Part shown: in pieces, positions 1-64,000 of the stretch
How the letters are laid out: the number at the start of each line of letters is the position of its first letter
How positions within the stretch are numbered: the stretch's first letter is position 1
Source: Rhodothermaceae bacterium
GTDB lineage: Bacteria; Bacteroidota; Rhodothermia; Rhodothermales; Bin80
NCBI GenBank assembly: GCA_009838195.1
Contig: VXSC01000036.1
Coordinates: 1-64,000 of the forward strand
DNA: 64,000 nucleotides
Direction of reading: 5' to 3'
Made by a program: the position numbers and the translations under genes
The notes under the pieces: generated by a model
The model's database searches: none
Seen by the model: only the letters and a program-made list of their open reading frames with translations
What the model was told of the DNA's origin: nothing

Positions 1-2791
1 CAGAACCGGTGATGGTATAGTCCGAATCTTCGTCTGCCGTGCCGCCCAGCGTATAACTCAACGTGAAATCACTCGCGGGCGAAGGATGTATGAGAACCTC
101 GATCTCGTACGTACCCGTATCTTCCAGCGCGCTCGATGCCGCCGAAGCAAAGCGGGCATACGGAGTATATTCATTGTCCACGATCGTCAACTCATGTTCG
201 GTCGGATTTCTCATGTTGTATCCCACACCTAATTCCAGTTGCAGAAGCAACGTCTCGTCCGGCTCAATCTCGGCGTCGTCAATAATCTTGACGGGGATGT
301 TCACTGAGGTCGCAAGCGCAGGCACTGAAACCGTCCGGGAATTGTTAATGGTATAGTCCGAACCTCCGGTCGCCGTGCCGTCTAAAACGCTGTAGTTCAA
401 TGTGAAACCGGACACCGGGGCAGGATCAATGGTTACTTTTGTGTCGTATGTACCCGCGTTTTCATTCACACTGCCCTTCGCCGAAACAAAACGGATTCTC
501 GGGTGGTCATCGTCCATGATTGTCAGCTTATGTATGCTTGGTTTTAGCAACCCGTTGCCCGTGCCAGCGGTGAATGTCAAAATCACCGTCTCGTCCAACT
601 CACCCAATTGGTCGTCAATAATCTTGACCGGGATATTCGCTAAGGTCGCAAGCGCAGAGACCTTAACCGACCCGGAACTTGTGATTGTATAGTCCGAATC
701 TGCAGTCGCCGTGCCGCCTAGAGTGTAGCTAAACGTAAAATCGGACACGGGTGCAGGAGCGATGACTACGCTCATATCGTGCGTGCCAACATCTTCCGTC
801 ACATTGCTACTATATAAGGAAAAACCGATCCTTGGCACATCATTATCTACGATCGTTAACTCATGTTTTCTCGGGCTCCCCAGCTTGTGCCCCGCACTAG
901 GGATCAGCGTGAGGATGACCATCTCTTCATGCTCGTCATAATGGTCATCCTTAATCACAACGGGGATCTTCGCCGAAGATGCATGCGCAGGGACCTGAAT
1001 CTCCCACGAAGAAGGAATGATGTAGTCTTGGCCCGACGACGCCGTGCCGCTAACCTCAAAGCACAATTTGAAACTGGACACGGGGACAGGATCGATGGTT
1101 ACATCTATGTTGTGTGTGCCAACATCCTCTTTTACCCTGCCCTTTTCGAAAACAAAACGGGCCAATGGCTCATCGTTGTCCACGATCGTTATCTCATGTT
1201 CGCTCGGGCTCTCCAGCCTATATTTTGTGCCACCACTGACAAGTGTCAGGATGACCGTCTCATCATGCTCATGCTCCCCGTCATCAACAATCTTAATCGG
1301 GATGCTCACCGAGCCCACATTCGCGGGCACCGAGACCGTCACGGAATTAACGGTTTTGTAATCTTTACCATTGGTCGCCGTACCGCCCAGCGTGTAACTA
1401 AATGTAAAATCAGCCACGGGTTTAGGATCAATGTCCACGCTCACATAGTGCGTACCAACATCTTCATAGACGCTACTTTTGGCCGAAACAAAGTGAAGGG
1501 CCGGCAAATCATCGTCGATGATCGTAATCTTGACCTTTTCGGGATCACCCACATGGTGGTACACCGGACCTTGCAAGTTCCCTTCATCAATCCCCACCGT
1601 AAACTCTCTGTACCCGCCGCCAGCATTATCCTTATGGGTCTGAATCTGCCCGCTACCCTTCGTATTATATGCTTTGATCGTTATCGAAGCTAATGAAGTA
1701 TAGTCGCCAGGATCAACGGCCGTGTCCTGAGGATTGGGGTAGTGCAACGGTACCGTCTGATCAATAGGGATTCCGTACGACATTGCAGCCGTGATCGTCA
1801 CCGATTGGCCTTCTACCACTGGATTCGGAGAGGCCGATAGCGTGATCGACGGGGCAGGATCTAACACCAAAATAGGACACAAACAGTCAGAATGTGCGTG
1901 TGCCACATCTGGAACTCCTAATACATACCCTGAAACATGACTGTTGTACCCCCCGATAATATTGAACTTGAATGGGTCGGACATCTCTTTCCCCGCCGGG
2001 ATCGTGACTGTGATCAGATCCTGATTTATATCGCTTAATTTTCGAACCTTCTCAGAGAACTTAAGCTCAACCTTGATATCCTGTGCCTGTACCGGAGTGA
2101 CCACTGCCCTGACGATAACCGAATCTCCGATACCGATATATCCAGACGAAAGTCTCAAACACACCTCTGGCGTCGCATCGCTACCCTGGATCGCCACTGG
2201 AGTAAGACCTCCGAGATCTACTCCCGGGGGCAATTCATCCATCACCACTACAAAGTTCCTGTAGTGTGTATCCACAGGGACTTGGAATTCAGTTGTCTTG
2301 GTTTTTGAATCCTCAAGGGGGATCGTAAATGGTTTTGAATCTCCTCCCGAAACCATCGAGAAATTCTGGGCATTGCCCAGTAACTGTTCAAAATCGCTCC
2401 ACCGGTTACCTATTGAATCTACGGCTGACACGTAGACGCTCGTGCCTGATCCCTCGTGAGGAAAAAATGGAAAAACAAAGGCGGGGCTGCGTTGGGAAAA
2501 TTCGCCTTCGCTCACGCGAATCGCTTCGAAAGGAGCGGTACGCGGTTCAGCAGAAAATAGCGTAGTCGCGACAACGTCCTGCTCGCGTTCTTCAACAGCA
2601 TGCACATGGGGATCCAGCAACTCCCAAGGAGATACGCCAGAATGGACTTCAACGTTCGGTGTACGCACCTGACCGAGCACCAAAGCAGGGAAAAACAATA
2701 CCCCAAGGCCAACGGAGTTCAGGGCATGTCGAATGCGGACCCTGAAACGATTCCGTTCACCGAAGAGAAAGCTAACTACTTTCGCGTCATA
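1..2791 (-). CDS. Calx-beta repeat secreted/surface protein (3' end outside window)
   Basis: The minus-strand frame is open from just after a TAG at 2794-2792 to the left edge, about 930 codons, and is incomplete at its C-terminus. A hydrophobic signal-peptide-like stretch (GVLFFPALVLGQ, about 2704-2671) is followed by about 350 residues of non-repetitive sequence. Then come five Calx-beta-type units about 330-340 bp apart, each with a Y-T-L-G-G-T-A-like strand, an SDYTI-like strand and an acidic DDDEP/DNDEP turn before the next unit. Calx-beta domains bind calcium and are common in bacterial adhesins, so a secreted or cell-surface adhesion role is inferred. The start is a problem: the first in-frame ATG is at 2356, deep in the mature protein, and the first TTG (2698) and GTG (2680) lie inside the signal peptide. 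An ATT at 2734 preceded by AGGG would give an intact signal peptide; alternatively a one-base indel separates the frame from the ATG at 2790. Confidence 0.8.
40..1740 (-). repeat. Tandem Calx-beta domain-coding repeats (five units, about 0.33 kb each)
   Basis: Within the partial surface protein, near-equivalent segments recur around 55, 395, 725, 1055 and 1395. They read Y-T-L-G-G-T-A-(T/D) followed by D-Y and later an E-x-D-E-T-(V/L/I) strand. The units have diverged at the nucleotide level but keep the domain pattern. More units may lie beyond the left edge. Confidence 0.75.
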
Positions 2792-3152
2792 CTATCCGAG
2801 TTTCAATGAAACAGTACAAGAACCATCGCAGTCAATGTAAGTAATCGTCTGTACAATGTCAACCCCTGATGGAATTGCCTATCTCGGTTCACCTAACAAT
2901 GAGTCACTTCCATAAAAATGGGGATAGAAGCACAGCTGCTCCCACTAAGCCGTAACTCCCCGTAAAATGGGATGTTTTGCTTTTGTTTTTGCAGAATTCG
3001 AGACCGTTTTCAGCCAAAATTCATGCTCTCTCACCTGTTTTTTGTAATGGAATCATGATTCAAGCAGCAGAAATACGAACAACTCACAGGCGATTACCCC
3101 GAACATCTTAATTTGGATGAGCCAAAAACGAGTTAGTGGGAATTGCTGATAG
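2792..3152. other. Intergenic stretch without a recognisable gene
   Basis: This stretch lies between the Calx-beta gene and the cyanophycinase remnant. Short open stretches occur on the plus strand around 3060-3180 (for instance one ending in HYDGRS), but they are broken by a stop and match no family I know. It probably holds the upstream region of the Calx-beta gene and further decayed sequence. Confidence 0.5.
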
Positions 3153-3505
3153 AAGCAAACAAATACCATTATGATGGGCGATCGTGAAGAAGGTTTCAGA
3201 GTTCTGCAAAACACAGCCATCGATCAACACCTGCACGACGTAACCGCCAGTGGGACCTCCTTGAAATCCTCCATGCTCATCCTGAGATACTCGGTATTGG
3301 AATTGACGAAAACACCGCCATTGTCGTGCAGCAGGACTGGTTTGAAGTGATCGGATCCTCGTATGTCGTGATTTATGATAGACAGCACATGATTGAAGGG
3401 GGAGGCCATTATTATTTTTTGAGCCCCGGAGATACCTATCACCTCCCCGAACGCAGTCCCTATCGCAATAATGAGCCCCTTGAACGCGTGATCAAACACA
3501 CCTAG
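3153..3505 (+). pseudogene. Cyanophycinase (peptidase S51) C-terminal remnant, frameshifted
   Basis: From 3165 the plus strand reads a cyanophycinase-like segment containing MMGD and then N-T-A-I-D-Q-H-L. After about 3236 the homology continues in another frame with NRQWDLLEILHAHPEILG, then GIDENTAIVVQ and FEVIGSS, ending at a TAG at 3503-3505. The switch between frames implies a one-base deletion near 3234-3239. Only about 115 C-terminal residues remain of a family that is usually about 270 residues or longer; the N-terminal half with the catalytic Ser nucleophile elbow is absent and a stop precedes the segment. Cyanophycinases cleave the Asp-Arg reserve polymer cyanophycin. The remnant is convergent with the nhaC-like gene, separated by 3 bp. 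It is surely non-functional. Confidence 0.75.
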
Positions 3506-3508
3506 TAG

Positions 3509-4948
3509 TCAGGCCAAGATTCCAGCAACCAGAAACGCACAAAATGACACGCCCGCAATGAGTGCGGAGTAAGGCAGCTGCGTATTCACATGGTCGACAT
3601 GATCGCAAGCAGATGCCATTGAGGAGATGATGGATGTATCCGATAACGGTGATGCATGATCTCCATAGACTCCCCCTGAAAGGATCGCTCCGAGCATAAG
3701 TGGTTCAGAGATCCCCAGCCCTTCAGCCAATGGCAATGCTAGGGGAATCAGGATTGCAAACGTGGTCCAGGATGACCCCAGAGTGAAGGATACAATACAT
3801 CCTATTGCAAAAACCAACGCCGGCAACCACCAGGTCCAGATATCCTCTCCCAAAATCGAAACAATATAGGGTCCCATTTCCAAGTCACGTGACACCTTGC
3901 CAAGCGCAAAGGCCAGAACTAAAAGCGCAACCACACCAACCAAACCTGACGCTCCTTTAATGACATAATCAGTGGATTTTGCGGGAGTTAACAATATTTC
4001 TCCCTTGCGTGGGATCATGTAAATGACCATCGCTACTATCACTGCAATCCCTACAGCCCACAATACCGCAGTTGAGCCACTTCCCTCCATCAGATTACCG
4101 TCCCCCGTTACGTAGAGGCTGACGAAGATCATACCTATCATTACAGCGATCGGGGCCAAAAAGTCATAAACTCGACCCCGGTCTGGGTGAATCGGCTCCA
4201 AACCGGCCACCTCATCTGCAATCATTGGACTGGATCCAGGACGAATCAACTCCCCGGTCGTAGCCGCCCGACGCTCCGCCCTGCGCATTGGTCCGAATCC
4301 CCATCCGGTCAAAGCAAGCAGCAGTGCAAAAAAGATCGCCAGAAGTGAAAAAAAATTGTAGGGCAATGCAGCAACCAATGTATTCACTGCAGTCGTCTCG
4401 TATCCCTGAACCAGCAACAATCCTAACACAAATGCTCCCCAGCCGTTGAGAGGAATCGCCATACAAACAGGAGCGCTGGTCGCATCACAGTAGTATGCCA
4501 GTTTTTCCCGTGGCAGTTTCAGACGATCGAAAAACGGTCGGCTAAGCGTACCTACAACCAAGGACGTAATACTGGATTCCACGAAGATAAGAAGACCTGT
4601 AAACCAGGCAAGTAACTCCACTCCTCTACGTGTCTTGGCAAGTCCTGCCTTCTGCACAACGTGCACAAAAGCTGCGACTCCCCCCGAAACCTGTACCAAT
4701 GCGATCAACCCTCCGACCAAAAGGCTGAAGAGCAGGATTTTGGTGTTTGATGGCTCAGCAAATACGGCAACCATCACATTGGCCACCTGGGCTAACCCTT
4801 CGACTGGGTTTCCCCCGGCCAATATGGTTGTTCCAACCCAAAGGCCTGCAACCAGTGACAGAAAGACCTGTCGGGTCCACAACGCAAGACCAATCGCCAC
4901 CAGTGGAGGCAATAGCACAATCCAATCCATGTCCTGGATTATTTCCAC
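3509..4948 (-). CDS. NhaC-family Na+/H+ antiporter
   Basis: This 479-residue, highly hydrophobic protein has about 11-12 predicted membrane segments. It opens with WIVLLPPLVAIGLALWTR, the usual N-terminal helix of the NhaC superfamily (COG1757). The conserved region with FVESSITSLVVG and the later helix with SFTLGSSWTTFAILIPLALPL and GDHASPLSDTS are hallmark substrate-site segments of this family. It probably exchanges Na+ (or an organic solute) for H+ or another cation at the inner membrane; the exact substrate cannot be told. Its start overlaps the 3' end of the upstream thioredoxin-like gene by 10 bp, which suggests co-translation. A second, distinct member of the superfamily lies at 49310-50779. 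Confidence 0.88.
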   Translation of the reverse strand: MEIIQDMDWIVLLPPLVAIGLALWTRQVFLSLVAGLWVGTTILAGGNPVEGLAQVANVMVAVFAEPSNTKILLFSLLVGGLIALVQVSGGVAAFVHVVQKAGLAKTRRGVELLAWFTGLLIFVESSITSLVVGTLSRPFFDRLKLPREKLAYYCDATSAPVCMAIPLNGWGAFVLGLLLVQGYETTAVNTLVAALPYNFFSLLAIFFALLLALTGWGFGPMRRAERRAATTGELIRPGSSPMIADEVAGLEPIHPDRGRVYDFLAPIAVMIGMIFVSLYVTGDGNLMEGSGSTAVLWAVGIAVIVAMVIYMIPRKGEILLTPAKSTDYVIKGASGLVGVVALLVLAFALGKVSRDLEMGPYIVSILGEDIWTWWLPALVFAIGCIVSFTLGSSWTTFAILIPLALPLAEGLGISEPLMLGAILSGGVYGDHASPLSDTSIISSMASACDHVDHVNTQLPYSALIAGVSFCAFLVAGILA

Positions 4949-5502
4949 TTGATATTGCAGCCCATAGAGGGACGCTGTGGCATTGTGACGACCCCCAAGT
5001 TTAGGAGTTCGTCCACAGCCTGCAGAAATTCTTCTCCAGTCGACTGCCCCATTCCCGGACGAGTTTCATCAAACCGTCCCCGGTAAGCAAGACAATGATT
5101 TGCATCGTACAAGAAAAAATCTGGAGTACATTCTGCGCCATAGGCCTTGGCCACCGACTGGAATTCATCATACAGATAGGGAAAAGGATACTCCTTCTCC
5201 GCTGCACGCTGCCCCATTGCCTCGAATGAATCCTCCGGATACTGGATGGTATCGTTGCTGCTGATTCCAACCAGATTCACGCCCTTATCCCTACAGACCT
5301 GAGCGGCGCGGATCAATGCATCCTCAACATGGATGACAAATGGACAATGATTGCACATGAACACAATCGCAAACGGAGCATCATCTTCCAGGTCCTCAAG
5401 ACTGAGGATATCACTCCCGGCAATCTGGGGATTGCTGGCGGGCAATTCGAATCCTGGGGCCTTTGACCCAAGTTCTGTCATTTTTGAGTATGTCAGTGCC
5501 AT
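4939..5502 (-). CDS. Thioredoxin-fold redox protein (AhpC/TSA-like)
   Basis: The protein is 187 residues from the ATG at 5502; an upstream ATG at 5571 would add 23 residues without similarity to the fold. It opens with GSKAPGFELP, typical of the AhpC/TSA-thioredoxin superfamily. It has a CNHCPF redox motif (Cys50 and Cys53) after the first beta strand, and a TPDFFLYD segment carrying the cis-proline. It resembles the thioredoxin-family proteins annotated as peroxiredoxin-like in Bacteroidota. No signal peptide is evident, so a cytoplasmic thiol reductase or peroxidase role is inferred. It sits at the 3' end of the nadD/phoU-like cluster, 84 bp downstream, and overlaps the start of the nhaC-like gene. 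Confidence 0.8.
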   Translation of the reverse strand: MALTYSKMTELGSKAPGFELPASNPQIAGSDILSLEDLEDDAPFAIVFMCNHCPFVIHVEDALIRAAQVCRDKGVNLVGISSNDTIQYPEDSFEAMGQRAAEKEYPFPYLYDEFQSVAKAYGAECTPDFFLYDANHCLAYRGRFDETRPGMGQSTGEEFLQAVDELLNLGVVTMPQRPSMGCNIKWK

Positions 5503-5586
5503 GACTGTTTGATCGTTTGTGATGGTTCGAAAATAGGGAAATAGTCCATACCTCCCACTTCTGAAAGACAAAGTCTCATCAAATTT

Positions 5587-6237
5587 CTACACCTGATCTC
5601 TTTCCCGAACACGATTAAGCGGCTCCGTTACGCAGCGGGCAATACTTGCTAGATGCTCTCCAACTCGCCCAATCGAGCAAACACCAATCGTGCATACTAC
5701 GGCCCTGTTTGCTGGTAATTCCGAGCTGGCCAACAGATCAAAAATACCCCGCAATACTTCTGCGATCTTCTTTTGCTCATCCTGAACCGCCTTCGCTTTC
5801 TCTATATCCCCTTCCAAAAAACAATCCCGAGCAGCATCAAATTGTGCAAGTGTTTGATTCCGCAGTTCACGAATTTCATCTACAGTAGAGCCAATGCGAG
5901 GATGGGTTGCCAGCAAAGCCGCCGATTCCATGACGCGCCCCATACGTCCAATCCGCTCTGCTTCCTGTGCAACGGTCAAAAGTTTCATGCACAGAACCAA
6001 CTCCCGCTTCGGGTCAATATTTAAATGCTCCAATACTGCTCGACGCACCGAGTGCTCACGCTTACAAATTACAGCTTCCTGCGCCGACAGATCTTCGTCA
6101 AGAATTTCATTTTCCAGCAATCGCCCGCTCGATGCCGCGAATAAATTGCGCCCCGTATCCAGCATAACCTTGATATCATCCAAGGCATCTTTGATTAGCG
6201 GTGGCTGGTTGCCCGTGAGAAAGTCTAAAAAGCCCAT
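5587..6237 (-). CDS. PhoU-domain protein
   Basis: This 216-residue, helical, charged protein lacks a signal peptide. The segments KVMLDTGRNLFAASSGRLLE, KREHSVRRAVLEHL and the C-terminal IGRVGEHLASIARCV match the two-repeat PhoU helical-bundle pattern, including the E(R)-x-G-(D/E)-H-like metal-binding region. PhoU proteins couple phosphate or cation transporters to regulation, but no pst genes are nearby. Its ATG shares one base with the nadD stop (TAATG at 6239-6235), so the two are translationally coupled. A partner transporter could be the downstream NhaC-like protein, but that is only a guess from position. Confidence 0.7.
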   Translation of the reverse strand: MGFLDFLTGNQPPLIKDALDDIKVMLDTGRNLFAASSGRLLENEILDEDLSAQEAVICKREHSVRRAVLEHLNIDPKRELVLCMKLLTVAQEAERIGRMGRVMESAALLATHPRIGSTVDEIRELRNQTLAQFDAARDCFLEGDIEKAKAVQDEQKKIAEVLRGIFDLLASSELPANRAVVCTIGVCSIGRVGEHLASIARCVTEPLNRVRERDQV

Positions 6238-6863
6238 TATCTCAAACGGAAATGATTTTCGGTCCTGGTTTTATCCTTATAGAGACGATGTTCGTTAATA
6301 TAGTCCCGTACACTTTCCAAGATCAAATAGCGCACCGATTTTTCTTCGAAAATCCTCTTGCGGATATATTCAGCACTCAAGGACATAACCGGGGCATCTG
6401 CAAACTCAACCCGCCCCGACAAATAGTCAGGCAAAGCTAAAGCCGTATACGTGACAGGATAATTCATCCGAGGATAAACCAATAGCTTCACTTCTTTGGC
6501 AATCTCCTCCGGCTGTGTCCAAGTGTCAAAATACGCTAGGCTGTCGCCCCCGAGAACCAAATTAAACTCCGCATCAGGATACCGCTTCCTGAGCGCACCC
6601 AGCATCCGTATGGTATAGGTCGGCGAATCAAGTGTTTTCTCTATGTCGGAAACCTGAAAAAATGAATGCTCTGCCACAGCAGCACGCACCATACCGAGCC
6701 TGTACTTGTATGGCGTGAGCTGAATCGTCGACTTATGAGGTGGAGCATAAGTGGGTACCCATAAAACCACATCCAAATTAAACTGTGACCGAATCGTCTC
6801 AGCAACAATGGAATGTGCGATATGCGGTGGATTGAAACTACCCCCGAAGATCCCCACCTTCAT
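6237..6863 (-). CDS. nadD: Nicotinate-nucleotide adenylyltransferase
   Basis: NadD transfers AMP from ATP to nicotinate mononucleotide in NAD+ synthesis. The ATG at 6863 starts the protein directly with MKVGIFGGSFNPPH, the nucleotidyltransferase signature (GGSFNPPH at residues 7-14). Further upstream ATGs exist at 6872 and 6896. The family motif LVLGGDSLAYFDTW is present, and the C-terminal SAEYIRKRI corresponds to the ISSTxIR motif, with the first Ser-Ser replaced by Ser-Ala. At 208 residues it is of normal length. It follows bamD by 10 bp and overlaps the PhoU-like gene by one base. Confidence 0.93.
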   Translation of the reverse strand: MKVGIFGGSFNPPHIAHSIVAETIRSQFNLDVVLWVPTYAPPHKSTIQLTPYKYRLGMVRAAVAEHSFFQVSDIEKTLDSPTYTIRMLGALRKRYPDAEFNLVLGGDSLAYFDTWTQPEEIAKEVKLLVYPRMNYPVTYTALALPDYLSGRVEFADAPVMSLSAEYIRKRIFEEKSVRYLILESVRDYINEHRLYKDKTRTENHFRLR

Positions 6864-6873
6864 CGGATGCATA

Positions 6874-7674
6874 CTATAAGGTTGCGCTATCCGCAATCAA
6901 CTCATCCAGTCTCCCCTCTGCCAAGTCACCGAGTTCCCTTGCTTCATCCATAACCTCACTCTCGGGAAAGAGGTCCAGCAGCCTCTGGTAATGCGTGATT
7001 GCTTTCTGAAGCCGCTCAGGCTGGCGCGCTTCGATACTCTGTGCACTGAATTCTATGTAGCATCGCATTGCACCCAACAGGGCATCATCTGCCAGTGGGG
7101 TATCAGGAAATTTGTCAAAGACCACCTCATAAGACAAAGCTGCTGCCTGGTAAAGTCCTCGCCGCTCATAGAGCATTGCAGCATGGAACTGCTTGTCAGC
7201 CAATTTCTGCCGCAATTCCCCCACACGCTGAATGGCAACCCCCACGGAGTCATGATCTGAATAAAGCTGGATGTATAAGTTGAAGGCTTCCACACCTCTC
7301 CGTGTGTCCGTCTGATCCAGTTCAATTTGCGGAGACCTCTCAAAAAATGTCATCGCCCGCTCAAACTCGGCATCCGCGGCCCGTGGATCAGCTCTGTAAA
7401 GCTCCGAAAATCGCGTGTATTCGCTTGCCGCTAGAATGTAGTCCCTGTTCTTTCGGTATGAACGTGCAAGGTAGAGTTGTGCGTTAGCCGCCCACTCGTG
7501 GGTTCGTCCAAAATCGAATACGCCCTGAAAATACTGCGCCGCCCGACTGTAACGACCAGCCTCATAGTGAGCCAATCCCTTCTCGTATGCATCACTGGGC
7601 GAATCGTAGCTAAGACGACCAGATCCTGAACATCCCGCTAGTAGCAGGAAGGAGATAATCAAAACTTTTTTCAT
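6874..7674 (-). CDS. bamD: BamD-like outer-membrane assembly lipoprotein
   Basis: From the ATG at 7674 the protein starts with a short lipoprotein signal ending in a LLAGC lipobox (Cys15), which argues against the upstream ATG at 7740. The mature 250 residues are TPR-like helical repeats with AAQYFQGVFDFG, LYLARSYRKNRDYILAASEY and AEFERAMTFF, typical of BamD/YfiO. BamD is the essential lipoprotein partner of BamA in outer-membrane protein insertion. The long DSHD-containing region around residues 140-160 and the last TPR fit the family length (about 240-280). It is followed by nadD 10 bp away, an order frequent in Bacteroidota-like genomes. Confidence 0.85.
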   Translation of the reverse strand: MKKVLIISFLLLAGCSGSGRLSYDSPSDAYEKGLAHYEAGRYSRAAQYFQGVFDFGRTHEWAANAQLYLARSYRKNRDYILAASEYTRFSELYRADPRAADAEFERAMTFFERSPQIELDQTDTRRGVEAFNLYIQLYSDHDSVGVAIQRVGELRQKLADKQFHAAMLYERRGLYQAAALSYEVVFDKFPDTPLADDALLGAMRCYIEFSAQSIEARQPERLQKAITHYQRLLDLFPESEVMDEARELGDLAEGRLDELIADSATL

Positions 7675-7776
7675 CGAGAAATGCGATAATTCAGTGTCGG
7701 CGAATCCGGTATCTTGAAACGTATCCCCTCCTGGGATCATTGCGTAGTTACCTGAATGAGCCCGGTTCTGTTCCTG

Positions 7777-9186
7777 CTAGTGAACAAGCTGTGGCCCAAT
7801 GGGAGTATGCTCAAACAAATACAATGCCGTGTTATGTCGCTTCTCCCCGAATTGAATGCGCATCCGTACCCCCTCATAGGGTGGTGCATTCAGTAGATGA
7901 TCTGCCAAGTCTCCCCCCCGGCCCAGGTTCTCCAGTAGCAACCCGGTTATATCATATCCTATGCAAGCAAGCTGATCCGGCTCAACACCTTCATGGGACT
8001 GCCGATATGCTCGGATAAACCTGCGTGCTTCCATCCTGGTATTCTGATAATCAACACCGACATAGAATACCCTCATCGCCGTTCCCAGCCTATCTATATT
8101 GAGGGAAAACCAAGGGGATGGCCCTAGTATGTAAGGGGTAAGCCCCGTCGATTGAATGCTGCTTACCCCGCTCTGGACAAGACGGGACGCCTCTCTTTGA
8201 TTATCGTGATAAACGGAGAAGAAGATCCCTTCCGCAGCCGAGAGCGAATCACGTCCGATCAATTGTGACAGTCTGGACCAATCAAAAGACGATCCAACCT
8301 TATATGTGAAATTGGGAGTTAAGCCGCTTGCCGCCAACTCTTCTATGAATCCTTGTGCCATTTCCCGGCTCACATCATTTCCCACCTCTTCCACAATGCC
8401 AATGGCTTCCAAGCTCAGGTATTCTATCGCCTGACGCGCTATGGCCTGCCCTCGTTCAGACAACGTGGCATTCGCCTGAAAAACATAGCGCCGACCTTCT
8501 GTAAGTGTTTTATCCGTAGCCAATGGAGCAATCAGGACCGTTCCGTTTTGTTCTGTCACACGAGCAGCAGTGTGTACCTGCTCACTGAAAAGTGGCCCAA
8601 TGATGACAGATACTCCCTCCTCCACCAGAGAACTTGCTGCGAAACGTGCACCTTCAGAAGTGTTTCCGGTGTCTCTAAAAATAATTTTCACCTTCTGCTC
8701 ATTCCTCCGGTTGTAAGCATCAACAGCCAACTGAACTCCAGAAAATATTGAGCGTGTTATCGCCAGTTCACCGGAGGAAAGCGGCAAGGCTAAACCAAGT
8801 CGAATTGCATTATCATTCCACTGCGCATATTGTATATCCCGCCGAGCCACCGCAATCAGACGTGTAGCCTCCGCGAAATAGCGACTGTTGGGGTAGCGAT
8901 CCCGGAACTCATCCATCAGTTGAATCGCTCGAAGATATTCACCCAGCCGGTGAAGCGACTTCCCTGCCATCAAGTACGCAGCGGTTGTTTTCTTTTGCAC
9001 ACGCTCCCGCTCATATACATCCCTGAATTGGACATAAGCACCCGAGTAGTCTCCTGATTCAAACGCATCCAACGCAGACTGAAATACCTGCTCTGTATCT
9101 GACACGCTGATTGGCTGAGCCTGCGCAACTGGCACCAATTCAGCTACGAACAGAGCAATCAAGATTCCTATCTGGAGAACTTTCAT
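7777..9186 (-). CDS. LpoA-like protein: TPR region plus periplasmic-binding (Peripla_BP_6) domain
   Basis: From the ATG at 9186 the 469-residue product has a Sec signal peptide ending near VAQAQP. TPR-like repeats follow at about residues 30-110 (ALDAFESGDYSGAYVQFRDV, AAYLMAGKSLHRLGEYLRAI). The rest is a type I periplasmic-binding fold with GLALPLSSGE, SVIIGPLFSEQ and a terminal GYDITGLLLENL segment. The same architecture, TPR followed by a Leu/Ile/Val-binding-like domain, is seen in LpoA, the outer-membrane activator of PBP1A in enterobacteria. There is no lipobox here, so equivalence is uncertain, and a solute-sensing role is equally possible. It starts 7 bp after guaA and lies 102 bp upstream of bamD. 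Confidence 0.72.
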   Translation of the reverse strand: MKVLQIGILIALFVAELVPVAQAQPISVSDTEQVFQSALDAFESGDYSGAYVQFRDVYERERVQKKTTAAYLMAGKSLHRLGEYLRAIQLMDEFRDRYPNSRYFAEATRLIAVARRDIQYAQWNDNAIRLGLALPLSSGELAITRSIFSGVQLAVDAYNRRNEQKVKIIFRDTGNTSEGARFAASSLVEEGVSVIIGPLFSEQVHTAARVTEQNGTVLIAPLATDKTLTEGRRYVFQANATLSERGQAIARQAIEYLSLEAIGIVEEVGNDVSREMAQGFIEELAASGLTPNFTYKVGSSFDWSRLSQLIGRDSLSAAEGIFFSVYHDNQREASRLVQSGVSSIQSTGLTPYILGPSPWFSLNIDRLGTAMRVFYVGVDYQNTRMEARRFIRAYRQSHEGVEPDQLACIGYDITGLLLENLGRGGDLADHLLNAPPYEGVRMRIQFGEKRHNTALYLFEHTPIGPQLVH

Positions 9187-9193
9187 TTGAGAC

Positions 9194-10765
9194 CTATTCC
9201 CATTCAATAGTGGCTGGAGGCTTCGAACTGATATCGTATGCCACACGGTTAATCCCTCTCACTTCATTCACAATCCGATTGGCCACATGCCCCAGAAACT
9301 CTAGGGGGAGCTTTGCCCAGTCCGCTGTCATCCCATCCTTACTGGTCACGGCTCTAAGTACGCAGACCTGCTCGTAGGTACGCTCATCCCCCATGACCCC
9401 CACGCTTTGAACGGGAAGCAAAACTGCAAAGGCTTGCCATACTGAAGTATAGTACCCCTGGGTATGCAGTTCTTCAATAAATATTCGATCTGCCTCCCGA
9501 ACAAGCTCCAGTGTTTTATCACATACCTCACCAAGAATTCGAACAGCAAGCCCGGGGCCTGGGAATGGATGTCGACCAATCATCTCTTTTGGCAGTCCAA
9601 GCAATGTACCGATCTCGCGAACTTCGTCTTTGAATAACTCCCGAAAGGGCTCAAGGATCTCAAATGGATGATCTTCGGGTAATCCACCAACATTATGATG
9701 TGTCTTGATGGTCACACTCGGTCCCTTGAACGACACGCTTTCGATCACATCTGGATAAAGTGTTCCTTGTGCCAGGAATCTTGGTTTTGCCCCCAGTGCA
9801 AATGAGATCGCTGACGTAGCTTCTTCAAAGACATGTACAAACGTGTTCCCAATCACGACTCGCTTACGTTCGGGATCCGTAATTCCCTGCAGTTGCTTCA
9901 GAAAACGTTCACTGGCATCAATTGCTTCCAAGCGTATATGGAAATGATCTCGAAATGTCCGCTGTACACTCTCCCATTCACCATGTCGCAGTAGCCCGTT
10001 GTTGACAAAAATGCAGGTAAGTTGATCGCCGATCGCCTTGTGAATCAGGCAGGCGGCAACGGAAGAATCCACCCCTCCCGACAGCCCCAGAATCACATTG
10101 TCTTTCCCCACGACATCCCTGATCTCGGCAACCTTCTGCTCCAGGAAAGAAGCCGGCGACCAATCACCACGGCAGCCACAAATGTTGCGGACAAAATTCT
10201 CGAAAATATGACGACCACTCTCGGTGTGTACCACCTCGGGATGAAACTGCACACCGTAATGGGGGAGCGTCTCATGACGCAGAGCTGCAATGGGCGCACT
10301 TCTCGTATCTGCAATGATCTCATACCCCTTTGGAACATCTACGGGTAGATCCCCATGGCTCATCCAAACCTGTGAGCCATCTTTAACCCCTTCCAATAGA
10401 TCATCATCCTGGAGGACATTGATCCGAGCACGTCCAAATTCCCGATGCTTTGCCGCCTGCACCCTCCCCCCGATCGAATGCACCATAACCTGTAACCCAT
10501 AGCAAATCCCGAGCAAAGGCATTGGTGAGCCATCCTCCCGACGCAATTGAAGAAGCTCTGGGTCCAATTGGGGTGCTCCCTCTTGGTAGACCGAACTCGG
10601 CCCCCCGGAAAGAACAATCCCCTGCACGCCAGCTAGCTGCTTTAACTGCTGAATCGAAGTCGTGCAGGGAAGAATCTCCGAGAATACCCCGGCCTCGCGT
10701 ATACGCCGCGCAATCAGTTGGGTGTATTGTGCCCCAAAATCAAGAACAATGATTCGCTCATTCAT
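9194..10765 (-). CDS. guaA: GMP synthase (glutamine-hydrolysing)
   Basis: GuaA aminates XMP to GMP using glutamine and ATP. The 523-residue protein has the class I glutamine amidotransferase domain with the nucleophile Cys88 in GICYG and the His/Glu pair in GVQFHPEVVHT. The ATP pyrophosphatase domain carries the P-loop GLSGGVDSS, and the C-terminal dimerisation domain ends in the conserved PPATIEWE. Length and motif order are standard. It lies 14 bp downstream of gcvH and 7 bp upstream of the LpoA-like gene in one long minus-strand run. Confidence 0.97.
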   Translation of the reverse strand: MNERIIVLDFGAQYTQLIARRIREAGVFSEILPCTTSIQQLKQLAGVQGIVLSGGPSSVYQEGAPQLDPELLQLRREDGSPMPLLGICYGLQVMVHSIGGRVQAAKHREFGRARINVLQDDDLLEGVKDGSQVWMSHGDLPVDVPKGYEIIADTRSAPIAALRHETLPHYGVQFHPEVVHTESGRHIFENFVRNICGCRGDWSPASFLEQKVAEIRDVVGKDNVILGLSGGVDSSVAACLIHKAIGDQLTCIFVNNGLLRHGEWESVQRTFRDHFHIRLEAIDASERFLKQLQGITDPERKRVVIGNTFVHVFEEATSAISFALGAKPRFLAQGTLYPDVIESVSFKGPSVTIKTHHNVGGLPEDHPFEILEPFRELFKDEVREIGTLLGLPKEMIGRHPFPGPGLAVRILGEVCDKTLELVREADRIFIEELHTQGYYTSVWQAFAVLLPVQSVGVMGDERTYEQVCVLRAVTSKDGMTADWAKLPLEFLGHVANRIVNEVRGINRVAYDISSKPPATIEWE

Positions 10766-10779
10766 GCAAACTGAAGAGC

Positions 10780-11166
10780 TTATGCCACATGATCAGCATA
10801 CTCTTGGGCAGACAATAGAGATTCGATCTGGGTAGGATCAGATAGGCTGACTTCAATGATCCAACCCTCACCGAACGGATCACTGTTTACAAGCTCTGGA
10901 TTCGTTTCAAGTTCTGCGTTATGCTGATTGATGGTCCCGCTTACAGGAAGGAAGAGATCCGATACTGCCTTGACCGCTTCTACGGAGCCGAATACATCCC
11001 CCTGCTCCAACGTCTCTCCTTCAGGTTCCAACTCTATAAATACAATATCCCCAAGCTCTCCCTGTGCAAAATCTGTAATCCCAATCGTTACGCTCACCCC
11101 GTCTGAATGTACGCGGACCCACTCATGTTCTGCGGTATATTTCAACTCTTCAGGAAGTTTCATCAA
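10780..11166 (-). CDS. gcvH: Glycine cleavage system H protein
   Basis: The 128-residue protein has the lipoyl-domain layout of GcvH: YTAEHEWVRV at the start, GITDFAQGELGDIV, and the lipoylation site Lys66 in SVEAVKAVSD. GcvH carries the aminomethyl group between the P, T and L proteins of glycine cleavage. The gcvP and gcvT genes are not in the window. It is 9 bp downstream of accC and 14 bp upstream of guaA. Like accB, it is a swinging-arm domain protein that needs a post-translational cofactor. Confidence 0.95.
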   Translation of the reverse strand: MMKLPEELKYTAEHEWVRVHSDGVSVTIGITDFAQGELGDIVFIELEPEGETLEQGDVFGSVEAVKAVSDLFLPVSGTINQHNAELETNPELVNSDPFGEGWIIEVSLSDPTQIESLLSAQEYADHVA

Positions 11167-11175
11167 TGAATTATG

Positions 11176-12519
11176 TCAGTGTGGCTGTTGTAGCATCTGA
11201 TTCTCCACGAAATGTGTATCAATTTCGCCAGAGAGGAATGCGGGATGCTGTAACAATTCTTTGTGAAATGGGATCGTCGTAGCTACTCCCTCCAGAATGA
11301 ATTCGTCCAAAGCACGCTGCATCCGCCGGATCGCCCATTCTCTGGTGGGCGCATACGTAACGAGCTTGGCAATCATGGAATCGTAATGGGACGGAATAAC
11401 ATATCCGGCATACACATGAGTGTCAATCCGGACCCCCGGGCCTCCGGGAGCATGGAACTGTTCAATCCTGCCTGGGCAGGGGCAGAAATTTTTATCGGGA
11501 TCCTCTGCATTAATTCGGCACTCAATCGCGTGCCCTTTGATTGAAAAATCAGATTTATAGAGACTTTCTCCCATTGCTACACGGATCTGTTGTTGGATCA
11601 GATCAAACCCCGTGACTTCTTCCGTGACCGGATGCTCGACCTGAATCCGCGTATTCATTTCCATGAAGTAAAACTCACCGCTTGAATCGAGCAGAAATTC
11701 AACCGTACCTGCGCCTTCGTAATTCACCGATTCTGCACCCGCGATTGCTGCAGCTCCCATTCGGGCACGTAAATCCTCATCTACGGCAATGGAGGGAGCT
11801 TCCTCCAGCAATTTTTGGTGACGTCTCTGGATTGAGCATTCCCTTTCTCCATAGTGCAGTGCATTCCCCTTTCCATCCCCCATGACCTGAAGTTCGATGT
11901 GCCGCGGATTCTGGATCAGCTTTTCGATGTAGATATCAGAATTCCCGAATGCTCCTTCCGCTTCCGCCTGTGCAGACTGAAAATGAAGCTTAAAATCGTC
12001 ACCATCCATCACGGCACGCATCCCGCGGCCGCCACCCCCTGCGCTGGCCTTGATCATGACCGGGTATCCAATGGAATCTGCAAACTGTTTTCCTTCTTCC
12101 AGAGACGATACGACCCCGTCCGAGCCTGGGACTACCGGAACCCCTGCAGCACGCATCTGGTCTCTGGCACGACTCTTATCCCCCATGATCGCAATCGTCT
12201 CCGGGGAAGGGCCAATGAATTTTATATCATGATCCGCACAGATCGCGCTGAACAATGCGTTTTCAGATAAAAACCCATATCCCGGATGGATCGCATCTGC
12301 CCCTGTAACCTCTGCAGCTGCCATAATTCGATCCGGTTTGAGATAGCTCTCCGTGGATACTGCCGGTCCGATACACACCGCTTCATCTGCATAACGAACA
12401 TGCAATGCATCTTCGTCTGCTTTGGAGTAGACTGCTACGGATTCTAATCCCATCTCTTTACAGGCACGGATCACCCTTAAAGCGATTTCTCCCCTGTTCG
12501 CAATCAGAATTTTCTTCAT
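11176..12519 (-). CDS. accC: Acetyl-CoA carboxylase biotin carboxylase subunit
   Basis: AccC carboxylates the biotin on AccB in the first step of fatty-acid synthesis. The ATG at 12519 gives the canonical start [15 protein letters not shown]; the upstream ATG at 12546 would add nine residues and overlap accB. The ATP-grasp glycine-rich loop [12 protein letters not shown] and the catalytic segment [14 protein letters not shown] are both present. At 447 residues it has the usual length. It follows accB by 13 bp. Confidence 0.97.
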
Positions 12520-12532
12520 ACGAAGATCCAAA

Positions 12533-13045
12533 TTATGCGGGATCAACGATTAGCAACGGCTGATCGTACTCAACCGCATCACCATCGCTGACAAGGATTT
12601 CCAGCACCGTCCCGTCCACTTCCGCTTCTACTTCATTCATCAGCTTCATCGCCTCTACAATGCACACGGTCTGGCCCTTCTGAATGCGATCTCCAACCTT
12701 AACAAACGGATCTGCATCCGGTGCCGGTTTGGCATAAAAAGTCCCCGGCGTGGGGGACAGTACAGGCGAACCCTTTGCGACTGGAGGTTCCGGCGATGAC
12801 TCAGATGCGACAGGCGATTGGTTGCCCTGCTGGGATACATCGGTAACTGGCATAGACTCCGCCATAACAACCTGTGCCGGAGGGGCTGCCTGTATCGCCG
12901 GTGATGCATACTTTCGAACCAGAACACGTACACCGTCTGCCTCAATCTCGACCTCCGCCGCTTCGCTTTCGGATGCCATTGAGATCAACTCTCGAATACG
13001 ATCAAAATCCCTCTTGGACCAGTTTTTAGAAAAAAATTTAGGCAC
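12533..13045 (-). CDS. accB: Biotin carboxyl carrier protein of acetyl-CoA carboxylase
   Basis: The 170-residue protein has an N-terminal helical segment, a Pro/Ala/Ser-rich linker (about residues 45-90) and a C-terminal biotinyl domain. The biotinylation site is Lys134 in the EAMKLMNE motif. It partners with AccC, encoded 13 bp downstream. It is 30 bp downstream of efp, matching the efp-accB-accC order found in many bacteria. Confidence 0.96.
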
Positions 13046-13075
13046 TTACTTAATGGTTGTTTCTTGATGAATCGG

Positions 13076-13642
13076 CTATCCTGTAACCCTTGTAATGTAA
13101 TCTCCCGTGTCCGTATTGACCCGAATCAAGTCCCCTTCCGAGATGAAGAGTGGAACATTGATCGTGGCCCCACTCTCCAACTTTGCCGGTTTTGTAGCTC
13201 CAGTAGCAGTATCTCCCCGAACACCAGGATCTGACTGAGTCACCCGCAATTCTACACTCTTGGGGATTTCAGCCAAGAGAGGTTCCTCGTTTTCTGCATG
13301 AAATAAAATATCAATCGCCCCCCCTTCCCTTAGAAATTCCCGTTTTGCTACATTTTCTGCAGGTAACGAAAACTGCTCATAATCCTGCATATTCATAAAA
13401 TGCATCCCGAGCGAGTCTTCGTACAGAAATTGGTGCTCTCGGCGCTCAATCCGCGCACCCTTCACCTTCTCACCTGCCCGGAATGTCTTGTCTACTACAC
13501 GCCCGGTTCGAACATTCTTGAGTGTCGTCCGAACAAAGGCTCCCCCTTTTCCGGGCTTGACGTGCTGGAATTTGACGATCTGCCACAGCTCGTCCGCAAT
13601 CTGCATGGTAAAGCCATTCCGAAAGTCTGTCGTATCTGCCAT
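13076..13642 (-). CDS. efp: Translation elongation factor P
   Basis: EF-P relieves ribosome stalling at polyproline. The 188-residue protein from the ATG at 13642 (an upstream ATG at 13654 adds four residues) shows the three beta-barrel domains. The modified loop is HVKPGKGGAF with Lys32 at the tip. The tip being lysine suggests lysylation or an unmodified form rather than the rhamnosylated arginine type. The C-terminal domain reads RVNTDTGDYITRV. A TATATTTT box at about 13677-13670, roughly 28 bp upstream, may be a -7 element of the promoter for the efp-accBC-gcvH-guaA run. Confidence 0.96.
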   Translation of the reverse strand: MADTTDFRNGFTMQIADELWQIVKFQHVKPGKGGAFVRTTLKNVRTGRVVDKTFRAGEKVKGARIERREHQFLYEDSLGMHFMNMQDYEQFSLPAENVAKREFLREGGAIDILFHAENEEPLLAEIPKSVELRVTQSDPGVRGDTATGATKPAKLESGATINVPLFISEGDLIRVNTDTGDYITRVTG

Positions 13643-13729
13643 GACTCTATGCACGACGCGTGGGTCGCGAAAATATAGGGAATTATATACTACCTACACG
13701 TCTATTGCACTGCAAAATATCCCTGTTAC

Positions 13730-14470
13730 CTACTGAAAGGCTGCCTCCAAGTGCAAAAATGTACTGAGATCCGAAACCCCCAACGTCCCGCTATATTGAA
13801 AGGGCTCTCCATACGTGCAGCCAACCAGCTGCCCGTACGTGCGGGCACGCGCCTCAATCCACTCAAAAAATTGAGCATTGGAGATGTAGGTTTCCGACTC
13901 ATCGCTGTGCTCCTTATACGCTGGGCTGTGGATCTGGGAGCCATAGCAACGGAGTGCTTCGGTGCGCCTCTTCCACGTACTGGTCACATCCACAACAAAA
14001 TCCGGTTCAAAATGCCGTACCTCTGCAAAGTACAATAAATGCTGAGGGCGCCACGCCGGGACATCCGCACTTTGATCCAGTTTCTCCAATCCAGCATAGT
14101 AACATGCATTACGAACAAGATGATGTGCAGCCACATGATCTGGATGTCGGCATACAGCGGGATGCGTCATCACGATACGGGGGTGCCATTTGCGTAGTAC
14201 ACGAATGAGAGTACTCAATCCATCGGACGTAATATTTCCATCGGGCAGTCCAACGTTTTCACGTACGGAGAGTCCGAGGATTGATGCCGCTTCACTGGCT
14301 TCTCTAGCTCTTAGTTCCGGCGTCCCTCTCGTGCCCAATTCACCGCGAGTCAAATCTATGACGCCAACACGAAGCCCCTGCATCACCGACAAAATCAAGG
14401 TCCCCCCCACCGCTAATTCGACATCATCCGGGTGTGCAGCAATCGCCATTATATCTAGTTGCTCCGACAT
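13730..14470 (-). CDS. bshB1: PIG-L family deacetylase, bacillithiol biosynthesis BshB1 type
   Basis: BshB1 deacetylates GlcNAc-malate in bacillithiol synthesis. The 246-residue protein has the zinc-binding AHPDDVEL motif at residues 12-19. It is followed by the BshB1-typical DLTRGELGTRGTPELRARE, a GLPDGNI segment, and a second metal site RHPDHVAAH. These features favour BshB1 over generic LmbE proteins. Its ATG shares one base with the leuS stop (14470), so translation is coupled. Bacillithiol as the low-molecular-weight thiol would fit a Bacteroidota/Rhodothermota host. bshA and bshC are not in the window. Confidence 0.85.
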   Translation of the reverse strand: MSEQLDIMAIAAHPDDVELAVGGTLILSVMQGLRVGVIDLTRGELGTRGTPELRAREASEAASILGLSVRENVGLPDGNITSDGLSTLIRVLRKWHPRIVMTHPAVCRHPDHVAAHHLVRNACYYAGLEKLDQSADVPAWRPQHLLYFAEVRHFEPDFVVDVTSTWKRRTEALRCYGSQIHSPAYKEHSDESETYISNAQFFEWIEARARTYGQLVGCTYGEPFQYSGTLGVSDLSTFLHLEAAFQ

Positions 14471-17067
14471 TACTTTGCAGCGACCAGATTAAGAATACGT
14501 CCAGGTACATAAATTTCCCGGCGGGGAGGATTTTCTCCCAAGAATCGTCGAACATTCGGTTCCAGCATCGCCGCCCGGATGACTTCTTGCTTATCTGCCT
14601 CTGGTGCAATACGGATGGTCGCCCGAACCCGCCCGTTCACCTGTACCGGTAAATCAACTACCTCCTCAGTCAGATATTCTTGCTTGAGTTCCGGCCAGGG
14701 AACATAGGCCAATGTGTCCTTATACCCAAAGCGAGACCATAACTCCTCCGCAATGTGAGGTGCAAACGGGGCAAGTAAAAGGACAAATGGCTCTGCAACC
14801 TTGCGAGGGACATCTTCCCACTTGAACGCTGCGTTCACAAACTCCATCAAGGCAGCGATGGCGGTATTCATGCGTAACTCCTCGATATCGCTTGTCACAC
14901 GATCGATCGTCTGATGCAGGATGCGTAGTTGATCCTGATCGGGTTCTTTCTCGCTCAGAGGATTTTCCGTGATCAGCCGCCACGTACGACTAAGAAATCG
15001 AAAGGTCCCGTGAACTCCACGGGTACTCCACGGCTTCACCTGCTCCAGGGGGCCCATAAACATCTCATAGAGCCGGAATGCATCTGCACCATACTGCTCA
15101 ATGATCTCATCGGGATTGATCACATTCCCACGACTCTTGCTCATCTTGAATGCGCGCACATCCAACTGAATATCCGGTGCTTCACTCAACACAAAGCGTT
15201 CCATACTTTTCGCGACTTTATCCTCGTCGATTTGAATCGCTTCCACGGTTGCCCCGGTGTAGATTTCCTTCCCATCGGTTACATTTTCGGCACTGACCCA
15301 TTTTCCCGTCGTAGTGTCCCTCCAAGCCGTGTATTCAAGTTCACCCAGGATCATTCCCTGATGAACAAGTTTCGCAAAGGGCTCTGGCGTTGAAACTACA
15401 CCGGCATCATACAGCACCATATGCCAAAATCGGGCATAGAGCAGATGAAGGACCGCATGCTCGGCTCCGCCAATATAGAGATCCACCGGCATCCAGTACC
15501 TTTCCAGTTCTGGATCTACTAGTCGTTTCGAGTTTTGGGGGTCAATGTAGCGCAAAAAGTACCAGCAGGATCCTGCCCATTGAGGCATTGTATTGGTCTC
15601 GCGTCTGGCTAAATTACCCGTATCGGGATTCGTGGTCATCAACCAATCTTTGGCCAAAGCAAGAGGGCCTTCCGGGGTTCCGCTCGGCTTAAATTCGTCC
15701 AATTCTGGCAGATTGATGGGAAGCACATCCTCTGGCAACGCTTGTACTTTTTCACTCTCGAAAATCATTGGGATTGGTTCGCCCCAATAACGCTGTCTGG
15801 AAAAGAGCCAGTCGCGCAACTTATAATTTACCTTGCGACGTCCCACATTGTGCTCTTCGAGCCAGTCAATAATTCGTGCTTTTGCTTCCTTAATTTGGAG
15901 ACCATTTAAAAAGTCGCTATTGATGGCTACACCATCTCCCGTGTAGGCTAGTCCTGTAAATCCAGCGGGCGGCTGAACTGTACGCCGAATGGGGAGGTCA
16001 TATTTTGCCGCAAACGCCCAGTCGCGCTCATCCTGACCTGGAACCGCCATGATCGCTCCTGTCCCATAGGAATACAGTACATAGTCTGCGATCCATATGG
16101 GAATTGCTTCTTCGTTTGCAGGATTTATGGCATATGCTCCTGTGAATACCCCCGTCTTATCTTTTTGAAGTTCCGTCCGTTCCAGATCGCTTTTATGGGA
16201 AGCCAACTCCTTGTAATTCTGTACTTGATCAAGCTGAGTTTCCGTAGAAATCTGATCTACCATTGGATGCTCAGGAGCGAGTACCATGTAGGTCGCTCCA
16301 AAGATCGTATCAGGACGCGTAGTGTAAACTCGAATCCTAGCGCCTTCTACTCCCTGAACCGGGAAGTCAATATCTGCCCCTTCACTGCGCCCGATCCAGT
16401 TACGCTGCATTTCCTTGGTACTCACGGGCCAATCTGTCTGCTCAAGTCCATCCAGCAGCCTTTCCGCATATTCAGTGATACGCAAGACCCATTGGCGCAG
16501 CATCCGTTTCTCGCAAGGGTGCCCACCGATATCACTCCTCCCATCTACAACTTCTTCATTCGCGAGTGTTGTCCCCAATTCTTCGCACCACCACACAGGC
16601 ACCTTTGCCTCGTACGCAAGTCCCCTCTCAAACAACTTCAGAAAAATCCACTGTGTCCATTTGAAATAACTTGGATCTGTCGTATCAACCTCTCGATCCC
16701 AGTCATAGGAAAACCCTAGAGATTTTAGCTGCTTCCTGAATCGGGCAATATTCCGCTCAGTCGTAATGCGCGGATGTGTCCCCGTTCGAAGTGCGTACTG
16801 TTCGGCTGGGAGCCCAAACGCATCCCATCCAATCGGGTGCAAGACGCTGAATCCGCGCATCCGCTTGTACCGTGCCACAATGTCTGTCGCTGTGTACCCT
16901 TCGGGATGCCCCACATGTAACCCTGCGCCGCTGGGATAGGGAAACATATCCAGTACATAATACTTGGGTTTGGACGTATCTACCGTAATCGGTGTACGAA
17001 ATGTCTTATTCGATTCCCAATACGCCTGCCACTGACTTTCAATTTCCCGAAAAGGGTATACCGCCAT
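14470..17067 (-). CDS. leuS: Leucyl-tRNA synthetase
   Basis: The 865-residue class I synthetase carries the HIGH-type motif HVGH (residues 51-54) in [16 protein letters not shown]. The CP1 editing domain contains [19 protein letters not shown], and the KMSKSRGNV loop lies in the last third. The C-terminal segment ends at [12 protein letters not shown], as in bacterial LeuRS. Length is normal. It is followed without a gap by bshB1 and lies 94 bp downstream of dnaJ. Confidence 0.98.
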
Positions 17068-17161
17068 TTCTCAATCAGAAACTACAACTGTAGAGGGCTC
17101 TCCAAGGATTGTGGAATCGGCCGTGGATATGCTGCTTCATCGCTTCCGCTCTAGATTCATC

Positions 17162-18319
17162 TTACGCGAAGGCATCTTTTACTTTCGAAAAGAATGATTT
17201 ATTCTTCCCTGTCTGGTCCGGTTGAAATGCATTAGAGTCCCGAAGTTTTTCCAACGCCTTCTTATCCGAATCAGAGAGATTCTGCGGCGTCCATACACGA
17301 ATTCGGACCAGTTGATCGCCTTTTCTGGAACCTCTGAGTTGACCCAATCCTCGCCCCTGCATACGCAGAACCTTTCCGGACTGGGTTCCCGGGGCAATCT
17401 TGACACTCGCCCGCCCCGTGAGAGTCGGTACTTCGATGTCTGTCCCCAGCGCTGCATCGGGAAAAGAAATCTCTATATTGTAGATCAAATCACTACCTCT
17501 ACGGACAAAATACTCGTGTGCCTTTTCACGGATCTCGATCCGCAGATCTCCCGATCTTCCTCCGCGAGCCCCAGAGTGGCCCTGGCCACGCAAGTTGATG
17601 ACCATCCCATCCTCAACGCCGGCTGGCACTTTCACTTTTATGGACGACTCCCCATCCAGCCGCCCCTCCCCTCGACATTCTGAACATTTTTCCTCAATAA
17701 CCTGCCCTTCGCCACGACACCTTCCACACTCGGACACGCTCACAAACTGGCCTAGTGGTGTTTGCCGTGCCCGACGTTCTTCCCCAGATCCATTACATAC
17801 AATGCATACTTTTAATTGGCTCGCTCCCCCCTTTGCCCCACTCCCCTCACAAGTCTGGCATGGGGTCAACCGGCGAACTTTTACACGCTTTTCTGTCCCT
17901 TCCGCAATCTCCTCTAGTGTCAGAGCCAACTGCTGAGCAATAGTAGCCCCTGGCTGTCCCCTTTCCCGGGTACGCTGGCGCCTTCCTCCGAAGAAGTCAT
18001 CAAACACCCCCCCACCTGATCCTCCTCCGAAGATATCGCTGAATGCACTAAAAATGTCATTTACATTGTCAAACCCCGGCTGCCCACCTCCACCTGATCC
18101 GCGTAAACCAGCTTCGCCATAACGATCATAAACCTCACGCTTCTTCTGATCACTCAACACCTCGTACGCTACCGCTGCCTCTTTAAAGCGGGCTTCCGCC
18201 GCCTTATCACCTGGATTTCGATCTGGGTGATTTTTTAATGCTTCCTTGCGATAGGCTTTTTTGATTTCTTCTGAGGACGCATCGCGGTTCACACCCAAAA
18301 TGTCGTAGTAATCACTCAT
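17162..18319 (-). CDS. dnaJ: Chaperone DnaJ
   Basis: The 385-residue type I J-protein has a J domain with HPD at residues 31-33 and a Gly/Phe-rich linker. Four CxxCxGxG zinc repeats follow ([32 protein letters not shown]), then the two C-terminal substrate-binding domains. It stimulates DnaK ATPase activity and hands over clients. Its ATG overlaps the grpE stop by ATGA (18319-18316). dnaK itself is not in the window. Confidence 0.98.
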
Positions 18320-18936
18320 TGCGCATCAGCCTCAGCTGGAACCGCTGGTGCAATCCCCACAATCACCTTCGCATGTCTGAGCACCAGATCCCCCAGGCGA
18401 TACCCCGCTTGGCTTTCGTACAGTATATGTCCATCTTCTTCGCCTTCGGGGGCAGGTGCCTGCCCCACCGCCTCATGAAGATGCTCGTCGAACGCCACCC
18501 CAACAGTCTGAATCCGTTTGAGTCCCAGTTTCTCAAGTTCACTAAGAAAATTTTCGAATACAAGATTAATTCCAGACTGTAGGGACGAGAAGGCATTGTC
18601 TTCTGATTCGGCTTCTGCAGCTGCAGTCAGGGATCTCTCCAGATCATCAAGAATCGGCAGCAGCGTTCGAATCACATTGGCTTTGGCACGGAGCGACCAG
18701 TCGGCGCGCTGATTCTCCATGCGTCGACGATAATTGGCAAACTCGGCTGCAACCCGGAGTCGCTGATCTTTCTCCGCAGCCAACTCTTCGACGCACTGCG
18801 TCAAGGGATCCTGTATCTCCTCTGTCTCAGAACCATTCACGGATCCCTCCCCGTTCTGAGGCTCGTTTTCACTTGCCTCAGAAGGTATCGATTCCCCAAG
18901 GGATTCGTCTTTTTCCTCTGAAAATTCTTCAGCCAT
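18316..18936 (-). CDS. grpE: Nucleotide exchange factor GrpE
   Basis: From the ATG at 18936 the product is 206 residues; an earlier ATG at 18981 is possible but reaches far into hrcA. The N-terminus is acidic and disordered. A long coiled coil follows ([20 protein letters not shown]), then the C-terminal beta domain with [13 protein letters not shown] and [17 protein letters not shown]. GrpE exchanges the nucleotide on DnaK. It overlaps hrcA by 8 bp upstream and dnaJ by 4 bp downstream, so all three form one transcription unit. Confidence 0.96.
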
Positions 18937-20035
18937 TCGTATGTACTTGTTGTCTTGAACCTGTAATGGCGGGCCGATCAAGCAGAGAGGCCATCGTTTC
19001 TACGAGAGAAATTGCGCGACCATAATCCATACGCATCGGGCCGAGTAATCCAACCGTTCCCGTGCTCTGTCCCACGTTATACCGTGCGGTCACAATGGAG
19101 TAGGGGCTTACGGTTTCATCCTGAATCTCACTACCAATCCCCACAGACACCCAGTGATTGGTGTCAAGTTGACTGCCGGGTGCCTGCTCGAAGAGTCGAA
19201 CGACATACCCCTCGTCCTCAATAAGATCGATGAGTTGCCGTACCTCATTCGTACTCTGAAATTCCGGCTGTGCGAGCAGTCCTCGCGTTCCTGAATGGGT
19301 CAGTCGGCCTTTTACTGGGTCACTGAACAGTACTGCTGACTCACCGAGAATCAACTGTACAATCCCGGTCGGGTCATGATCCAGATCTTTGGTTCGCGCA
19401 ACATAGTCCCGCCGAATTTCCTCAAGTCGCAAGCCTGCCAGTCGTTCATTCAAAATCGACACAATTCGATCCAGATCTTGGCGCCGGATCTCCATATTCG
19501 TCTCGTAAACAATCGTTTTCACCAAGAGGCTCCGCACACTGATCACGATCATAATATTAGACTCGGAAAGTTGCACGACATCCAGTCGCTCCAGCACGCC
19601 GGTTGAAATTTTTGGGCTGAGAACCACCCCCAGAAGGTTCGACATGCGCCCCAGTAAACGGGAAGTCTCCCAGAAGAGCGTATCTGCATCCCCCATGAGC
19701 CGGTCGAGCCGTTCGTTGAGCAGCTTCTGCTCCTGTACGGATAGCTCCGGGGTTTCCATTAACTCATTCACAAATGCGCGATACCCCAACTCCGTCGGCA
19801 TACGCCCGGCAGATCTGTGTGGGTGTCTGAGATACCCCTGTTCTTCCAGATCGGATAACGTATTGCGAACGGTGGCCGCACTCAGACCAAGAGAAGACTG
19901 CTTGGCCAGTTTTCGGGATCCCACCGGCCCTGCAGTATCGATAAAATTACGCACAACCAGGCGCAGAATCGCACGCTCACGATCCGTCAGTGTTGAGGAT
20001 GAAACCCCATGATATGTAGGCCTGCGTTTACTCAT
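18929..20035 (-). CDS. hrcA: Heat-shock repressor HrcA
   Basis: The protein is 368 residues from the ATG at 20035, with an alternative ATG at 20080. It has an N-terminal winged helix (LTDRERAILRLVVRNFIDTAGPVGSRKLA, then LSAATVRNTLSDLEEQGYL and HPHRSAGRMPTELGY). The GAF-like effector domain ends with GPMRMDYGRAISLVETM. HrcA represses class I heat-shock genes through CIRCE elements. No CIRCE inverted repeat was seen between hrcA and sppA. A TACTTTG box (20077-20071) about 36 bp upstream of the start resembles the Bacteroidota TAnnTTTG promoter. Confidence 0.95.
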   Translation of the reverse strand: MSKRRPTYHGVSSSTLTDRERAILRLVVRNFIDTAGPVGSRKLAKQSSLGLSAATVRNTLSDLEEQGYLRHPHRSAGRMPTELGYRAFVNELMETPELSVQEQKLLNERLDRLMGDADTLFWETSRLLGRMSNLLGVVLSPKISTGVLERLDVVQLSESNIMIVISVRSLLVKTIVYETNMEIRRQDLDRIVSILNERLAGLRLEEIRRDYVARTKDLDHDPTGIVQLILGESAVLFSDPVKGRLTHSGTRGLLAQPEFQSTNEVRQLIDLIEDEGYVVRLFEQAPGSQLDTNHWVSVGIGSEIQDETVSPYSIVTARYNVGQSTGTVGLLGPMRMDYGRAISLVETMASLLDRPAITGSRQQVHTNG

Positions 20036-20210
20036 AGATAATCTCAATCGCAAAATCCTTGCCGCACCAACAAAGTACAAACCAGCCTGATAAAGACTGT
20101 CATTATGTCCGATGAAGCCCGCTGGATGCCGCCCGATTCATGTACGGTCTCCGTATGACGCAACCGCATGTCGCTTACTGCGTACCTTGTACTCTACTTA
20201 CTCAAATCCG

Positions 20211-21986
20211 ATGCGTTTCTTTTCGACCCTTATTGCCAGCGTTCTTGGCTCACTCATCGCAGTTGGTGTGCTGATTTTTCTTGGTAGCCTGATCATGGCA
20301 GGAATCATTGCATCAGCAGTTTCCACCAGCGAAGCCCCTATTTCATCAGAATCTGTGCTGGTATTACAACTATCAGGCCCTATTCAAGAATCCGGGACAG
20401 CAGACCCGATCTATGACCTCTTCGACATGCCACAACCCCAGAGCCTGAACCAAATCAGGACGGCTCTCGAGAGTGCTGCAACCGATGAGCGTATTGAAGC
20501 GGTGTGGCTGAAACCACAGGGGGCCATTGCAGGATGGCCAACACTCCTGGAAATCAGACAATCTTTGCTTGAATTCAAGGAAAGTGGCAAACCAATTGTG
20601 GCATCTGCATCCGGGGATTTTGCGATGCGTGAATCGGACTACTTCCTCGCATCTGTTGCAGACAGTATCTATGCTTCGCCGAGAGCCTTCTTTGAATTCA
20701 ATGGCTTCTACTTGGGTGTATCCTTTTATAAAGGGCTCCTTAATAAACTGAATATCGAACCAACGGTCTTGCGGGTTGGAAGCTATAAAGGAGGCATTGA
20801 GCCCTACACTCGCGAAAACCTGTCAAGCGAAAACCGGACACAGTTAACTGCCGTGCTTGAGAACTGGAACGAACTCATGACCCGTACAATCGCTCAGGCG
20901 CGGGATCTGAGTACTGAGGAGGTTGCAAACCTTATGGGAGCGGGAGAACTCCTGACTACCGAAGATGCACATGCGGCTGGGCTCCTTGATGGATTACTGC
21001 AAAGTGAAGAGGTGGAGTCGCGTATCGGTGAATTGACTGGTATAGAGGGCAGGCTGAAAACCAGCAGTTTATCCCGCTATGCTCCCTCAATGCCCAGATC
21101 ATCGTCCAGCCATGACAGCACAATTGGGATCATACATGCCTCCGGCACCATCATGAGTGGGAGCAGTAGTGATCTAAATGGAATCCTGGGGGCCGTCAGT
21201 TTCCAGAGGGACATGAAAGATTTCCGAGAGGATGATGATGTCAAGGCGGTCGTACTGCGGATCGACTCACCCGGCGGCAGTGCCACTGCCAGTGAATCCA
21301 TGTGGCAGGCAGTCAAGGAAACGACAAAGAAAAAACCGGTCATTATTTCCATGGGAGACCTCGCTGCATCCGGTGGCTACTGGCTCGCAACGGCGGGAGA
21401 CACGATTGTGGCTTCTCCTCACACAGTGACTGGTTCCATCGGCGTCTACGGCATGCACTTCAGTATTGGTCAGATGCTCGAAACCAAACTAGGTATTACC
21501 TCAGACCATGTAGCCACCAGCGACTACGCAGATATGTTTTCTGGGATGCGCCCCCTTCGTCCTTCCGAGCGTGCACTGTTTGAGCGCTCTCTGAACGAAA
21601 CTTACTCTACTTTTCTTGAACGTGTTTCCGAGAATCGAGACATGTCGATTGAAGCTGTTCATGAAGTGGCCCAAGGCCGGATATGGACTGGAGAGGCTGC
21701 CTTGGAAGCTGGACTGATTGACAAACTTGGGAACCTTGATGATGCGATCGCTCTCGCCGCTGAGATGGCAAACCTAGAAGAAGGTGCCTATCGAATCAAA
21801 CAATTGCCCGTTCCCGAGACCTTGATGGATCAATACCTGGAACTCTTCTTGGCACGAATCCAATCCTTTATGGAGTCACCAATTGAGACGCAACTTCGTA
21901 CGGAGGCCCGTTTAATTGAGGAGGCAGCTCAATTGCAGGGAACTCCCATAGCCCGCCTGCCTTTGGACATCGAAGGTTATGACTGA
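20211..21986 (+). CDS. sppA: Signal peptide peptidase SppA, 67K type
   Basis: From the ATG at 20211 the 591-residue protein begins with one membrane helix (MRFFSTLIASVLGSLIAVGV and onward), then two tandem peptidase S49 domains. The catalytic Lys193 lies in SYKGGIEPYTREN and the Ser387 in DLAASGGYW, close to the K209/S409 dyad spacing of E. coli SppA. It degrades cleaved signal peptides in the inner membrane. The upstream ATG at 20112 would add 33 residues without a membrane-protein character. It is transcribed divergently from hrcA and convergently with the type IV-like endonuclease. Confidence 0.94.
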   Translation: MRFFSTLIASVLGSLIAVGVLIFLGSLIMAGIIASAVSTSEAPISSESVLVLQLSGPIQESGTADPIYDLFDMPQPQSLNQIRTALESAATDERIEAVWLKPQGAIAGWPTLLEIRQSLLEFKESGKPIVASASGDFAMRESDYFLASVADSIYASPRAFFEFNGFYLGVSFYKGLLNKLNIEPTVLRVGSYKGGIEPYTRENLSSENRTQLTAVLENWNELMTRTIAQARDLSTEEVANLMGAGELLTTEDAHAAGLLDGLLQSEEVESRIGELTGIEGRLKTSSLSRYAPSMPRSSSSHDSTIGIIHASGTIMSGSSSDLNGILGAVSFQRDMKDFREDDDVKAVVLRIDSPGGSATASESMWQAVKETTKKKPVIISMGDLAASGGYWLATAGDTIVASPHTVTGSIGVYGMHFSIGQMLETKLGITSDHVATSDYADMFSGMRPLRPSERALFERSLNETYSTFLERVSENRDMSIEAVHEVAQGRIWTGEAALEAGLIDKLGNLDDAIALAAEMANLEEGAYRIKQLPVPETLMDQYLELFLARIQSFMESPIETQLRTEARLIEEAAQLQGTPIARLPLDIEGYD

Positions 21987-22188
21987 CATGTCCCCCTAGC
22001 TCAGCCAGATTAACTCATAGCCCCAATCATGGAGGAGATACGTAGAACTTGTATCCATAGCGATATAGATTCTTAGCTACCACACGTAATTTGGCATATC
22101 TGAGTCATCATTGAAGCTGGTGTCTGCAACGAAAAACCCAAAAAATAGAATCGGAAGATGAGAACCTATTGGATCTGGGTTAACGTTC

Positions 22189-23310
22189 TTATTTCTCTTT
22201 TAATTTGACTCGTAAAGTGTCTCTCATGTCGAAAGATGTGAGAGCAGTCCTTAAATATCTAATCTTCTCCCGAGTACCATTATTCGTCGTAGTGAAGAGA
22301 CCATTGCCTATTGATATGCAGTTACGCTTGATCAATTTTGGATCACGTGCGACTATGGTAGTTTTCTTTGCTGCAAATGAAGATATTAGTCTTGAACGAT
22401 CCCGCTGGCAGAGGGCACTGAGTATGTAGACAAACATGTCTGTCCAGGTACCGGAAACAATTTCATCTTGAAATCGAAAGTAGTCAAGTTTTGTAAACTT
22501 GGTTTCTATTTTGAATGGATCTTGTTCTTTACTTTGCTCGGCTATAATCGGATGTTCAGTACTGTTGGGGTCTCTTGTTTCGACTGGATCTTGCTCCTCA
22601 CCGGGCGTGACCATAATGGGAGTCTGTATTTTCGCGTTTATCAGTCTCGAAAATGCATCTGGAAGGCTTTTTTTGACGTGATCTCGGATTTTACGCTTCG
22701 TTGTACCAAAAAGCATCTTTGATACTGAGCCAGCAAATTCGTCACTTGGAGACAACAATTGTTCCTTGAGGAAAGCGTAGATCTTGTCTCCATGAGAGAG
22801 CTTGTAGGCTAGTGCCCGGAGTTTCGTTGAGTCGAAATTCCTACGTGAAAACTGCTCTAAATATTCTAGCGTTTCTTGGTCTAATTCACTTAGTCTGAAT
22901 ACAAGAAATGGTTCTTCGTCAAGCATGTTTTCATGATCCATATCCGTAAAAAAACGGTATTCATTCCCATTTGTCAATATCACAAAATCCACTTCCCGTA
23001 CGAAATGAAAATACCCTTTGATTTGATTGATGGTCACATGATGGTCTAGGGATTCGTGCAACTTCTTCGCTTCAACAAAAATAATTGGGCTTCCATTTCG
23101 GAGCAGGGCGTAGTCAACTTTTCCTGGCTTAATGTCCTTGGGATCGGCTGGATATTGGGGATCTACCAGTTCGGGATTGCTCGAGTCGTACCCCAGTGAT
23201 TTTAAAAAAGGACGAATGAACCAAGCTTCAGTCTTAGCTTCTGAGATGCTTTTGTTTTCGTATTTTCTATAAAGAATACCCAGGTCTTCTAGATCGTTTT
23301 TCAACTCCAT
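22189..23310 (-). CDS. Type IV-like restriction endonuclease (HsdR N-terminal-like nuclease domain)
   Basis: This 373-residue protein has an N-terminal PD-(D/E)xK nuclease core: GKVDYALL (Asp66), then IFVEAKK (Glu80, Lys82). A region of about 100 residues of helical character follows. The pattern matches the COG4748-type stand-alone proteins related to the N-terminus of HsdR, often annotated type I restriction endonuclease subunit R or type IV restriction. The C-terminal 150 residues (from about the QDPVETRDP segment) are not recognised and may be a DNA-binding module. The gene looks AT-richer than its neighbours and stands alone, so horizontal acquisition is likely. It probably cleaves foreign or modified DNA. 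Confidence 0.72.
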   Translation of the reverse strand: MELKNDLEDLGILYRKYENKSISEAKTEAWFIRPFLKSLGYDSSNPELVDPQYPADPKDIKPGKVDYALLRNGSPIIFVEAKKLHESLDHHVTINQIKGYFHFVREVDFVILTNGNEYRFFTDMDHENMLDEEPFLVFRLSELDQETLEYLEQFSRRNFDSTKLRALAYKLSHGDKIYAFLKEQLLSPSDEFAGSVSKMLFGTTKRKIRDHVKKSLPDAFSRLINAKIQTPIMVTPGEEQDPVETRDPNSTEHPIIAEQSKEQDPFKIETKFTKLDYFRFQDEIVSGTWTDMFVYILSALCQRDRSRLISSFAAKKTTIVARDPKLIKRNCISIGNGLFTTTNNGTREKIRYLRTALTSFDMRDTLRVKLKEK

Positions 23311-23360
23311 GGCATGTAATACAATTCCTGCAAGTAACTCGCAAAGTTAATCAAATTGAG

Positions 23361-25373
23361 TCACTCCGGTAATTCCGCGATTTGTGTTGAGCTAGATGTA
23401 TCCGTTCGGGAGTAGCTCAGACCGAATCCAAACGGAAAGAGGGGATCTTCACTGTCATAGGGCACATCCTCCAACTGTGCACGAACAGCGTCCATAGACG
23501 ATGGCAATTCAAACGGTAAACGCCCCGAAGGATCAAACCGCCCGAAAACCGCATCCAGGATCACTTCATCCGATGCTCCAAAATTGGCCAATACTGCCAC
23601 AGCACTTTCCGCTATCTCTGGAATGACGGCAGGACGGTCAAGGTAAATATCAACGATTGTCGGAAGGGATTGGGTAACCGATAAAATCGAGTCCAACTCC
23701 GCCCCCTTAAAATCCAGATCACCTTGGTGAAATAACCCCTCCAATATGCCTCCACCGCGCGGAGGTTCATAGGGCGCATGAACTCTAAGGAGCGCCACAG
23801 TGGCCTCAGTAGGATTGCTAACCACCGTTGCATAGCGAGATGCCAAACTGCTGTCTACATTCTGCACAAATATCCGCTCATCAGGCCCGAGAGGCAATAC
23901 GGAACGGCCGTCTTCTTCTCCATTCTTCAAAAGTACAATAGACTTCCGTTGGGCAATTCGGCCCGCCTCCATAAAGGGGGCAGATCCCACGATTCTATCC
24001 GCCGCGCTTTCGTCAACGTATGGATCATCAAACAGTCCAAGCAGGAACTTATCCCTGAGCAGCCGGCTCACGGAGCTGTCCAAGCGTGCCTCCTGAACCC
24101 TGCCTGAGTTTACCAGCTCAACAATCCACTCTGGATTGGATTCTCCTCCGAATATATCAACTCCAGCTGCCAGTGCTATCTCTACCCGATCAATAGGAGC
24201 CAAATCTTCAACTCCCCATCCCGGAGATTCCAACATGGTAAAACCTAGCAAGCGCTTACTACTTAGGACAGCCCAATCCGTACTGATAACGCCTTCAAAT
24301 CCAAGTTCCTTGCGCAGCAGTCCGGTGACAATGGAAGGGCTAAAGGCAAATCCGACACCATCTTCGGTGATGCCCACACCTACGGCGTAACTCACCATGA
24401 TTTGCGCAGTGTTCGCCGCCATAGCACCCTTCACGAACGGCGACACATGCATGTCAAACTTGTCGCCTGGATAGACCTGATCCTTACCATAGGAAAAATG
24501 CGCCTCCCATCCGTCATCCTGCGGCCCGCCACCGGGAAAATGCTTGGACATCGTTGCGACACTTTCAGTGCCGACTGTGTCACCCTGCAACCCGCGAATG
24601 TATGCACGCCCCATACTGGCTGACAGATCCGCATCCTCACCAAAAGTACCATAAACACGTGACCAACGCGGTTCAGTTGCCAGATCTAACATGGGATGAA
24701 GTGCGAGCCTGATACCCACTGCCAGATATTCTTGTCGTGCAATATTGCCAAACTCCTCGACGAGAAGTGTATCACGCGTCGCAGCCAAGCCAATGGGTTC
24801 TGGCCAAGCGGAAAAATCACCGGCAAACATCGATGCAGCCTCGCTACTCGGAAAGCCATGTCTCGGATCTGAGGCAATAGTGATCGGAATACCCAGACGC
24901 GTACGTTCTGCAAGATTCTGTACGCTATTGTACCAGGCTGCCATAGCAGCAGGATCATGACTCTGCATAATGTTGAAGTGATTCATGTGGCGCCGCACAA
25001 TCATCTCGGAATTGGTGGGAATCATGAATGTGAAAGGATTGCTCGGCAGCGGTCGCTCCTGCAGAGAGCCATCAGGTAGCGTGCCTATCATATTGATAAA
25101 CATCATCCCCGCTTTCTCCTCAAGACTCATTTGCGATAACACATCCTGAACCCGCTCCATCACAGGCGCATCAGGATTTTCGTATTGGTCCATCACACCA
25201 TTCTTGTTCAAATCCCGATATTGAATACCGTTGGCCTCCAAAATGAGAGCTTCCCCCCCGAGACTTGCTTTGGCGTTATTGGCCGCTATGCCGTAGTAGG
25301 CATAGAAACCCAGTACGGCAGCACCGGCCAATATCAACACCCCTAACACGATAATGGTGACAACTCGTAGCAT
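23361..25373 (-). CDS. Glycoside hydrolase family 3 enzyme (beta-glucosidase-like), membrane-anchored or secreted
   Basis: The 670-residue protein starts with a hydrophobic segment (about residues 4-28) that could be an anchor or uncleaved signal. An LNKNGVMDQYEN motif typical of Bacteroidota GH3 enzymes follows. The (beta/alpha)8 domain shows SKHFPGGGPQDDG and the nucleophile Asp in EGVISTDWAVL. The C-terminal alpha/beta domain has SIVLLKNGEED and ends with a PFGFGLSYS-type strand. GH3 enzymes remove glucose or related sugars from beta-glycans; the actual substrate is not predictable. No SusC/SusD-like or regulator gene is adjacent. It sits between the endonuclease and a macrodomain pseudogene. 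Confidence 0.85.
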   Translation of the reverse strand: MLRVVTIIVLGVLILAGAAVLGFYAYYGIAANNAKASLGGEALILEANGIQYRDLNKNGVMDQYENPDAPVMERVQDVLSQMSLEEKAGMMFINMIGTLPDGSLQERPLPSNPFTFMIPTNSEMIVRRHMNHFNIMQSHDPAAMAAWYNSVQNLAERTRLGIPITIASDPRHGFPSSEAASMFAGDFSAWPEPIGLAATRDTLLVEEFGNIARQEYLAVGIRLALHPMLDLATEPRWSRVYGTFGEDADLSASMGRAYIRGLQGDTVGTESVATMSKHFPGGGPQDDGWEAHFSYGKDQVYPGDKFDMHVSPFVKGAMAANTAQIMVSYAVGVGITEDGVGFAFSPSIVTGLLRKELGFEGVISTDWAVLSSKRLLGFTMLESPGWGVEDLAPIDRVEIALAAGVDIFGGESNPEWIVELVNSGRVQEARLDSSVSRLLRDKFLLGLFDDPYVDESAADRIVGSAPFMEAGRIAQRKSIVLLKNGEEDGRSVLPLGPDERIFVQNVDSSLASRYATVVSNPTEATVALLRVHAPYEPPRGGGILEGLFHQGDLDFKGAELDSILSVTQSLPTIVDIYLDRPAVIPEIAESAVAVLANFGASDEVILDAVFGRFDPSGRLPFELPSSMDAVRAQLEDVPYDSEDPLFPFGFGLSYSRTDTSSSTQIAELPE

Positions 25374-25843
25374 GAGAATTCCTCCCCGTAGCAGATCTAT
25401 GAATTACATTCGCCAAGAAGATACGTATTACGATACCAAAGTGTACGTCTAGAAATCCCTGTTGGCCGGACCACCTGAACCTGGATCTATCACGCCCGAA
25501 TGCGCTCTACCAATGCTGGACTGATTGAACGAACACCCGGACCAGATCATGGAACGGCTCTATGGAAACACAAAAATGCGATTTAGTGAATATTGTGCAT
25601 TCAGAATGCATAATATCCACTCATGCAGTACGGATACATTATAGATTCCTACACCTACCTTTCCCGACTCGCTCACCACGACACCGCTTGAATGTCGCAG
25701 CTGTGGGTGGTTTACAACCCCCGCCTGTACGGCGATTGTGGAGTACCTACCTCCATCCCTCATACAGTTACAGTATAGTGTTGGCTAAGTCATCACTTAT
25801 CTCCATTCTTGTTTACGTGGCACACGGAAATTCAGGCTAGTCG
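25374..25843. other. Gene-poor stretch upstream of the GH3 gene
   Basis: About 470 bp without a supportable gene lie between the GH3 start and the macrodomain pseudogene. It contains a near-perfect 27-bp palindrome (25590-25616) and presumably the GH3 promoter. No tRNA or terminator structure was convincing. Confidence 0.5.
25590..25616. promoter_or_regulatory. Near-perfect palindrome, possible operator
   Basis: The half-site ATATTGTGCATTC and its mirror GAATGCATAATAT flank a single central A, with only one mismatch across 13 pairs. It lies in the non-coding region about 217 bp upstream of the GH3 start. A dimeric repressor site is plausible, but no adjacent regulator gene is present. Confidence 0.35.
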
Positions 25844-26257
25844 CTACTTGGCGTGGATGGGGCCATCCATTAAACCGCCAGACCGAAATTGCTGGCTGAA
25901 TGCCGAACTTTTGGTCACTGCCCAACCCGCAGAGCCGTGGTCACTCGCGGCTACAGTCCTCCAACCAAGCACATCATTCACACGGTCGGAGCGGTCTGGC
26001 GCGGAGGCGGGAAGGGCGAAGCAGACCTTCTCCGGGCCTGTTACAGAAATTCCATTAGACTGGCAGCAGAATACGGATTCAAAAGTTTCGCTTTCCCAGC
26101 CATAAGCGCGGGCATTTTCCGATAACCCAAGCGGAACACCACGCGTATCTCGGTCGAGGAAATCCGTGCGGCCCCGTCAAGTTTTGTGAGTGAAGTGATC
26201 TTCACTTGCTTTGATACGGAAATGAGGGGTATCTATGAAGAAGTTCTACAAATCTGA
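25844..26257 (+). pseudogene. Macrodomain (ADP-ribose-binding, YmdB-like) protein, nonsense-mutated
   Basis: One plus-strand frame reads a typical macrodomain: LLGVDGAIH, then CPTRRAVVTRGY, HIIHTVGAVWRGGGKGEADLL, LAAEYGFKSFAFPAISAGIF and an EVIFTCFD strand, ending in TGA at 26255-26257. Two in-frame TAA codons break it: one after GAIH (where an Arg is expected) and one in the GxxxYPK region (where a Tyr is expected). The first about 25 residues, with the DAIVNAAN loop, are missing. Macrodomains of this type remove ADP-ribose or O-acetyl-ADP-ribose adducts and are often found with defence or toxin systems. It lies 90 bp from the 3' end of hsdR, convergent with it. Confidence 0.8.
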
Positions 26258-26347
26258 TTTCGATCTTCTGCTCTCTACCAAACCACAGCACTCAGAAATT
26301 CAGCACTGACTCGATTTGAGAATTCGAAGACACCCCGGTCCTAACGA

Positions 26348-29300
26348 TCAAGCCGCAGCCGCATACACTCCTCTACCACCGCCGTAGTAAGAATCATAGA
26401 CGTGCTGGTACACGGCCTCGACCTTTTGCTGAAACAGCCTCGGCGAGACACTCTCCGGCAATCCCTCTTCCAGCACATCCTCGATGTGGATTTTCACTGC
26501 AGCCCGGGACTGTTGGAACTTGCGCCAGTCCAGAACTAGCTGTTCACGTTTCAACGCCTGCAACAGGCCCCTAGCCGCTTTCTTCACCTGCTTGGTTTCT
26601 TTGTTGGAAAGATCAATCCGAGGCTTGGTCAGGATATCGAACACCACCAGCTCTTCTTCCGATAGTTGCTCCGCGACACTTCGCTTCTCCTCATCGTTAA
26701 GGCTTTTAGCGAAAGCCAGCAGTTGCTGGAAATACTCGTCGATATTCACGCTTCCGGCATTGTATTCATCGATCATCTTCTGGAAGCGTTCCTGATAATC
26801 AATACGGGTGCGGTTGAGGCGCAACATCTGCTTCAGTTTGCTGTTCACTTGGCCCCTGAGTATTTCCATCTCCGTGCGCTTCTTGCCTTTGGCGAATCGC
26901 TCCTTCAATGCCTCGAAATCCATCTGCGCGAGATCGACCCAATGCTCCTCAACATCATTCGCGGCCCCGAAGACCGGCGGCGTTGTTCGTACAACATATC
27001 CTTCGGCATCAATGGACTCATTCAGCAGTTCCTCTACTTGGCCCACTACCTCGGAGATGTCTGTCGGTGGGGTAAGTGCCCGGATCTTCTTCGCCAGCAC
27101 GTCGAATAGCTGGTACCGTGCGGCGGAAGACTTGGCTTCGCTGTCGGGCAGTATGGCCTTGTAGAGCCTCCCGACCATTGCAGCTTGCGTCAAGTACCGT
27201 TTTTTGCTGTCGTCATTGGCAATCAGGGCCTCCCTTGCATCATCGAGCAGCTTGATCTTCTCGAAATCGCTGGTTGCCTCAATGGCATCCAGATTAACGC
27301 CCATTCTGGAACAGAACTCCTCCATCTCGACAATTGACTGCCGTAACAAGGCAACAAGTGCCGCCTTGTCCTTGACCGGAGAATCTTCACCAGCACTACT
27401 CCCAGTCCCATAAATCTCCAGTGCCTTTTCCAGATTGCGGAACACCCCGACATAATCGACGATAAGACCGTTGACCTTTTCCTTGAACACCCGGTTGGCC
27501 CTTGCGATCGTCTGCATTAAAGTGTGATTGCGCATTGGTTTGTCAAGGTAGAGCGTGGAGCAGGAAGGCGCATCAAAGCCGGTCAGCCACATGGCGCAAA
27601 CGAAAACAATCCTAAAGGGATCGTCTGGATCCTTGAACTTGGTTTCCAGGTCTTCGCTGACCATGCGCTTGCGGTGCGGCGCGATGTCCAGTCCCTTGGC
27701 TTTCATCTCCTCAATCTCGTTCTGTGACGAGGAGACCACCACTGCCATATCGCTGGATTCCATGAATTGAATCCGCTCCCTGATGGCTTGACGCTTCTCG
27801 TCATCTACCTCCTCGGCCATCTTGTCCATCAGACGCAACATCTCCGCTTTCCAGTGCACTTGCACCTTGTCGTACATGCGCACTGCCGTGGCCTTGTCGA
27901 TGCTGATCACCATCGCCTTGCCTGGGAACCCACGCCCGGTGAAGTGGCTCACCAAGTCTTCGGCAATGGTCTCCAACCGCTCCTCCCGCGTGATCAGGTG
28001 ATACTGACGAGTGAACTCCCGCTCCAGCTTCTTCTCCTGGGCCGCGTCCAGTTCCGCATCTTCCAGCAGGCGCTCCATGTCCTCGTTAAGATTCTCGTTG
28101 ATGAGCTGCAATTCGGGGATGCGGTTTTCGTAATACAGCGGGACGGTCGCGCCGTCCTCCATTGATTGGCGGAAGTTGTACACGCTCACATAGTCGCCGA
28201 AGACCTCCCGCGTCTTTTCTTCACCGATGATCAGCGGCGTACCGGTGAAAGCGATGAATGAGGCATTGGGCAAGGCAGTACGCATATTCAGTGCCAGAGT
28301 GTCGTATTGGCTGCGATGCGCCTCGTCGGTAATTACGATGATGTCGGAACGCTCCGATAACACTGGATGCTTCTCGCCCCGTTCAGTGCGAAACTTGTGG
28401 ATCAGTGTGAAAACGTAGCGGTGATTTTCCATCAAAAGCTGTCGCAGATGGCGGCCTGAAGTGGCTTGTGCCTCCTCCTCGGTCACCGCCCCGCTCGCCG
28501 CGAAGTTCTTGTAGATCTGGTGATCCAGCTCCTGTCTGTCAGTGATAATGACGAAGGTCCAGTTACCGGGGATCTTGCGAAGTACCTTCTGTGCGAAACA
28601 GATCATTGACACGCTCTTGCCGCTTCCTTGGGTGTGCCAGAACACACCCAGCCTGCCAGCACGGCTCTCAATGCGCCGCAGCGCGTCGATTACGTTATTC
28701 ACCCCTAGGTACTGGTGATTCTTGCCCAGTAGTTTGATCCATCCGCCTTGTGCCTTCATGAACAGGGTGAAGTTCTCAACCAGGTCGAGTAGCCGTGCCT
28801 TATCGCAGGTGCCTCGGATCATGGTCTCCAGCGAAACCACCCCCTCCTCGCCCTCGTTATTGATCTTCTTCCACTCGGTGAAGTGCTCCCAGCTTGCTGT
28901 TATGCTGCCGATACGACTGCGGCTGCCGTTTGAGAGTACGATCAGGGCGTTGTACCAAAAGAGCTGCGGAATCGTGCACTTGTAGTCACTAAGATTTTCG
29001 GTGTAGGCCTTTTCCAGCCGGGCATGGGTCGCCTTTAGTTCGATGAACACCAGTGGAATGCCGTTGATGAAGCCCACCAAGTCGGCCCGCCGGGTGTACA
29101 TCTCCCCGGTTACCCAAAACTGACTGACCAGCAGAAAATCGTTGTTAGCTGGTGCCTTCCAGTCGATCAGCCTGACTGACTCCACCGTCTCGCCCTCACC
29201 ATCAGGAGTGCGGATCTTCACCCGCACGCCGTTCTTCAGCAGCAGATAGACTTCGCGGTTGGCTTGCGCCGGGGCCATAGCGCCGCGGTCGCGAATCAAT

Positions 29301-29527
29301 TCCTCCATGGCTTGGTCGAAAGCGTCCGCTGGTAGATCGGGGTTCAGGCGCTCCAGTACAGATCGCAACCGCCCCTCAAGCACCACCTCGGATTGCGCTT
29401 CCCGCCCCAAGGGGTTGCCGTCCGTTTGGTTGAACTCATGGTATCCGTAGACCGTCTCCCATCCCATCTCCGCGAACAGTGCGATGGCAGGTTGTTCGAC
29501 CAGCGTATCTTCGGAGTAGTCGGACAT
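26348..29527 (-). CDS. hsdR: Type I restriction endonuclease subunit R
   Basis: The 1059-residue motor/nuclease subunit has an N-terminal PD-(D/E)xK site (Asp149, then FIELK with Glu163 and Lys165). SF2 helicase motifs follow: Walker A GSGKS at residues 301-305 and DEAH at 401-404, with TGTPLI and the later QTIARANR motif VI. The C-terminal helical region would dock on the methylase core. It cleaves DNA after translocation when the target is unmethylated. It lies 234 bp downstream of the DUF4411 gene, so it may have its own promoter or be read through. Confidence 0.95.
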   Translation of the reverse strand: MSDYSEDTLVEQPAIALFAEMGWETVYGYHEFNQTDGNPLGREAQSEVVLEGRLRSVLERLNPDLPADAFDQAMEELIRDRGAMAPAQANREVYLLLKNGVRVKIRTPDGEGETVESVRLIDWKAPANNDFLLVSQFWVTGEMYTRRADLVGFINGIPLVFIELKATHARLEKAYTENLSDYKCTIPQLFWYNALIVLSNGSRSRIGSITASWEHFTEWKKINNEGEEGVVSLETMIRGTCDKARLLDLVENFTLFMKAQGGWIKLLGKNHQYLGVNNVIDALRRIESRAGRLGVFWHTQGSGKSVSMICFAQKVLRKIPGNWTFVIITDRQELDHQIYKNFAASGAVTEEEAQATSGRHLRQLLMENHRYVFTLIHKFRTERGEKHPVLSERSDIIVITDEAHRSQYDTLALNMRTALPNASFIAFTGTPLIIGEEKTREVFGDYVSVYNFRQSMEDGATVPLYYENRIPELQLINENLNEDMERLLEDAELDAAQEKKLEREFTRQYHLITREERLETIAEDLVSHFTGRGFPGKAMVISIDKATAVRMYDKVQVHWKAEMLRLMDKMAEEVDDEKRQAIRERIQFMESSDMAVVVSSSQNEIEEMKAKGLDIAPHRKRMVSEDLETKFKDPDDPFRIVFVCAMWLTGFDAPSCSTLYLDKPMRNHTLMQTIARANRVFKEKVNGLIVDYVGVFRNLEKALEIYGTGSSAGEDSPVKDKAALVALLRQSIVEMEEFCSRMGVNLDAIEATSDFEKIKLLDDAREALIANDDSKKRYLTQAAMVGRLYKAILPDSEAKSSAARYQLFDVLAKKIRALTPPTDISEVVGQVEELLNESIDAEGYVVRTTPPVFGAANDVEEHWVDLAQMDFEALKERFAKGKKRTEMEILRGQVNSKLKQMLRLNRTRIDYQERFQKMIDEYNAGSVNIDEYFQQLLAFAKSLNDEEKRSVAEQLSEEELVVFDILTKPRIDLSNKETKQVKKAARGLLQALKREQLVLDWRKFQQSRAAVKIHIEDVLEEGLPESVSPRLFQQKVEAVYQHVYDSYYGGGRGVYAAAA

Positions 29528-29761
29528 CAGTTTTCCTTCTATCCCCGTTTCATCTTCACGACGACAAACGCCAAACTGTAAGGCATTATCTCTTTGTTTT
29601 TGTTCACATTTCTAACCATAAACCCCTGACTCAAGCCTCACTGCCATTAGAAATATTTGACCTTTCATGCCCTATTTCCGATACTGCGCACATCTCATCC
29701 ATCTATTGAAGAAGGAGTTGGGCCGAGGTTCTGCGTTGGCCTTTTGCTTTCAGGTGGCCAT

Positions 29762-30256
29762 TCATATCTCAGTCTTCAAGACAAAACACGCCTTTTCACG
29801 GCGCAGCATTTCGAATGGCGTCATCACCTTTATGCCCAGCCCGACGCAAACATTGGGAATTTTTACCTTATTGGGTGTATCCGCGGGTTTCTCGTGGGTG
29901 ACCACTACGAAACCGTGCGTTAATGCATGGGATACCAGCCAATAGTCCGCCACCTGCAAGAAGTTGTTCACTGCCGTGGGGGTATAGCCGTTCTCAATCA
30001 CCCACTTACTGACCTGAGTCATATCCCTCAGGTCTTCTGGGTCTGGTTTGAGAAACAGACGTTTACCTGGTCCTTCAGCCCAATCGGTCAAAGCATCGTC
30101 ACCTGCTGAGATTTCATCTCCTACTTTCTCAATACTGAACACCTTCTGCTGCGCATTACTCATAATCAGCCACCCCCAAAATGCGGGACAGAAATCTAGT
30201 CCATAGTGAAGATTGTTTGCCGCCATAAAGACATTGGCATCCAGCAAATATTTCAT
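29762..30256 (-). CDS. DUF4411 family PIN-like protein (possible toxin)
   Basis: The 164-residue protein begins MKYLLDANVF, with the first PIN acidic residue at Asp6. It has ADYWLVSHALTHGFVVVTHE in the second half, where PIN-like folds carry the later acidic residues. This matches the DUF4411 family, which often sits next to an ImmA/IrrE-type gene, and a ribonuclease toxin role is the usual prediction. Its ATG overlaps the stop of the peptidase gene by ATGA (30256-30253). The pair is embedded in a type I restriction locus. Function is inferred only from family and context. Confidence 0.75.
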   Translation of the reverse strand: MKYLLDANVFMAANNLHYGLDFCPAFWGWLIMSNAQQKVFSIEKVGDEISAGDDALTDWAEGPGKRLFLKPDPEDLRDMTQVSKWVIENGYTPTAVNNFLQVADYWLVSHALTHGFVVVTHEKPADTPNKVKIPNVCVGLGIKVMTPFEMLRREKACFVLKTEI

Positions 30257-31407
30257 CCGTGCAATCCCAAACGTCGTGCCTTTTCGTAAAAGGTGGCGGT
30301 TTTTTTGATGCCCAGCATCCTGAACGCATCGGTAAACTGGGTTTGCCCCTCCAGAGTGCTGGCTACAAGCGCCCTTATAAACCGCTTTCCGGTCCTAGCG
30401 GACAGTGTGTTGTAGAAATCACCACCACTTCCCTCCCGGGAACCCAGCGCCCTGACTTGTTCAAGCTCAGCGCGATAGGTTACCCAAAGCACCTCCTGGT
30501 CAATCACCCCTAGATCAAACAAACGGCGGACGATAACTAGCGTACTGACCTTGAATCGTCGGGCGAGACGTTGCATCTCTTCATTCAGCTCATTTTCTGG
30601 ATCGTAAACGGGACGCAACTGTTTGAGCGGAACCAGCAATTCCGCCGCCACCGCGTTGCACCAGCACTCAATTTGCTCATCGTGCTGAGTTGCGGCCTGG
30701 GTATCCGATACGCCACTCTCACCCAGCCAAAGATGGGCCAGCTCATGTGCCAGAGTGAACATCTGCGCCGCCTTGGAATCCTTGCCGTTGATGAAGATCA
30801 GCGGCGCAAAGGGATCAGCCAGAGCAAAACCACGAAACTCCTCCACATTCAAGGGGCGATGAGTATTACTACCCACCACACCACTGACCATTACCAATAT
30901 TCCGGTCTGTTCGATCTGAGAGATAAAACGGCGCATGGCTTCGGACCAATTCGGCGACTGCTGTCGCTCGATAAGGTCAAAACCAATGGCTTGGGCGATC
31001 CGGGCTGCTGCCTCTGGTACCTCGTCTGCCGTCGAGGCTGAACCAATAAACGCAACAGGCTCCATGCCATGTAGGTGTTGATATTCCTGGTACCAAGCTT
31101 GGCGCTGCTGGCAGAGGTAGATGGTATCCAGAAGATTGATGCTCGGGCGGGAAAACTGCCCCCCAGGCAACTTGCGAAAATCTGGAATCGGCAAAGGTTC
31201 TTCGGGTGGGTGCGGTAGGAACAGCAGACCGATAGCGGTATGGGTGGTGTTGGCAAAGGCTTCCAGTTGCTTTAAGGTGGGTGCAAGCACGCCCCCTAGC
31301 CAGTCGTTCAGTTTCGGGAACTTGTCCGCAAGTGCATCAGCACTAACACCGGCACGTTGCAGAGCCCAGTGAAGAAGATCGGGATTGACCTGAATCCGGG
31401 TACTCAT
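30253..31407 (-). CDS. XRE-like/ImmA-IrrE family metallopeptidase (COG2856)
   Basis: From the ATG at 31407 the protein is 384 residues. The ATG is part of an ATGA overlap with the hsdS stop; a distal ATG at 31515 would run backwards through hsdS. The N-terminal 70 residues resemble an HTH XRE-like fold (LLHWALQRAGVSADALADKF). The zinc-peptidase signature HELAH sits at residues 221-225. The distal part has SARTGKRFIRALVAS followed by a small helical tail. ImmA/IrrE proteins cleave repressors or act as sensors, and the pairing with DUF4411 suggests an antitoxin/regulator role. Confidence 0.85.
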   Translation of the reverse strand: MSTRIQVNPDLLHWALQRAGVSADALADKFPKLNDWLGGVLAPTLKQLEAFANTTHTAIGLLFLPHPPEEPLPIPDFRKLPGGQFSRPSINLLDTIYLCQQRQAWYQEYQHLHGMEPVAFIGSASTADEVPEAAARIAQAIGFDLIERQQSPNWSEAMRRFISQIEQTGILVMVSGVVGSNTHRPLNVEEFRGFALADPFAPLIFINGKDSKAAQMFTLAHELAHLWLGESGVSDTQAATQHDEQIECWCNAVAAELLVPLKQLRPVYDPENELNEEMQRLARRFKVSTLVIVRRLFDLGVIDQEVLWVTYRAELEQVRALGSREGSGGDFYNTLSARTGKRFIRALVASTLEGQTQFTDAFRMLGIKKTATFYEKARRLGLHG

Positions 31408-32647
31408 GCCGTCTCCTCGATGTTGATGTCCAGTTCCGAAACGTCCAACTCGCCTGAGATGAGTTTGGGAAGGAGTAGGTCGCGGGTTTGGCTGAGAGCT
31501 CGGTTTTTGTCCCAAAGTTTCTGAATCAGGCGAAAGTTTGGAGCTACGGCTTGCTCAAACTTTTCCAATACATCCTGAGCAGATGTTGCAATAAAGAAGT
31601 TATCGAAACATCCAACCTGAACCCTTTGCCGACCGGAAGCTCCCGTCATGCTTCTAATGGCGTGTTCTCGCAGGTCAAGCTCGCGAGCCAGAAAATATAC
31701 GGCGTAGGGATTGAGATACTTGGATCTCATCACGATGTACTCCGTAGACCCGAATGCCACCTCATCATCTGACGTTAGACACTGAACGAAGCCGGTCTTT
31801 CCATGTTCAGTGCTAGGGGTGATCCGCGCAAACAGTGTATCCCCGTTCTGAAATTTCGCCCCGTTGTTTCCCGTTCGATATTTGAACTCCGTAATCACCA
31901 TTGAGTCTGTGGAAAGACCACTCATTGGTACAAAGAACTTTTCCTTGTCCTTCTCAATATTCAGTTTGGGGTTTAGATCTACGGCCTCACTAACCGACAT
32001 CACCTCCCACCCCTCCGGAATCTTCCCCAGCGGGGAATCTACCATGCGCACCTGCTCATGGCCGGGGAAGCGGAACTTGACGAACCACTCGCGGTAGAGG
32101 TCCTGCGCCATCTCCTCCGATATCTTGATACGTCGCAAGTTGTTCTCGATCAGATCGTCGTAGGCGGAGAGGATGGCGGCGATTTGCTTTTGCGCCTTTA
32201 GTGGGGGAGTAGGAATTTCAAACTCTTTGATTAAGCCTTGATTAAGATTCTGTTGAGCAGCACCTTGAGCCTTTGCTGTGAGGGCAGGACGAGAATACAA
32301 CAGTGCGTAAAACACGTATCTCGGATCAGCTATCTCTCCATCTACTACCATTCCACAAACAGCCTGATTAACTGTTGCAGGACACTTCAGCCATCCAAGC
32401 TGGCCTACGTTGGCACCATACATAGCCATCAAAGCGGTATTGGCAGGTAAATACTTCGCAGATGATCGCTGCAAGCCTTCATCAGAAATCCGCTCTTCAG
32501 TATCATCTATTGCCCGGTCTAGTAATTCCTTTGATTTAACCCACAAATGGCCATTATTGCTGTCAGCATAATATTTCCGGTGCTTTCGTGATGGTGTGCC
32601 CCCGCTGGTAACTCTACTGCAAAGGCTATTTATTCGTGCGGTTTGCA

Positions 32648-32651
<4 letters not shown>
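31404..32651 (-). CDS. hsdS: Type I restriction-modification specificity subunit S
   Basis: The 415-residue protein shows the two-half architecture of HsdS: an N-terminal target-recognition domain and a central conserved helical spacer ([20 protein letters not shown] and [11 protein letters not shown]). A second recognition domain begins at [10 protein letters not shown], and a distal conserved helix ends near the [20 protein letters not shown] tail. It sets the bipartite DNA target of the methylase and nuclease. The gene overlaps hsdM upstream and the peptidase gene downstream by ATGA. Confidence 0.93.
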
Positions 32652-34204
<1,553 letters not shown>

Positions 34205-34384
34205 AGTCTGTCCTATGTGGCAACTCCCCAACCGACCAACCCGGCATTTGTTCCATTGTCAGTTTCCGCAATACACTCCTCCGCTTGGTCACAGTAGTGG
34301 CGAAATATCACCTTGATCATGTTTGCAGACTGCTCCGCTCGTACTCAGCAGCGACCCGGAAGTCCCTCCTTCACTTCTGGATGA

Positions 34385-35413
34385 ACGCGAAGAGTCAGGG
34401 TCGTCGATTCAGTCTATATTGACGAAGTGCAATACATACCGGACCTGCTTCCTTACATCAAGGAAAACATTGATGCTGACCGAAATCGTGCCGGCCAGTT
34501 CCTCCTAACTGGATCTCAGAATCTTCTCCTTGCCGAGAAGGTCACCGAATCACTGGCCGGGCGTGCCGCACTCCTATGATTCCTCCCTCTATCAAGACGG
34601 GAAGAGGAGGGATATCCCCAGCAACCCACCGTTTGGGAACACGTGCAGGTTGCGAGTTCGAAAAACTTGGGTGGATTTGGAGATCTTTGGAAAAGTTTTC
34701 TTCGCGGTGGCTACCCAGAGCTGGCAATTGGCCCCAGCCGGGATTTATCATTATGGCATGCAAGCTATATCCAGACATGCCTTGAGCGAGATGTACGTAC
34801 CTTGCGCCAGGTTGGTGACCTCACGCAGTACCAGTCATTCCTGCGCGTATTAGCCGCAAGGAGTGGTCAAATGCTGAATATGACCAGCTTAGGTCGTGAC
34901 CTTGGAGTTGCAGTAAACACGATCAAGGCATGGCTTTCCATCCTTGAAGCTACGTATCAAGTAACAATGTTGCGACCGTACCATGCCAACATTGGCAAAC
35001 GATTTGTTAAGACACCCAAGGTATTTTTTTCCGATGTGGGCACACTCTGTCACCTTGTTGGCTTGAAGGACCCTACACACGCAGCGGCCGGTCCGATGGG
35101 CGGTGCTATTTTCGAGACTGCTGTTCTGTCCGAGACGGTTCGAACGCTAACTCACAGGGGAATCCAACCACAAATATATTTCTGGCGGACTGTGGGTGGT
35201 TCGGAAATTGATTTTATCGTAAATACGGACCACAGCCTTGTTCCAATTGAAGTAAAACCGTCTGCAACTCCATGTCCTGCGATCGCATCTACGATTCGGA
35301 TTTTTCAACGTGATCTAGGAGAAACTGTGCTACCTGGGTATGTGGTACATCCAGGTGATATACGATTGTCACTGGGGCAACATGTAACCGCCATACCCTT
35401 TGCTGATTTGTAG
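34385..35413 (+). pseudogene. AAA_14/DUF4143 ATPase, nonsense-mutated and 5'-truncated
   Basis: One plus-strand frame reads VYIDEVQYIPDLLPYIKENI (Walker B region), then FLLTGSQNLL and ESLAGRAALL. An in-frame TGA follows at 34577-34579, then FLPLSRREEEGYP. The rest is a typical DUF4143 domain with LRGGYPEL, RDVRTLRQVGD, SFLRVLAARSGQMLN and a C-terminal DFIVNTD / VPIEVKPSAT nuclease-like strand. The stop sits where the family has Arg, consistent with a CGA to TGA change. The P-loop and the first about 60-80 residues are absent; upstream matches appear only in other frames. These ATPases are widespread, mobile and of unclear function. It is divergent from hsdM, 180 bp away. Confidence 0.8.
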
Positions 35414-35612
35414 TGGAAGTGGATTCAGTGTTGGGTCGAGCTGAATTGCGGGGCTACATGTGCAATGCTAACGAACTCCCTGTCAGGAAACGACACGAAC
35501 ATTAGCTGAACTCAACCTTCGGTTCGGTGATCTCGGACTTATAGATTGCGGTGCAGATGTTGCGCACCGTGATGCACGTCTATGATCTCTTTGTATCCTT
35601 GCGCAGCGATAT

Positions 35613-37121
35613 TCAAGTATCAATAAGCACTCGTCCCGTCATCGTTTGCGGAATTCCTAACCCCATCAACCGCAAAATCGTGGGAGCAACATCCCCTAAC
35701 TTGCCCGATTGGATCGATCCCTTAAAGCCATCCCTAATAATCAGGTGTGGCACGAGCGCAGTAGAATGAGTCGTATTCGGGGATCCATCCTGATTCCGCA
35801 TACAGTCGGCATTCCCGTGGTCCGCAATGATACTGACACTGTATCCTGCCGCACGAGCGGCTTCCACCACGATACGTACAGCTTCATTAACCGCCTCAAC
35901 TGCCTTGACCGCTGCCTCAAATACGCCTGTATGTCCAACCATATCTGGATTGGCAAAATTGAGACACACAAAATGGAACTCCTCCTTCCTCAATGCTTCG
36001 ACTGCACGATCTGCCACTTCGGGCGCGCTCATTTCCGGCTGCAGGTCGTAGGTAGGTACCTTCGGAGACGCGACCAGCAAACGCTTCTCCCCTTCGAATA
36101 ATTCCTCACGCCCTCCACTGAAGAAAAAAGTGACGTGTGGGTATTTTTCCGTTTCCGCCACCCTCAACTGCCGTAATCCGGCACTCGCTACAACCTCCCC
36201 CAACGTTTGATTAAGATCCACCTTGTCAAATGCCACCGGCAGCCCAAACTTCTTATCATATGGAGTAAGCGTAGAAAAATATAGCCGCTCAAATGGAACT
36301 ACCTCGAACTCGGCGCTCGTTGGGCTTTGGGTAAATGCATTGACCAATTGACGCCCACGATCTGCTCTGAAATTGAAGAAAATAACCGCATCGCCATCGG
36401 TGATACGTATCGGTTCAACGATGTATGGCTCAATAAATTCATCCGTAATGCCGACCGTATAGCTCGATTTGAAGGCCGCTGCTGCACTCTCACAAACCTC
36501 CCCTTCCCCATGTACAAGCATTTGATAAGCCTTTCGCGTGCGCTCCCACCGCCGATCACGATCCATCGCATGGTAGCGACCAATCACTGTAACGATTCGT
36601 GCCAAATGTCCTGCGCGCTCTTCAAACTGCTGGACGTAGTGAGCACCACCGTGAGGGTCTGCATCTCTGCCGTCTGTAAATGCATGTATACAGACCTGAT
36701 CACGGGAAAGGCCCTCACGCTTTGCTAACTCACAAAGGGCAATGAGATGGTTGATGTGACTGTGCACTCCCCCATCAGAAAACAGTCCCATTAGATGTAA
36801 GCGCGTATTTCGGGCATGTCGTGCAGCGGTTACGAGCACCTTGTTTTCGAAGATTGATCCGTCTTCAATTGCCAGATCAATTCGTGTAATATCCTGATTC
36901 ACAATCCTCCCCGCCCCTAAATTCATATGTCCCACCTCGCTATTGCCCATCTGCCCGGGGGGCAAGCCAACCGCCCTGCCCGAAGCCTCCAGAGTACCAT
37001 GTGGGTACCTCGCAAACAGATCATCCAAAAATGGTTTACGAGCTTGATCTATCGCACTCACAGATGGGTCAACGGCTATACCATAGCCGTCCAGAATAAT
37101 GAGAATATGTTTCTTCGGCAT
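35613..37121 (-). CDS. gpmI: 2,3-bisphosphoglycerate-independent phosphoglycerate mutase
   Basis: The 502-residue glycolytic enzyme interconverts 3- and 2-phosphoglycerate using two Mn ions and a phosphoserine. The ATG at 37121 gives MPKKHILIILDGYGI with metal ligand Asp11; an in-frame ATG at 37169 is less likely. The nucleophile Ser61 sits in GQMGNSEVGH. The late metal-site motifs SIIADHGNAD and TTHSTALVP are in place. It is 22 bp downstream of nth, which suggests co-transcription. Confidence 0.96.
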   Translation of the reverse strand: MPKKHILIILDGYGIAVDPSVSAIDQARKPFLDDLFARYPHGTLEASGRAVGLPPGQMGNSEVGHMNLGAGRIVNQDITRIDLAIEDGSIFENKVLVTAARHARNTRLHLMGLFSDGGVHSHINHLIALCELAKREGLSRDQVCIHAFTDGRDADPHGGAHYVQQFEERAGHLARIVTVIGRYHAMDRDRRWERTRKAYQMLVHGEGEVCESAAAAFKSSYTVGITDEFIEPYIVEPIRITDGDAVIFFNFRADRGRQLVNAFTQSPTSAEFEVVPFERLYFSTLTPYDKKFGLPVAFDKVDLNQTLGEVVASAGLRQLRVAETEKYPHVTFFFSGGREELFEGEKRLLVASPKVPTYDLQPEMSAPEVADRAVEALRKEEFHFVCLNFANPDMVGHTGVFEAAVKAVEAVNEAVRIVVEAARAAGYSVSIIADHGNADCMRNQDGSPNTTHSTALVPHLIIRDGFKGSIQSGKLGDVAPTILRLMGLGIPQTMTGRVLIDT

Positions 37122-37143
37122 CTTGATCGTCTCTGCAAATAGG

Positions 37144-37995
37144 TTAATCAATACGGTAATCTCGAACAATCTTTAACGTCAGCCCAGTTTTGGATAGATA
37201 CACGTTCATGGAATTACACTTTGGACAGGCGAACTGCACCGTTCCGGTGCGGTCAAGCCTAGAAATGGGCTGATCAAAGTATTGACGCCGGGTTGCACAG
37301 TAGTAGTCTCCCTTCCTAGGGTCCAAACCCTTAATTGGCTTGGGGAGCCCTTGAAGAGCTTCGTAGTATTTACATGCACTTTTCACGACACAATCTGAAC
37401 AATTGGGGCTTCGGGCAGTGCAGGTATACCTTCCGTGAAGGATCAAAAGATGGTGGGCCCGTCCCCAGTCATCCCGGGGAATCACCCGCTTCAGCCCCAA
37501 CTCCACCTTGAGAGGTGTTTCCGCCTGGTCTACAAGACCAATCCGGTTGGTGACCCGAAATACATGCGTGTCCACGGGTAATGCATCCCGATCCCCAAAT
37601 GCAACTGAGGAAACGACCTGCGCCGTCTTCCTGCCAACTCCCGGCAACTTCATGAGCGAAGCCTGATCCTCAGGAAGCTTCCCCTTATACTCAGACATAA
37701 CCTGCGCTGCCATCCCCACCAAATGTTTAGCCTTGTTATTCGGATAGGAGATGGATGCAATGACGCGAGCAACTTCTTCTGGAGTTGCCTCCGCGAGTTC
37801 TTTGAATGTAGGCCATACTTTGAACAGGTCCGGCGTGACTAGGTTAACACGCGCATCCATGCACTGTGCAGAGAGAATGACAGCAACAATGAGCTCATAC
37901 TCACTTGAGAATCTGAGTTCTGTCTCTGGGCGTGAAATTACTTCTGAGAGCGCGTCAATCACAATATGCGCGCGCTTCTTTCTGCCTAAGTGCAT
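37144..37995 (-). CDS. nth: Endonuclease III with a C-terminal extension
   Basis: The 283-residue base-excision enzyme has the helix-hairpin-helix LPGVGRKTA with catalytic Lys123 and the second catalytic Asp142 in VDTHVFRV. The iron-sulphur cluster cysteines are 192, 199, 202 and 208 (C-x6-C-x2-C-x5-C). Ordinary bacterial Nth ends soon after this cluster at about 210-220 residues. Here about 70 more residues follow, with Cys233 and a CPKC pair (257 and 260), ending LTLKIVRDYRID. That tail may be a small metal-binding or DNA-contact module. The gene is divergent from the DUF4105 gene, with start codons only 15 bp apart. Confidence 0.9.
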   Translation of the reverse strand: MHLGRKKRAHIVIDALSEVISRPETELRFSSEYELIVAVILSAQCMDARVNLVTPDLFKVWPTFKELAEATPEEVARVIASISYPNNKAKHLVGMAAQVMSEYKGKLPEDQASLMKLPGVGRKTAQVVSSVAFGDRDALPVDTHVFRVTNRIGLVDQAETPLKVELGLKRVIPRDDWGRAHHLLILHGRYTCTARSPNCSDCVVKSACKYYEALQGLPKPIKGLDPRKGDYYCATRRQYFDQPISRLDRTGTVQFACPKCNSMNVYLSKTGLTLKIVRDYRID

Positions 37996-38010
37996 AGACC
38001 TGTAAAGGGT

Positions 38011-39198
38011 ATGCGGTTAACTCATTCAAGACTCATACTGTTCATCCTCTCAGTTCTGATTTCTGCTGGAGTCAGATTCAATACAAATGCGCAGATTTCG
38101 GATTCAGCACGTGTATCCATCTTAACCACCTACCCTGGAGATGTTATCTACACTCTGTGGGGGCATAGCGCACTACGAATCGAGGATCCGATTACAAACA
38201 TTGATACCTCCTACAACTATGGGACCTTTGATTTTAGGAATCCTTTATCCTTCATTCTTCGCTTTGCCTATGGAAAGCTGGATTATCGACTGTCTTTGCA
38301 CTACTCTCCCGCCTTGCTTGAGCATTCCTGGCTTTCGCTGGGACGCGGCGTTGTCGAGCAGCGGCTAAATATGACCGCGGAAGAGACTCGCGCCCTTTAC
38401 GAATATTTATCCACTAATGCACTACCAGAGAACCGTGTCTACCGTTACGATTTTCTCTATGACAATTGTGCAACGCGAATCCTTGATGCTCTGGAAGATG
38501 CACTCCAGACCGAAATAGCGGACTCAACCTCTGCGGAAGTCACATTCCGCAATCTGATTCGACCATACCTACGAGAACATGCCGGGTTGGATCTGGCGAT
38601 TAATCTTGCAATGGGGATTCCTGTAGACCGGGATGCGACCCAACGACAACTGAGTTTCCTGCCAATCGACCTGCAAGTCTTGCTAGAAAATGCGCAAACA
38701 CGTACTGGGACACCACTGGTTGTGCAAACCGATACACTCTTTGGGAATCCGGTTACTCCTGAACCGCGGCGCACCATGTCTTACCCGACTATCATAGGAT
38801 GGCTTATCCTCCTGGTGGCACTCTTTCTCTTTGTGCGCGATATTCCTCATCCTCGCAGACGGGTTTTTGACACCCTCCTATTGGGAGTCGTGACTATAAT
38901 CGGACTCCTGATCACATTTTTCTGGTTCGTCTCCCTTCACGAAATCACCCGTCCAAATCTGCACATTCTGTGGGCTTGGCCTCTGCATATCCTCCCGCTT
39001 TTCCTCTCCCGAAAATCCTGGACAACCGTGTACTGGTATGCTGCAACGTGTGCTGCTGCTGTTTTTGTATTCGGAGCACCTTGGTGGGCACAATCTCTTC
39101 CGCCTGCAACTATCCCGATGGCACTGGCAGTAGCACTTAGAAGCTTTATCCTTGCCCGAGTACCGCGTACGGGATTTGAACCCGTGTTACCGGCGTGA
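38011..39198 (+). CDS. DUF4105 / Lnb-type envelope membrane protein
   Basis: From the ATG at 38011 the 395-residue protein has a signal peptide ending near TNAQ. A periplasmic domain follows with VIYTLWGHSALRIED, YNYGTFDF and FLYDNCATRILDALED; the His and Cys in these segments look like a papain-like (NlpC-type) catalytic pair. About five membrane helices follow from around residue 255. In Bacteroidota this family has been linked to lipoprotein N-acylation (Lnb); I infer that role from recall of the family name. The last 12 codons lie inside a convergent tRNA-Glu gene, so the C-terminal residues (RVPRTGFEPV) are antisense T-arm sequence. Confidence 0.8.
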   Translation: MRLTHSRLILFILSVLISAGVRFNTNAQISDSARVSILTTYPGDVIYTLWGHSALRIEDPITNIDTSYNYGTFDFRNPLSFILRFAYGKLDYRLSLHYSPALLEHSWLSLGRGVVEQRLNMTAEETRALYEYLSTNALPENRVYRYDFLYDNCATRILDALEDALQTEIADSTSAEVTFRNLIRPYLREHAGLDLAINLAMGIPVDRDATQRQLSFLPIDLQVLLENAQTRTGTPLVVQTDTLFGNPVTPEPRRTMSYPTIIGWLILLVALFLFVRDIPHPRRRVFDTLLLGVVTIIGLLITFFWFVSLHEITRPNLHILWAWPLHILPLFLSRKSWTTVYWYAATCAAAVFVFGAPWWAQSLPPATIPMALAVALRSFILARVPRTGFEPVLPA

Positions 39199-39233
39199 AA
39201 GGCCGGCGTCCTAGACCCCTAGACGAACGCGGC
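39161..39233 (-). tRNA. tRNA-Glu (anticodon TTC)
   Basis: The 73-nt cloverleaf has acceptor GCCGCGT pairing with ACGCGGT (a G-U at the first pair), a D-arm GTCTAGGGGTCTAGGAC, and an anticodon stem CCGGC/GCCGG around CTTTCAC with anticodon TTC. The T-arm GGTTCAAATCC is canonical, with discriminator A. No CCA is encoded. It lies 13 bp downstream of tRNA-His on the same strand and overlaps the 3' end of the DUF4105 gene by 38 bp. Confidence 0.95.
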
Positions 39234-39246
39234 AAATATTTACGAG

Positions 39247-39321
39247 GGTGACCGAGGGGACTTGAACCCCCGACCTCCAGGGCCACAACCTGGCGCTCTA
39301 ACCGCCTGAGCTACGGTCACC
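39247..39321 (-). tRNA. tRNA-His (anticodon GTG)
   Basis: The 75-nt cloverleaf includes the encoded G-1 opposite discriminator C, as is characteristic for tRNA-His. The acceptor is GTGACCG with CGGTCAC. The anticodon stem CCAGG/CCTGG surrounds TTGTGGC with anticodon GTG, and the T-arm has GGTTCAAGTCC. It sits 48 bp after the PorZ-like gene and may be co-transcribed with it. Confidence 0.95.
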
Positions 39322-39369
39322 ATTTTGGCGAATCCCAGCTTGAACAAGCCACGGTTATAAAAGATCTCG

Positions 39370-41715
39370 TCAATGAATGACTGCAACCTTGCCATATGCC
39401 ACACCTTCACCATTCTTTCCCATGGCAACAATCAAGTACATTCCAGAAGGGACTAGTCTGCCATCCTGATCGCGACCATCCCAAATCCCCCGTCCACCAC
39501 GTGCCTGCATGCGTCGGACCAGTTCTCCGTGCACTGCCATGACAGATATTTCCGTTTCGGCAACCAGACCTTCAATATAAATTTGAGGTTCTGCGTCTGA
39601 AATAATCTCGACTGGGTTTGGGTAAATAAACAAATCCCTTGTACGTTCCGAAGGCTGAATCGCATCACTGAGTAGACTGATGAGCCCCTTATCGGTCCCC
39701 AAAAAGACACGACCACTGGATCCTTCGACAGCGATTGTGACCACCATATCAGAAAACAAGGGAGAATTATCAGACCTATAGTGCGCAACCTGCGTGAATC
39801 CGTCGCTCTCCGAAAGCAAATAGATACCACCGGGGGTCGCCATCCACAGCCGGTTTGACGGATCAACCGCGATGTCATTGACACTCAATCCATTCAATAC
39901 ATAGGATCCAAATGTGCGATCCGCCCAAACAGGCCATACTGCTTGCAAAGTGGGATCATTTGCGGCAAAAGAGCCACTTCGAAAATATGCAGGACCGCCA
40001 CTGGTACCAACCCAGACCCGTCCGGCTAAATCTTCCGCGAGTGCGTGAATCTGAGTACCCGGTAGCCCCGTACCATTGGACCCGGGAGTTGCATAATAGG
40101 CACATGCATCATCCGTTGCATCTTCGGGCGTATCGTTGGTATCCAGAACGAGTAGCCCCCGGGTAATGTTCAGGTTCCCCCGGTCCAACAAAATAATCCA
40201 CTTAATTCCGTTCGAATCGATAAAGATATCCCCCAATGCGTTGGTTTGGGGTGCTCCCTCACATCTGGGCGGTAGCAGTCGGGCCCATGTCCCATCCGGT
40301 GCACGTACATGTAATGGGTAGGGCGAAGTTGTATTTGTCACCCAAAGCGTTCCATCCTCTTCGCTAGCCATCCCCCCAACGATGATATAATCCTGCGTTC
40401 CCGCTGCCGGAAGTAGAGTCGAGTTGATTCGGTCATAAGTCGTAACCACATCTTCTGGGGAGACCTGTGCCAGGCCAGCACCGCGAGAAGCGGCCCATGC
40501 TACTCCTAGGCCGTCAACATGTACGCGCCAATAACTCCCCCTGTCACGCAATCCTTCGAAAAATCGCCCCGTGAAATTCGTCCACTCCTGGTTTGAATCC
40601 ATACGATAAAACCCGGATCTGGGGATACCCAATTGAGCGGCAGCCCAGAGGCTCCCATCTGGACCGATCACCAAATCCCCAAAAGGAGAATCAAATGGTC
40701 CCTCGGGATAAAGACCATTACTGACAAGGTCCAAGGAGAGGGTTCCGCTTGCTTTTGTGTAATGATTCAGCCCACTATCAGCATCTCCAAGCCACACATC
40801 CCCAGTCGTGTTCGTTGATACTGCACGTAAATCCTCGTACCCGCTTACGAGAGTGGTCTCTGTCCCTCGCGCATCGTAGGCACGCAGTCGAAATCGCGTT
40901 ACAGCTAGAACTTGGTCATCAAGAATCCCAAAATCCAGGATCGCGCGTGCACTGGACCCAACCCGTTCATAGCTTCCATCCTGCATTCGCTTTCCCAGGC
41001 CAAGAGGCGTACCCACATACAGGCGTCCGTGGTGGTACACAATATTCGTGACCTGCGGGACTGGAATGATTGCGTCTTCGGATGTCCAACTGCTTGGATC
41101 CTGGAGGCTTCTTCCTGAAAGTGGCGCATAGGCAATGCCTACGTCTGTACCAACCCATACTCCAGTCTCTCCGCTAGGGACAGTGTCCACTTCAATATCA
41201 TTGACAGCGGTCGCTGCTGGGAGCGAGCCAAATCTGCTATACGTGTCACGGACCTCATCACGGAGCGGATCAAAGACCACCACCCCAAATCCCGTTGCAA
41301 TCAGAAGGCTGTCTCCCCATACTTCCATTGCATTGATGATCTTGGAAGGAAAGCGTTCACTGCGGTAAATATCAAAATAAGTGGTGACCTCTCCGGATGA
41401 TATATCCAGGCGATCAAATACACCATCTGCGTATCCGATCCAGACAAGTTGCCGCGCAGAATCCCATACGATCGCCTGCGCATTCACATCATAAAGGCCT
41501 TCAGCTGCGGTATACCGCTCTATCTCACCACTACTTAGATCATAGCCGAAAATCCCTCCCGTAGAAGCTACCCAAACCATCTCCTGCCCTGCCGATAGAC
41601 CCGTCACCTCGCGTGCGCTAGTATGCGCTGTCCATGATCGTGCAGATTGGGCATAAACCGGGAGGGCAAATAGAAACACAAAAAGCCCCACCCAAATGCA
41701 CTCGAGCGATTTCAT
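39370..41715 (-). CDS. porZ: PorZ-like two-beta-propeller protein with T9SS C-terminal sorting domain
   Basis: The 781-residue protein has a signal peptide ending at VYAQ. Repeated propeller blades follow with [37 protein letters not shown] and [11 protein letters not shown]. The C-terminus has FIYPNPV and then [18 protein letters not shown] and VAYGKVAVI, a T9SS type A sorting domain. Porphyromonas PorZ has the same size (about 780), two propellers and a sorting domain, and helps attach anionic lipopolysaccharide to T9SS cargo. Length and layout favour PorZ over a generic propeller cargo. The gene is coupled to ribH by ATGA (41715-41712). Confidence 0.7.
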
Positions 41716-42245
41716 GCAGACATTTTCTGGGAAAATTTTCGCAACAGGCCAGCCATCTCTAGAGCAGCAAGCCCTGCTTCTCTTCCCTTATGATTTGGAC
41801 CAGGCTCTGAGCGCACTCTTGCCTGCTCAAGGTTTTCAGGTGTAATGACTCCAAGAGCTATCGGAACTCCGGTCTTGAGTGCCACCCTCTGTAACCCCCC
41901 GATACTCGAATCACTAATTGCTTCAAAGTGATAGGTTTCGCCTCGAATGACCGCTCCCAAGGCAATAATAGCGCTATAGCAGCGACAGTTGATCATCTGC
42001 TGAGCCACAAGTGGTAATTCGAATGCCCCAGGGCACCAGACCACATCAATGTCTTTGACCTTGTGTGCAGAGAGCGTCGCAACGCAGCCCTCCAGCAGGT
42101 TTCTGGTAATGACTTCATTGAACCGACTTACGACAATTCCAAATCTGGCCCCCTCGGGCTGCTCAAGCAGCCCGGTGAATTCCGTCACCTTCTCCAATTT
42201 CTCTGCACTTTGACGCCTTTTCGTCTCTTCCAACCTTGAAGCCAT
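41712..42245 (-). CDS. ribH: 6,7-dimethyl-8-ribityllumazine synthase
   Basis: RibH condenses the ribulose-derived four-carbon unit with the pyrimidine in riboflavin synthesis. The 177-residue protein has an N-terminal extension of about 30 residues before GIVVSRFNEVIT. WCPGAFELPLV and ALGAVIRGETYHFEAI follow, with catalytic His106, then GVPIALGVITPENLEQA and the closing GREAG helix. No FMN riboswitch was seen upstream. The stop overlaps the start of the PorZ-like gene, an unusual pairing of a cofactor gene with a secretion gene. Confidence 0.94.
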   Translation of the reverse strand: MASRLEETKRRQSAEKLEKVTEFTGLLEQPEGARFGIVVSRFNEVITRNLLEGCVATLSAHKVKDIDVVWCPGAFELPLVAQQMINCRCYSAIIALGAVIRGETYHFEAISDSSIGGLQRVALKTGVPIALGVITPENLEQARVRSEPGPNHKGREAGLAALEMAGLLRKFSQKMSA

Positions 42246-43167
42246 CTTTTATAAATTAAAGAGACTGTATACTTGATCCGATGTTTTCTGGTCCTACCCC
42301 CAGATAGATTACTGCACGTAACCGAAATCCTCTCTGCCCTTGGACCAGAGAATGGTACTCGCGAATTATTTGAGGAATTTTGTCCGAGTGCCATGAACTA
42401 CTGCTGGAAAAAGATTCCAGCAGTACTTTACGCAAGATATGATAGGGTCTGGCCGCCGAATCATCCCACGCTATAATATCTTGTCTACAGCATACAGTTT
42501 GACTTCACCGTCATCATCAACCCCCAGGAATAGGGTAGCTGCATGGCGAGGGACGTTCTGAGTTAGTTCACCGCCTCTGGGACGCGTGAACGGATACAGG
42601 GCATGAAGCACCCTGCATCCATTTCTTAGAAGATCCCCTTTTATTTTCCTCGGAAAGATGCATGAGTTTTGCAAAACCAGTCCTACTCTCCGAAATGGAT
42701 GCCTTGAGTGCTCTACGACAACAACAATCCACAACTCGAGGGATCTTGCAAGAGGCTCGCACGATTTATGAAGTCATTACCTAGGATCCTCAACGCTCCC
42801 GACAACAGCAATCTGAATGCTATAACATGCAAAGATTACGACGCGCTGGTGCATCTCTCCTTGACTCTACAGTGCTACTGGGTCCGCCTAGTTGGGATCA
42901 ACATGCATTCTATAAATTAATTACCATCTCGTTGACTCCGGCAAAATCCCATTTGAGGGAACAGTCTAGAGCGCGATCCATCCTCTCAAGAAATCAGACC
43001 AAAATGCATCATACGTCTTCCATTTTGAATGACTGCACAGGATCTCCGGAACAATCATCAGTCCGCGGTGGAGAAACTTACGTTCTGGTAAACTCATCGG
43101 ATGGCACACCTTTGTCGTACAGAGGTTCATGTGACCGGATTCAAGTCCCCTTCTGCCATACCGCTTT
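42246..43167. other. Gap of about 0.9 kb with decayed coding-like fragments
   Basis: No complete gene is supported here. On the minus strand a reading frame ending at 42471 has a plausible protein end (TLFLGVDDDGEVKLYAVDKI). On the plus strand a 40-codon ORF runs from 42662 to 42784, followed by further open sequence in another frame. None matches a family I recognise. The pattern suggests a degraded gene or genes between ribH and the LRR protein. Confidence 0.45.
42399..42425. other. Perfect 11-bp inverted repeat (hairpin)
   Basis: TACTGCTGGAA and TTCCAGCAGTA are separated by five bases. Only a weak T-run (CTTTA) follows on the plus strand, and none on the minus. It could be a terminator or a regulatory hairpin, but no adjacent intact gene clearly uses it. 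Confidence 0.35.
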
Positions 43168-46100
43168 TCAATACTGCAGCGTTCCCCGCAGATTCAGTCC
43201 TACATTTCCCTTTGCGTGGGCGTGCACTAGTCCATAGATGGCCACGGTAAACCGGTCTCGGGGCTGTAGCTCTCCCCCCAGCCGCATCAATGCAGTCCCG
43301 GATTGCCAGGTGGCCCCCAGGACGGATCGGGCCGTGCCCTGTTGCATCGGAATCCCATACCCCACTTCCATCTCCGTCCGGTGAAGATTCCGTTGTGGAA
43401 CGGCATCCAGCACCGTCTGCTGGTGATGCAGGGTCAGCCCCTGATTCGCCCCCCAGGAGGGACGGACCCGGAGCATCAGCCCTTCCGCCTCGCGCCCAAC
43501 CTGCACCGATCCCGAGATCCCCCACTGCGTAAACCCGTCTTCCGCATGCAGGACCAACCCTTGAGAACGCACCTCTCCCTTCAGGTGCCACGCCGGAACC
43601 GACACCCGGACCCCGCCTCCCAGCTCCATCCCCAGTCCGGTCTCCGCACTCCCGCCATCCCGACGCACATTCGCCTCCACATACGGACGAATCCGATCCC
43701 CCAGATCCAGGGCCAGTTCCATCCCCAATCGTGTCTGGTATACCTCTGCTGTCACATCCAGATCCGACATCGTGGCATCCGCATACCAGACATCTCCATG
43801 GTAGCTCAGTCGCAGCGCCTGCACCGACACCAGACTCCCCCGCACCCCCAGTGCCCCAAACCCCGAGGTCAGCCGGCCCGACAGGTCCACTCCCTCCGCC
43901 CGGCCTCGACCATAGCCGCCACTCACCCAGATGCCGCCTCTTTGGTGCTGATAGGATACATACGGATACACTCCGGTCAGTCCGGATTCCAGCACTCCCG
44001 TGTCCTGATGCACGACAAACGATCCATTTCCTTGGCTGTGCGCCACAACCAGCCCCGCCATCCATCTCCCACTCCACCGGTAATCCATTCCAAACAATCC
44101 CGTCGCCACCGACCCGCGCAGACGGAGCGCTCCCGCGTCCCGGCCCCGGAACCGCCGATAGGCCCCGCGGCCCCATACCCCAAATCCCCCCGTGCTCCTC
44201 GATACATGACACCCCCCAAGCAACTCGCCCAGCGACGGCCGCCAGTTGGACACCGTCTGCCAAAGACGCATCAGATCTGCACGATCCCCCGCCGCACACA
44301 CCGATGCATCCACTCTGGACTGCACCCGCTCCTGCAGCGCCTCGACCACATGTACTGACGAGGTGCGCACAAACCGAGCCGTATACGCGGCCAGCACATT
44401 CCGGGTGACCGAACCCGCCTCGCGAATCGTGGCCACCGCCACTGCATTCGCGATCTGCGCATGTGTTGACTGCTCCAGATGCACCGAAAACGTTTCCCCG
44501 CGCCAATCCAGATCATCCCGCAGCAGCGGCACCGCAATCGTGGCGGCGACCGCCCCCGGGAGAAATTCCAACATCCCCGCCACGGCGCGATAGTCCTCGC
44601 CCGCCTTCGCCGTCCCATCTCTGGTTCGGTAGGATACCGAGACCGGTTCAGAACTCGGCGCAGATAAATGAACCGTAAACCGGATCACCTCCGCCGATTC
44701 CACTCCGTCTTCAACGCGAAGCGTCACCCCGCCATCATCATCCACGATTGTCAGCATCCCCACCGCCCGTTGGATGATCGCATTGCGCGGCTTCGAAAGC
44801 GTTACCGTTAACTGCTCCTCCCCCTCTGCAACTGCATCATCGACAATCCCCACCGAAATCACTCCTTTGGTCGCATTCCGACCAAACACCACGAATCCCT
44901 GTGACGACACATAGTCCGAAGGTGCTTCTGCCGTCCCATCCGACGTCGCATACTGCACCATCACCACCTTGTCCGAAGGACGATTTAGTTCCACGCGCAG
45001 TTGTGCTGCCTTCGCATCCTCTCGGCGCGTGAGGTCATGGATGGACACCGACAGCGGCGCAAGGCCATTGTCGGTGATCGTTACCGCCACCGCGTGCCGC
45101 ACGCCTGTATAGCCGCCCCCTGAAGCCGTGAGCGTCAGCCCCACCACATCATCCGTGAGATCCTCATCTTCCGCCGCCGTCAGGACGATTCTCTGTTCGG
45201 CATTCCAGTTTGTGGACGTAAAGGTCAGCGCCACCGGATTCATCGTCAGGTCGGTGCCCGCATGTCCAGTGACCGTCACCGTTACAGTTCCCGTTGGCTG
45301 CGATGAAAGCGCCACCGGCAGGTCCTTTGTACCGCCTTCGGGCACGATGGCGGATGCTGGTGCCGTGATCGCGGCGACATCGTTGTCGGTGATCGTCACC
45401 GCGACCAAATGCGTTACCCCCACATAGCCGCCGCCCGAGGCCGTGAGCGTCAGCGCCACTTGGTCATTTGTAAAACCCTCATCTTCCGCCGCCGTCAGGA
45501 TGACGTTCTGTGCGACATTCCAGTTCGTGGGCGTAAAGATCAGCGCCACCGGATTCAACGTCAGGTCCGTGGTCGCATGTCCGGTGACTGTGACGGTTAC
45601 CGGTGCTGTTGGCTGCGACGAAAGTACGACCGGCAGGCCTTCTGAACTCCCTTCGGACACTACCACCGACGCCGGCGCCCTTAACGAAGCCAGATCATCG
45701 TCCGTGATCGTGAGCACGACAGCTGCGGGATCGGTGACTCCCCGCGTATTGCGGGCGAATCCCCCAATGGTGATCGTCTGGTCTGGCGAGACTACATCGT
45801 TGTCCACCGCGGTAATCGTCACCCGATCCGTACTCGTTTGTTCCCCCGCCGCAATCGTGAGCGTGCGATCCCCGTCCAGACGATACACCAACGGCGACGG
45901 TGACGGCGAAAAGGAAAGTGATACGGTCGTCTCTTCCTCCGAAATTGCGTCCAATTCGGCCGTGACCTCCGCAACCCCACCGGCCTCCTCAATAGAGGTG
46001 CGATCCAGGACCAGATGTACCATCGGATTGTCATCATCCTCAATCGTAAGTAGGACATCTGCAGGGTTGTCGGCATCACCTGAACGGGTACCCGAGACTG

Positions 46101-47481
46101 TGATCCATTTTTCCGGCGGACCATAAATGTCATTATCCACCGCGGTGATCGTCACGGTACCCGTACTGCTGGTCTGTCCCGCCGGAATCGTCAGGATTTT
46201 GTTCTCACTCAGTCGATAGTCCGATGCCGATGCCGATGCCGGGAGTTGGACAGATGCCGAAATGGTTACCGTCGTCGCTGCGCTGGAGGTATGATTCATC
46301 GTTGCCGTAACCCTCGTGAATCCTCCGTTTTCACTGATGCGCGGGGCAGATAATTCCAGCGTGACGGTCGACGCAGCGCCACATACCTTGAAAGTGTTTC
46401 TGGAAGGCAGAAACGTGAGATAGGGATGGTCAAGGATGGTTGAAGGAAGACATTCAATCGGATTGTTCTGCAACCACACATGAAGTAGCGGAACACCATT
46501 CTTATGACCAAAGAAATTTTCCGGCAAAGTTCTCAGTCTGTTATTATCCAAACAAATGTGTTCCAGACTGGAGAGTCCATCGAGGAGACCTTCCGGCACA
46601 CTGGTCAGGGCGTTGTAATGTAGATATAGTATTCGTAAACTGGAGAGTCCATCGAGGAGACCTTCCGGCACACTGGTCAGGGCGTTTTGATGTAGATATA
46701 GTATTCGTAAACTGGAGAGTCTATCAAAAAGCCCCGCTCCCAGACTGTCCAGGGCGTTGCCAGATAGACCTAAATACTCCAGGTTGGAGAGTCCATTGAA
46801 GAGATCTTCAGGCAGACTGGTCAGGGCGTTATCATTCAGACGTATATGTCTCAAGCTGTCGAGTCCATCAAAAAGCTCTTCTGGCACACTGGTCAGGGCG
46901 TTGTTATACAGCGATAAAGATCTCAAGCTGGAGAGACCATCAAAGAGATCTTTCGGCACACTGGTCAGGGGGTTACGGTGCAAGTCTAACCGTCTCAAGT
47001 TGGAGAGATCATCAAAGAGATCTTCAGGTAGACGGGTCAGATCGTTATCAAATAAGTACAGAGATTTCAGGCTGTCGAGTCCGTCAAAAAGCCCGTCGGG
47101 CAAACTGGTCAGGTCATTTTCAGATAAGTTCAAACCTACCAGACTGGAGAGTCCATCAAAGAGCTCATCCGGCACACTGTTCAGAGCGTTACCAAATAAG
47201 GATAAAACTTCTAGGCTGTCGAGCCCCTCGAAGTCTCCCACACTCAGAGATGTAATTCCCCCTCTACCCGCATTAATGTCCTTGATTCCCGCTAAACTCT
47301 CGGTAGGTACGCTCTTACAATCCGACTCGCTTAGATTTAGTTGTTTAAGAATTATTGCTTCAATTTGGCTGGTGCGATCACAAATATCTTTAAACTCCTG
47401 GGCCTGAGAATTCAATGAGAAGAGGAGCAGTGGGATGCTCAGAGAAACCCGTGCAATGAGTTGAAAAACGATCTTGCTCAT
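43168..47481 (-). CDS. LRR / Calx-beta / beta-barrel surface protein (autotransporter-like)
   Basis: From the ATG at 47481 the 1437-residue protein has a signal peptide ending near SQAQ and a Cys-containing cap. Eleven leucine-rich repeats of 24 residues follow (about residues 60-330; LTSVPEGLLDGLSSLRILYL type), with a Cys-capped end. Two Calx-beta-type domains come next, then two near-identical Ig-like units with TVTVTGHA and FTPTNWN/FTSTNWN, then two more Calx-beta domains. The last 370 residues are beta-rich, with FGVWGRGAYRRFRG, YPYVSYQH and a final NLRGTLQY ending in an aromatic residue, like an autotransporter barrel. A surface-displayed binding protein is inferred. The barrel-coding part is clearly GC-richer than the LRR part. 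An earlier ATG lies at 47502. Confidence 0.78.
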   Translation of the reverse strand: MSKIVFQLIARVSLSIPLLLFSLNSQAQEFKDICDRTSQIEAIILKQLNLSESDCKSVPTESLAGIKDINAGRGGITSLSVGDFEGLDSLEVLSLFGNALNSVPDELFDGLSSLVGLNLSENDLTSLPDGLFDGLDSLKSLYLFDNDLTRLPEDLFDDLSNLRRLDLHRNPLTSVPKDLFDGLSSLRSLSLYNNALTSVPEELFDGLDSLRHIRLNDNALTSLPEDLFNGLSNLEYLGLSGNALDSLGAGLFDRLSSLRILYLHQNALTSVPEGLLDGLSSLRILYLHYNALTSVPEGLLDGLSSLEHICLDNNRLRTLPENFFGHKNGVPLLHVWLQNNPIECLPSTILDHPYLTFLPSRNTFKVCGAASTVTLELSAPRISENGGFTRVTATMNHTSSAATTVTISASVQLPASASASDYRLSENKILTIPAGQTSSTGTVTITAVDNDIYGPPEKWITVSGTRSGDADNPADVLLTIEDDDNPMVHLVLDRTSIEEAGGVAEVTAELDAISEEETTVSLSFSPSPSPLVYRLDGDRTLTIAAGEQTSTDRVTITAVDNDVVSPDQTITIGGFARNTRGVTDPAAVVLTITDDDLASLRAPASVVVSEGSSEGLPVVLSSQPTAPVTVTVTGHATTDLTLNPVALIFTPTNWNVAQNVILTAAEDEGFTNDQVALTLTASGGGYVGVTHLVAVTITDNDVAAITAPASAIVPEGGTKDLPVALSSQPTGTVTVTVTGHAGTDLTMNPVALTFTSTNWNAEQRIVLTAAEDEDLTDDVVGLTLTASGGGYTGVRHAVAVTITDNGLAPLSVSIHDLTRREDAKAAQLRVELNRPSDKVVMVQYATSDGTAEAPSDYVSSQGFVVFGRNATKGVISVGIVDDAVAEGEEQLTVTLSKPRNAIIQRAVGMLTIVDDDGGVTLRVEDGVESAEVIRFTVHLSAPSSEPVSVSYRTRDGTAKAGEDYRAVAGMLEFLPGAVAATIAVPLLRDDLDWRGETFSVHLEQSTHAQIANAVAVATIREAGSVTRNVLAAYTARFVRTSSVHVVEALQERVQSRVDASVCAAGDRADLMRLWQTVSNWRPSLGELLGGCHVSRSTGGFGVWGRGAYRRFRGRDAGALRLRGSVATGLFGMDYRWSGRWMAGLVVAHSQGNGSFVVHQDTGVLESGLTGVYPYVSYQHQRGGIWVSGGYGRGRAEGVDLSGRLTSGFGALGVRGSLVSVQALRLSYHGDVWYADATMSDLDVTAEVYQTRLGMELALDLGDRIRPYVEANVRRDGGSAETGLGMELGGGVRVSVPAWHLKGEVRSQGLVLHAEDGFTQWGISGSVQVGREAEGLMLRVRPSWGANQGLTLHHQQTVLDAVPQRNLHRTEMEVGYGIPMQQGTARSVLGATWQSGTALMRLGGELQPRDRFTVAIYGLVHAHAKGNVGLNLRGTLQY
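46567..46710 (-). repeat. Two almost identical 72-bp LRR-coding units
   Basis: Positions 46567-46638 and 46639-46710 are the same 72 bp with two mismatches, both within one codon (CAA versus TAC on the coding strand). Each encodes one 24-residue leucine-rich repeat. The other LRR units of the gene are much more diverged, so this pair is a recent duplication. Confidence 0.9.
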
Positions 47482-47710
47482 GAGCCCCTCGCGAAATTCC
47501 AAGATCTAAAACCGGGAGCAAATCACGAATAGAGCTCCGCGAACCTTACGGTACAGTTTCCAAGTCCATGCGGTTTTTGTCCTTCGGGCGCACAGGCCCA
47601 CAGCACTCGCCTCGTGAATAATTGTCCACCAACAGGTCACTATGGACAGAAAACGTTTCTTGCAAAGATAGTGACACCTCAAGTATTTTTTCAGTCAATT
47701 ATATTCTTTA

Positions 47711-47742
47711 TTTGTTATATAACGAGAAGCAATTGTTATAAT
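47711..47742 (+). promoter_or_regulatory. Candidate promoter for the sulfatase gene
   Basis: In an AT-rich stretch, TTTGTTA (47711-47717) is followed about 19 bp later by TATAAT (47737-47742). That lies about 55 bp upstream of the sulfatase start chosen at 47799. The 47482-47798 intergenic region otherwise holds nothing recognisable. Confidence 0.3.
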
Positions 47743-47798
47743 ACTGTTAACCTATGATAGATTGTATCTTTGGGGAGAGTTTTGTAAGATGCTCGACG

Positions 47799-49223
47799 AT
47801 GCATCATTTAGTTAAATCACTGATTATTTTGGCACTTTCGTTCTTGACCGCATCATGCCACAATTGGTCAAAGGCCCTCATCTATCCTAATGTTCTTCTG
47901 GTGATGACCGATGACCAGGGATGGGGAGATACGAGCTACAACGGGCATCCGCATTTAAAGACACCCCATCTAGATGAAATGGCATCCAACGGGGTTGTGT
48001 TTAGTCGTTTCTATGCTGCTTCACCAGTCTGCTCACCTACCCGTGGCAGTGTATTGACTGGCCGTCACCCTCTCCGCTATGGTATCTGCCATGCAAATTG
48101 CGGCCATTTGAAAATCGAAGAAGTGACACTTGCAGAGCTGGTTAAGGAAGTAGGGTATACAACAGGGATTTTTGGCAAATGGCATTTAGGGACATTGACT
48201 CGAGACACGATTGACTCCAATCGGGGAGGCAGGCTTCAGCATGATGCCCATTATTCGCCACCTTCCCAACATGGCTTTGATACATACTTCGTGACGGAAG
48301 CAAAGGTGCCTACCTGGGACCCTATGATTACACCCCCTCGCTCAGCAGGCGATGTATCGCTGTCTCAGCAGGAGGGAAGGCCATTCAATACATTCTATTG
48401 GTCCAATCGCGGTGAAATTGAAACCATAAATCTTGATGGGGATGATTCCCGGGTGATTATGGACCGAGTCATCCCTTTCATTCGAGATGCGGTGAAACAA
48501 GATCAGCCTTTCTTTGGTGTTGTTTGGTTTCATACACCACATCTTCCTGTCGTTGCAGGGGAAAGTTATAAAGAACCGTACTCCGAGTTGTCCGAAGATC
48601 AGCAACATTTTTACGGAGCATTAACAGCCATGGATGAACAGGTGGGGCGGCTAAGAAAAACCTTGCGGGAATTAGACGTATCCGATAATACCGTATTGTT
48701 TTTCACCAGTGACAATGGTCCTGAAGGCGAAAATATAGCGGGAAGGACCCAAGGTAGCACGAAAGGGCTCAGAGGGAGAAAACGAAGTCTTTATGAGGGT
48801 GGCATCCGTGTCCCCGGTATTATGGAGTGGCCTGGTGAAATCTTACCGGGCACAACCTTGGAGTCCCCTTCTTTTACTTCAGACTATTTTCCCACCATTG
48901 CGAGTATCCTCAATATCAACCTGGAGAAATACAACCGTCCTTATGATGGGATGAACTTGCTCCCCCTACTCCACGGAACCATGGAAAAAAGAGAACGAAA
49001 TTTGGCATTTAGAATCAATCAACAAGCCAGCTTGATCGGTGAAGTCTATAAAATCTACAGCAATGATGGAGGCAACGCATTTGAACTATACAACATTGTC
49101 GAAGACCCCTATGAGTCAACCAACATAGCCACCTCCCATCCCGATCAGTTGAATGCAATGGTTACGGAATGGAATCAATGGAAAACATCCCAGGAGGCCA
49201 GTGCAAATGAAGCTGATTACTAA
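47799..49223 (+). CDS. Sulfatase (S1 family, formylglycine-dependent), lipoprotein
   Basis: From the ATG at 47799 the 474-residue protein has a lipoprotein-type signal ending in LTASC (Cys20). The alkaline-phosphatase-like fold follows: VLLVMTDDQGWGD (metal ligands), then the formylglycine motif CSPTRGSVLTGR with Cys78, IFGKWHLG, and FFTSDNGPEG. S1 sulfatases remove sulfate from sulfated glycans or other esters; activation needs a formylglycine-generating enzyme, which is not in the window. The chosen start preserves the lipobox; the upstream ATG at 47754 would bury it. It may help use sulfated algal or animal polysaccharides, and it sits beside the LRR surface protein on the divergent strand. 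Confidence 0.88.
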   Translation: MHHLVKSLIILALSFLTASCHNWSKALIYPNVLLVMTDDQGWGDTSYNGHPHLKTPHLDEMASNGVVFSRFYAASPVCSPTRGSVLTGRHPLRYGICHANCGHLKIEEVTLAELVKEVGYTTGIFGKWHLGTLTRDTIDSNRGGRLQHDAHYSPPSQHGFDTYFVTEAKVPTWDPMITPPRSAGDVSLSQQEGRPFNTFYWSNRGEIETINLDGDDSRVIMDRVIPFIRDAVKQDQPFFGVVWFHTPHLPVVAGESYKEPYSELSEDQQHFYGALTAMDEQVGRLRKTLRELDVSDNTVLFFTSDNGPEGENIAGRTQGSTKGLRGRKRSLYEGGIRVPGIMEWPGEILPGTTLESPSFTSDYFPTIASILNINLEKYNRPYDGMNLLPLLHGTMEKRERNLAFRINQQASLIGEVYKIYSNDGGNAFELYNIVEDPYESTNIATSHPDQLNAMVTEWNQWKTSQEASANEADY

Positions 49224-49309
49224 TCAGGATTAAATCTACTTGCCGCAAGAAACGATCTTGCCGGGAAGGATTATCCCAGCTGAGCTGCGTAGGTGAGCAA
49301 TAGCCTTTC

Positions 49310-50779
49310 CTATCCCTCCGTAGGAGCATTTCCATCTTCATCTAACGGAACAATGGTAAATCCCGTAAAGCCATAAATTGCGCTGATGACCGGATTCATG
49401 TAGTTAAAAAATGCAAATGGCAGGTAGTACAACGTCGGTACACCAAGTGTAGCGGCCATAAACGCGCCACATGTGTTCCAGGGAATCAAGGCAGATGTAA
49501 GCGTACCTGAATCCTCCAAGGCACGCGAAAGGTTCTTTGGATGCAATCCGCGCTTTTCATACTCTGCACGATACATGCGACCTGGAATCACGATGGAGAT
49601 ATACTGGTCACCTGCTACAATATTCATCCCAAAAGCGGTTCCGAGCGTTGCTAAAATGAGAGTACCTGTACTGCGCGCTGCACCAAGAATCTTTTTTGTG
49701 ATTACCATCAACATCCCCGTCTTCTCCATTGCAGCACCAAACATCATCGCCGAAACAATGAGCCAGATTGTATCCAACATGCTGGACATTCCTCCTCGTG
49801 TCAGAAGATCATCCAGGGCTGCATTGCCGGTATTGGCGATAAACTCCCCAAACATGACCATCCAGAACCCCTTAAAGAGAACCAGAACACGTGGCAAATC
49901 CGACTCGCCTACAAATGCGATGACCACCTCCTGTTGAAAAATCATTGCCGTGATCCCTCCCAACAATGCTCCAATAAGAAGAGCTGGGAACGCCGGCATC
50001 TTCTTATAAATCAACACCAGTACCGCCACCACAGGAATCAAGAGATGTACCCCCAGATTGTAACCGTTCTCCAGGGCACTCAATACTTCATCCAGACCCG
50101 TCGAAAGATCCATGGTCGGTCGCCACACAAACCCAATGATTGTGAACAGGATTAAGGCAACCGAAATGCTTGGCACCGTCGTCCAAAGCATGTGCCGGAT
50201 ATGAGTAAACAACTCGGTCCCCACCATTGCAGGGGCTAGATTGGTCGTATCCGATAACGGAGAAAGCTTGTCCCCGAAATATGCACCGGAAATAATTGCT
50301 CCCGCTGCAATCCCCAGATGAAGACCAAATGCTGCAGCAATACCTACTAAAGCGATCCCGATCGTGCTGACGGTCGTCCACGAACTCCCTGATACGATGG
50401 CCACAATTGCACAGATGATACAACAAGCCGTGTAAAAAATCGTAGGATTCAGGACTTGGAGGCCGTAATACATCATGGTTGGAACCACACCTCCCAAAAT
50501 CCATGTTCCGATCAAGGACCCCACAACCAAAAGAATAAATATAGCCCCCATAGATAAGGAGACTCCCTTGACCATGGCTTCCTGCATCTGCTTCCAGGTA
50601 AACCCAAGCCGCAGACCGATCAGCGCACAGACCATGGCGGACAAAATCAGCGCGATCTGGTTCGGGCCATATGACGCATCCTCTCCAAAAAAATTCACGG
50701 ACGCGACCAGCAATAGGATCAGTACCCCTACCGGAAGCAGGGACTGCCAGATGCTCGGGTTCGATTGGGCTTCCTGCAA
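49310..50779 (-). CDS. nhaC: Na+/H+ antiporter, NhaC type
   Basis: The 489-residue membrane protein has about 11 helices and the NhaC-type motifs SGSSWTTVSTIGIALVGIA, GAYFGDKLSPLSDTTNLAPA and MNIVAGDQYISIVIPGRMY. This is closer to classic NhaC than the protein at 3509-4948. It exports Na+ in exchange for H+ at the inner membrane. The gene starts one base after the stop of the AGCS symporter gene, so the two are very likely co-translated; a symporter that imports Na+ next to an antiporter that expels it makes functional sense. Confidence 0.92.
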   Translation of the reverse strand: MQEAQSNPSIWQSLLPVGVLILLLVASVNFFGEDASYGPNQIALILSAMVCALIGLRLGFTWKQMQEAMVKGVSLSMGAIFILLVVGSLIGTWILGGVVPTMMYYGLQVLNPTIFYTACCIICAIVAIVSGSSWTTVSTIGIALVGIAAAFGLHLGIAAGAIISGAYFGDKLSPLSDTTNLAPAMVGTELFTHIRHMLWTTVPSISVALILFTIIGFVWRPTMDLSTGLDEVLSALENGYNLGVHLLIPVVAVLVLIYKKMPAFPALLIGALLGGITAMIFQQEVVIAFVGESDLPRVLVLFKGFWMVMFGEFIANTGNAALDDLLTRGGMSSMLDTIWLIVSAMMFGAAMEKTGMLMVITKKILGAARSTGTLILATLGTAFGMNIVAGDQYISIVIPGRMYRAEYEKRGLHPKNLSRALEDSGTLTSALIPWNTCGAFMAATLGVPTLYYLPFAFFNYMNPVISAIYGFTGFTIVPLDEDGNAPTEG

Positions 50780-50780
50780 A

Positions 50781-52499
50781 CTAAACCTCAGAACCGGATT
50801 TGTGTGACTTTGCGCGTGAACGCGCGACCGATAGATATTCGTCTCTGGTCATTCCCGGCTTGAACGCATTGAAATAGTCGTCCGTCAATTTCTTTGCAAT
50901 ACCCGAGAGTAGAATCAGTGCCAATACGTTTGGAATCGTCACAAATGCTAGGGCCGTGTCCCCAATCGCCCAGATGGTATTCAAGCTAACCACGGCACCA
51001 ACAAAGTGCATGATTACAAAGATCAACTTGTATGGAAGAATTGAAGATTGCCCAAAGAGATACATAGAGCATCGATCTCCATAGTAACTCCAGGAAATTG
51101 CCGTTGAGATTGCAAACAGGAATACACAGAAGATCACGAGATACTTCCCAACATCTCCCAATCCCTGTTCAAATGCGAGTGCTGTCATCGGGGCACCGTT
51201 CTCGACAGCCATCCCGTAAAGTTCTGTGTACACGGTGGTGTCTGAGGCGATAGCGACCCCCTCTTGCGTATCAATGATGCCAGTGAAGGGCACGGTTTGA
51301 GCCTCATCAATAAAGAACTCCTCTACGGGAACCTCATGCCATGCATACATGACACCATTACTCTCCGAGGGCACCGGGGTACCTTGATCGATCACAATTT
51401 CCGCGGGGATATCGTCCGTGGACTGATAGCGCCCTCCAATTTCTTCGACATAGGAGAGATCCCCCTCCCCGATCAATAGTTCGGTATCTGTCTTATCCTT
51501 CCAGACCCCAGTGGTGAGCACCACCAGTGCCGTAATCGTACAGATGACAAGCGTATCAATAAACGGCTCCAGTAGCGCAACGGCACCTTCCGAAACAGGT
51601 TCTTGCGTCTTGGCGGCAGAGTGTGCAATCGGTGCGGATCCTTGTCCCGCTTCATTTGAGAATAAGCCGCGCCGCACGCCCCATAGAATCGTCTGCAGCA
51701 GGATTCCGATCCCAGTACCGGCTACACCTGCAGTGGGATTAAACGCCTCCGTGAAGATACTTGCCAATGCCGGAAAGACACCATTGTAATTGATTGCTAG
51801 GATCACCACGCCACCAGCGACATAGAGTAATCCCATCACGGGAGCCAAAATCCCCGTCACCCGGCCAATCCGTGAAATCCCACCAAGAATCACCATTGCA
51901 ACAACCGCCGAAGTTAGACCTCCAGTCACCCAGGTCGGAATTGCAAACTCCGCATTCATCAGATCCGAAACTGTGTTGGCCTGGATCGCATTCCCCGTCA
52001 TGAATGCCGTCAGGATCAAGGCACCTGCAACCAGCATCGCAAGTGGCTTGAATGCTTTCCCCAACCCATACTCGATATAGTACATCGGGCCACCGGACAC
52101 CGTGCCAACAAGTTTAGACCCCTCCTGATCTACGATGCGGTATCGCTGCGCCAGGGTTACCTCGGTATACTTGGTACACATACCTAACAGTGCCGTGACC
52201 CACATCCAGAAGACTGCACCTGGGCCTCCCCAGTGAATGGCCAAAGCAACTCCTGCAATATTCCCAATCCCTACCGTCGCCGACAATGCAGTGGTGAGAG
52301 CCTGAAAGTGCGAAACATCTCCCGCATCGTCTGGATCATCGTATTTACCCGTTGCGACTTTGATACCATGCCCAAACTGTCGAAACTGAATAAATCCCAA
52401 CCTGAAGGTCAGAAATACCCCCCCTCCAACCAATATGACAAGCAGCGGATATTGTAGCAGGTTATCGATGAACTGTTGTACGTTTATAAGAATGTCCAT
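50781..52499 (-). CDS. Alanine/glycine:cation symporter (AGCS family)
   Basis: Read from the ATG at 52499, the protein is 572 residues; the far upstream ATG at 52646 would overlap pdxA. It has the AGCS signature region TTALSATVGIGNIAGVALAI and GPGAVFWMWVTALLGMCTKYTEV, and the helix RRGLFSNEAGQGSAPIAHSA. A hydrophilic insertion of about 100 residues (roughly residues 335-440) interrupts the late membrane helices; it has an acidic, repeated TV-Y character. It imports alanine or glycine with Na+. It is followed directly by nhaC. Confidence 0.9.
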   Translation of the reverse strand: MDILINVQQFIDNLLQYPLLVILVGGGVFLTFRLGFIQFRQFGHGIKVATGKYDDPDDAGDVSHFQALTTALSATVGIGNIAGVALAIHWGGPGAVFWMWVTALLGMCTKYTEVTLAQRYRIVDQEGSKLVGTVSGGPMYYIEYGLGKAFKPLAMLVAGALILTAFMTGNAIQANTVSDLMNAEFAIPTWVTGGLTSAVVAMVILGGISRIGRVTGILAPVMGLLYVAGGVVILAINYNGVFPALASIFTEAFNPTAGVAGTGIGILLQTILWGVRRGLFSNEAGQGSAPIAHSAAKTQEPVSEGAVALLEPFIDTLVICTITALVVLTTGVWKDKTDTELLIGEGDLSYVEEIGGRYQSTDDIPAEIVIDQGTPVPSESNGVMYAWHEVPVEEFFIDEAQTVPFTGIIDTQEGVAIASDTTVYTELYGMAVENGAPMTALAFEQGLGDVGKYLVIFCVFLFAISTAISWSYYGDRCSMYLFGQSSILPYKLIFVIMHFVGAVVSLNTIWAIGDTALAFVTIPNVLALILLSGIAKKLTDDYFNAFKPGMTRDEYLSVARSRAKSHKSGSEV

Positions 52500-52536
52500 G
52501 TCAACGGTAGAATTAGGAAATGAGACATAAATATAG

Positions 52537-53529
52537 TCACTGGTTGCTTCGTCTTTGCTCTGCAATGGAAGCGGCTTGGAGTACAGCCTGGACCATGCTC
52601 CCTTCATTGGCCTGATTCTTCCCTGCAATATCAAACGCAGTCCCATGGTCTGGGGAGGTGCGTACGATGGGTAATCCTGCTGTGAAATTCACACCACTTC
52701 CAAATGAAAGAATCTTGAATGGCGCCAATCCCTGGTCATGGTACATGGCCAGAACACAATCGTACCCACAATACTGTCCGCTCCCAAAAAATCCGTCCGC
52801 CGGGAATGGCCCCAGTGCAATAATACCGCGATTTCCGGCATCCTTGATGGCTTTGATAATCACTTCGTCCTCTTCGCTGCCAAGTACGCCATTTTCTCCG
52901 GCATGTGGATTGAGTCCAAGGACGGCGATCTTGGGCTGTGAAATTCCAAAATCTCGCATCAAAGACAATCGTACACGCTTGAGCTTTGCGACAAGCCCAT
53001 TGATTGTCAGCCTTTCTGGTACCTGTTTCAGGGAAATATGCCCGGTAGCCAAGCTAATGCGCAGCTCTCTGGACACCATCATCATGACCTGATCCTTAAC
53101 CTTCGTCTTCTTGGCGAGATACTCTGTATGCCCCGGAAAATTATAGCCAGCACGAACAATTGCCAGCTTTGAAATTGGCCCGGTAACCAGTGCACTCACC
53201 TTTCTCTGCTTCGCAAGGCGGATCCCCTCATCCACTGCATTCATTGCCATGCTACCAGCTCTAGGAGTCAGTTTCCCCATCTCCACCGACACTTCCTGGC
53301 CCTTGCTCGTATCTACAAGCCGGATGCCACGTTTGGGAAGAGAGGCAGTCAGGTTTTCGATGAGAGCGGGCGGCCGCCTGCCCAAAGCCTTCGCATGAAC
53401 CTGCAAGACCTTCTTTGCGCCAATGACCACCGGCTCTATCCGCTTCATTATCAGCGGGTCATCCAGACACTTCAACACCACTTCTGGACCAATCCCATTG
53501 GGGTCGCCCAGCGTGATGGCAATGCGCAT
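52537..53529 (-). CDS. pdxA: 4-hydroxythreonine-4-phosphate dehydrogenase
   Basis: PdxA oxidises 4-phosphohydroxy-L-threonine in the DXP-dependent pyridoxal phosphate pathway. From the ATG at 53529 the 330-residue protein opens with ITLGDPNGIGPEV. It has the metal-binding His in PGHTEYLA, the conserved GLNPHAGENG and MYHDQGLAPFK, and the closing VRTSPDHGTAFDIAG. All are canonical. It lies 28 bp downstream of pepA and 37 bp upstream of the AGCS gene. Confidence 0.96.
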   Translation of the reverse strand: MRIAITLGDPNGIGPEVVLKCLDDPLIMKRIEPVVIGAKKVLQVHAKALGRRPPALIENLTASLPKRGIRLVDTSKGQEVSVEMGKLTPRAGSMAMNAVDEGIRLAKQRKVSALVTGPISKLAIVRAGYNFPGHTEYLAKKTKVKDQVMMMVSRELRISLATGHISLKQVPERLTINGLVAKLKRVRLSLMRDFGISQPKIAVLGLNPHAGENGVLGSEEDEVIIKAIKDAGNRGIIALGPFPADGFFGSGQYCGYDCVLAMYHDQGLAPFKILSFGSGVNFTAGLPIVRTSPDHGTAFDIAGKNQANEGSMVQAVLQAASIAEQRRSNQ

Positions 53530-53557
53530 GCGCTCTTTAGAGTCCGCGGTCAAGAGT

Positions 53558-55057
53558 CTAACGCTTCTTCGGGTGTGCGTAATCGCGAATAAATTCGGTC
53601 AAAAGCCGAACCCCGAAGCCCGTCCCTCCAGTCGGCCTATATGGCAGTTCGGACTTCAGAAATGATGGACCTGCCATATCAATGTGAACCCACGGATAAT
53701 CAACAAAATTTTCGAGGAATTTTGCAGCAGTAATGCTCCCCGCTTCGCGGTTACCGATATTTTTGATATCTGCAACATCGCTCTTGAGCGCCTCCGCATA
53801 ATGGGCATGCATCGGCATTGGATGTAATAGATCTCCACTGCGCTCCGCTGCTTCCATCACCGGCTCCAAGCGTTCGCTTGCCCCCGAATCCTCTCGGGTC
53901 ATGACGGCAGCAACTTGACTCCCCAGCGCAACGACCTGTGCACCAGTAAGCGTAGCGAGGTCAAACACGATTTCCGGCCGGTACAGCTTTGCATAAGAAA
54001 GCGCATCTGCAAGAATCAGCCGTCCTTCTGCATCCGTATTCAGCACCTCGACAGTCATCCCCGAATGCATTCGCAATACATCTCCGGGAACGTAGGCATC
54101 CTGTCCTGGTCGGTTATCTGTTGCCGGAATCAGGCCAATCACGTACAATGGAACATCCAAGCGCGCAATGGCCTCCATGGCGCCGATCACGGCAGCGGCG
54201 CCTGCCATGTCTGCTTTCATGTGGTCCATGGAATTTTTTGTCGGCTTAAGAGACAGTCCACCCGTATCAAAAACGATTCCTTTGCCGATCAGCACAACCG
54301 GCCGGGAGTTCCCCGCTTTACTGGGCTTCCATGTCATTTCAATCATGACGGGTGGCTCAAGACTGCCACGGTTCACCCCCAGTAATCCCCCCATTTTCTC
54401 CTTCTCGATATCTGACTTATCCCAGACCGACACTTCATAGCCATATTTACGACCGTAGCGCTCGACAATCTTCCCAAGAAGGGTCGGGGTCTTGTCGTGT
54501 GGAGACAGATTAATCAAGTCGCGTGCTGTAATCGTTGCTTCGGCTTCAATTCGTCCACGCTCTGCTCCCCGCCTAGCCGATTTTTCATCACGACCCGCAT
54601 GCAAGACCAGCCGTTCCGTAATCGTTCGTTCCTCATTAGGCCGTGTCTTGTAACGGTCGTATTCGTATGAGGCGAGCATGTACCCCTCCACCAGAGATTG
54701 TCCCGTCGCTTCGGAGTCAAGCTGTGAATCGGGCAGACACAAAGCAACAGTGGTCGCTTTGGTCTTCATTGCCATGTGTGCGCCCGCCGCGGCTGCCCTG
54801 CGAAGCGCTTCGCGATCAATATTTTCCGGATATCCCAACCCAACGACCGCAACTCTGCGGGCACGACCAGAGGCGGGATAGCATAAAAGGGTTTCTTTGA
54901 GATCACCCTCAAAATCAATCAGCGCAGCGTTGAGTGCCTCCCCAACTGGTCCGCCGATCTGTGCTGCACGGGCTCGCGCAAGCGAGCGTCCAACCGGAAT
55001 AATGAGCAGGTCTACATCCAAATCCTGGAGGCTAAGTGTGGTGACAGAAACTTTCAT
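53558..55057 (-). CDS. pepA: Cytosol (leucyl) aminopeptidase
   Basis: The 499-residue M17 peptidase has the metal-site region GKGIVFDTGGLSLKPTKNSM, with Lys and Asp ligands. It continues with KADMAGAAAVIGA and the family signature NTDAEGRLILADAL. It hydrolyses N-terminal residues of peptides and may also bind DNA as in E. coli. The length matches the family. Its ATG overlaps the nrnA stop by ATGA (55057-55054). Confidence 0.96.
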   Translation of the reverse strand: MKVSVTTLSLQDLDVDLLIIPVGRSLARARAAQIGGPVGEALNAALIDFEGDLKETLLCYPASGRARRVAVVGLGYPENIDREALRRAAAAGAHMAMKTKATTVALCLPDSQLDSEATGQSLVEGYMLASYEYDRYKTRPNEERTITERLVLHAGRDEKSARRGAERGRIEAEATITARDLINLSPHDKTPTLLGKIVERYGRKYGYEVSVWDKSDIEKEKMGGLLGVNRGSLEPPVMIEMTWKPSKAGNSRPVVLIGKGIVFDTGGLSLKPTKNSMDHMKADMAGAAAVIGAMEAIARLDVPLYVIGLIPATDNRPGQDAYVPGDVLRMHSGMTVEVLNTDAEGRLILADALSYAKLYRPEIVFDLATLTGAQVVALGSQVAAVMTREDSGASERLEPVMEAAERSGDLLHPMPMHAHYAEALKSDVADIKNIGNREAGSITAAKFLENFVDYPWVHIDMAGPSFLKSELPYRPTGGTGFGVRLLTEFIRDYAHPKKR

Positions 55058-56100
55058 TGTTTTGGACTGGATAATGCTTTTAGATAGGCTTGATCTTCTT
55101 CTGCCAAGACCACAACATCTTCTTCAAATAAACCAGAAACACCTTCGAGAACGACCTTGACCGCCTCCCTGATTGGGCGTCTGATGAATGCTCCCGCTGC
55201 GTTCTGATGCCCTCCACCACCATGGATTTGTGCCCAAGTATCCATTCGATGACTGCCTTTGGATCGGAAACTCACCTTTACACCTCGTTTCGTTTCCGTG
55301 AAAATGAGCGTAATACGGACCCCTGCAATAGACATCACCATGTCCGAAAACCCATGAATCTCATCATACCCTACCCCAGCCGTCTCAAGCATGTGTCTGG
55401 TGATTGTGATATACGCTAGTTCTCCGTCATATAAAAAAGTTAACCCCTGAAATACCATCGAAACCAGACGAGGCCAGGCGGGGCTGTGGTTCTCGTAGAC
55501 CCCGGCATAGACCTCTAAAGGCGAATAACTTCCACGCTCAAGCAGATCTGCTGCCATTCTGTGCACCTTCGGAGTTACCGAAGAAAACCGGAACGAGCCC
55601 GTGTCTGTCATGAGTGCGGTATAAAGCGCCGTAGCCATGTCTGAATCAATCAAATCCCGATCATAGGTACAGATCAAATCGTAAATCAACTCCCCAGTCG
55701 CGGCTGCACCCTCATCGCGTATCATCCAGGTAAACCAAGACTCCGGTTCTGTGTGATGATCCACCAGTAATACGGGCCCTTTGTAGAGATCCAGGGCCCG
55801 GTCTACAGTTTTTCCTAACCGGTCTCTTGAATTTGTATCTACTACAATAAAGAGATCTGCCTGGGCAACTGCATTTAAGTTTTCCAAGGTATTCCCGGTT
55901 CGTATCACTTCCGAACCTGGCATCCACTCTAGACTAGGCGGAACGGGGTCAGAATTAAACAGCACTACCTCTTTACCCAGATGCTCCAGAAACCTGCCAA
56001 GCGCAACCTGTGAGCCGATTGCATCCCCGTCAGGACGCTGGTGAGTTGTAATTACAAAACGATGATGGCCAAGTAGTACCTCTAAAATGTCTTTTAACAT
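55054..56100 (-). CDS. nrnA: DHH/DHHA1 phosphoesterase, NrnA-like
   Basis: The 348-residue protein carries THQRPDGDAIGS (residues 19-30; metal ligands His20, Asp24, Asp26) and VDTNSRDRLG. The eponymous LVDHHTE follows (Asp114, His115, His116), and the DHHA1 nucleotide-binding GGGHQNAAGAFI is in the last quarter. NrnA degrades short oligoribonucleotides and dephosphorylates 3'-phosphoadenosine 5'-phosphate. It starts the nrnA-pepA-pdxA-AGCS-nhaC run. The 199 bp before it (56101-56299) hold no gene. Confidence 0.9.
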   Translation of the reverse strand: MLKDILEVLLGHHRFVITTHQRPDGDAIGSQVALGRFLEHLGKEVVLFNSDPVPPSLEWMPGSEVIRTGNTLENLNAVAQADLFIVVDTNSRDRLGKTVDRALDLYKGPVLLVDHHTEPESWFTWMIRDEGAAATGELIYDLICTYDRDLIDSDMATALYTALMTDTGSFRFSSVTPKVHRMAADLLERGSYSPLEVYAGVYENHSPAWPRLVSMVFQGLTFLYDGELAYITITRHMLETAGVGYDEIHGFSDMVMSIAGVRITLIFTETKRGVKVSFRSKGSHRMDTWAQIHGGGGHQNAAGAFIRRPIREAVKVVLEGVSGLFEEDVVVLAEEDQAYLKALSSPKQ

Positions 56101-56299
56101 GGCATCAACAGATGTCGCAGTCAGAACCAGAAGTTTCGTTCGTACCCTCCGTTAACGGCAACCTCCGCCAGCAGAGTGCGACGTACCGGCGACCACCCAC
56201 AGGACTTTGTTATAAAGCCTCGGTGATCTTCAGGTAAAAAATCTTAATCTGGCCTCTTAAACAGAAATTCTTGCGACTTGTTCGATGAATCCGGTGTTG

Positions 56300-57601
56300 C
56301 TAAATGGAAAGCCATGCTTCCGTCTGGCGGGGAAGTACCGATTCTGGAGAGATTGACTCTGAAAGTAAGGCCCGACTGATCCGCTCCATACGCGCCCCCT
56401 GTGAACCCTTGACCAGAATCACATCTCCCGATTCCGGTTGATAGACCCTTCCGCGAGTCAATTCGCGTTCGAACTCCTTTGAATCAGAAAGGCAATGCAT
56501 TCGCCGCTTCAGCGCTGCAGGCAATTCCTCTGCCGCCGTCTGCATACGAGGACCGCATCCATAAATTAGATCTGCATCCTGGATCGCCTTTAGCAAAACC
56601 ACCTTGTGCGCCTCACGCTCCATTGTGCCGAGCTCCAGCATGTCACCGAGGAAGGCAATACGTCTTTGAGCAGTCTGCTGACGCAACACATCCAGCGCAA
56701 CCTTTACAGCGTCTGGACTGGCATTATAGGAGTCGTCAATTAAAGTAGAGCCATTTTTCCCAGGAAGAGGATTAAGGCGTCCTTTTTCAGGTTTCAGTCT
56801 GCACAGAGCTTCATTAATTGCTTTTGGGGGTAGTCCGACCGCGGTTCCAGCTGCAAATGCAGCCAGTAGGATGTAAATGACATGTTCACCCAATAAGGGA
56901 ACTTCAGCAGTAATTTCACTGGGCGTTATATCCGCATCGGCAGCCATCCCGTACAGCAGATGTCTACCTTTGCATTCAGCGGTCATTGCCCGCGTACGTG
57001 GATCATCCGCATTCAGGCAGGCAATCCCGGTGGCATCAAGTGCCCGAACCAATTCGCCCTTTTCCTGCTGAACCCCCTCAATTGAACCCAGCATCTCCAG
57101 ATGGACACCCCGCACATTCGTCACAATAGAAATATCCGGCTTGAAGTACTGGCAAATCTCTTTCAGATCTCCCCTCTTTGCCGCCCCCATTTCAAGGACC
57201 AGGTACGTATTGGTCTCAAGGTCACTGTTCGCCAAGGTGAGGGATAACCCCAGTACCGTATTGAGATTGCCGACCGAAGAGACCACGGGGCCTGCGGCCT
57301 GTAACACCTGCGTCACAGCCTTTCGCGTAGTGGTCTTCCCCATTGAGCCGGTGATCGCAATTACTCGCGCATTTGCACGCTTGACTTTGTTGTGTGCAAC
57401 TTCCGCGATATGTGAGCTCGTGTCCGGGACGATGCTCAGCCTATTCTCATTTACTCCTTCAATCGCCCGCTCTACGATCGCCTTTGAGGCACCTCTTCTG
57501 AGCGCCTCTTGCACAAAATCATGCCCATCATAGCGTTCTCCCTTGATTGCGATATATGTATCCCCCTCTCTTAACGTCCGGGTATCAATCGAAAACGGCA
57601 T
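56300..57601 (-). CDS. murF: UDP-N-acetylmuramoyl-tripeptide--D-alanyl-D-alanine ligase
   Basis: MurF adds D-Ala-D-Ala to the UDP-MurNAc-tripeptide in the cytoplasm. The 433-residue protein has the ATP P-loop GSMGKT at residues 85-90, then ATGIACLNADDPR and LIDDSYNASPDAV, and VILVKGSQGARM. The N-terminus starts at IDTRTLREGD, about 25 residues shorter than most MurF proteins, which have a strand and helix before this point. Its ATG shares one base with the ddl stop, so substrate-making and substrate-using steps are co-translated. Confidence 0.95.
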   Translation of the reverse strand: MPFSIDTRTLREGDTYIAIKGERYDGHDFVQEALRRGASKAIVERAIEGVNENRLSIVPDTSSHIAEVAHNKVKRANARVIAITGSMGKTTTRKAVTQVLQAAGPVVSSVGNLNTVLGLSLTLANSDLETNTYLVLEMGAAKRGDLKEICQYFKPDISIVTNVRGVHLEMLGSIEGVQQEKGELVRALDATGIACLNADDPRTRAMTAECKGRHLLYGMAADADITPSEITAEVPLLGEHVIYILLAAFAAGTAVGLPPKAINEALCRLKPEKGRLNPLPGKNGSTLIDDSYNASPDAVKVALDVLRQQTAQRRIAFLGDMLELGTMEREAHKVVLLKAIQDADLIYGCGPRMQTAAEELPAALKRRMHCLSDSKEFERELTRGRVYQPESGDVILVKGSQGARMERISRALLSESISPESVLPRQTEAWLSI

Positions 57602-58692
57602 TACCGACTGCGAATCAATTGTGAGCGTCGGTGATGGGAGACAAATGCATCCTGGATCAGGGCATCCACAAGGTCAGAAAATGACATCCCGGAATAATCC
57701 CAGAGCATTGGATACATACTGACCGACGTAAACCCTGGGATGGTATTGACTTCATTGACCAGTACCCGATTATCTTTTTCAAGAAAAAAATCTACCCTGG
57801 CCATCCCGAAACAATCAAGAACCCGGCAGGTCCGCCGGGCTAAATCCTGTATGCGCGTCATGACTACCTCCGGTATTGATGCTGGAATGATGATCTCGGT
57901 TGCGGATTCATCTTCATACTTTGCCTGATACGAGTAAAAGGAATGCGTTGTAGTTATCTCGCCGCAGACAGATACGTGAACTGGATTTCGGCCCAATACA
58001 GCACATTCAATCTCACGCCCTGTAATCGCTTCTTCCACCAATACCTTTTCATCATACTTGAACGCCTCCTCAATCGCCGCTTGGTATTCCATCAAAGACT
58101 CTACGCGGGAAATCCCGATGGAGGATCCCGTGTTTGCTGGCTTAACGAAGAGTGTTTTACCGAGCACTCTGGCCAGATAGTCATAACTGGGAAGATTGGT
58201 CTCTCCGTTATGGAGAACCCTGAAGTCTGGTACGGCGATCCCCGCTTCCCGTAATAGGCGCTTGGAAACATCCTTATCCATGCAAACGGATGAGCCAAGA
58301 ACCCCCGCTCCCACATAGGGAATCTTGTACATCTGAAACAGCCCCTGAATGGCCCCATCTTCTCCGTTTGTCCCATGCAGAACAGGAAATACTACATCCA
58401 CATGAACCGCATCCTGTGGGCTTTCGATCGGAGCCAATCCCCCATCCGGTTTCAAGAAGACCGACTCCCCAGGAGCCTGGAAATCAATCTGTGAGGATGG
58501 CGTACCGGAAACGGTTGCCACGCGAACCCATGTACCATCGCGATCTATACGGACCAGCGTGACTACGTAGCGCGTTCGATCTATGGCATGAAAGACATTA
58601 CGTGCCGATACCAGAGAAACTTCATGTTCAGCCGACTGACCTCCGTAAACAAGAACGAGGTGCGGCACGGAAGGAATGTGTTGCAGTGTCAC
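57601..58692 (-). CDS. ddl: D-alanine--D-alanine ligase
   Basis: The 363-residue ATP-grasp ligase joins two D-alanines for peptidoglycan. It opens with LVLVYGGQSAEHEVSL, contains KPANTGSSIGISRV and the metal- and ATP-binding VNEVNTIPGFTSVSMYP near the end, all diagnostic. It overlaps pyrC by ATGA (58692-58689) upstream and murF by one base downstream. Confidence 0.97.
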   Translation of the reverse strand: MTLQHIPSVPHLVLVYGGQSAEHEVSLVSARNVFHAIDRTRYVVTLVRIDRDGTWVRVATVSGTPSSQIDFQAPGESVFLKPDGGLAPIESPQDAVHVDVVFPVLHGTNGEDGAIQGLFQMYKIPYVGAGVLGSSVCMDKDVSKRLLREAGIAVPDFRVLHNGETNLPSYDYLARVLGKTLFVKPANTGSSIGISRVESLMEYQAAIEEAFKYDEKVLVEEAITGREIECAVLGRNPVHVSVCGEITTTHSFYSYQAKYEDESATEIIIPASIPEVVMTRIQDLARRTCRVLDCFGMARVDFFLEKDNRVLVNEVNTIPGFTSVSMYPMLWDYSGMSFSDLVDALIQDAFVSHHRRSQLIRSR

Positions 58693-59975
58693 GGTTGATG
58701 CTCTACCAGTTGCCCTTTATTATAAATTGCCCAGGCGCGCCCGGTCATGGGCGAGCCTACGAATGGGGTATTCCGACTCTTGGAGTGAATGTGCCTGGAC
58801 TCAAATACCCAGTTGGTTGTCGCATCAAAGATCGTCAAATTCGCTTTTGCTCCCGCTTCAATTGCCGGGACATTAAGCCCCAGAATCTCACGCGGGGTGA
58901 CACAAAGCCGGTTTACAGCCTCGGCAACGCTCAAGCGCTTGGTAGCGATCAGGTGCTGCCCAGTGAGTCCCCAGGCTGTTTCTAGTCCAATGATCCCGAA
59001 TGGGGACGATACAAAGTCCGTTTCCTTTTCGAAAGCAGCATGCGGCGCATGGTCCGTACAAATCGCATCCAAGGTTCCGTCACAAAGCCCGGCTCGAATT
59101 GCTTCTACATCCTCGGCCGTCCTGAGGGGTGGATGCATTTTGGTCTGTACATCAAAACCAGACTCCTCAACCATTTCATCGGTCAATGAAAAATGATGTG
59201 TACATGCCTCTGCCGTTACATGGATTCCTCGTGCTTTCGCTTCACGGATCATTGCCGTTGAACGTGCAGTCGATACATGTGCTACATGTAAATGTCCCTG
59301 TGTCAACTCCGCCAACATGAGATCCCGCCCTAGCATTGACTCTTCTGAAAATGTTGGGATCGGTGTCAGCCCTAGATTGGTAGATATGATCCCTTCATTC
59401 ATCTGTCCCTTGGGCCCCAGAGACAGATCTTCCATATGATTAATGATCGGTTTACCGACAACTCTGGTATATTCAAGCGCTCGGCGCATGAGGCTTCCAT
59501 TCTGAACCGGCGATCCGTCATCGCTGAATGCCACCGCTCCGGTGGCAGCCAGTTCAGCCATCTCAGATAAATCCTTCCCCTGCCGCCCCCGGGATACACA
59601 GGCAATAGGATGTACATCCACAGGCAACTCTTCCGCTCGCTTAATCAATGAATGAACGGCTTCCCTGTTGTCTATTGGCGGATTCGTGTTCGGCATACAC
59701 GCAACTGCCGTAAAGCCTCCGAAGGCGGCAGCCCGGCAGCCTGTTGTGATGGTCTCTTTATGCTCTTCGCCGGGATCGCGTAAATGGACATGCATGTCCA
59801 TCCATCCAGGGGAAATCATCCGTCCTTTCGCATCCAGAACCCGCTCATCAGAGACCGTAAGGTTCGAGCCGATTTCCACAATCAGGCCGTCGCGAATACG
59901 TATGTCTGCACGCCGGCTCTTCCCCGTCGAGGGATTTAGGATTACTCCATTCTGAATGCAAAGATCTGATGTCAT
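58689..59975 (-). CDS. pyrC: Dihydroorotase
   Basis: PyrC cyclises carbamoyl-aspartate to dihydroorotate in pyrimidine synthesis. The 428-residue amidohydrolase is of the type I (PyrC/PyrX-like) group, with zinc ligands in the DMHVHLRDPG motif (Asp60, His62, His64). It has AACMPNTNPPIDN, HVAHVSTARS and the late CTDHAPHAAFEKE with the catalytic Asp. The catalytic histidines are kept, so it is not an obvious inactive paralogue. It leads the pyrC-ddl-murF unit. Confidence 0.92.
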   Translation of the reverse strand: MTSDLCIQNGVILNPSTGKSRRADIRIRDGLIVEIGSNLTVSDERVLDAKGRMISPGWMDMHVHLRDPGEEHKETITTGCRAAAFGGFTAVACMPNTNPPIDNREAVHSLIKRAEELPVDVHPIACVSRGRQGKDLSEMAELAATGAVAFSDDGSPVQNGSLMRRALEYTRVVGKPIINHMEDLSLGPKGQMNEGIISTNLGLTPIPTFSEESMLGRDLMLAELTQGHLHVAHVSTARSTAMIREAKARGIHVTAEACTHHFSLTDEMVEESGFDVQTKMHPPLRTAEDVEAIRAGLCDGTLDAICTDHAPHAAFEKETDFVSSPFGIIGLETAWGLTGQHLIATKRLSVAEAVNRLCVTPREILGLNVPAIEAGAKANLTIFDATTNWVFESRHIHSKSRNTPFVGSPMTGRAWAIYNKGQLVEHQP

Positions 59976-60491
59976 TTACTACCTAGTCTCGTGAGACATT
60001 CCATCTGATAGAACTGGAAGGATACTCTGCCGTTGGTAGCGCCATTTAGGGATTTCTTGCTTCTGCAAAACAATCGGGAGTTGGCACATCTACTTCAAAC
60101 ACAACCTATACACATCAGAACAATCCACGGATCTCGTTTAGTACCCGTAACCTCATCCAAATACTGATCCACTCCAATCCCACCCCGCAAACGCGTATAT
60201 AATCTTGTGGAAGAACAACAACCTGACTTTTTATTACAACCCCAAACGGGCATGGTCTCATTGAAGATAAAGGAAGCAGTACATCGTATTCTGCTCCGGC
60301 TACGTGTGCCGGTATATCTCCAGTCCATTAAAATGTTTATATCGAATATGGACATGATGAATCATGATTCGCGTGTGTGTTCTGTAAATTAGGGTGTAGT
60401 CCGGGAATCACGAACCCTCTTCCTCCCTCGTGATAATTGGGCTGCCAGGATTTACATACGCGGTTTTCGGAGCTTAAAATTTGATCTATAC
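59976..60491. other. Divergent intergenic region (about 0.5 kb)
   Basis: This region lies between pyrC (minus) and the response regulator (plus). It should hold both promoters. A GTG-started 61-codon ORF on the plus strand (60207-60392) is open but matches nothing known, so it is not called. No hairpin or repeat is convincing. Confidence 0.45.
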
Positions 60492-61262
60492 ATGGTACAG
60501 AAATCTAAAGCAAAACACGAAATCAATATTCTTGTCGTTGAGGACGAGGAAGATATCGCGGAAGTCATCGCTCACTTTCTTGGAGACGTTGGCTACAACG
60601 TGGATATCGCCTATGATGGACAGCAGGCTCTTAATAAGGCTCACCCGTGGACAGACTTGATTCTCCTTGACGTTATGCTCCCAAAGATTGATGGATTCGA
60701 GGTATGCCAGCAACTCCGATCAAAAGTCGAGACAGAAAAAATCCCCATCATCTTCCTCACCGCAAAAGATGAAGATGAAGATCAGGTCCGTGGGCTTATG
60801 CTGGGTGGGGACGATTACTTGACAAAACCGGTCTCGATGGAAGTGCTTCTTGCGCGGATACGAGCTGGTCTACGGCGAGCTCAGATCGGAGAAGTTGAAA
60901 CAATTACAACCATGGGACTCACAATTTATGTCAATGAGTACCGGGCTGAGTTTCAAGGAATTGATCTTGGCCTTACGTTGACAGAGCTTGAGTTACTTAG
61001 TTTCCTGATCCGGCATCCTCGACAGGCCCACCGCCGAAAAGAATTATTGGATATAATCTGGCCAGATTCCAAGATGGTAACACAACGTACCGTAGACACG
61101 CACATGAAAAATTTGCGGGAGAAGTTGGGAAGCTTTGCTAAGTATATTGAAACGGTTCGGGGGGTCGGGTATCGCTTCAATGATGCGATATCCTATGAAG
61201 GAGAAGTGAATAAACCTGACCAAACAAAAGGGCCGAATGGTCTGGCCATCTCGCACTCGTAG
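60492..61262 (+). CDS. Response regulator, OmpR/PhoB family
   Basis: The 256-residue protein has a receiver domain with the acidic pocket at VVEDEED (residues 15-21), the phosphoacceptor Asp60 in LILLDVMLPK and the conserved Lys in DDYLTKPVS. A C-terminal winged helix follows with LTLTELELLSFLIRHP and the recognition helix RTVDTHMKNLREKLG, then VRGVGYRF. It controls transcription after phosphorylation by the kinase encoded next. The stop overlaps the kinase ATG by 26 bp. Confidence 0.94.
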   Translation: MVQKSKAKHEINILVVEDEEDIAEVIAHFLGDVGYNVDIAYDGQQALNKAHPWTDLILLDVMLPKIDGFEVCQQLRSKVETEKIPIIFLTAKDEDEDQVRGLMLGGDDYLTKPVSMEVLLARIRAGLRRAQIGEVETITTMGLTIYVNEYRAEFQGIDLGLTLTELELLSFLIRHPRQAHRRKELLDIIWPDSKMVTQRTVDTHMKNLREKLGSFAKYIETVRGVGYRFNDAISYEGEVNKPDQTKGPNGLAISHS

Positions 61263-62694
61263 ATGGGGATTCCCAGCCCGGGCTCCCACGCGAACATGGA
61301 TGTTTCTCACGTTTGCACTTTTTGTGGGGCTCGCTGCTGGCGGTTTCACCTTTTATTTGGCCCTGAATTTAAGTGAACGCATTCGCAGGGCTGCCCATGA
61401 GAGCCACCTCGTTAATACGGAGCACCTTGCTTCGCTCATCCTATCCACGGAGGATTTAACCTCTAAAATACCCCATGAATGGGTTGAGAGCCTGGGCCCC
61501 GCAGCTGCCACGGTTCTGCAACTCGACGATCTATACATATTTATTGGACATAATGATTCTCTGTACTGGAAAAATGCTCCCTTAGAGGACACTGTCATCC
61601 TTGAGATCCTCTCTCGCACCTACGTTGAAGAGCCTTTTTTTGATGTAACTACTATCGGAAATGATCAAAGAATCAAGATCGGAGCGATTCGGCGGGACGA
61701 GGTTGTGATTGGGCTGGTACGACCTGTGAGTGCTCTGTATGCTTTGGCGGCAGACATACGAAACCGCATGATTGCAGGAATTGGACTCGCATTATTTATG
61801 GCCATGATCGGTGCCTGGATTGCCTCCAATCAGGTTACAAAACCGTTGCGAACGATTGTGAGGACGGCCCGGCGAATCGTTGAGGGTGATTACGGTACCC
61901 CAATCAAAATCTCCTCCAGAGCCGCAGAATTCCAGGATCTGGGATATAGCCTCGAGTATATGTCAAGGATCTATACGAAGAAGATCAATGAATTGGAAGA
62001 CGTTACAAAGCTGCAGCGTGAGTTTATCAGCAATATGTCTCATGAAGTCCGCAACCCCATCTTTGCAATTGGTGGCTTCCTCGAAGCTCTGGGATCTCCA
62101 AAACTCTCGGAAAAACATCGTCAGAGATATTCTGCGAAAGGGTTGCAAAATTTAAAGCGCCTCAATCATCTGTTCGGCTCCCTCATAGACATTGCGAGAC
62201 TTGAGAATCGTGATCAGCCGCTGAACATATCGAGATGCAACTTGGCCACATTCACACTTGATGCAAAAGAGATACTGGGCTATCAGGCTCAGAAAAAGGA
62301 TTTGCGGCTGGAACTTGATGAGCAACATACCTGGGTCCAGGCGGATGAAGATCAGATTCGACAGGTATTTCTGAATTTGATTCACAATGCGATCCGATAC
62401 AGCACTTCTGGAACGGTTCGCTGCCGCTTTCGCAAACGTCTTGATAAGGTACGCGTGGAAGTAATTGATGATGGCCAGGGAATACCAGAGAATCACTTGA
62501 ATTTGATCTTTGAGCGCTTTCATCGGGTTGACCACTCGCGTGCCCGACGAGATGGCGGAGTTGGACTGGGACTAGCCATCGTGAAACAAATTCTGCAGAA
62601 ACATGGGGAGTCAATCCATGTGGAGAGCATAGTTGGGCGAGGATCACGCTTCTGGTTTGAGTTGCCTCTGTCACCTGAGGAGCCCGAACCCTGA
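61237..62694 (+). CDS. Sensor histidine kinase
   Basis: The 485-residue protein has a first membrane helix (MFLTFALFVGLAAGG), a periplasmic domain of about 140 residues and a second helix (IGLALFMAMIGAW). A HAMP linker follows (TKPLRTIVRTARRIVEGDYG). The HisKA box SHEVRNP has phosphorylatable His269, and the ATPase domain shows NLIHNAIRY, DDGQGIPE and GVGLGLAIVK. The signal sensed is unknown. A later ATG at 61300 would start at the first helix. It pairs with the upstream PhoB-like regulator. Confidence 0.94.
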   Translation: MVWPSRTRRWGFPARAPTRTWMFLTFALFVGLAAGGFTFYLALNLSERIRRAAHESHLVNTEHLASLILSTEDLTSKIPHEWVESLGPAAATVLQLDDLYIFIGHNDSLYWKNAPLEDTVILEILSRTYVEEPFFDVTTIGNDQRIKIGAIRRDEVVIGLVRPVSALYALAADIRNRMIAGIGLALFMAMIGAWIASNQVTKPLRTIVRTARRIVEGDYGTPIKISSRAAEFQDLGYSLEYMSRIYTKKINELEDVTKLQREFISNMSHEVRNPIFAIGGFLEALGSPKLSEKHRQRYSAKGLQNLKRLNHLFGSLIDIARLENRDQPLNISRCNLATFTLDAKEILGYQAQKKDLRLELDEQHTWVQADEDQIRQVFLNLIHNAIRYSTSGTVRCRFRKRLDKVRVEVIDDGQGIPENHLNLIFERFHRVDHSRARRDGGVGLGLAIVKQILQKHGESIHVESIVGRGSRFWFELPLSPEEPEP

Positions 62695-62788
62695 GGAACT
62701 ACTGGTAAATAAAGAAGTAGGATTGGGTCGGAACGCACTCGCACACTTTACCATCCTGAACGCAGGCGTTGCCGCGAGTGGACCTCCC

Positions 62789-62820
62789 GTTGCTGTATGA
62801 GAGGTTTTTTGTTATCTTGG
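62789..62820 (+). promoter_or_regulatory. Candidate promoter of the 2-oxoacid dehydrogenase gene
   Basis: GTTG (62789-62792) and TATCTTGG (62813-62820) are separated by 20 bp and resemble the Bacteroidota -33/-7 boxes (TTG and TAnnTTTG). The -7 box is about 116 bp upstream of the ATG at 62937. The match is by eye. Confidence 0.35.
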
Positions 62821-62936
62821 GTTGTTGTCACGTTTCGAAGGAGGCGAAATACGCAAAATCCCACGAGGACAAAAAGGTCGATCCGTGCACCTAATGGGCG
62901 ACATGCTTCCCATTATCAAGTTTTTCATGCAAAGAA

Positions 62937-64000
62937 ATGGCTGACCCTCCATCTGATCATACTGTTTCTGGTATCGGCTCGGCCGAGTTGGACGCGCGTA
63001 CGGAAACCAACGGCCATTCTTCCGTCATTCAGCAGGACACCCCACTCACCGATATTGATGAGAGCTGTTATGGAGAAGGCTTTGATGTGGAGTTGGTCCA
63101 GCCTTCTGACTTCGACAAAGAAACCCTCCTACATGTACTGCGCACCATGTATACGGCGCGGCTACTTGATGGAAAGATGCTTACCCTGCTCAAACAGGGG
63201 AAAGGCTTCTTCCATATAGGCTGCAGCGGCCACGAAGCCACACAGGCCGCTATTGGACTCCTCAGTAAGCCCGGCCATGACTGGTTCTGCCCTTACTATC
63301 GTGATCTTGCACTTGCACTCACCCTTGGACAGACCATTGAAGAAACCTTTCTCGATCACTTGGCCAAAGCAGATAGCGTGAACTCAGGAGGGCGTCAAAT
63401 GCCTGCGCATTATGGTGCGCGGGACAAGAATATTTTCAGTGTTTGTTCTTCTGTTGGTTCTCAGTACCTACCGGCGCTGGGACTTGCAATGGCTTCGATG
63501 AAGCGGGGCACGGATGCATTCACGTTATGTTCTGCCGGAGATGGCGCAACCTCTCAAGGAGCTTTCCACGAAGCTCTGAACTGGGCAGCCCGTAATCAAG
63601 CTCCCGTTCTATTTTTAATACAGGACAACAAGTACGCGATTAGTGTTCCGGTCACTGAACAGACCGCAGGAGGAACCCCCTTTAAACTTGCGGGAGGGTA
63701 CGAGGGCTTGGCGAGATACCGCGTGGATGGAACGGACTTCTTCAAGATCTACTCTGTTGCCAAAGCAGCAATCGCTCATTTGCGGGCAGGAAAGGGACCT
63801 GTCTGTTTAGTCGCTGATGTCGTCCGGCTTTTGCCTCACTCTTCTTCAGATAATCATCTCAAGTATCGTACCGAAGAGGAATTGATTGAAGACCAGACGA
63901 CTGATCCGATTACCCGACTCGAACATGCCCTGATCGAATCGGACATTTTGACTACCGCGCAGGCAGAAGCTCTTCAGGAAGAGATCAAAACCGAGATCGA
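62937..64000 (+). CDS. 2-oxoacid dehydrogenase E1 component (alpha part, probably alpha-beta fusion), 3' end outside window
   Basis: From the ATG at 62937 a frame runs to the edge, giving at least 354 residues. About 60 variable residues precede the E1-alpha domain: TLLHVLRTMYTARLLDGKM, GFFHIGCSGHEA, CPYYRDLALALTLG, MPAHYGARDKN. The thiamine diphosphate motif GDGATSQGAFHEALN (GDG at 201-203) follows, with the matching Asn about 30 residues on (QDN). In Bacteroidota the alpha and beta E1 parts are commonly fused in one polypeptide for branched-chain 2-oxoacids; whether that holds here lies beyond the edge. It would feed a dehydrogenase complex making acyl-CoA and NADH. Confidence 0.88.
   Translation, partial: MADPPSDHTVSGIGSAELDARTETNGHSSVIQQDTPLTDIDESCYGEGFDVELVQPSDFDKETLLHVLRTMYTARLLDGKMLTLLKQGKGFFHIGCSGHEATQAAIGLLSKPGHDWFCPYYRDLALALTLGQTIEETFLDHLAKADSVNSGGRQMPAHYGARDKNIFSVCSSVGSQYLPALGLAMASMKRGTDAFTLCSAGDGATSQGAFHEALNWAARNQAPVLFLIQDNKYAISVPVTEQTAGGTPFKLAGGYEGLARYRVDGTDFFKIYSVAKAAIAHLRAGKGPVCLVADVVRLLPHSSSDNHLKYRTEEELIEDQTTDPITRLEHALIESDILTTAQAEALQEEIKTEI

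Follow-up and report, generated by a model that had tools for sequence, protein, structure and literature searches.

A single gene of the Rhodothermaceae bacterium encodes what we take, with a probability of about three in four, to be an adhesin or receptor that exports itself in the manner of type V systems and stays anchored at the cell surface. The gene occupies positions 43168..47481 on the minus strand of the window (the 64,000-nucleotide stretch of contig VXSC01000036.1 that was analyzed) and is an uninterrupted frame of 1437 aa, with its ATG at 47481 and its stop at 43168-43170, in agreement with the single 1437-residue frame described in a sequence-only reading of this DNA. It combines a signal peptide, a leucine-rich repeat (LRR) head, a Calx-beta stalk, a helix, and an outer-membrane β-barrel. 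One Pfam scan of the whole protein returned LRR_8 (E 2e-50), Calx-beta (E 4.5e-39), and Autotransporter (PF03797, E 1.8e-7), and because relatives of the barrel by itself occur in every one of the 16 family genomes, this domain architecture is not a product of chance. The sequence-only reading had proposed a self-displaying surface receptor or adhesin; display is supported by a predicted membrane barrel akin to type Va translocators (PF03797 and VIA-align), while the role as receptor or adhesin is one that we infer.

The LRR head and the Calx-beta stalk

Residues 1-28 (MSKIVFQLIARVSLSIPLLLFSLNSQAQ; 47398..47481, minus strand) form a predicted Sec signal peptide, judged by eye from a basic n-region, a hydrophobic core, and a cleavage-like end (SQA-Q). 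The LRR head that follows (aa 29-370; 46372..47397, minus strand) is defined by the LRR_8 match, its motifs, repeats in the DNA, and matches to PDB sequences. It consists of a Cys-bearing N-cap (DICDRT...DC), 11 repeats of 24 aa, and a Cys-bearing C-cap (NNPIECLP...VC); since these Cys-bearing segments flank the repeats, the head is probably disulfide-capped. The 11 LxxLxLxxNxL motifs, which match the number of repeats counted earlier and together with the LRR_8 score place the protein among leucine-rich repeat proteins, start at aa 90-332 with a spacing of ~24 residues, and their counterpart in the DNA is a tandem array of 72-nt repeats spanning 46490-47235. LRR ectodomains in the PDB were matched by sequence with E values down to 8e-59 (IGFALS), and the Leptospira LRR protein LIC11098 (4u08) at E 4e-46. 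The window protein thus resembles LIC11098 and animal LRR ectodomains in having an LRR fold by sequence, but these proteins carry neither a barrel nor a Calx-beta stalk, and likeness at the level of repeats shows no shared ligand. A type III effector was ruled out, as the NCBIfam matches to SlrP, XopAC, and XopL cover the LRRs only and fall far below their cut-offs.

The stalk (aa 371-1021; 44419..46371, minus strand) is identified by the Pfam Calx-beta match (PF03160, 133.6 bits against a cut-off of 27 in the whole-protein scan) and by DNA repeats. Six Calx-beta/Ig-like sandwiches can be discerned, their number and boundaries set by eye from recurring acidic ends (most terminate in DDD or DND motifs), which bears out the earlier count of at least six such domains. 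In this feature the protein is similar to the Calx-beta/Big_9 biofilm adhesins BapP and LapA, whose stalks are likely calcium-stiffened (PMC12153261); LapA leaves the cell by type I secretion and BapP presumably does as well, whereas the window protein carries a barrel in the same chain. An RTX/Bap adhesin of type I secretion was also rejected, as the Pfam scan of the window protein contains no RTX family and the chain terminates in a barrel. A second Calx-beta ORF lies at window positions 2-2791 (minus strand; 930 aa, E 1e-39); the contig start cuts its 3′ end, and it may have had a barrel.

The C-terminal barrel and its relation to type Va translocators

The outer-membrane β-barrel (aa 1100-1437; 43171..44184, minus strand) is identified by PF03797, structural models, and fold matches. 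The PF03797 match scores 31.6 bits in the whole-protein scan against a cut-off of 26 and is limited to positions 1-121 of the 255-position profile; the barrel segment scanned separately scores 33.6 bits, and 46 of 63 barrels scanned match at E <= 0.01. The chain ends in Tyr, a BAM signal-like end, and Tyr, Trp, or Phe is the last residue in 83 of 125 barrel ORFs that reach a stop (some of these loci overlap). Upstream of the barrel is a helix (aa 1029-1054; 44320..44397, minus strand) with the conserved sequence ARFVRTSSxQIVEALQERF, recognized in the AlphaFold model, the VIA-align comparison, and the alignment. A linker follows between conserved Cys residues at aa 1062 and 1091 (44209..44298, minus strand), which the alignment defines and which is modeled as short helices with a pLDDT of ~64-87. 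Both Cys residues are kept in 36 of the 63 barrels, and the linker is possibly a disulfide-closed mini-plug. What had been read as a 370-residue C-terminus with an aromatic end is therefore refined to a ~338-residue barrel after a 70-residue helix and linker, the aromatic end being retained.

AlphaFold models were built from a 38-row alignment (pLDDT 78.8, pTM 0.76) and from a 63-row alignment that includes Gammaproteobacteria (pLDDT 87.7, pTM 0.84), and both consist of the helix and 18 strands. Structure prediction had been suggested as a check for a barrel of 12 or 14 strands; a membrane barrel is indeed predicted, with 18 strands instead, and neither the soluble β-helix nor the non-membrane sandwich named as a refutation is what the models depict. 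Alternation of a hydrophobic face exceeds the 95% null in 2 of 19 segments, which leaves the strand number unsettled by this measure. In VIA-align, the top rows for both models are the type Va translocators EspP (Z of 19.0 and 17.4 for the 38-row and 63-row models, respectively), NalP (17.6 and 17.4), AIDA-I (17.7 and 17.1), and Hbp (16.1-18.1 across the two models). The aligned part comprises the helix plus roughly the 12-13 strands that come first, with ranges that begin at model residue 1, and the pre-barrel helix is aligned with the pore helices of EspP, NalP, and AIDA-I. Foldseek alone ranks large transport barrels (TonB-receptor) first for both models. The barrel profile had no match among PDB sequences at E 0.01, a one-sequence query had none in the genome contigs, and matches in PHROGs were to families of unknown function only. 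Because profile (PF03797) and fold (VIA-align) agree, kinship of the barrel to type Va translocators is supported at the level of sequence and model.

The protein thus shares with type Va systems such as EspP, AIDA-I, NalP, and Hbp a single polypeptide with an N-terminal passenger, a predicted pore helix, and a translocator barrel at its C-terminus, as well as the PF03797 match, the best VIA-align matches, and an aromatic last residue. It differs in its passenger, which is made of LRRs and sandwiches where type Va passengers are usually β-helices, and in the two conserved linker Cys residues. Its barrel (~335-338 aa) is also ~65 residues longer than in ordinary autotransporters (~272 aa, counted from the beginning of the PF03797 match to the stop, for six proteins of another family of the same phylum). 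Solved type Va barrels have 12 strands, and given the 18 predicted here, the export mechanism may differ from that of type Va. Assignment to the inverse autotransporters (type Ve) was rejected, because their barrel is N-terminal to the passenger and that of the window protein is C-terminal.

Distribution of the barrels and of the LRR-barrel combination

Profile searches located 10 barrel places in the 3.0-Mb window genome (G000), one of them a contig-edge fragment, and up to 22 places per genome, fragments included, across the 16 family genomes. At the nine other places in the window genome (the fragment among them), the stalks consist of Calx-beta, cadherin, or Big_9 domains wherever passenger sequence is present in the locus. 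At the order level, 20 of 114 genomes match, all within the same family or one other genus, and of 394 genomes sampled from the phylum, 13 match the barrel subfamily, three of them weakly. The generic PF03797 exceeds its cut-off in 63 of these 394 genomes, mostly in one other family, so the notion of type V as something foreign to this phylum was rejected and only the subfamily of the window barrel is narrow. Chlamydiae reach up to 21 type Va proteins per genome (PMC4793230), and a high number of barrels is thus not new in itself.

A search with a tighter barrel alignment yielded 42 loci. Relatives with a name comprise MAGs labelled Rhodothermales, Rhodothermaceae, or Bacteroidetes, together with a single Gammaproteobacteria MAG and a contig labelled Acidimicrobiaceae; from their isolate names, most appear to be sponge MAGs. 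The last of these, a 3.5-kb contig with a Rhodothermales-type barrel (L156), is probably misbinned. The class to which the matching gammaproteobacterium belongs has matches in 14 of 274 genomes, six of them weak, and in a quick tree the Rhodothermales and gammaproteobacterial barrels interleave, which is compatible with an undated transfer between the two groups. Several contigs of genomes G003 and G005 contain barrel-only fragments of ~70-310 aa, some internal and some at contig ends.

Among the loci examined, LRRs and a barrel occur in one ORF only in the window gene and in a second gene of the same genome (L026, C36:192412-198165). As most profile-search loci contain only part of the passenger (named loci were taken with up to 10 kb of flank), a by-eye comparison of LRR and barrel places was added, and it revealed no other shared ORF in the 16 family genomes among the matches listed. 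Identity is 30% between the two barrels, which lie far apart on the tree in separate clades, and 49% between the LRR heads; this suggests two separate LRR-barrel joinings without proving them, since the repeat consensus inflates LRR identity. A step in GC3 within the window gene, from 0.47 in the LRRs to 0.70 in the barrel, hints at separate histories for these segments, though the other barrel paralogs of the genome span 0.47 to 0.71.

Two sequences of congener G002 stand at contig starts: its best LRR match (contig C56) and the sister of the window barrel (contig C39; 65% identity, SH-aLRT 100). The C56 gene terminates in an 87-nt sequence (C56:1-87) with 12 full-length places in G002. Among all loci examined, the initial 206 nt of C39 have matches only in the repeats of C56 (82-91%) and in copies of C39 itself. 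C56 and C39 are probably two halves of one LRR-barrel gene, separated by the end of a mobile element and by a break between contigs. The 87-nt sequence itself is mobile-element-like, several of its copies stand at contig ends, and at C56 it cuts the LRR-Calx-beta gene. Of the architecture that the sequence-only reading suggested seeking in sponge-symbiont and marine genomes, the barrel is widespread in relatives, but LRRs and barrel in one ORF were found only in the window genome and, probably, one congener. A broken LRR/Calx-beta remnant (L030) lies at ~C36:115645-116420 of the window genome, with pieces that match aa 9-80, 403-464, and 799-917 at 63, 47, and 69%, respectively.

Adjoining the window gene is a gene for a PorZ-like component of the type IX secretion system (T9SS; 39370..41715, minus strand; PF21544 PorZ_N, E 4e-19), and SprA is also present in the genome, which indicates that the organism has a T9SS. 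The window protein was rejected as a T9SS substrate, for it bears no sorting tail: no C-terminal sorting domain (Por_Secre_tail or similar) matched in Pfam up to E 1. In this family, LRR proteins that lack a barrel have related heads with similar 24-aa repeats, but where these proteins end in a T9SS tail the window protein has Calx-beta domains and a barrel. All eight that were scanned match Por_Secre_tail at the C-terminus, three above the cut-off and five weakly. With SprA and the PorZ-like gene present, LRR heads in this lineage therefore appear to use two outlets, their own barrel or the T9SS. Other features of the window include a match to Group II intron D1-D4-2 (25636-25754, minus strand; 81.4 bits) and, by eye, at 26348-30256 (minus strand), a 1059-aa ORF resembling type I restriction subunit R and an adjoining 164-aa PIN-like ORF.

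Proposed export and display, and their significance

We propose that Sec would carry the protein to the periplasm, where signal peptidase would remove the leader, and that BAM would recognize the aromatic C-terminus and insert the barrel. The rest of the chain would then reach the outside by way of its own barrel or next to it. The helix preceding the first strand would remain in the pore, as the models suggest. Outside, the six sandwiches may bind seawater calcium to form a stiff stalk that, from the order of the domains, would present the LRR head at its tip, and the head could bind a protein or glycan of the host's matrix or cell surface, or a neighboring microbe. LRR heads, sandwich stalks, and anchors appear to be interchangeable modules in this lineage: the barrel-less heads examined would leave by the T9SS, and two or three appear joined to autotransporter-like barrels.

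The target allows another reading. The protein may be displayed as described and bind other bacteria or biofilm matrix in place of sponge, as an adhesin like BapP, the Calx-beta/Big_9 protein that a marine bacterium needs for calcium-influenced biofilm formation (PMC12153261). Close relatives also have numerous barrel proteins without an observed LRR head, which fits such a target, whereas the enrichment of LRR and cadherin repeats in sponge MAGs over seawater MAGs (PMC8163846) speaks for the host without being decisive, and we regard the biofilm target as possible, though less likely than not. Export followed by cleavage to a soluble secreted protein is unlikely: some type Va proteins, such as EspP, do release their passengers, but the Pfam scan revealed no protease domain in the window protein, no release site was identified in it, and its long stalk suits an adhesin that stays attached.

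It is similarly improbable, and slightly more so, that the barrel is a porin-like anchor with the LRR/Calx-beta part left in the periplasm. The 18 predicted strands are a porin-like number and the large transport barrels lead the Foldseek ranking, but VIA-align places type Va translocators first with the helix on their pore helix, PF03797 exceeds its cut-off, and Calx-beta stalks of variable length are typical of surface adhesins. Nor does the gene look like part of a repeat family that is recombining and decaying, with scant function left to the gene itself. The broken remnant on C36 and the numerous barrel fragments in congeners are what such decay would leave behind, but an ORF intact across 1437 codons, with all domains present and the conserved residues of the barrel family retained, makes this very unlikely.

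For a self-exported, surface-anchored protein of this composition, our literature search found, among the papers covered, none that combines LRR, Calx-beta, and autotransporter; two that share Calx-beta and autotransporter describe other systems, as judged by key terms. A broader proposal is tentative, and we hold it doubtful as a whole: that the enlarged 18-strand autotransporter barrels, which in one clade have a Cys-closed linker, constitute a new type V subtype common to Rhodothermales and Gammaproteobacteria, wide enough to let through or display folded LRR and Ig-like modules and exchanging heads with the T9SS. If the 18-strand prediction is true, the range of possible autotransporter barrels would be broader.

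A survey of ~1200 sponge MAGs found that eukaryote-like repeats, LRRs included, are enriched in symbionts; few lineages had secretion-system genes, and the route of the repeats to the host was left open (PMC8163846). An LRR head fused to its own outer-membrane barrel, alongside T9SS-tailed LRR heads in the same genome, would provide a concrete, predicted route for such host-like repeats. The window protein thus suggests how relatives of sponge symbionts may place host-like repeat proteins on their surface.
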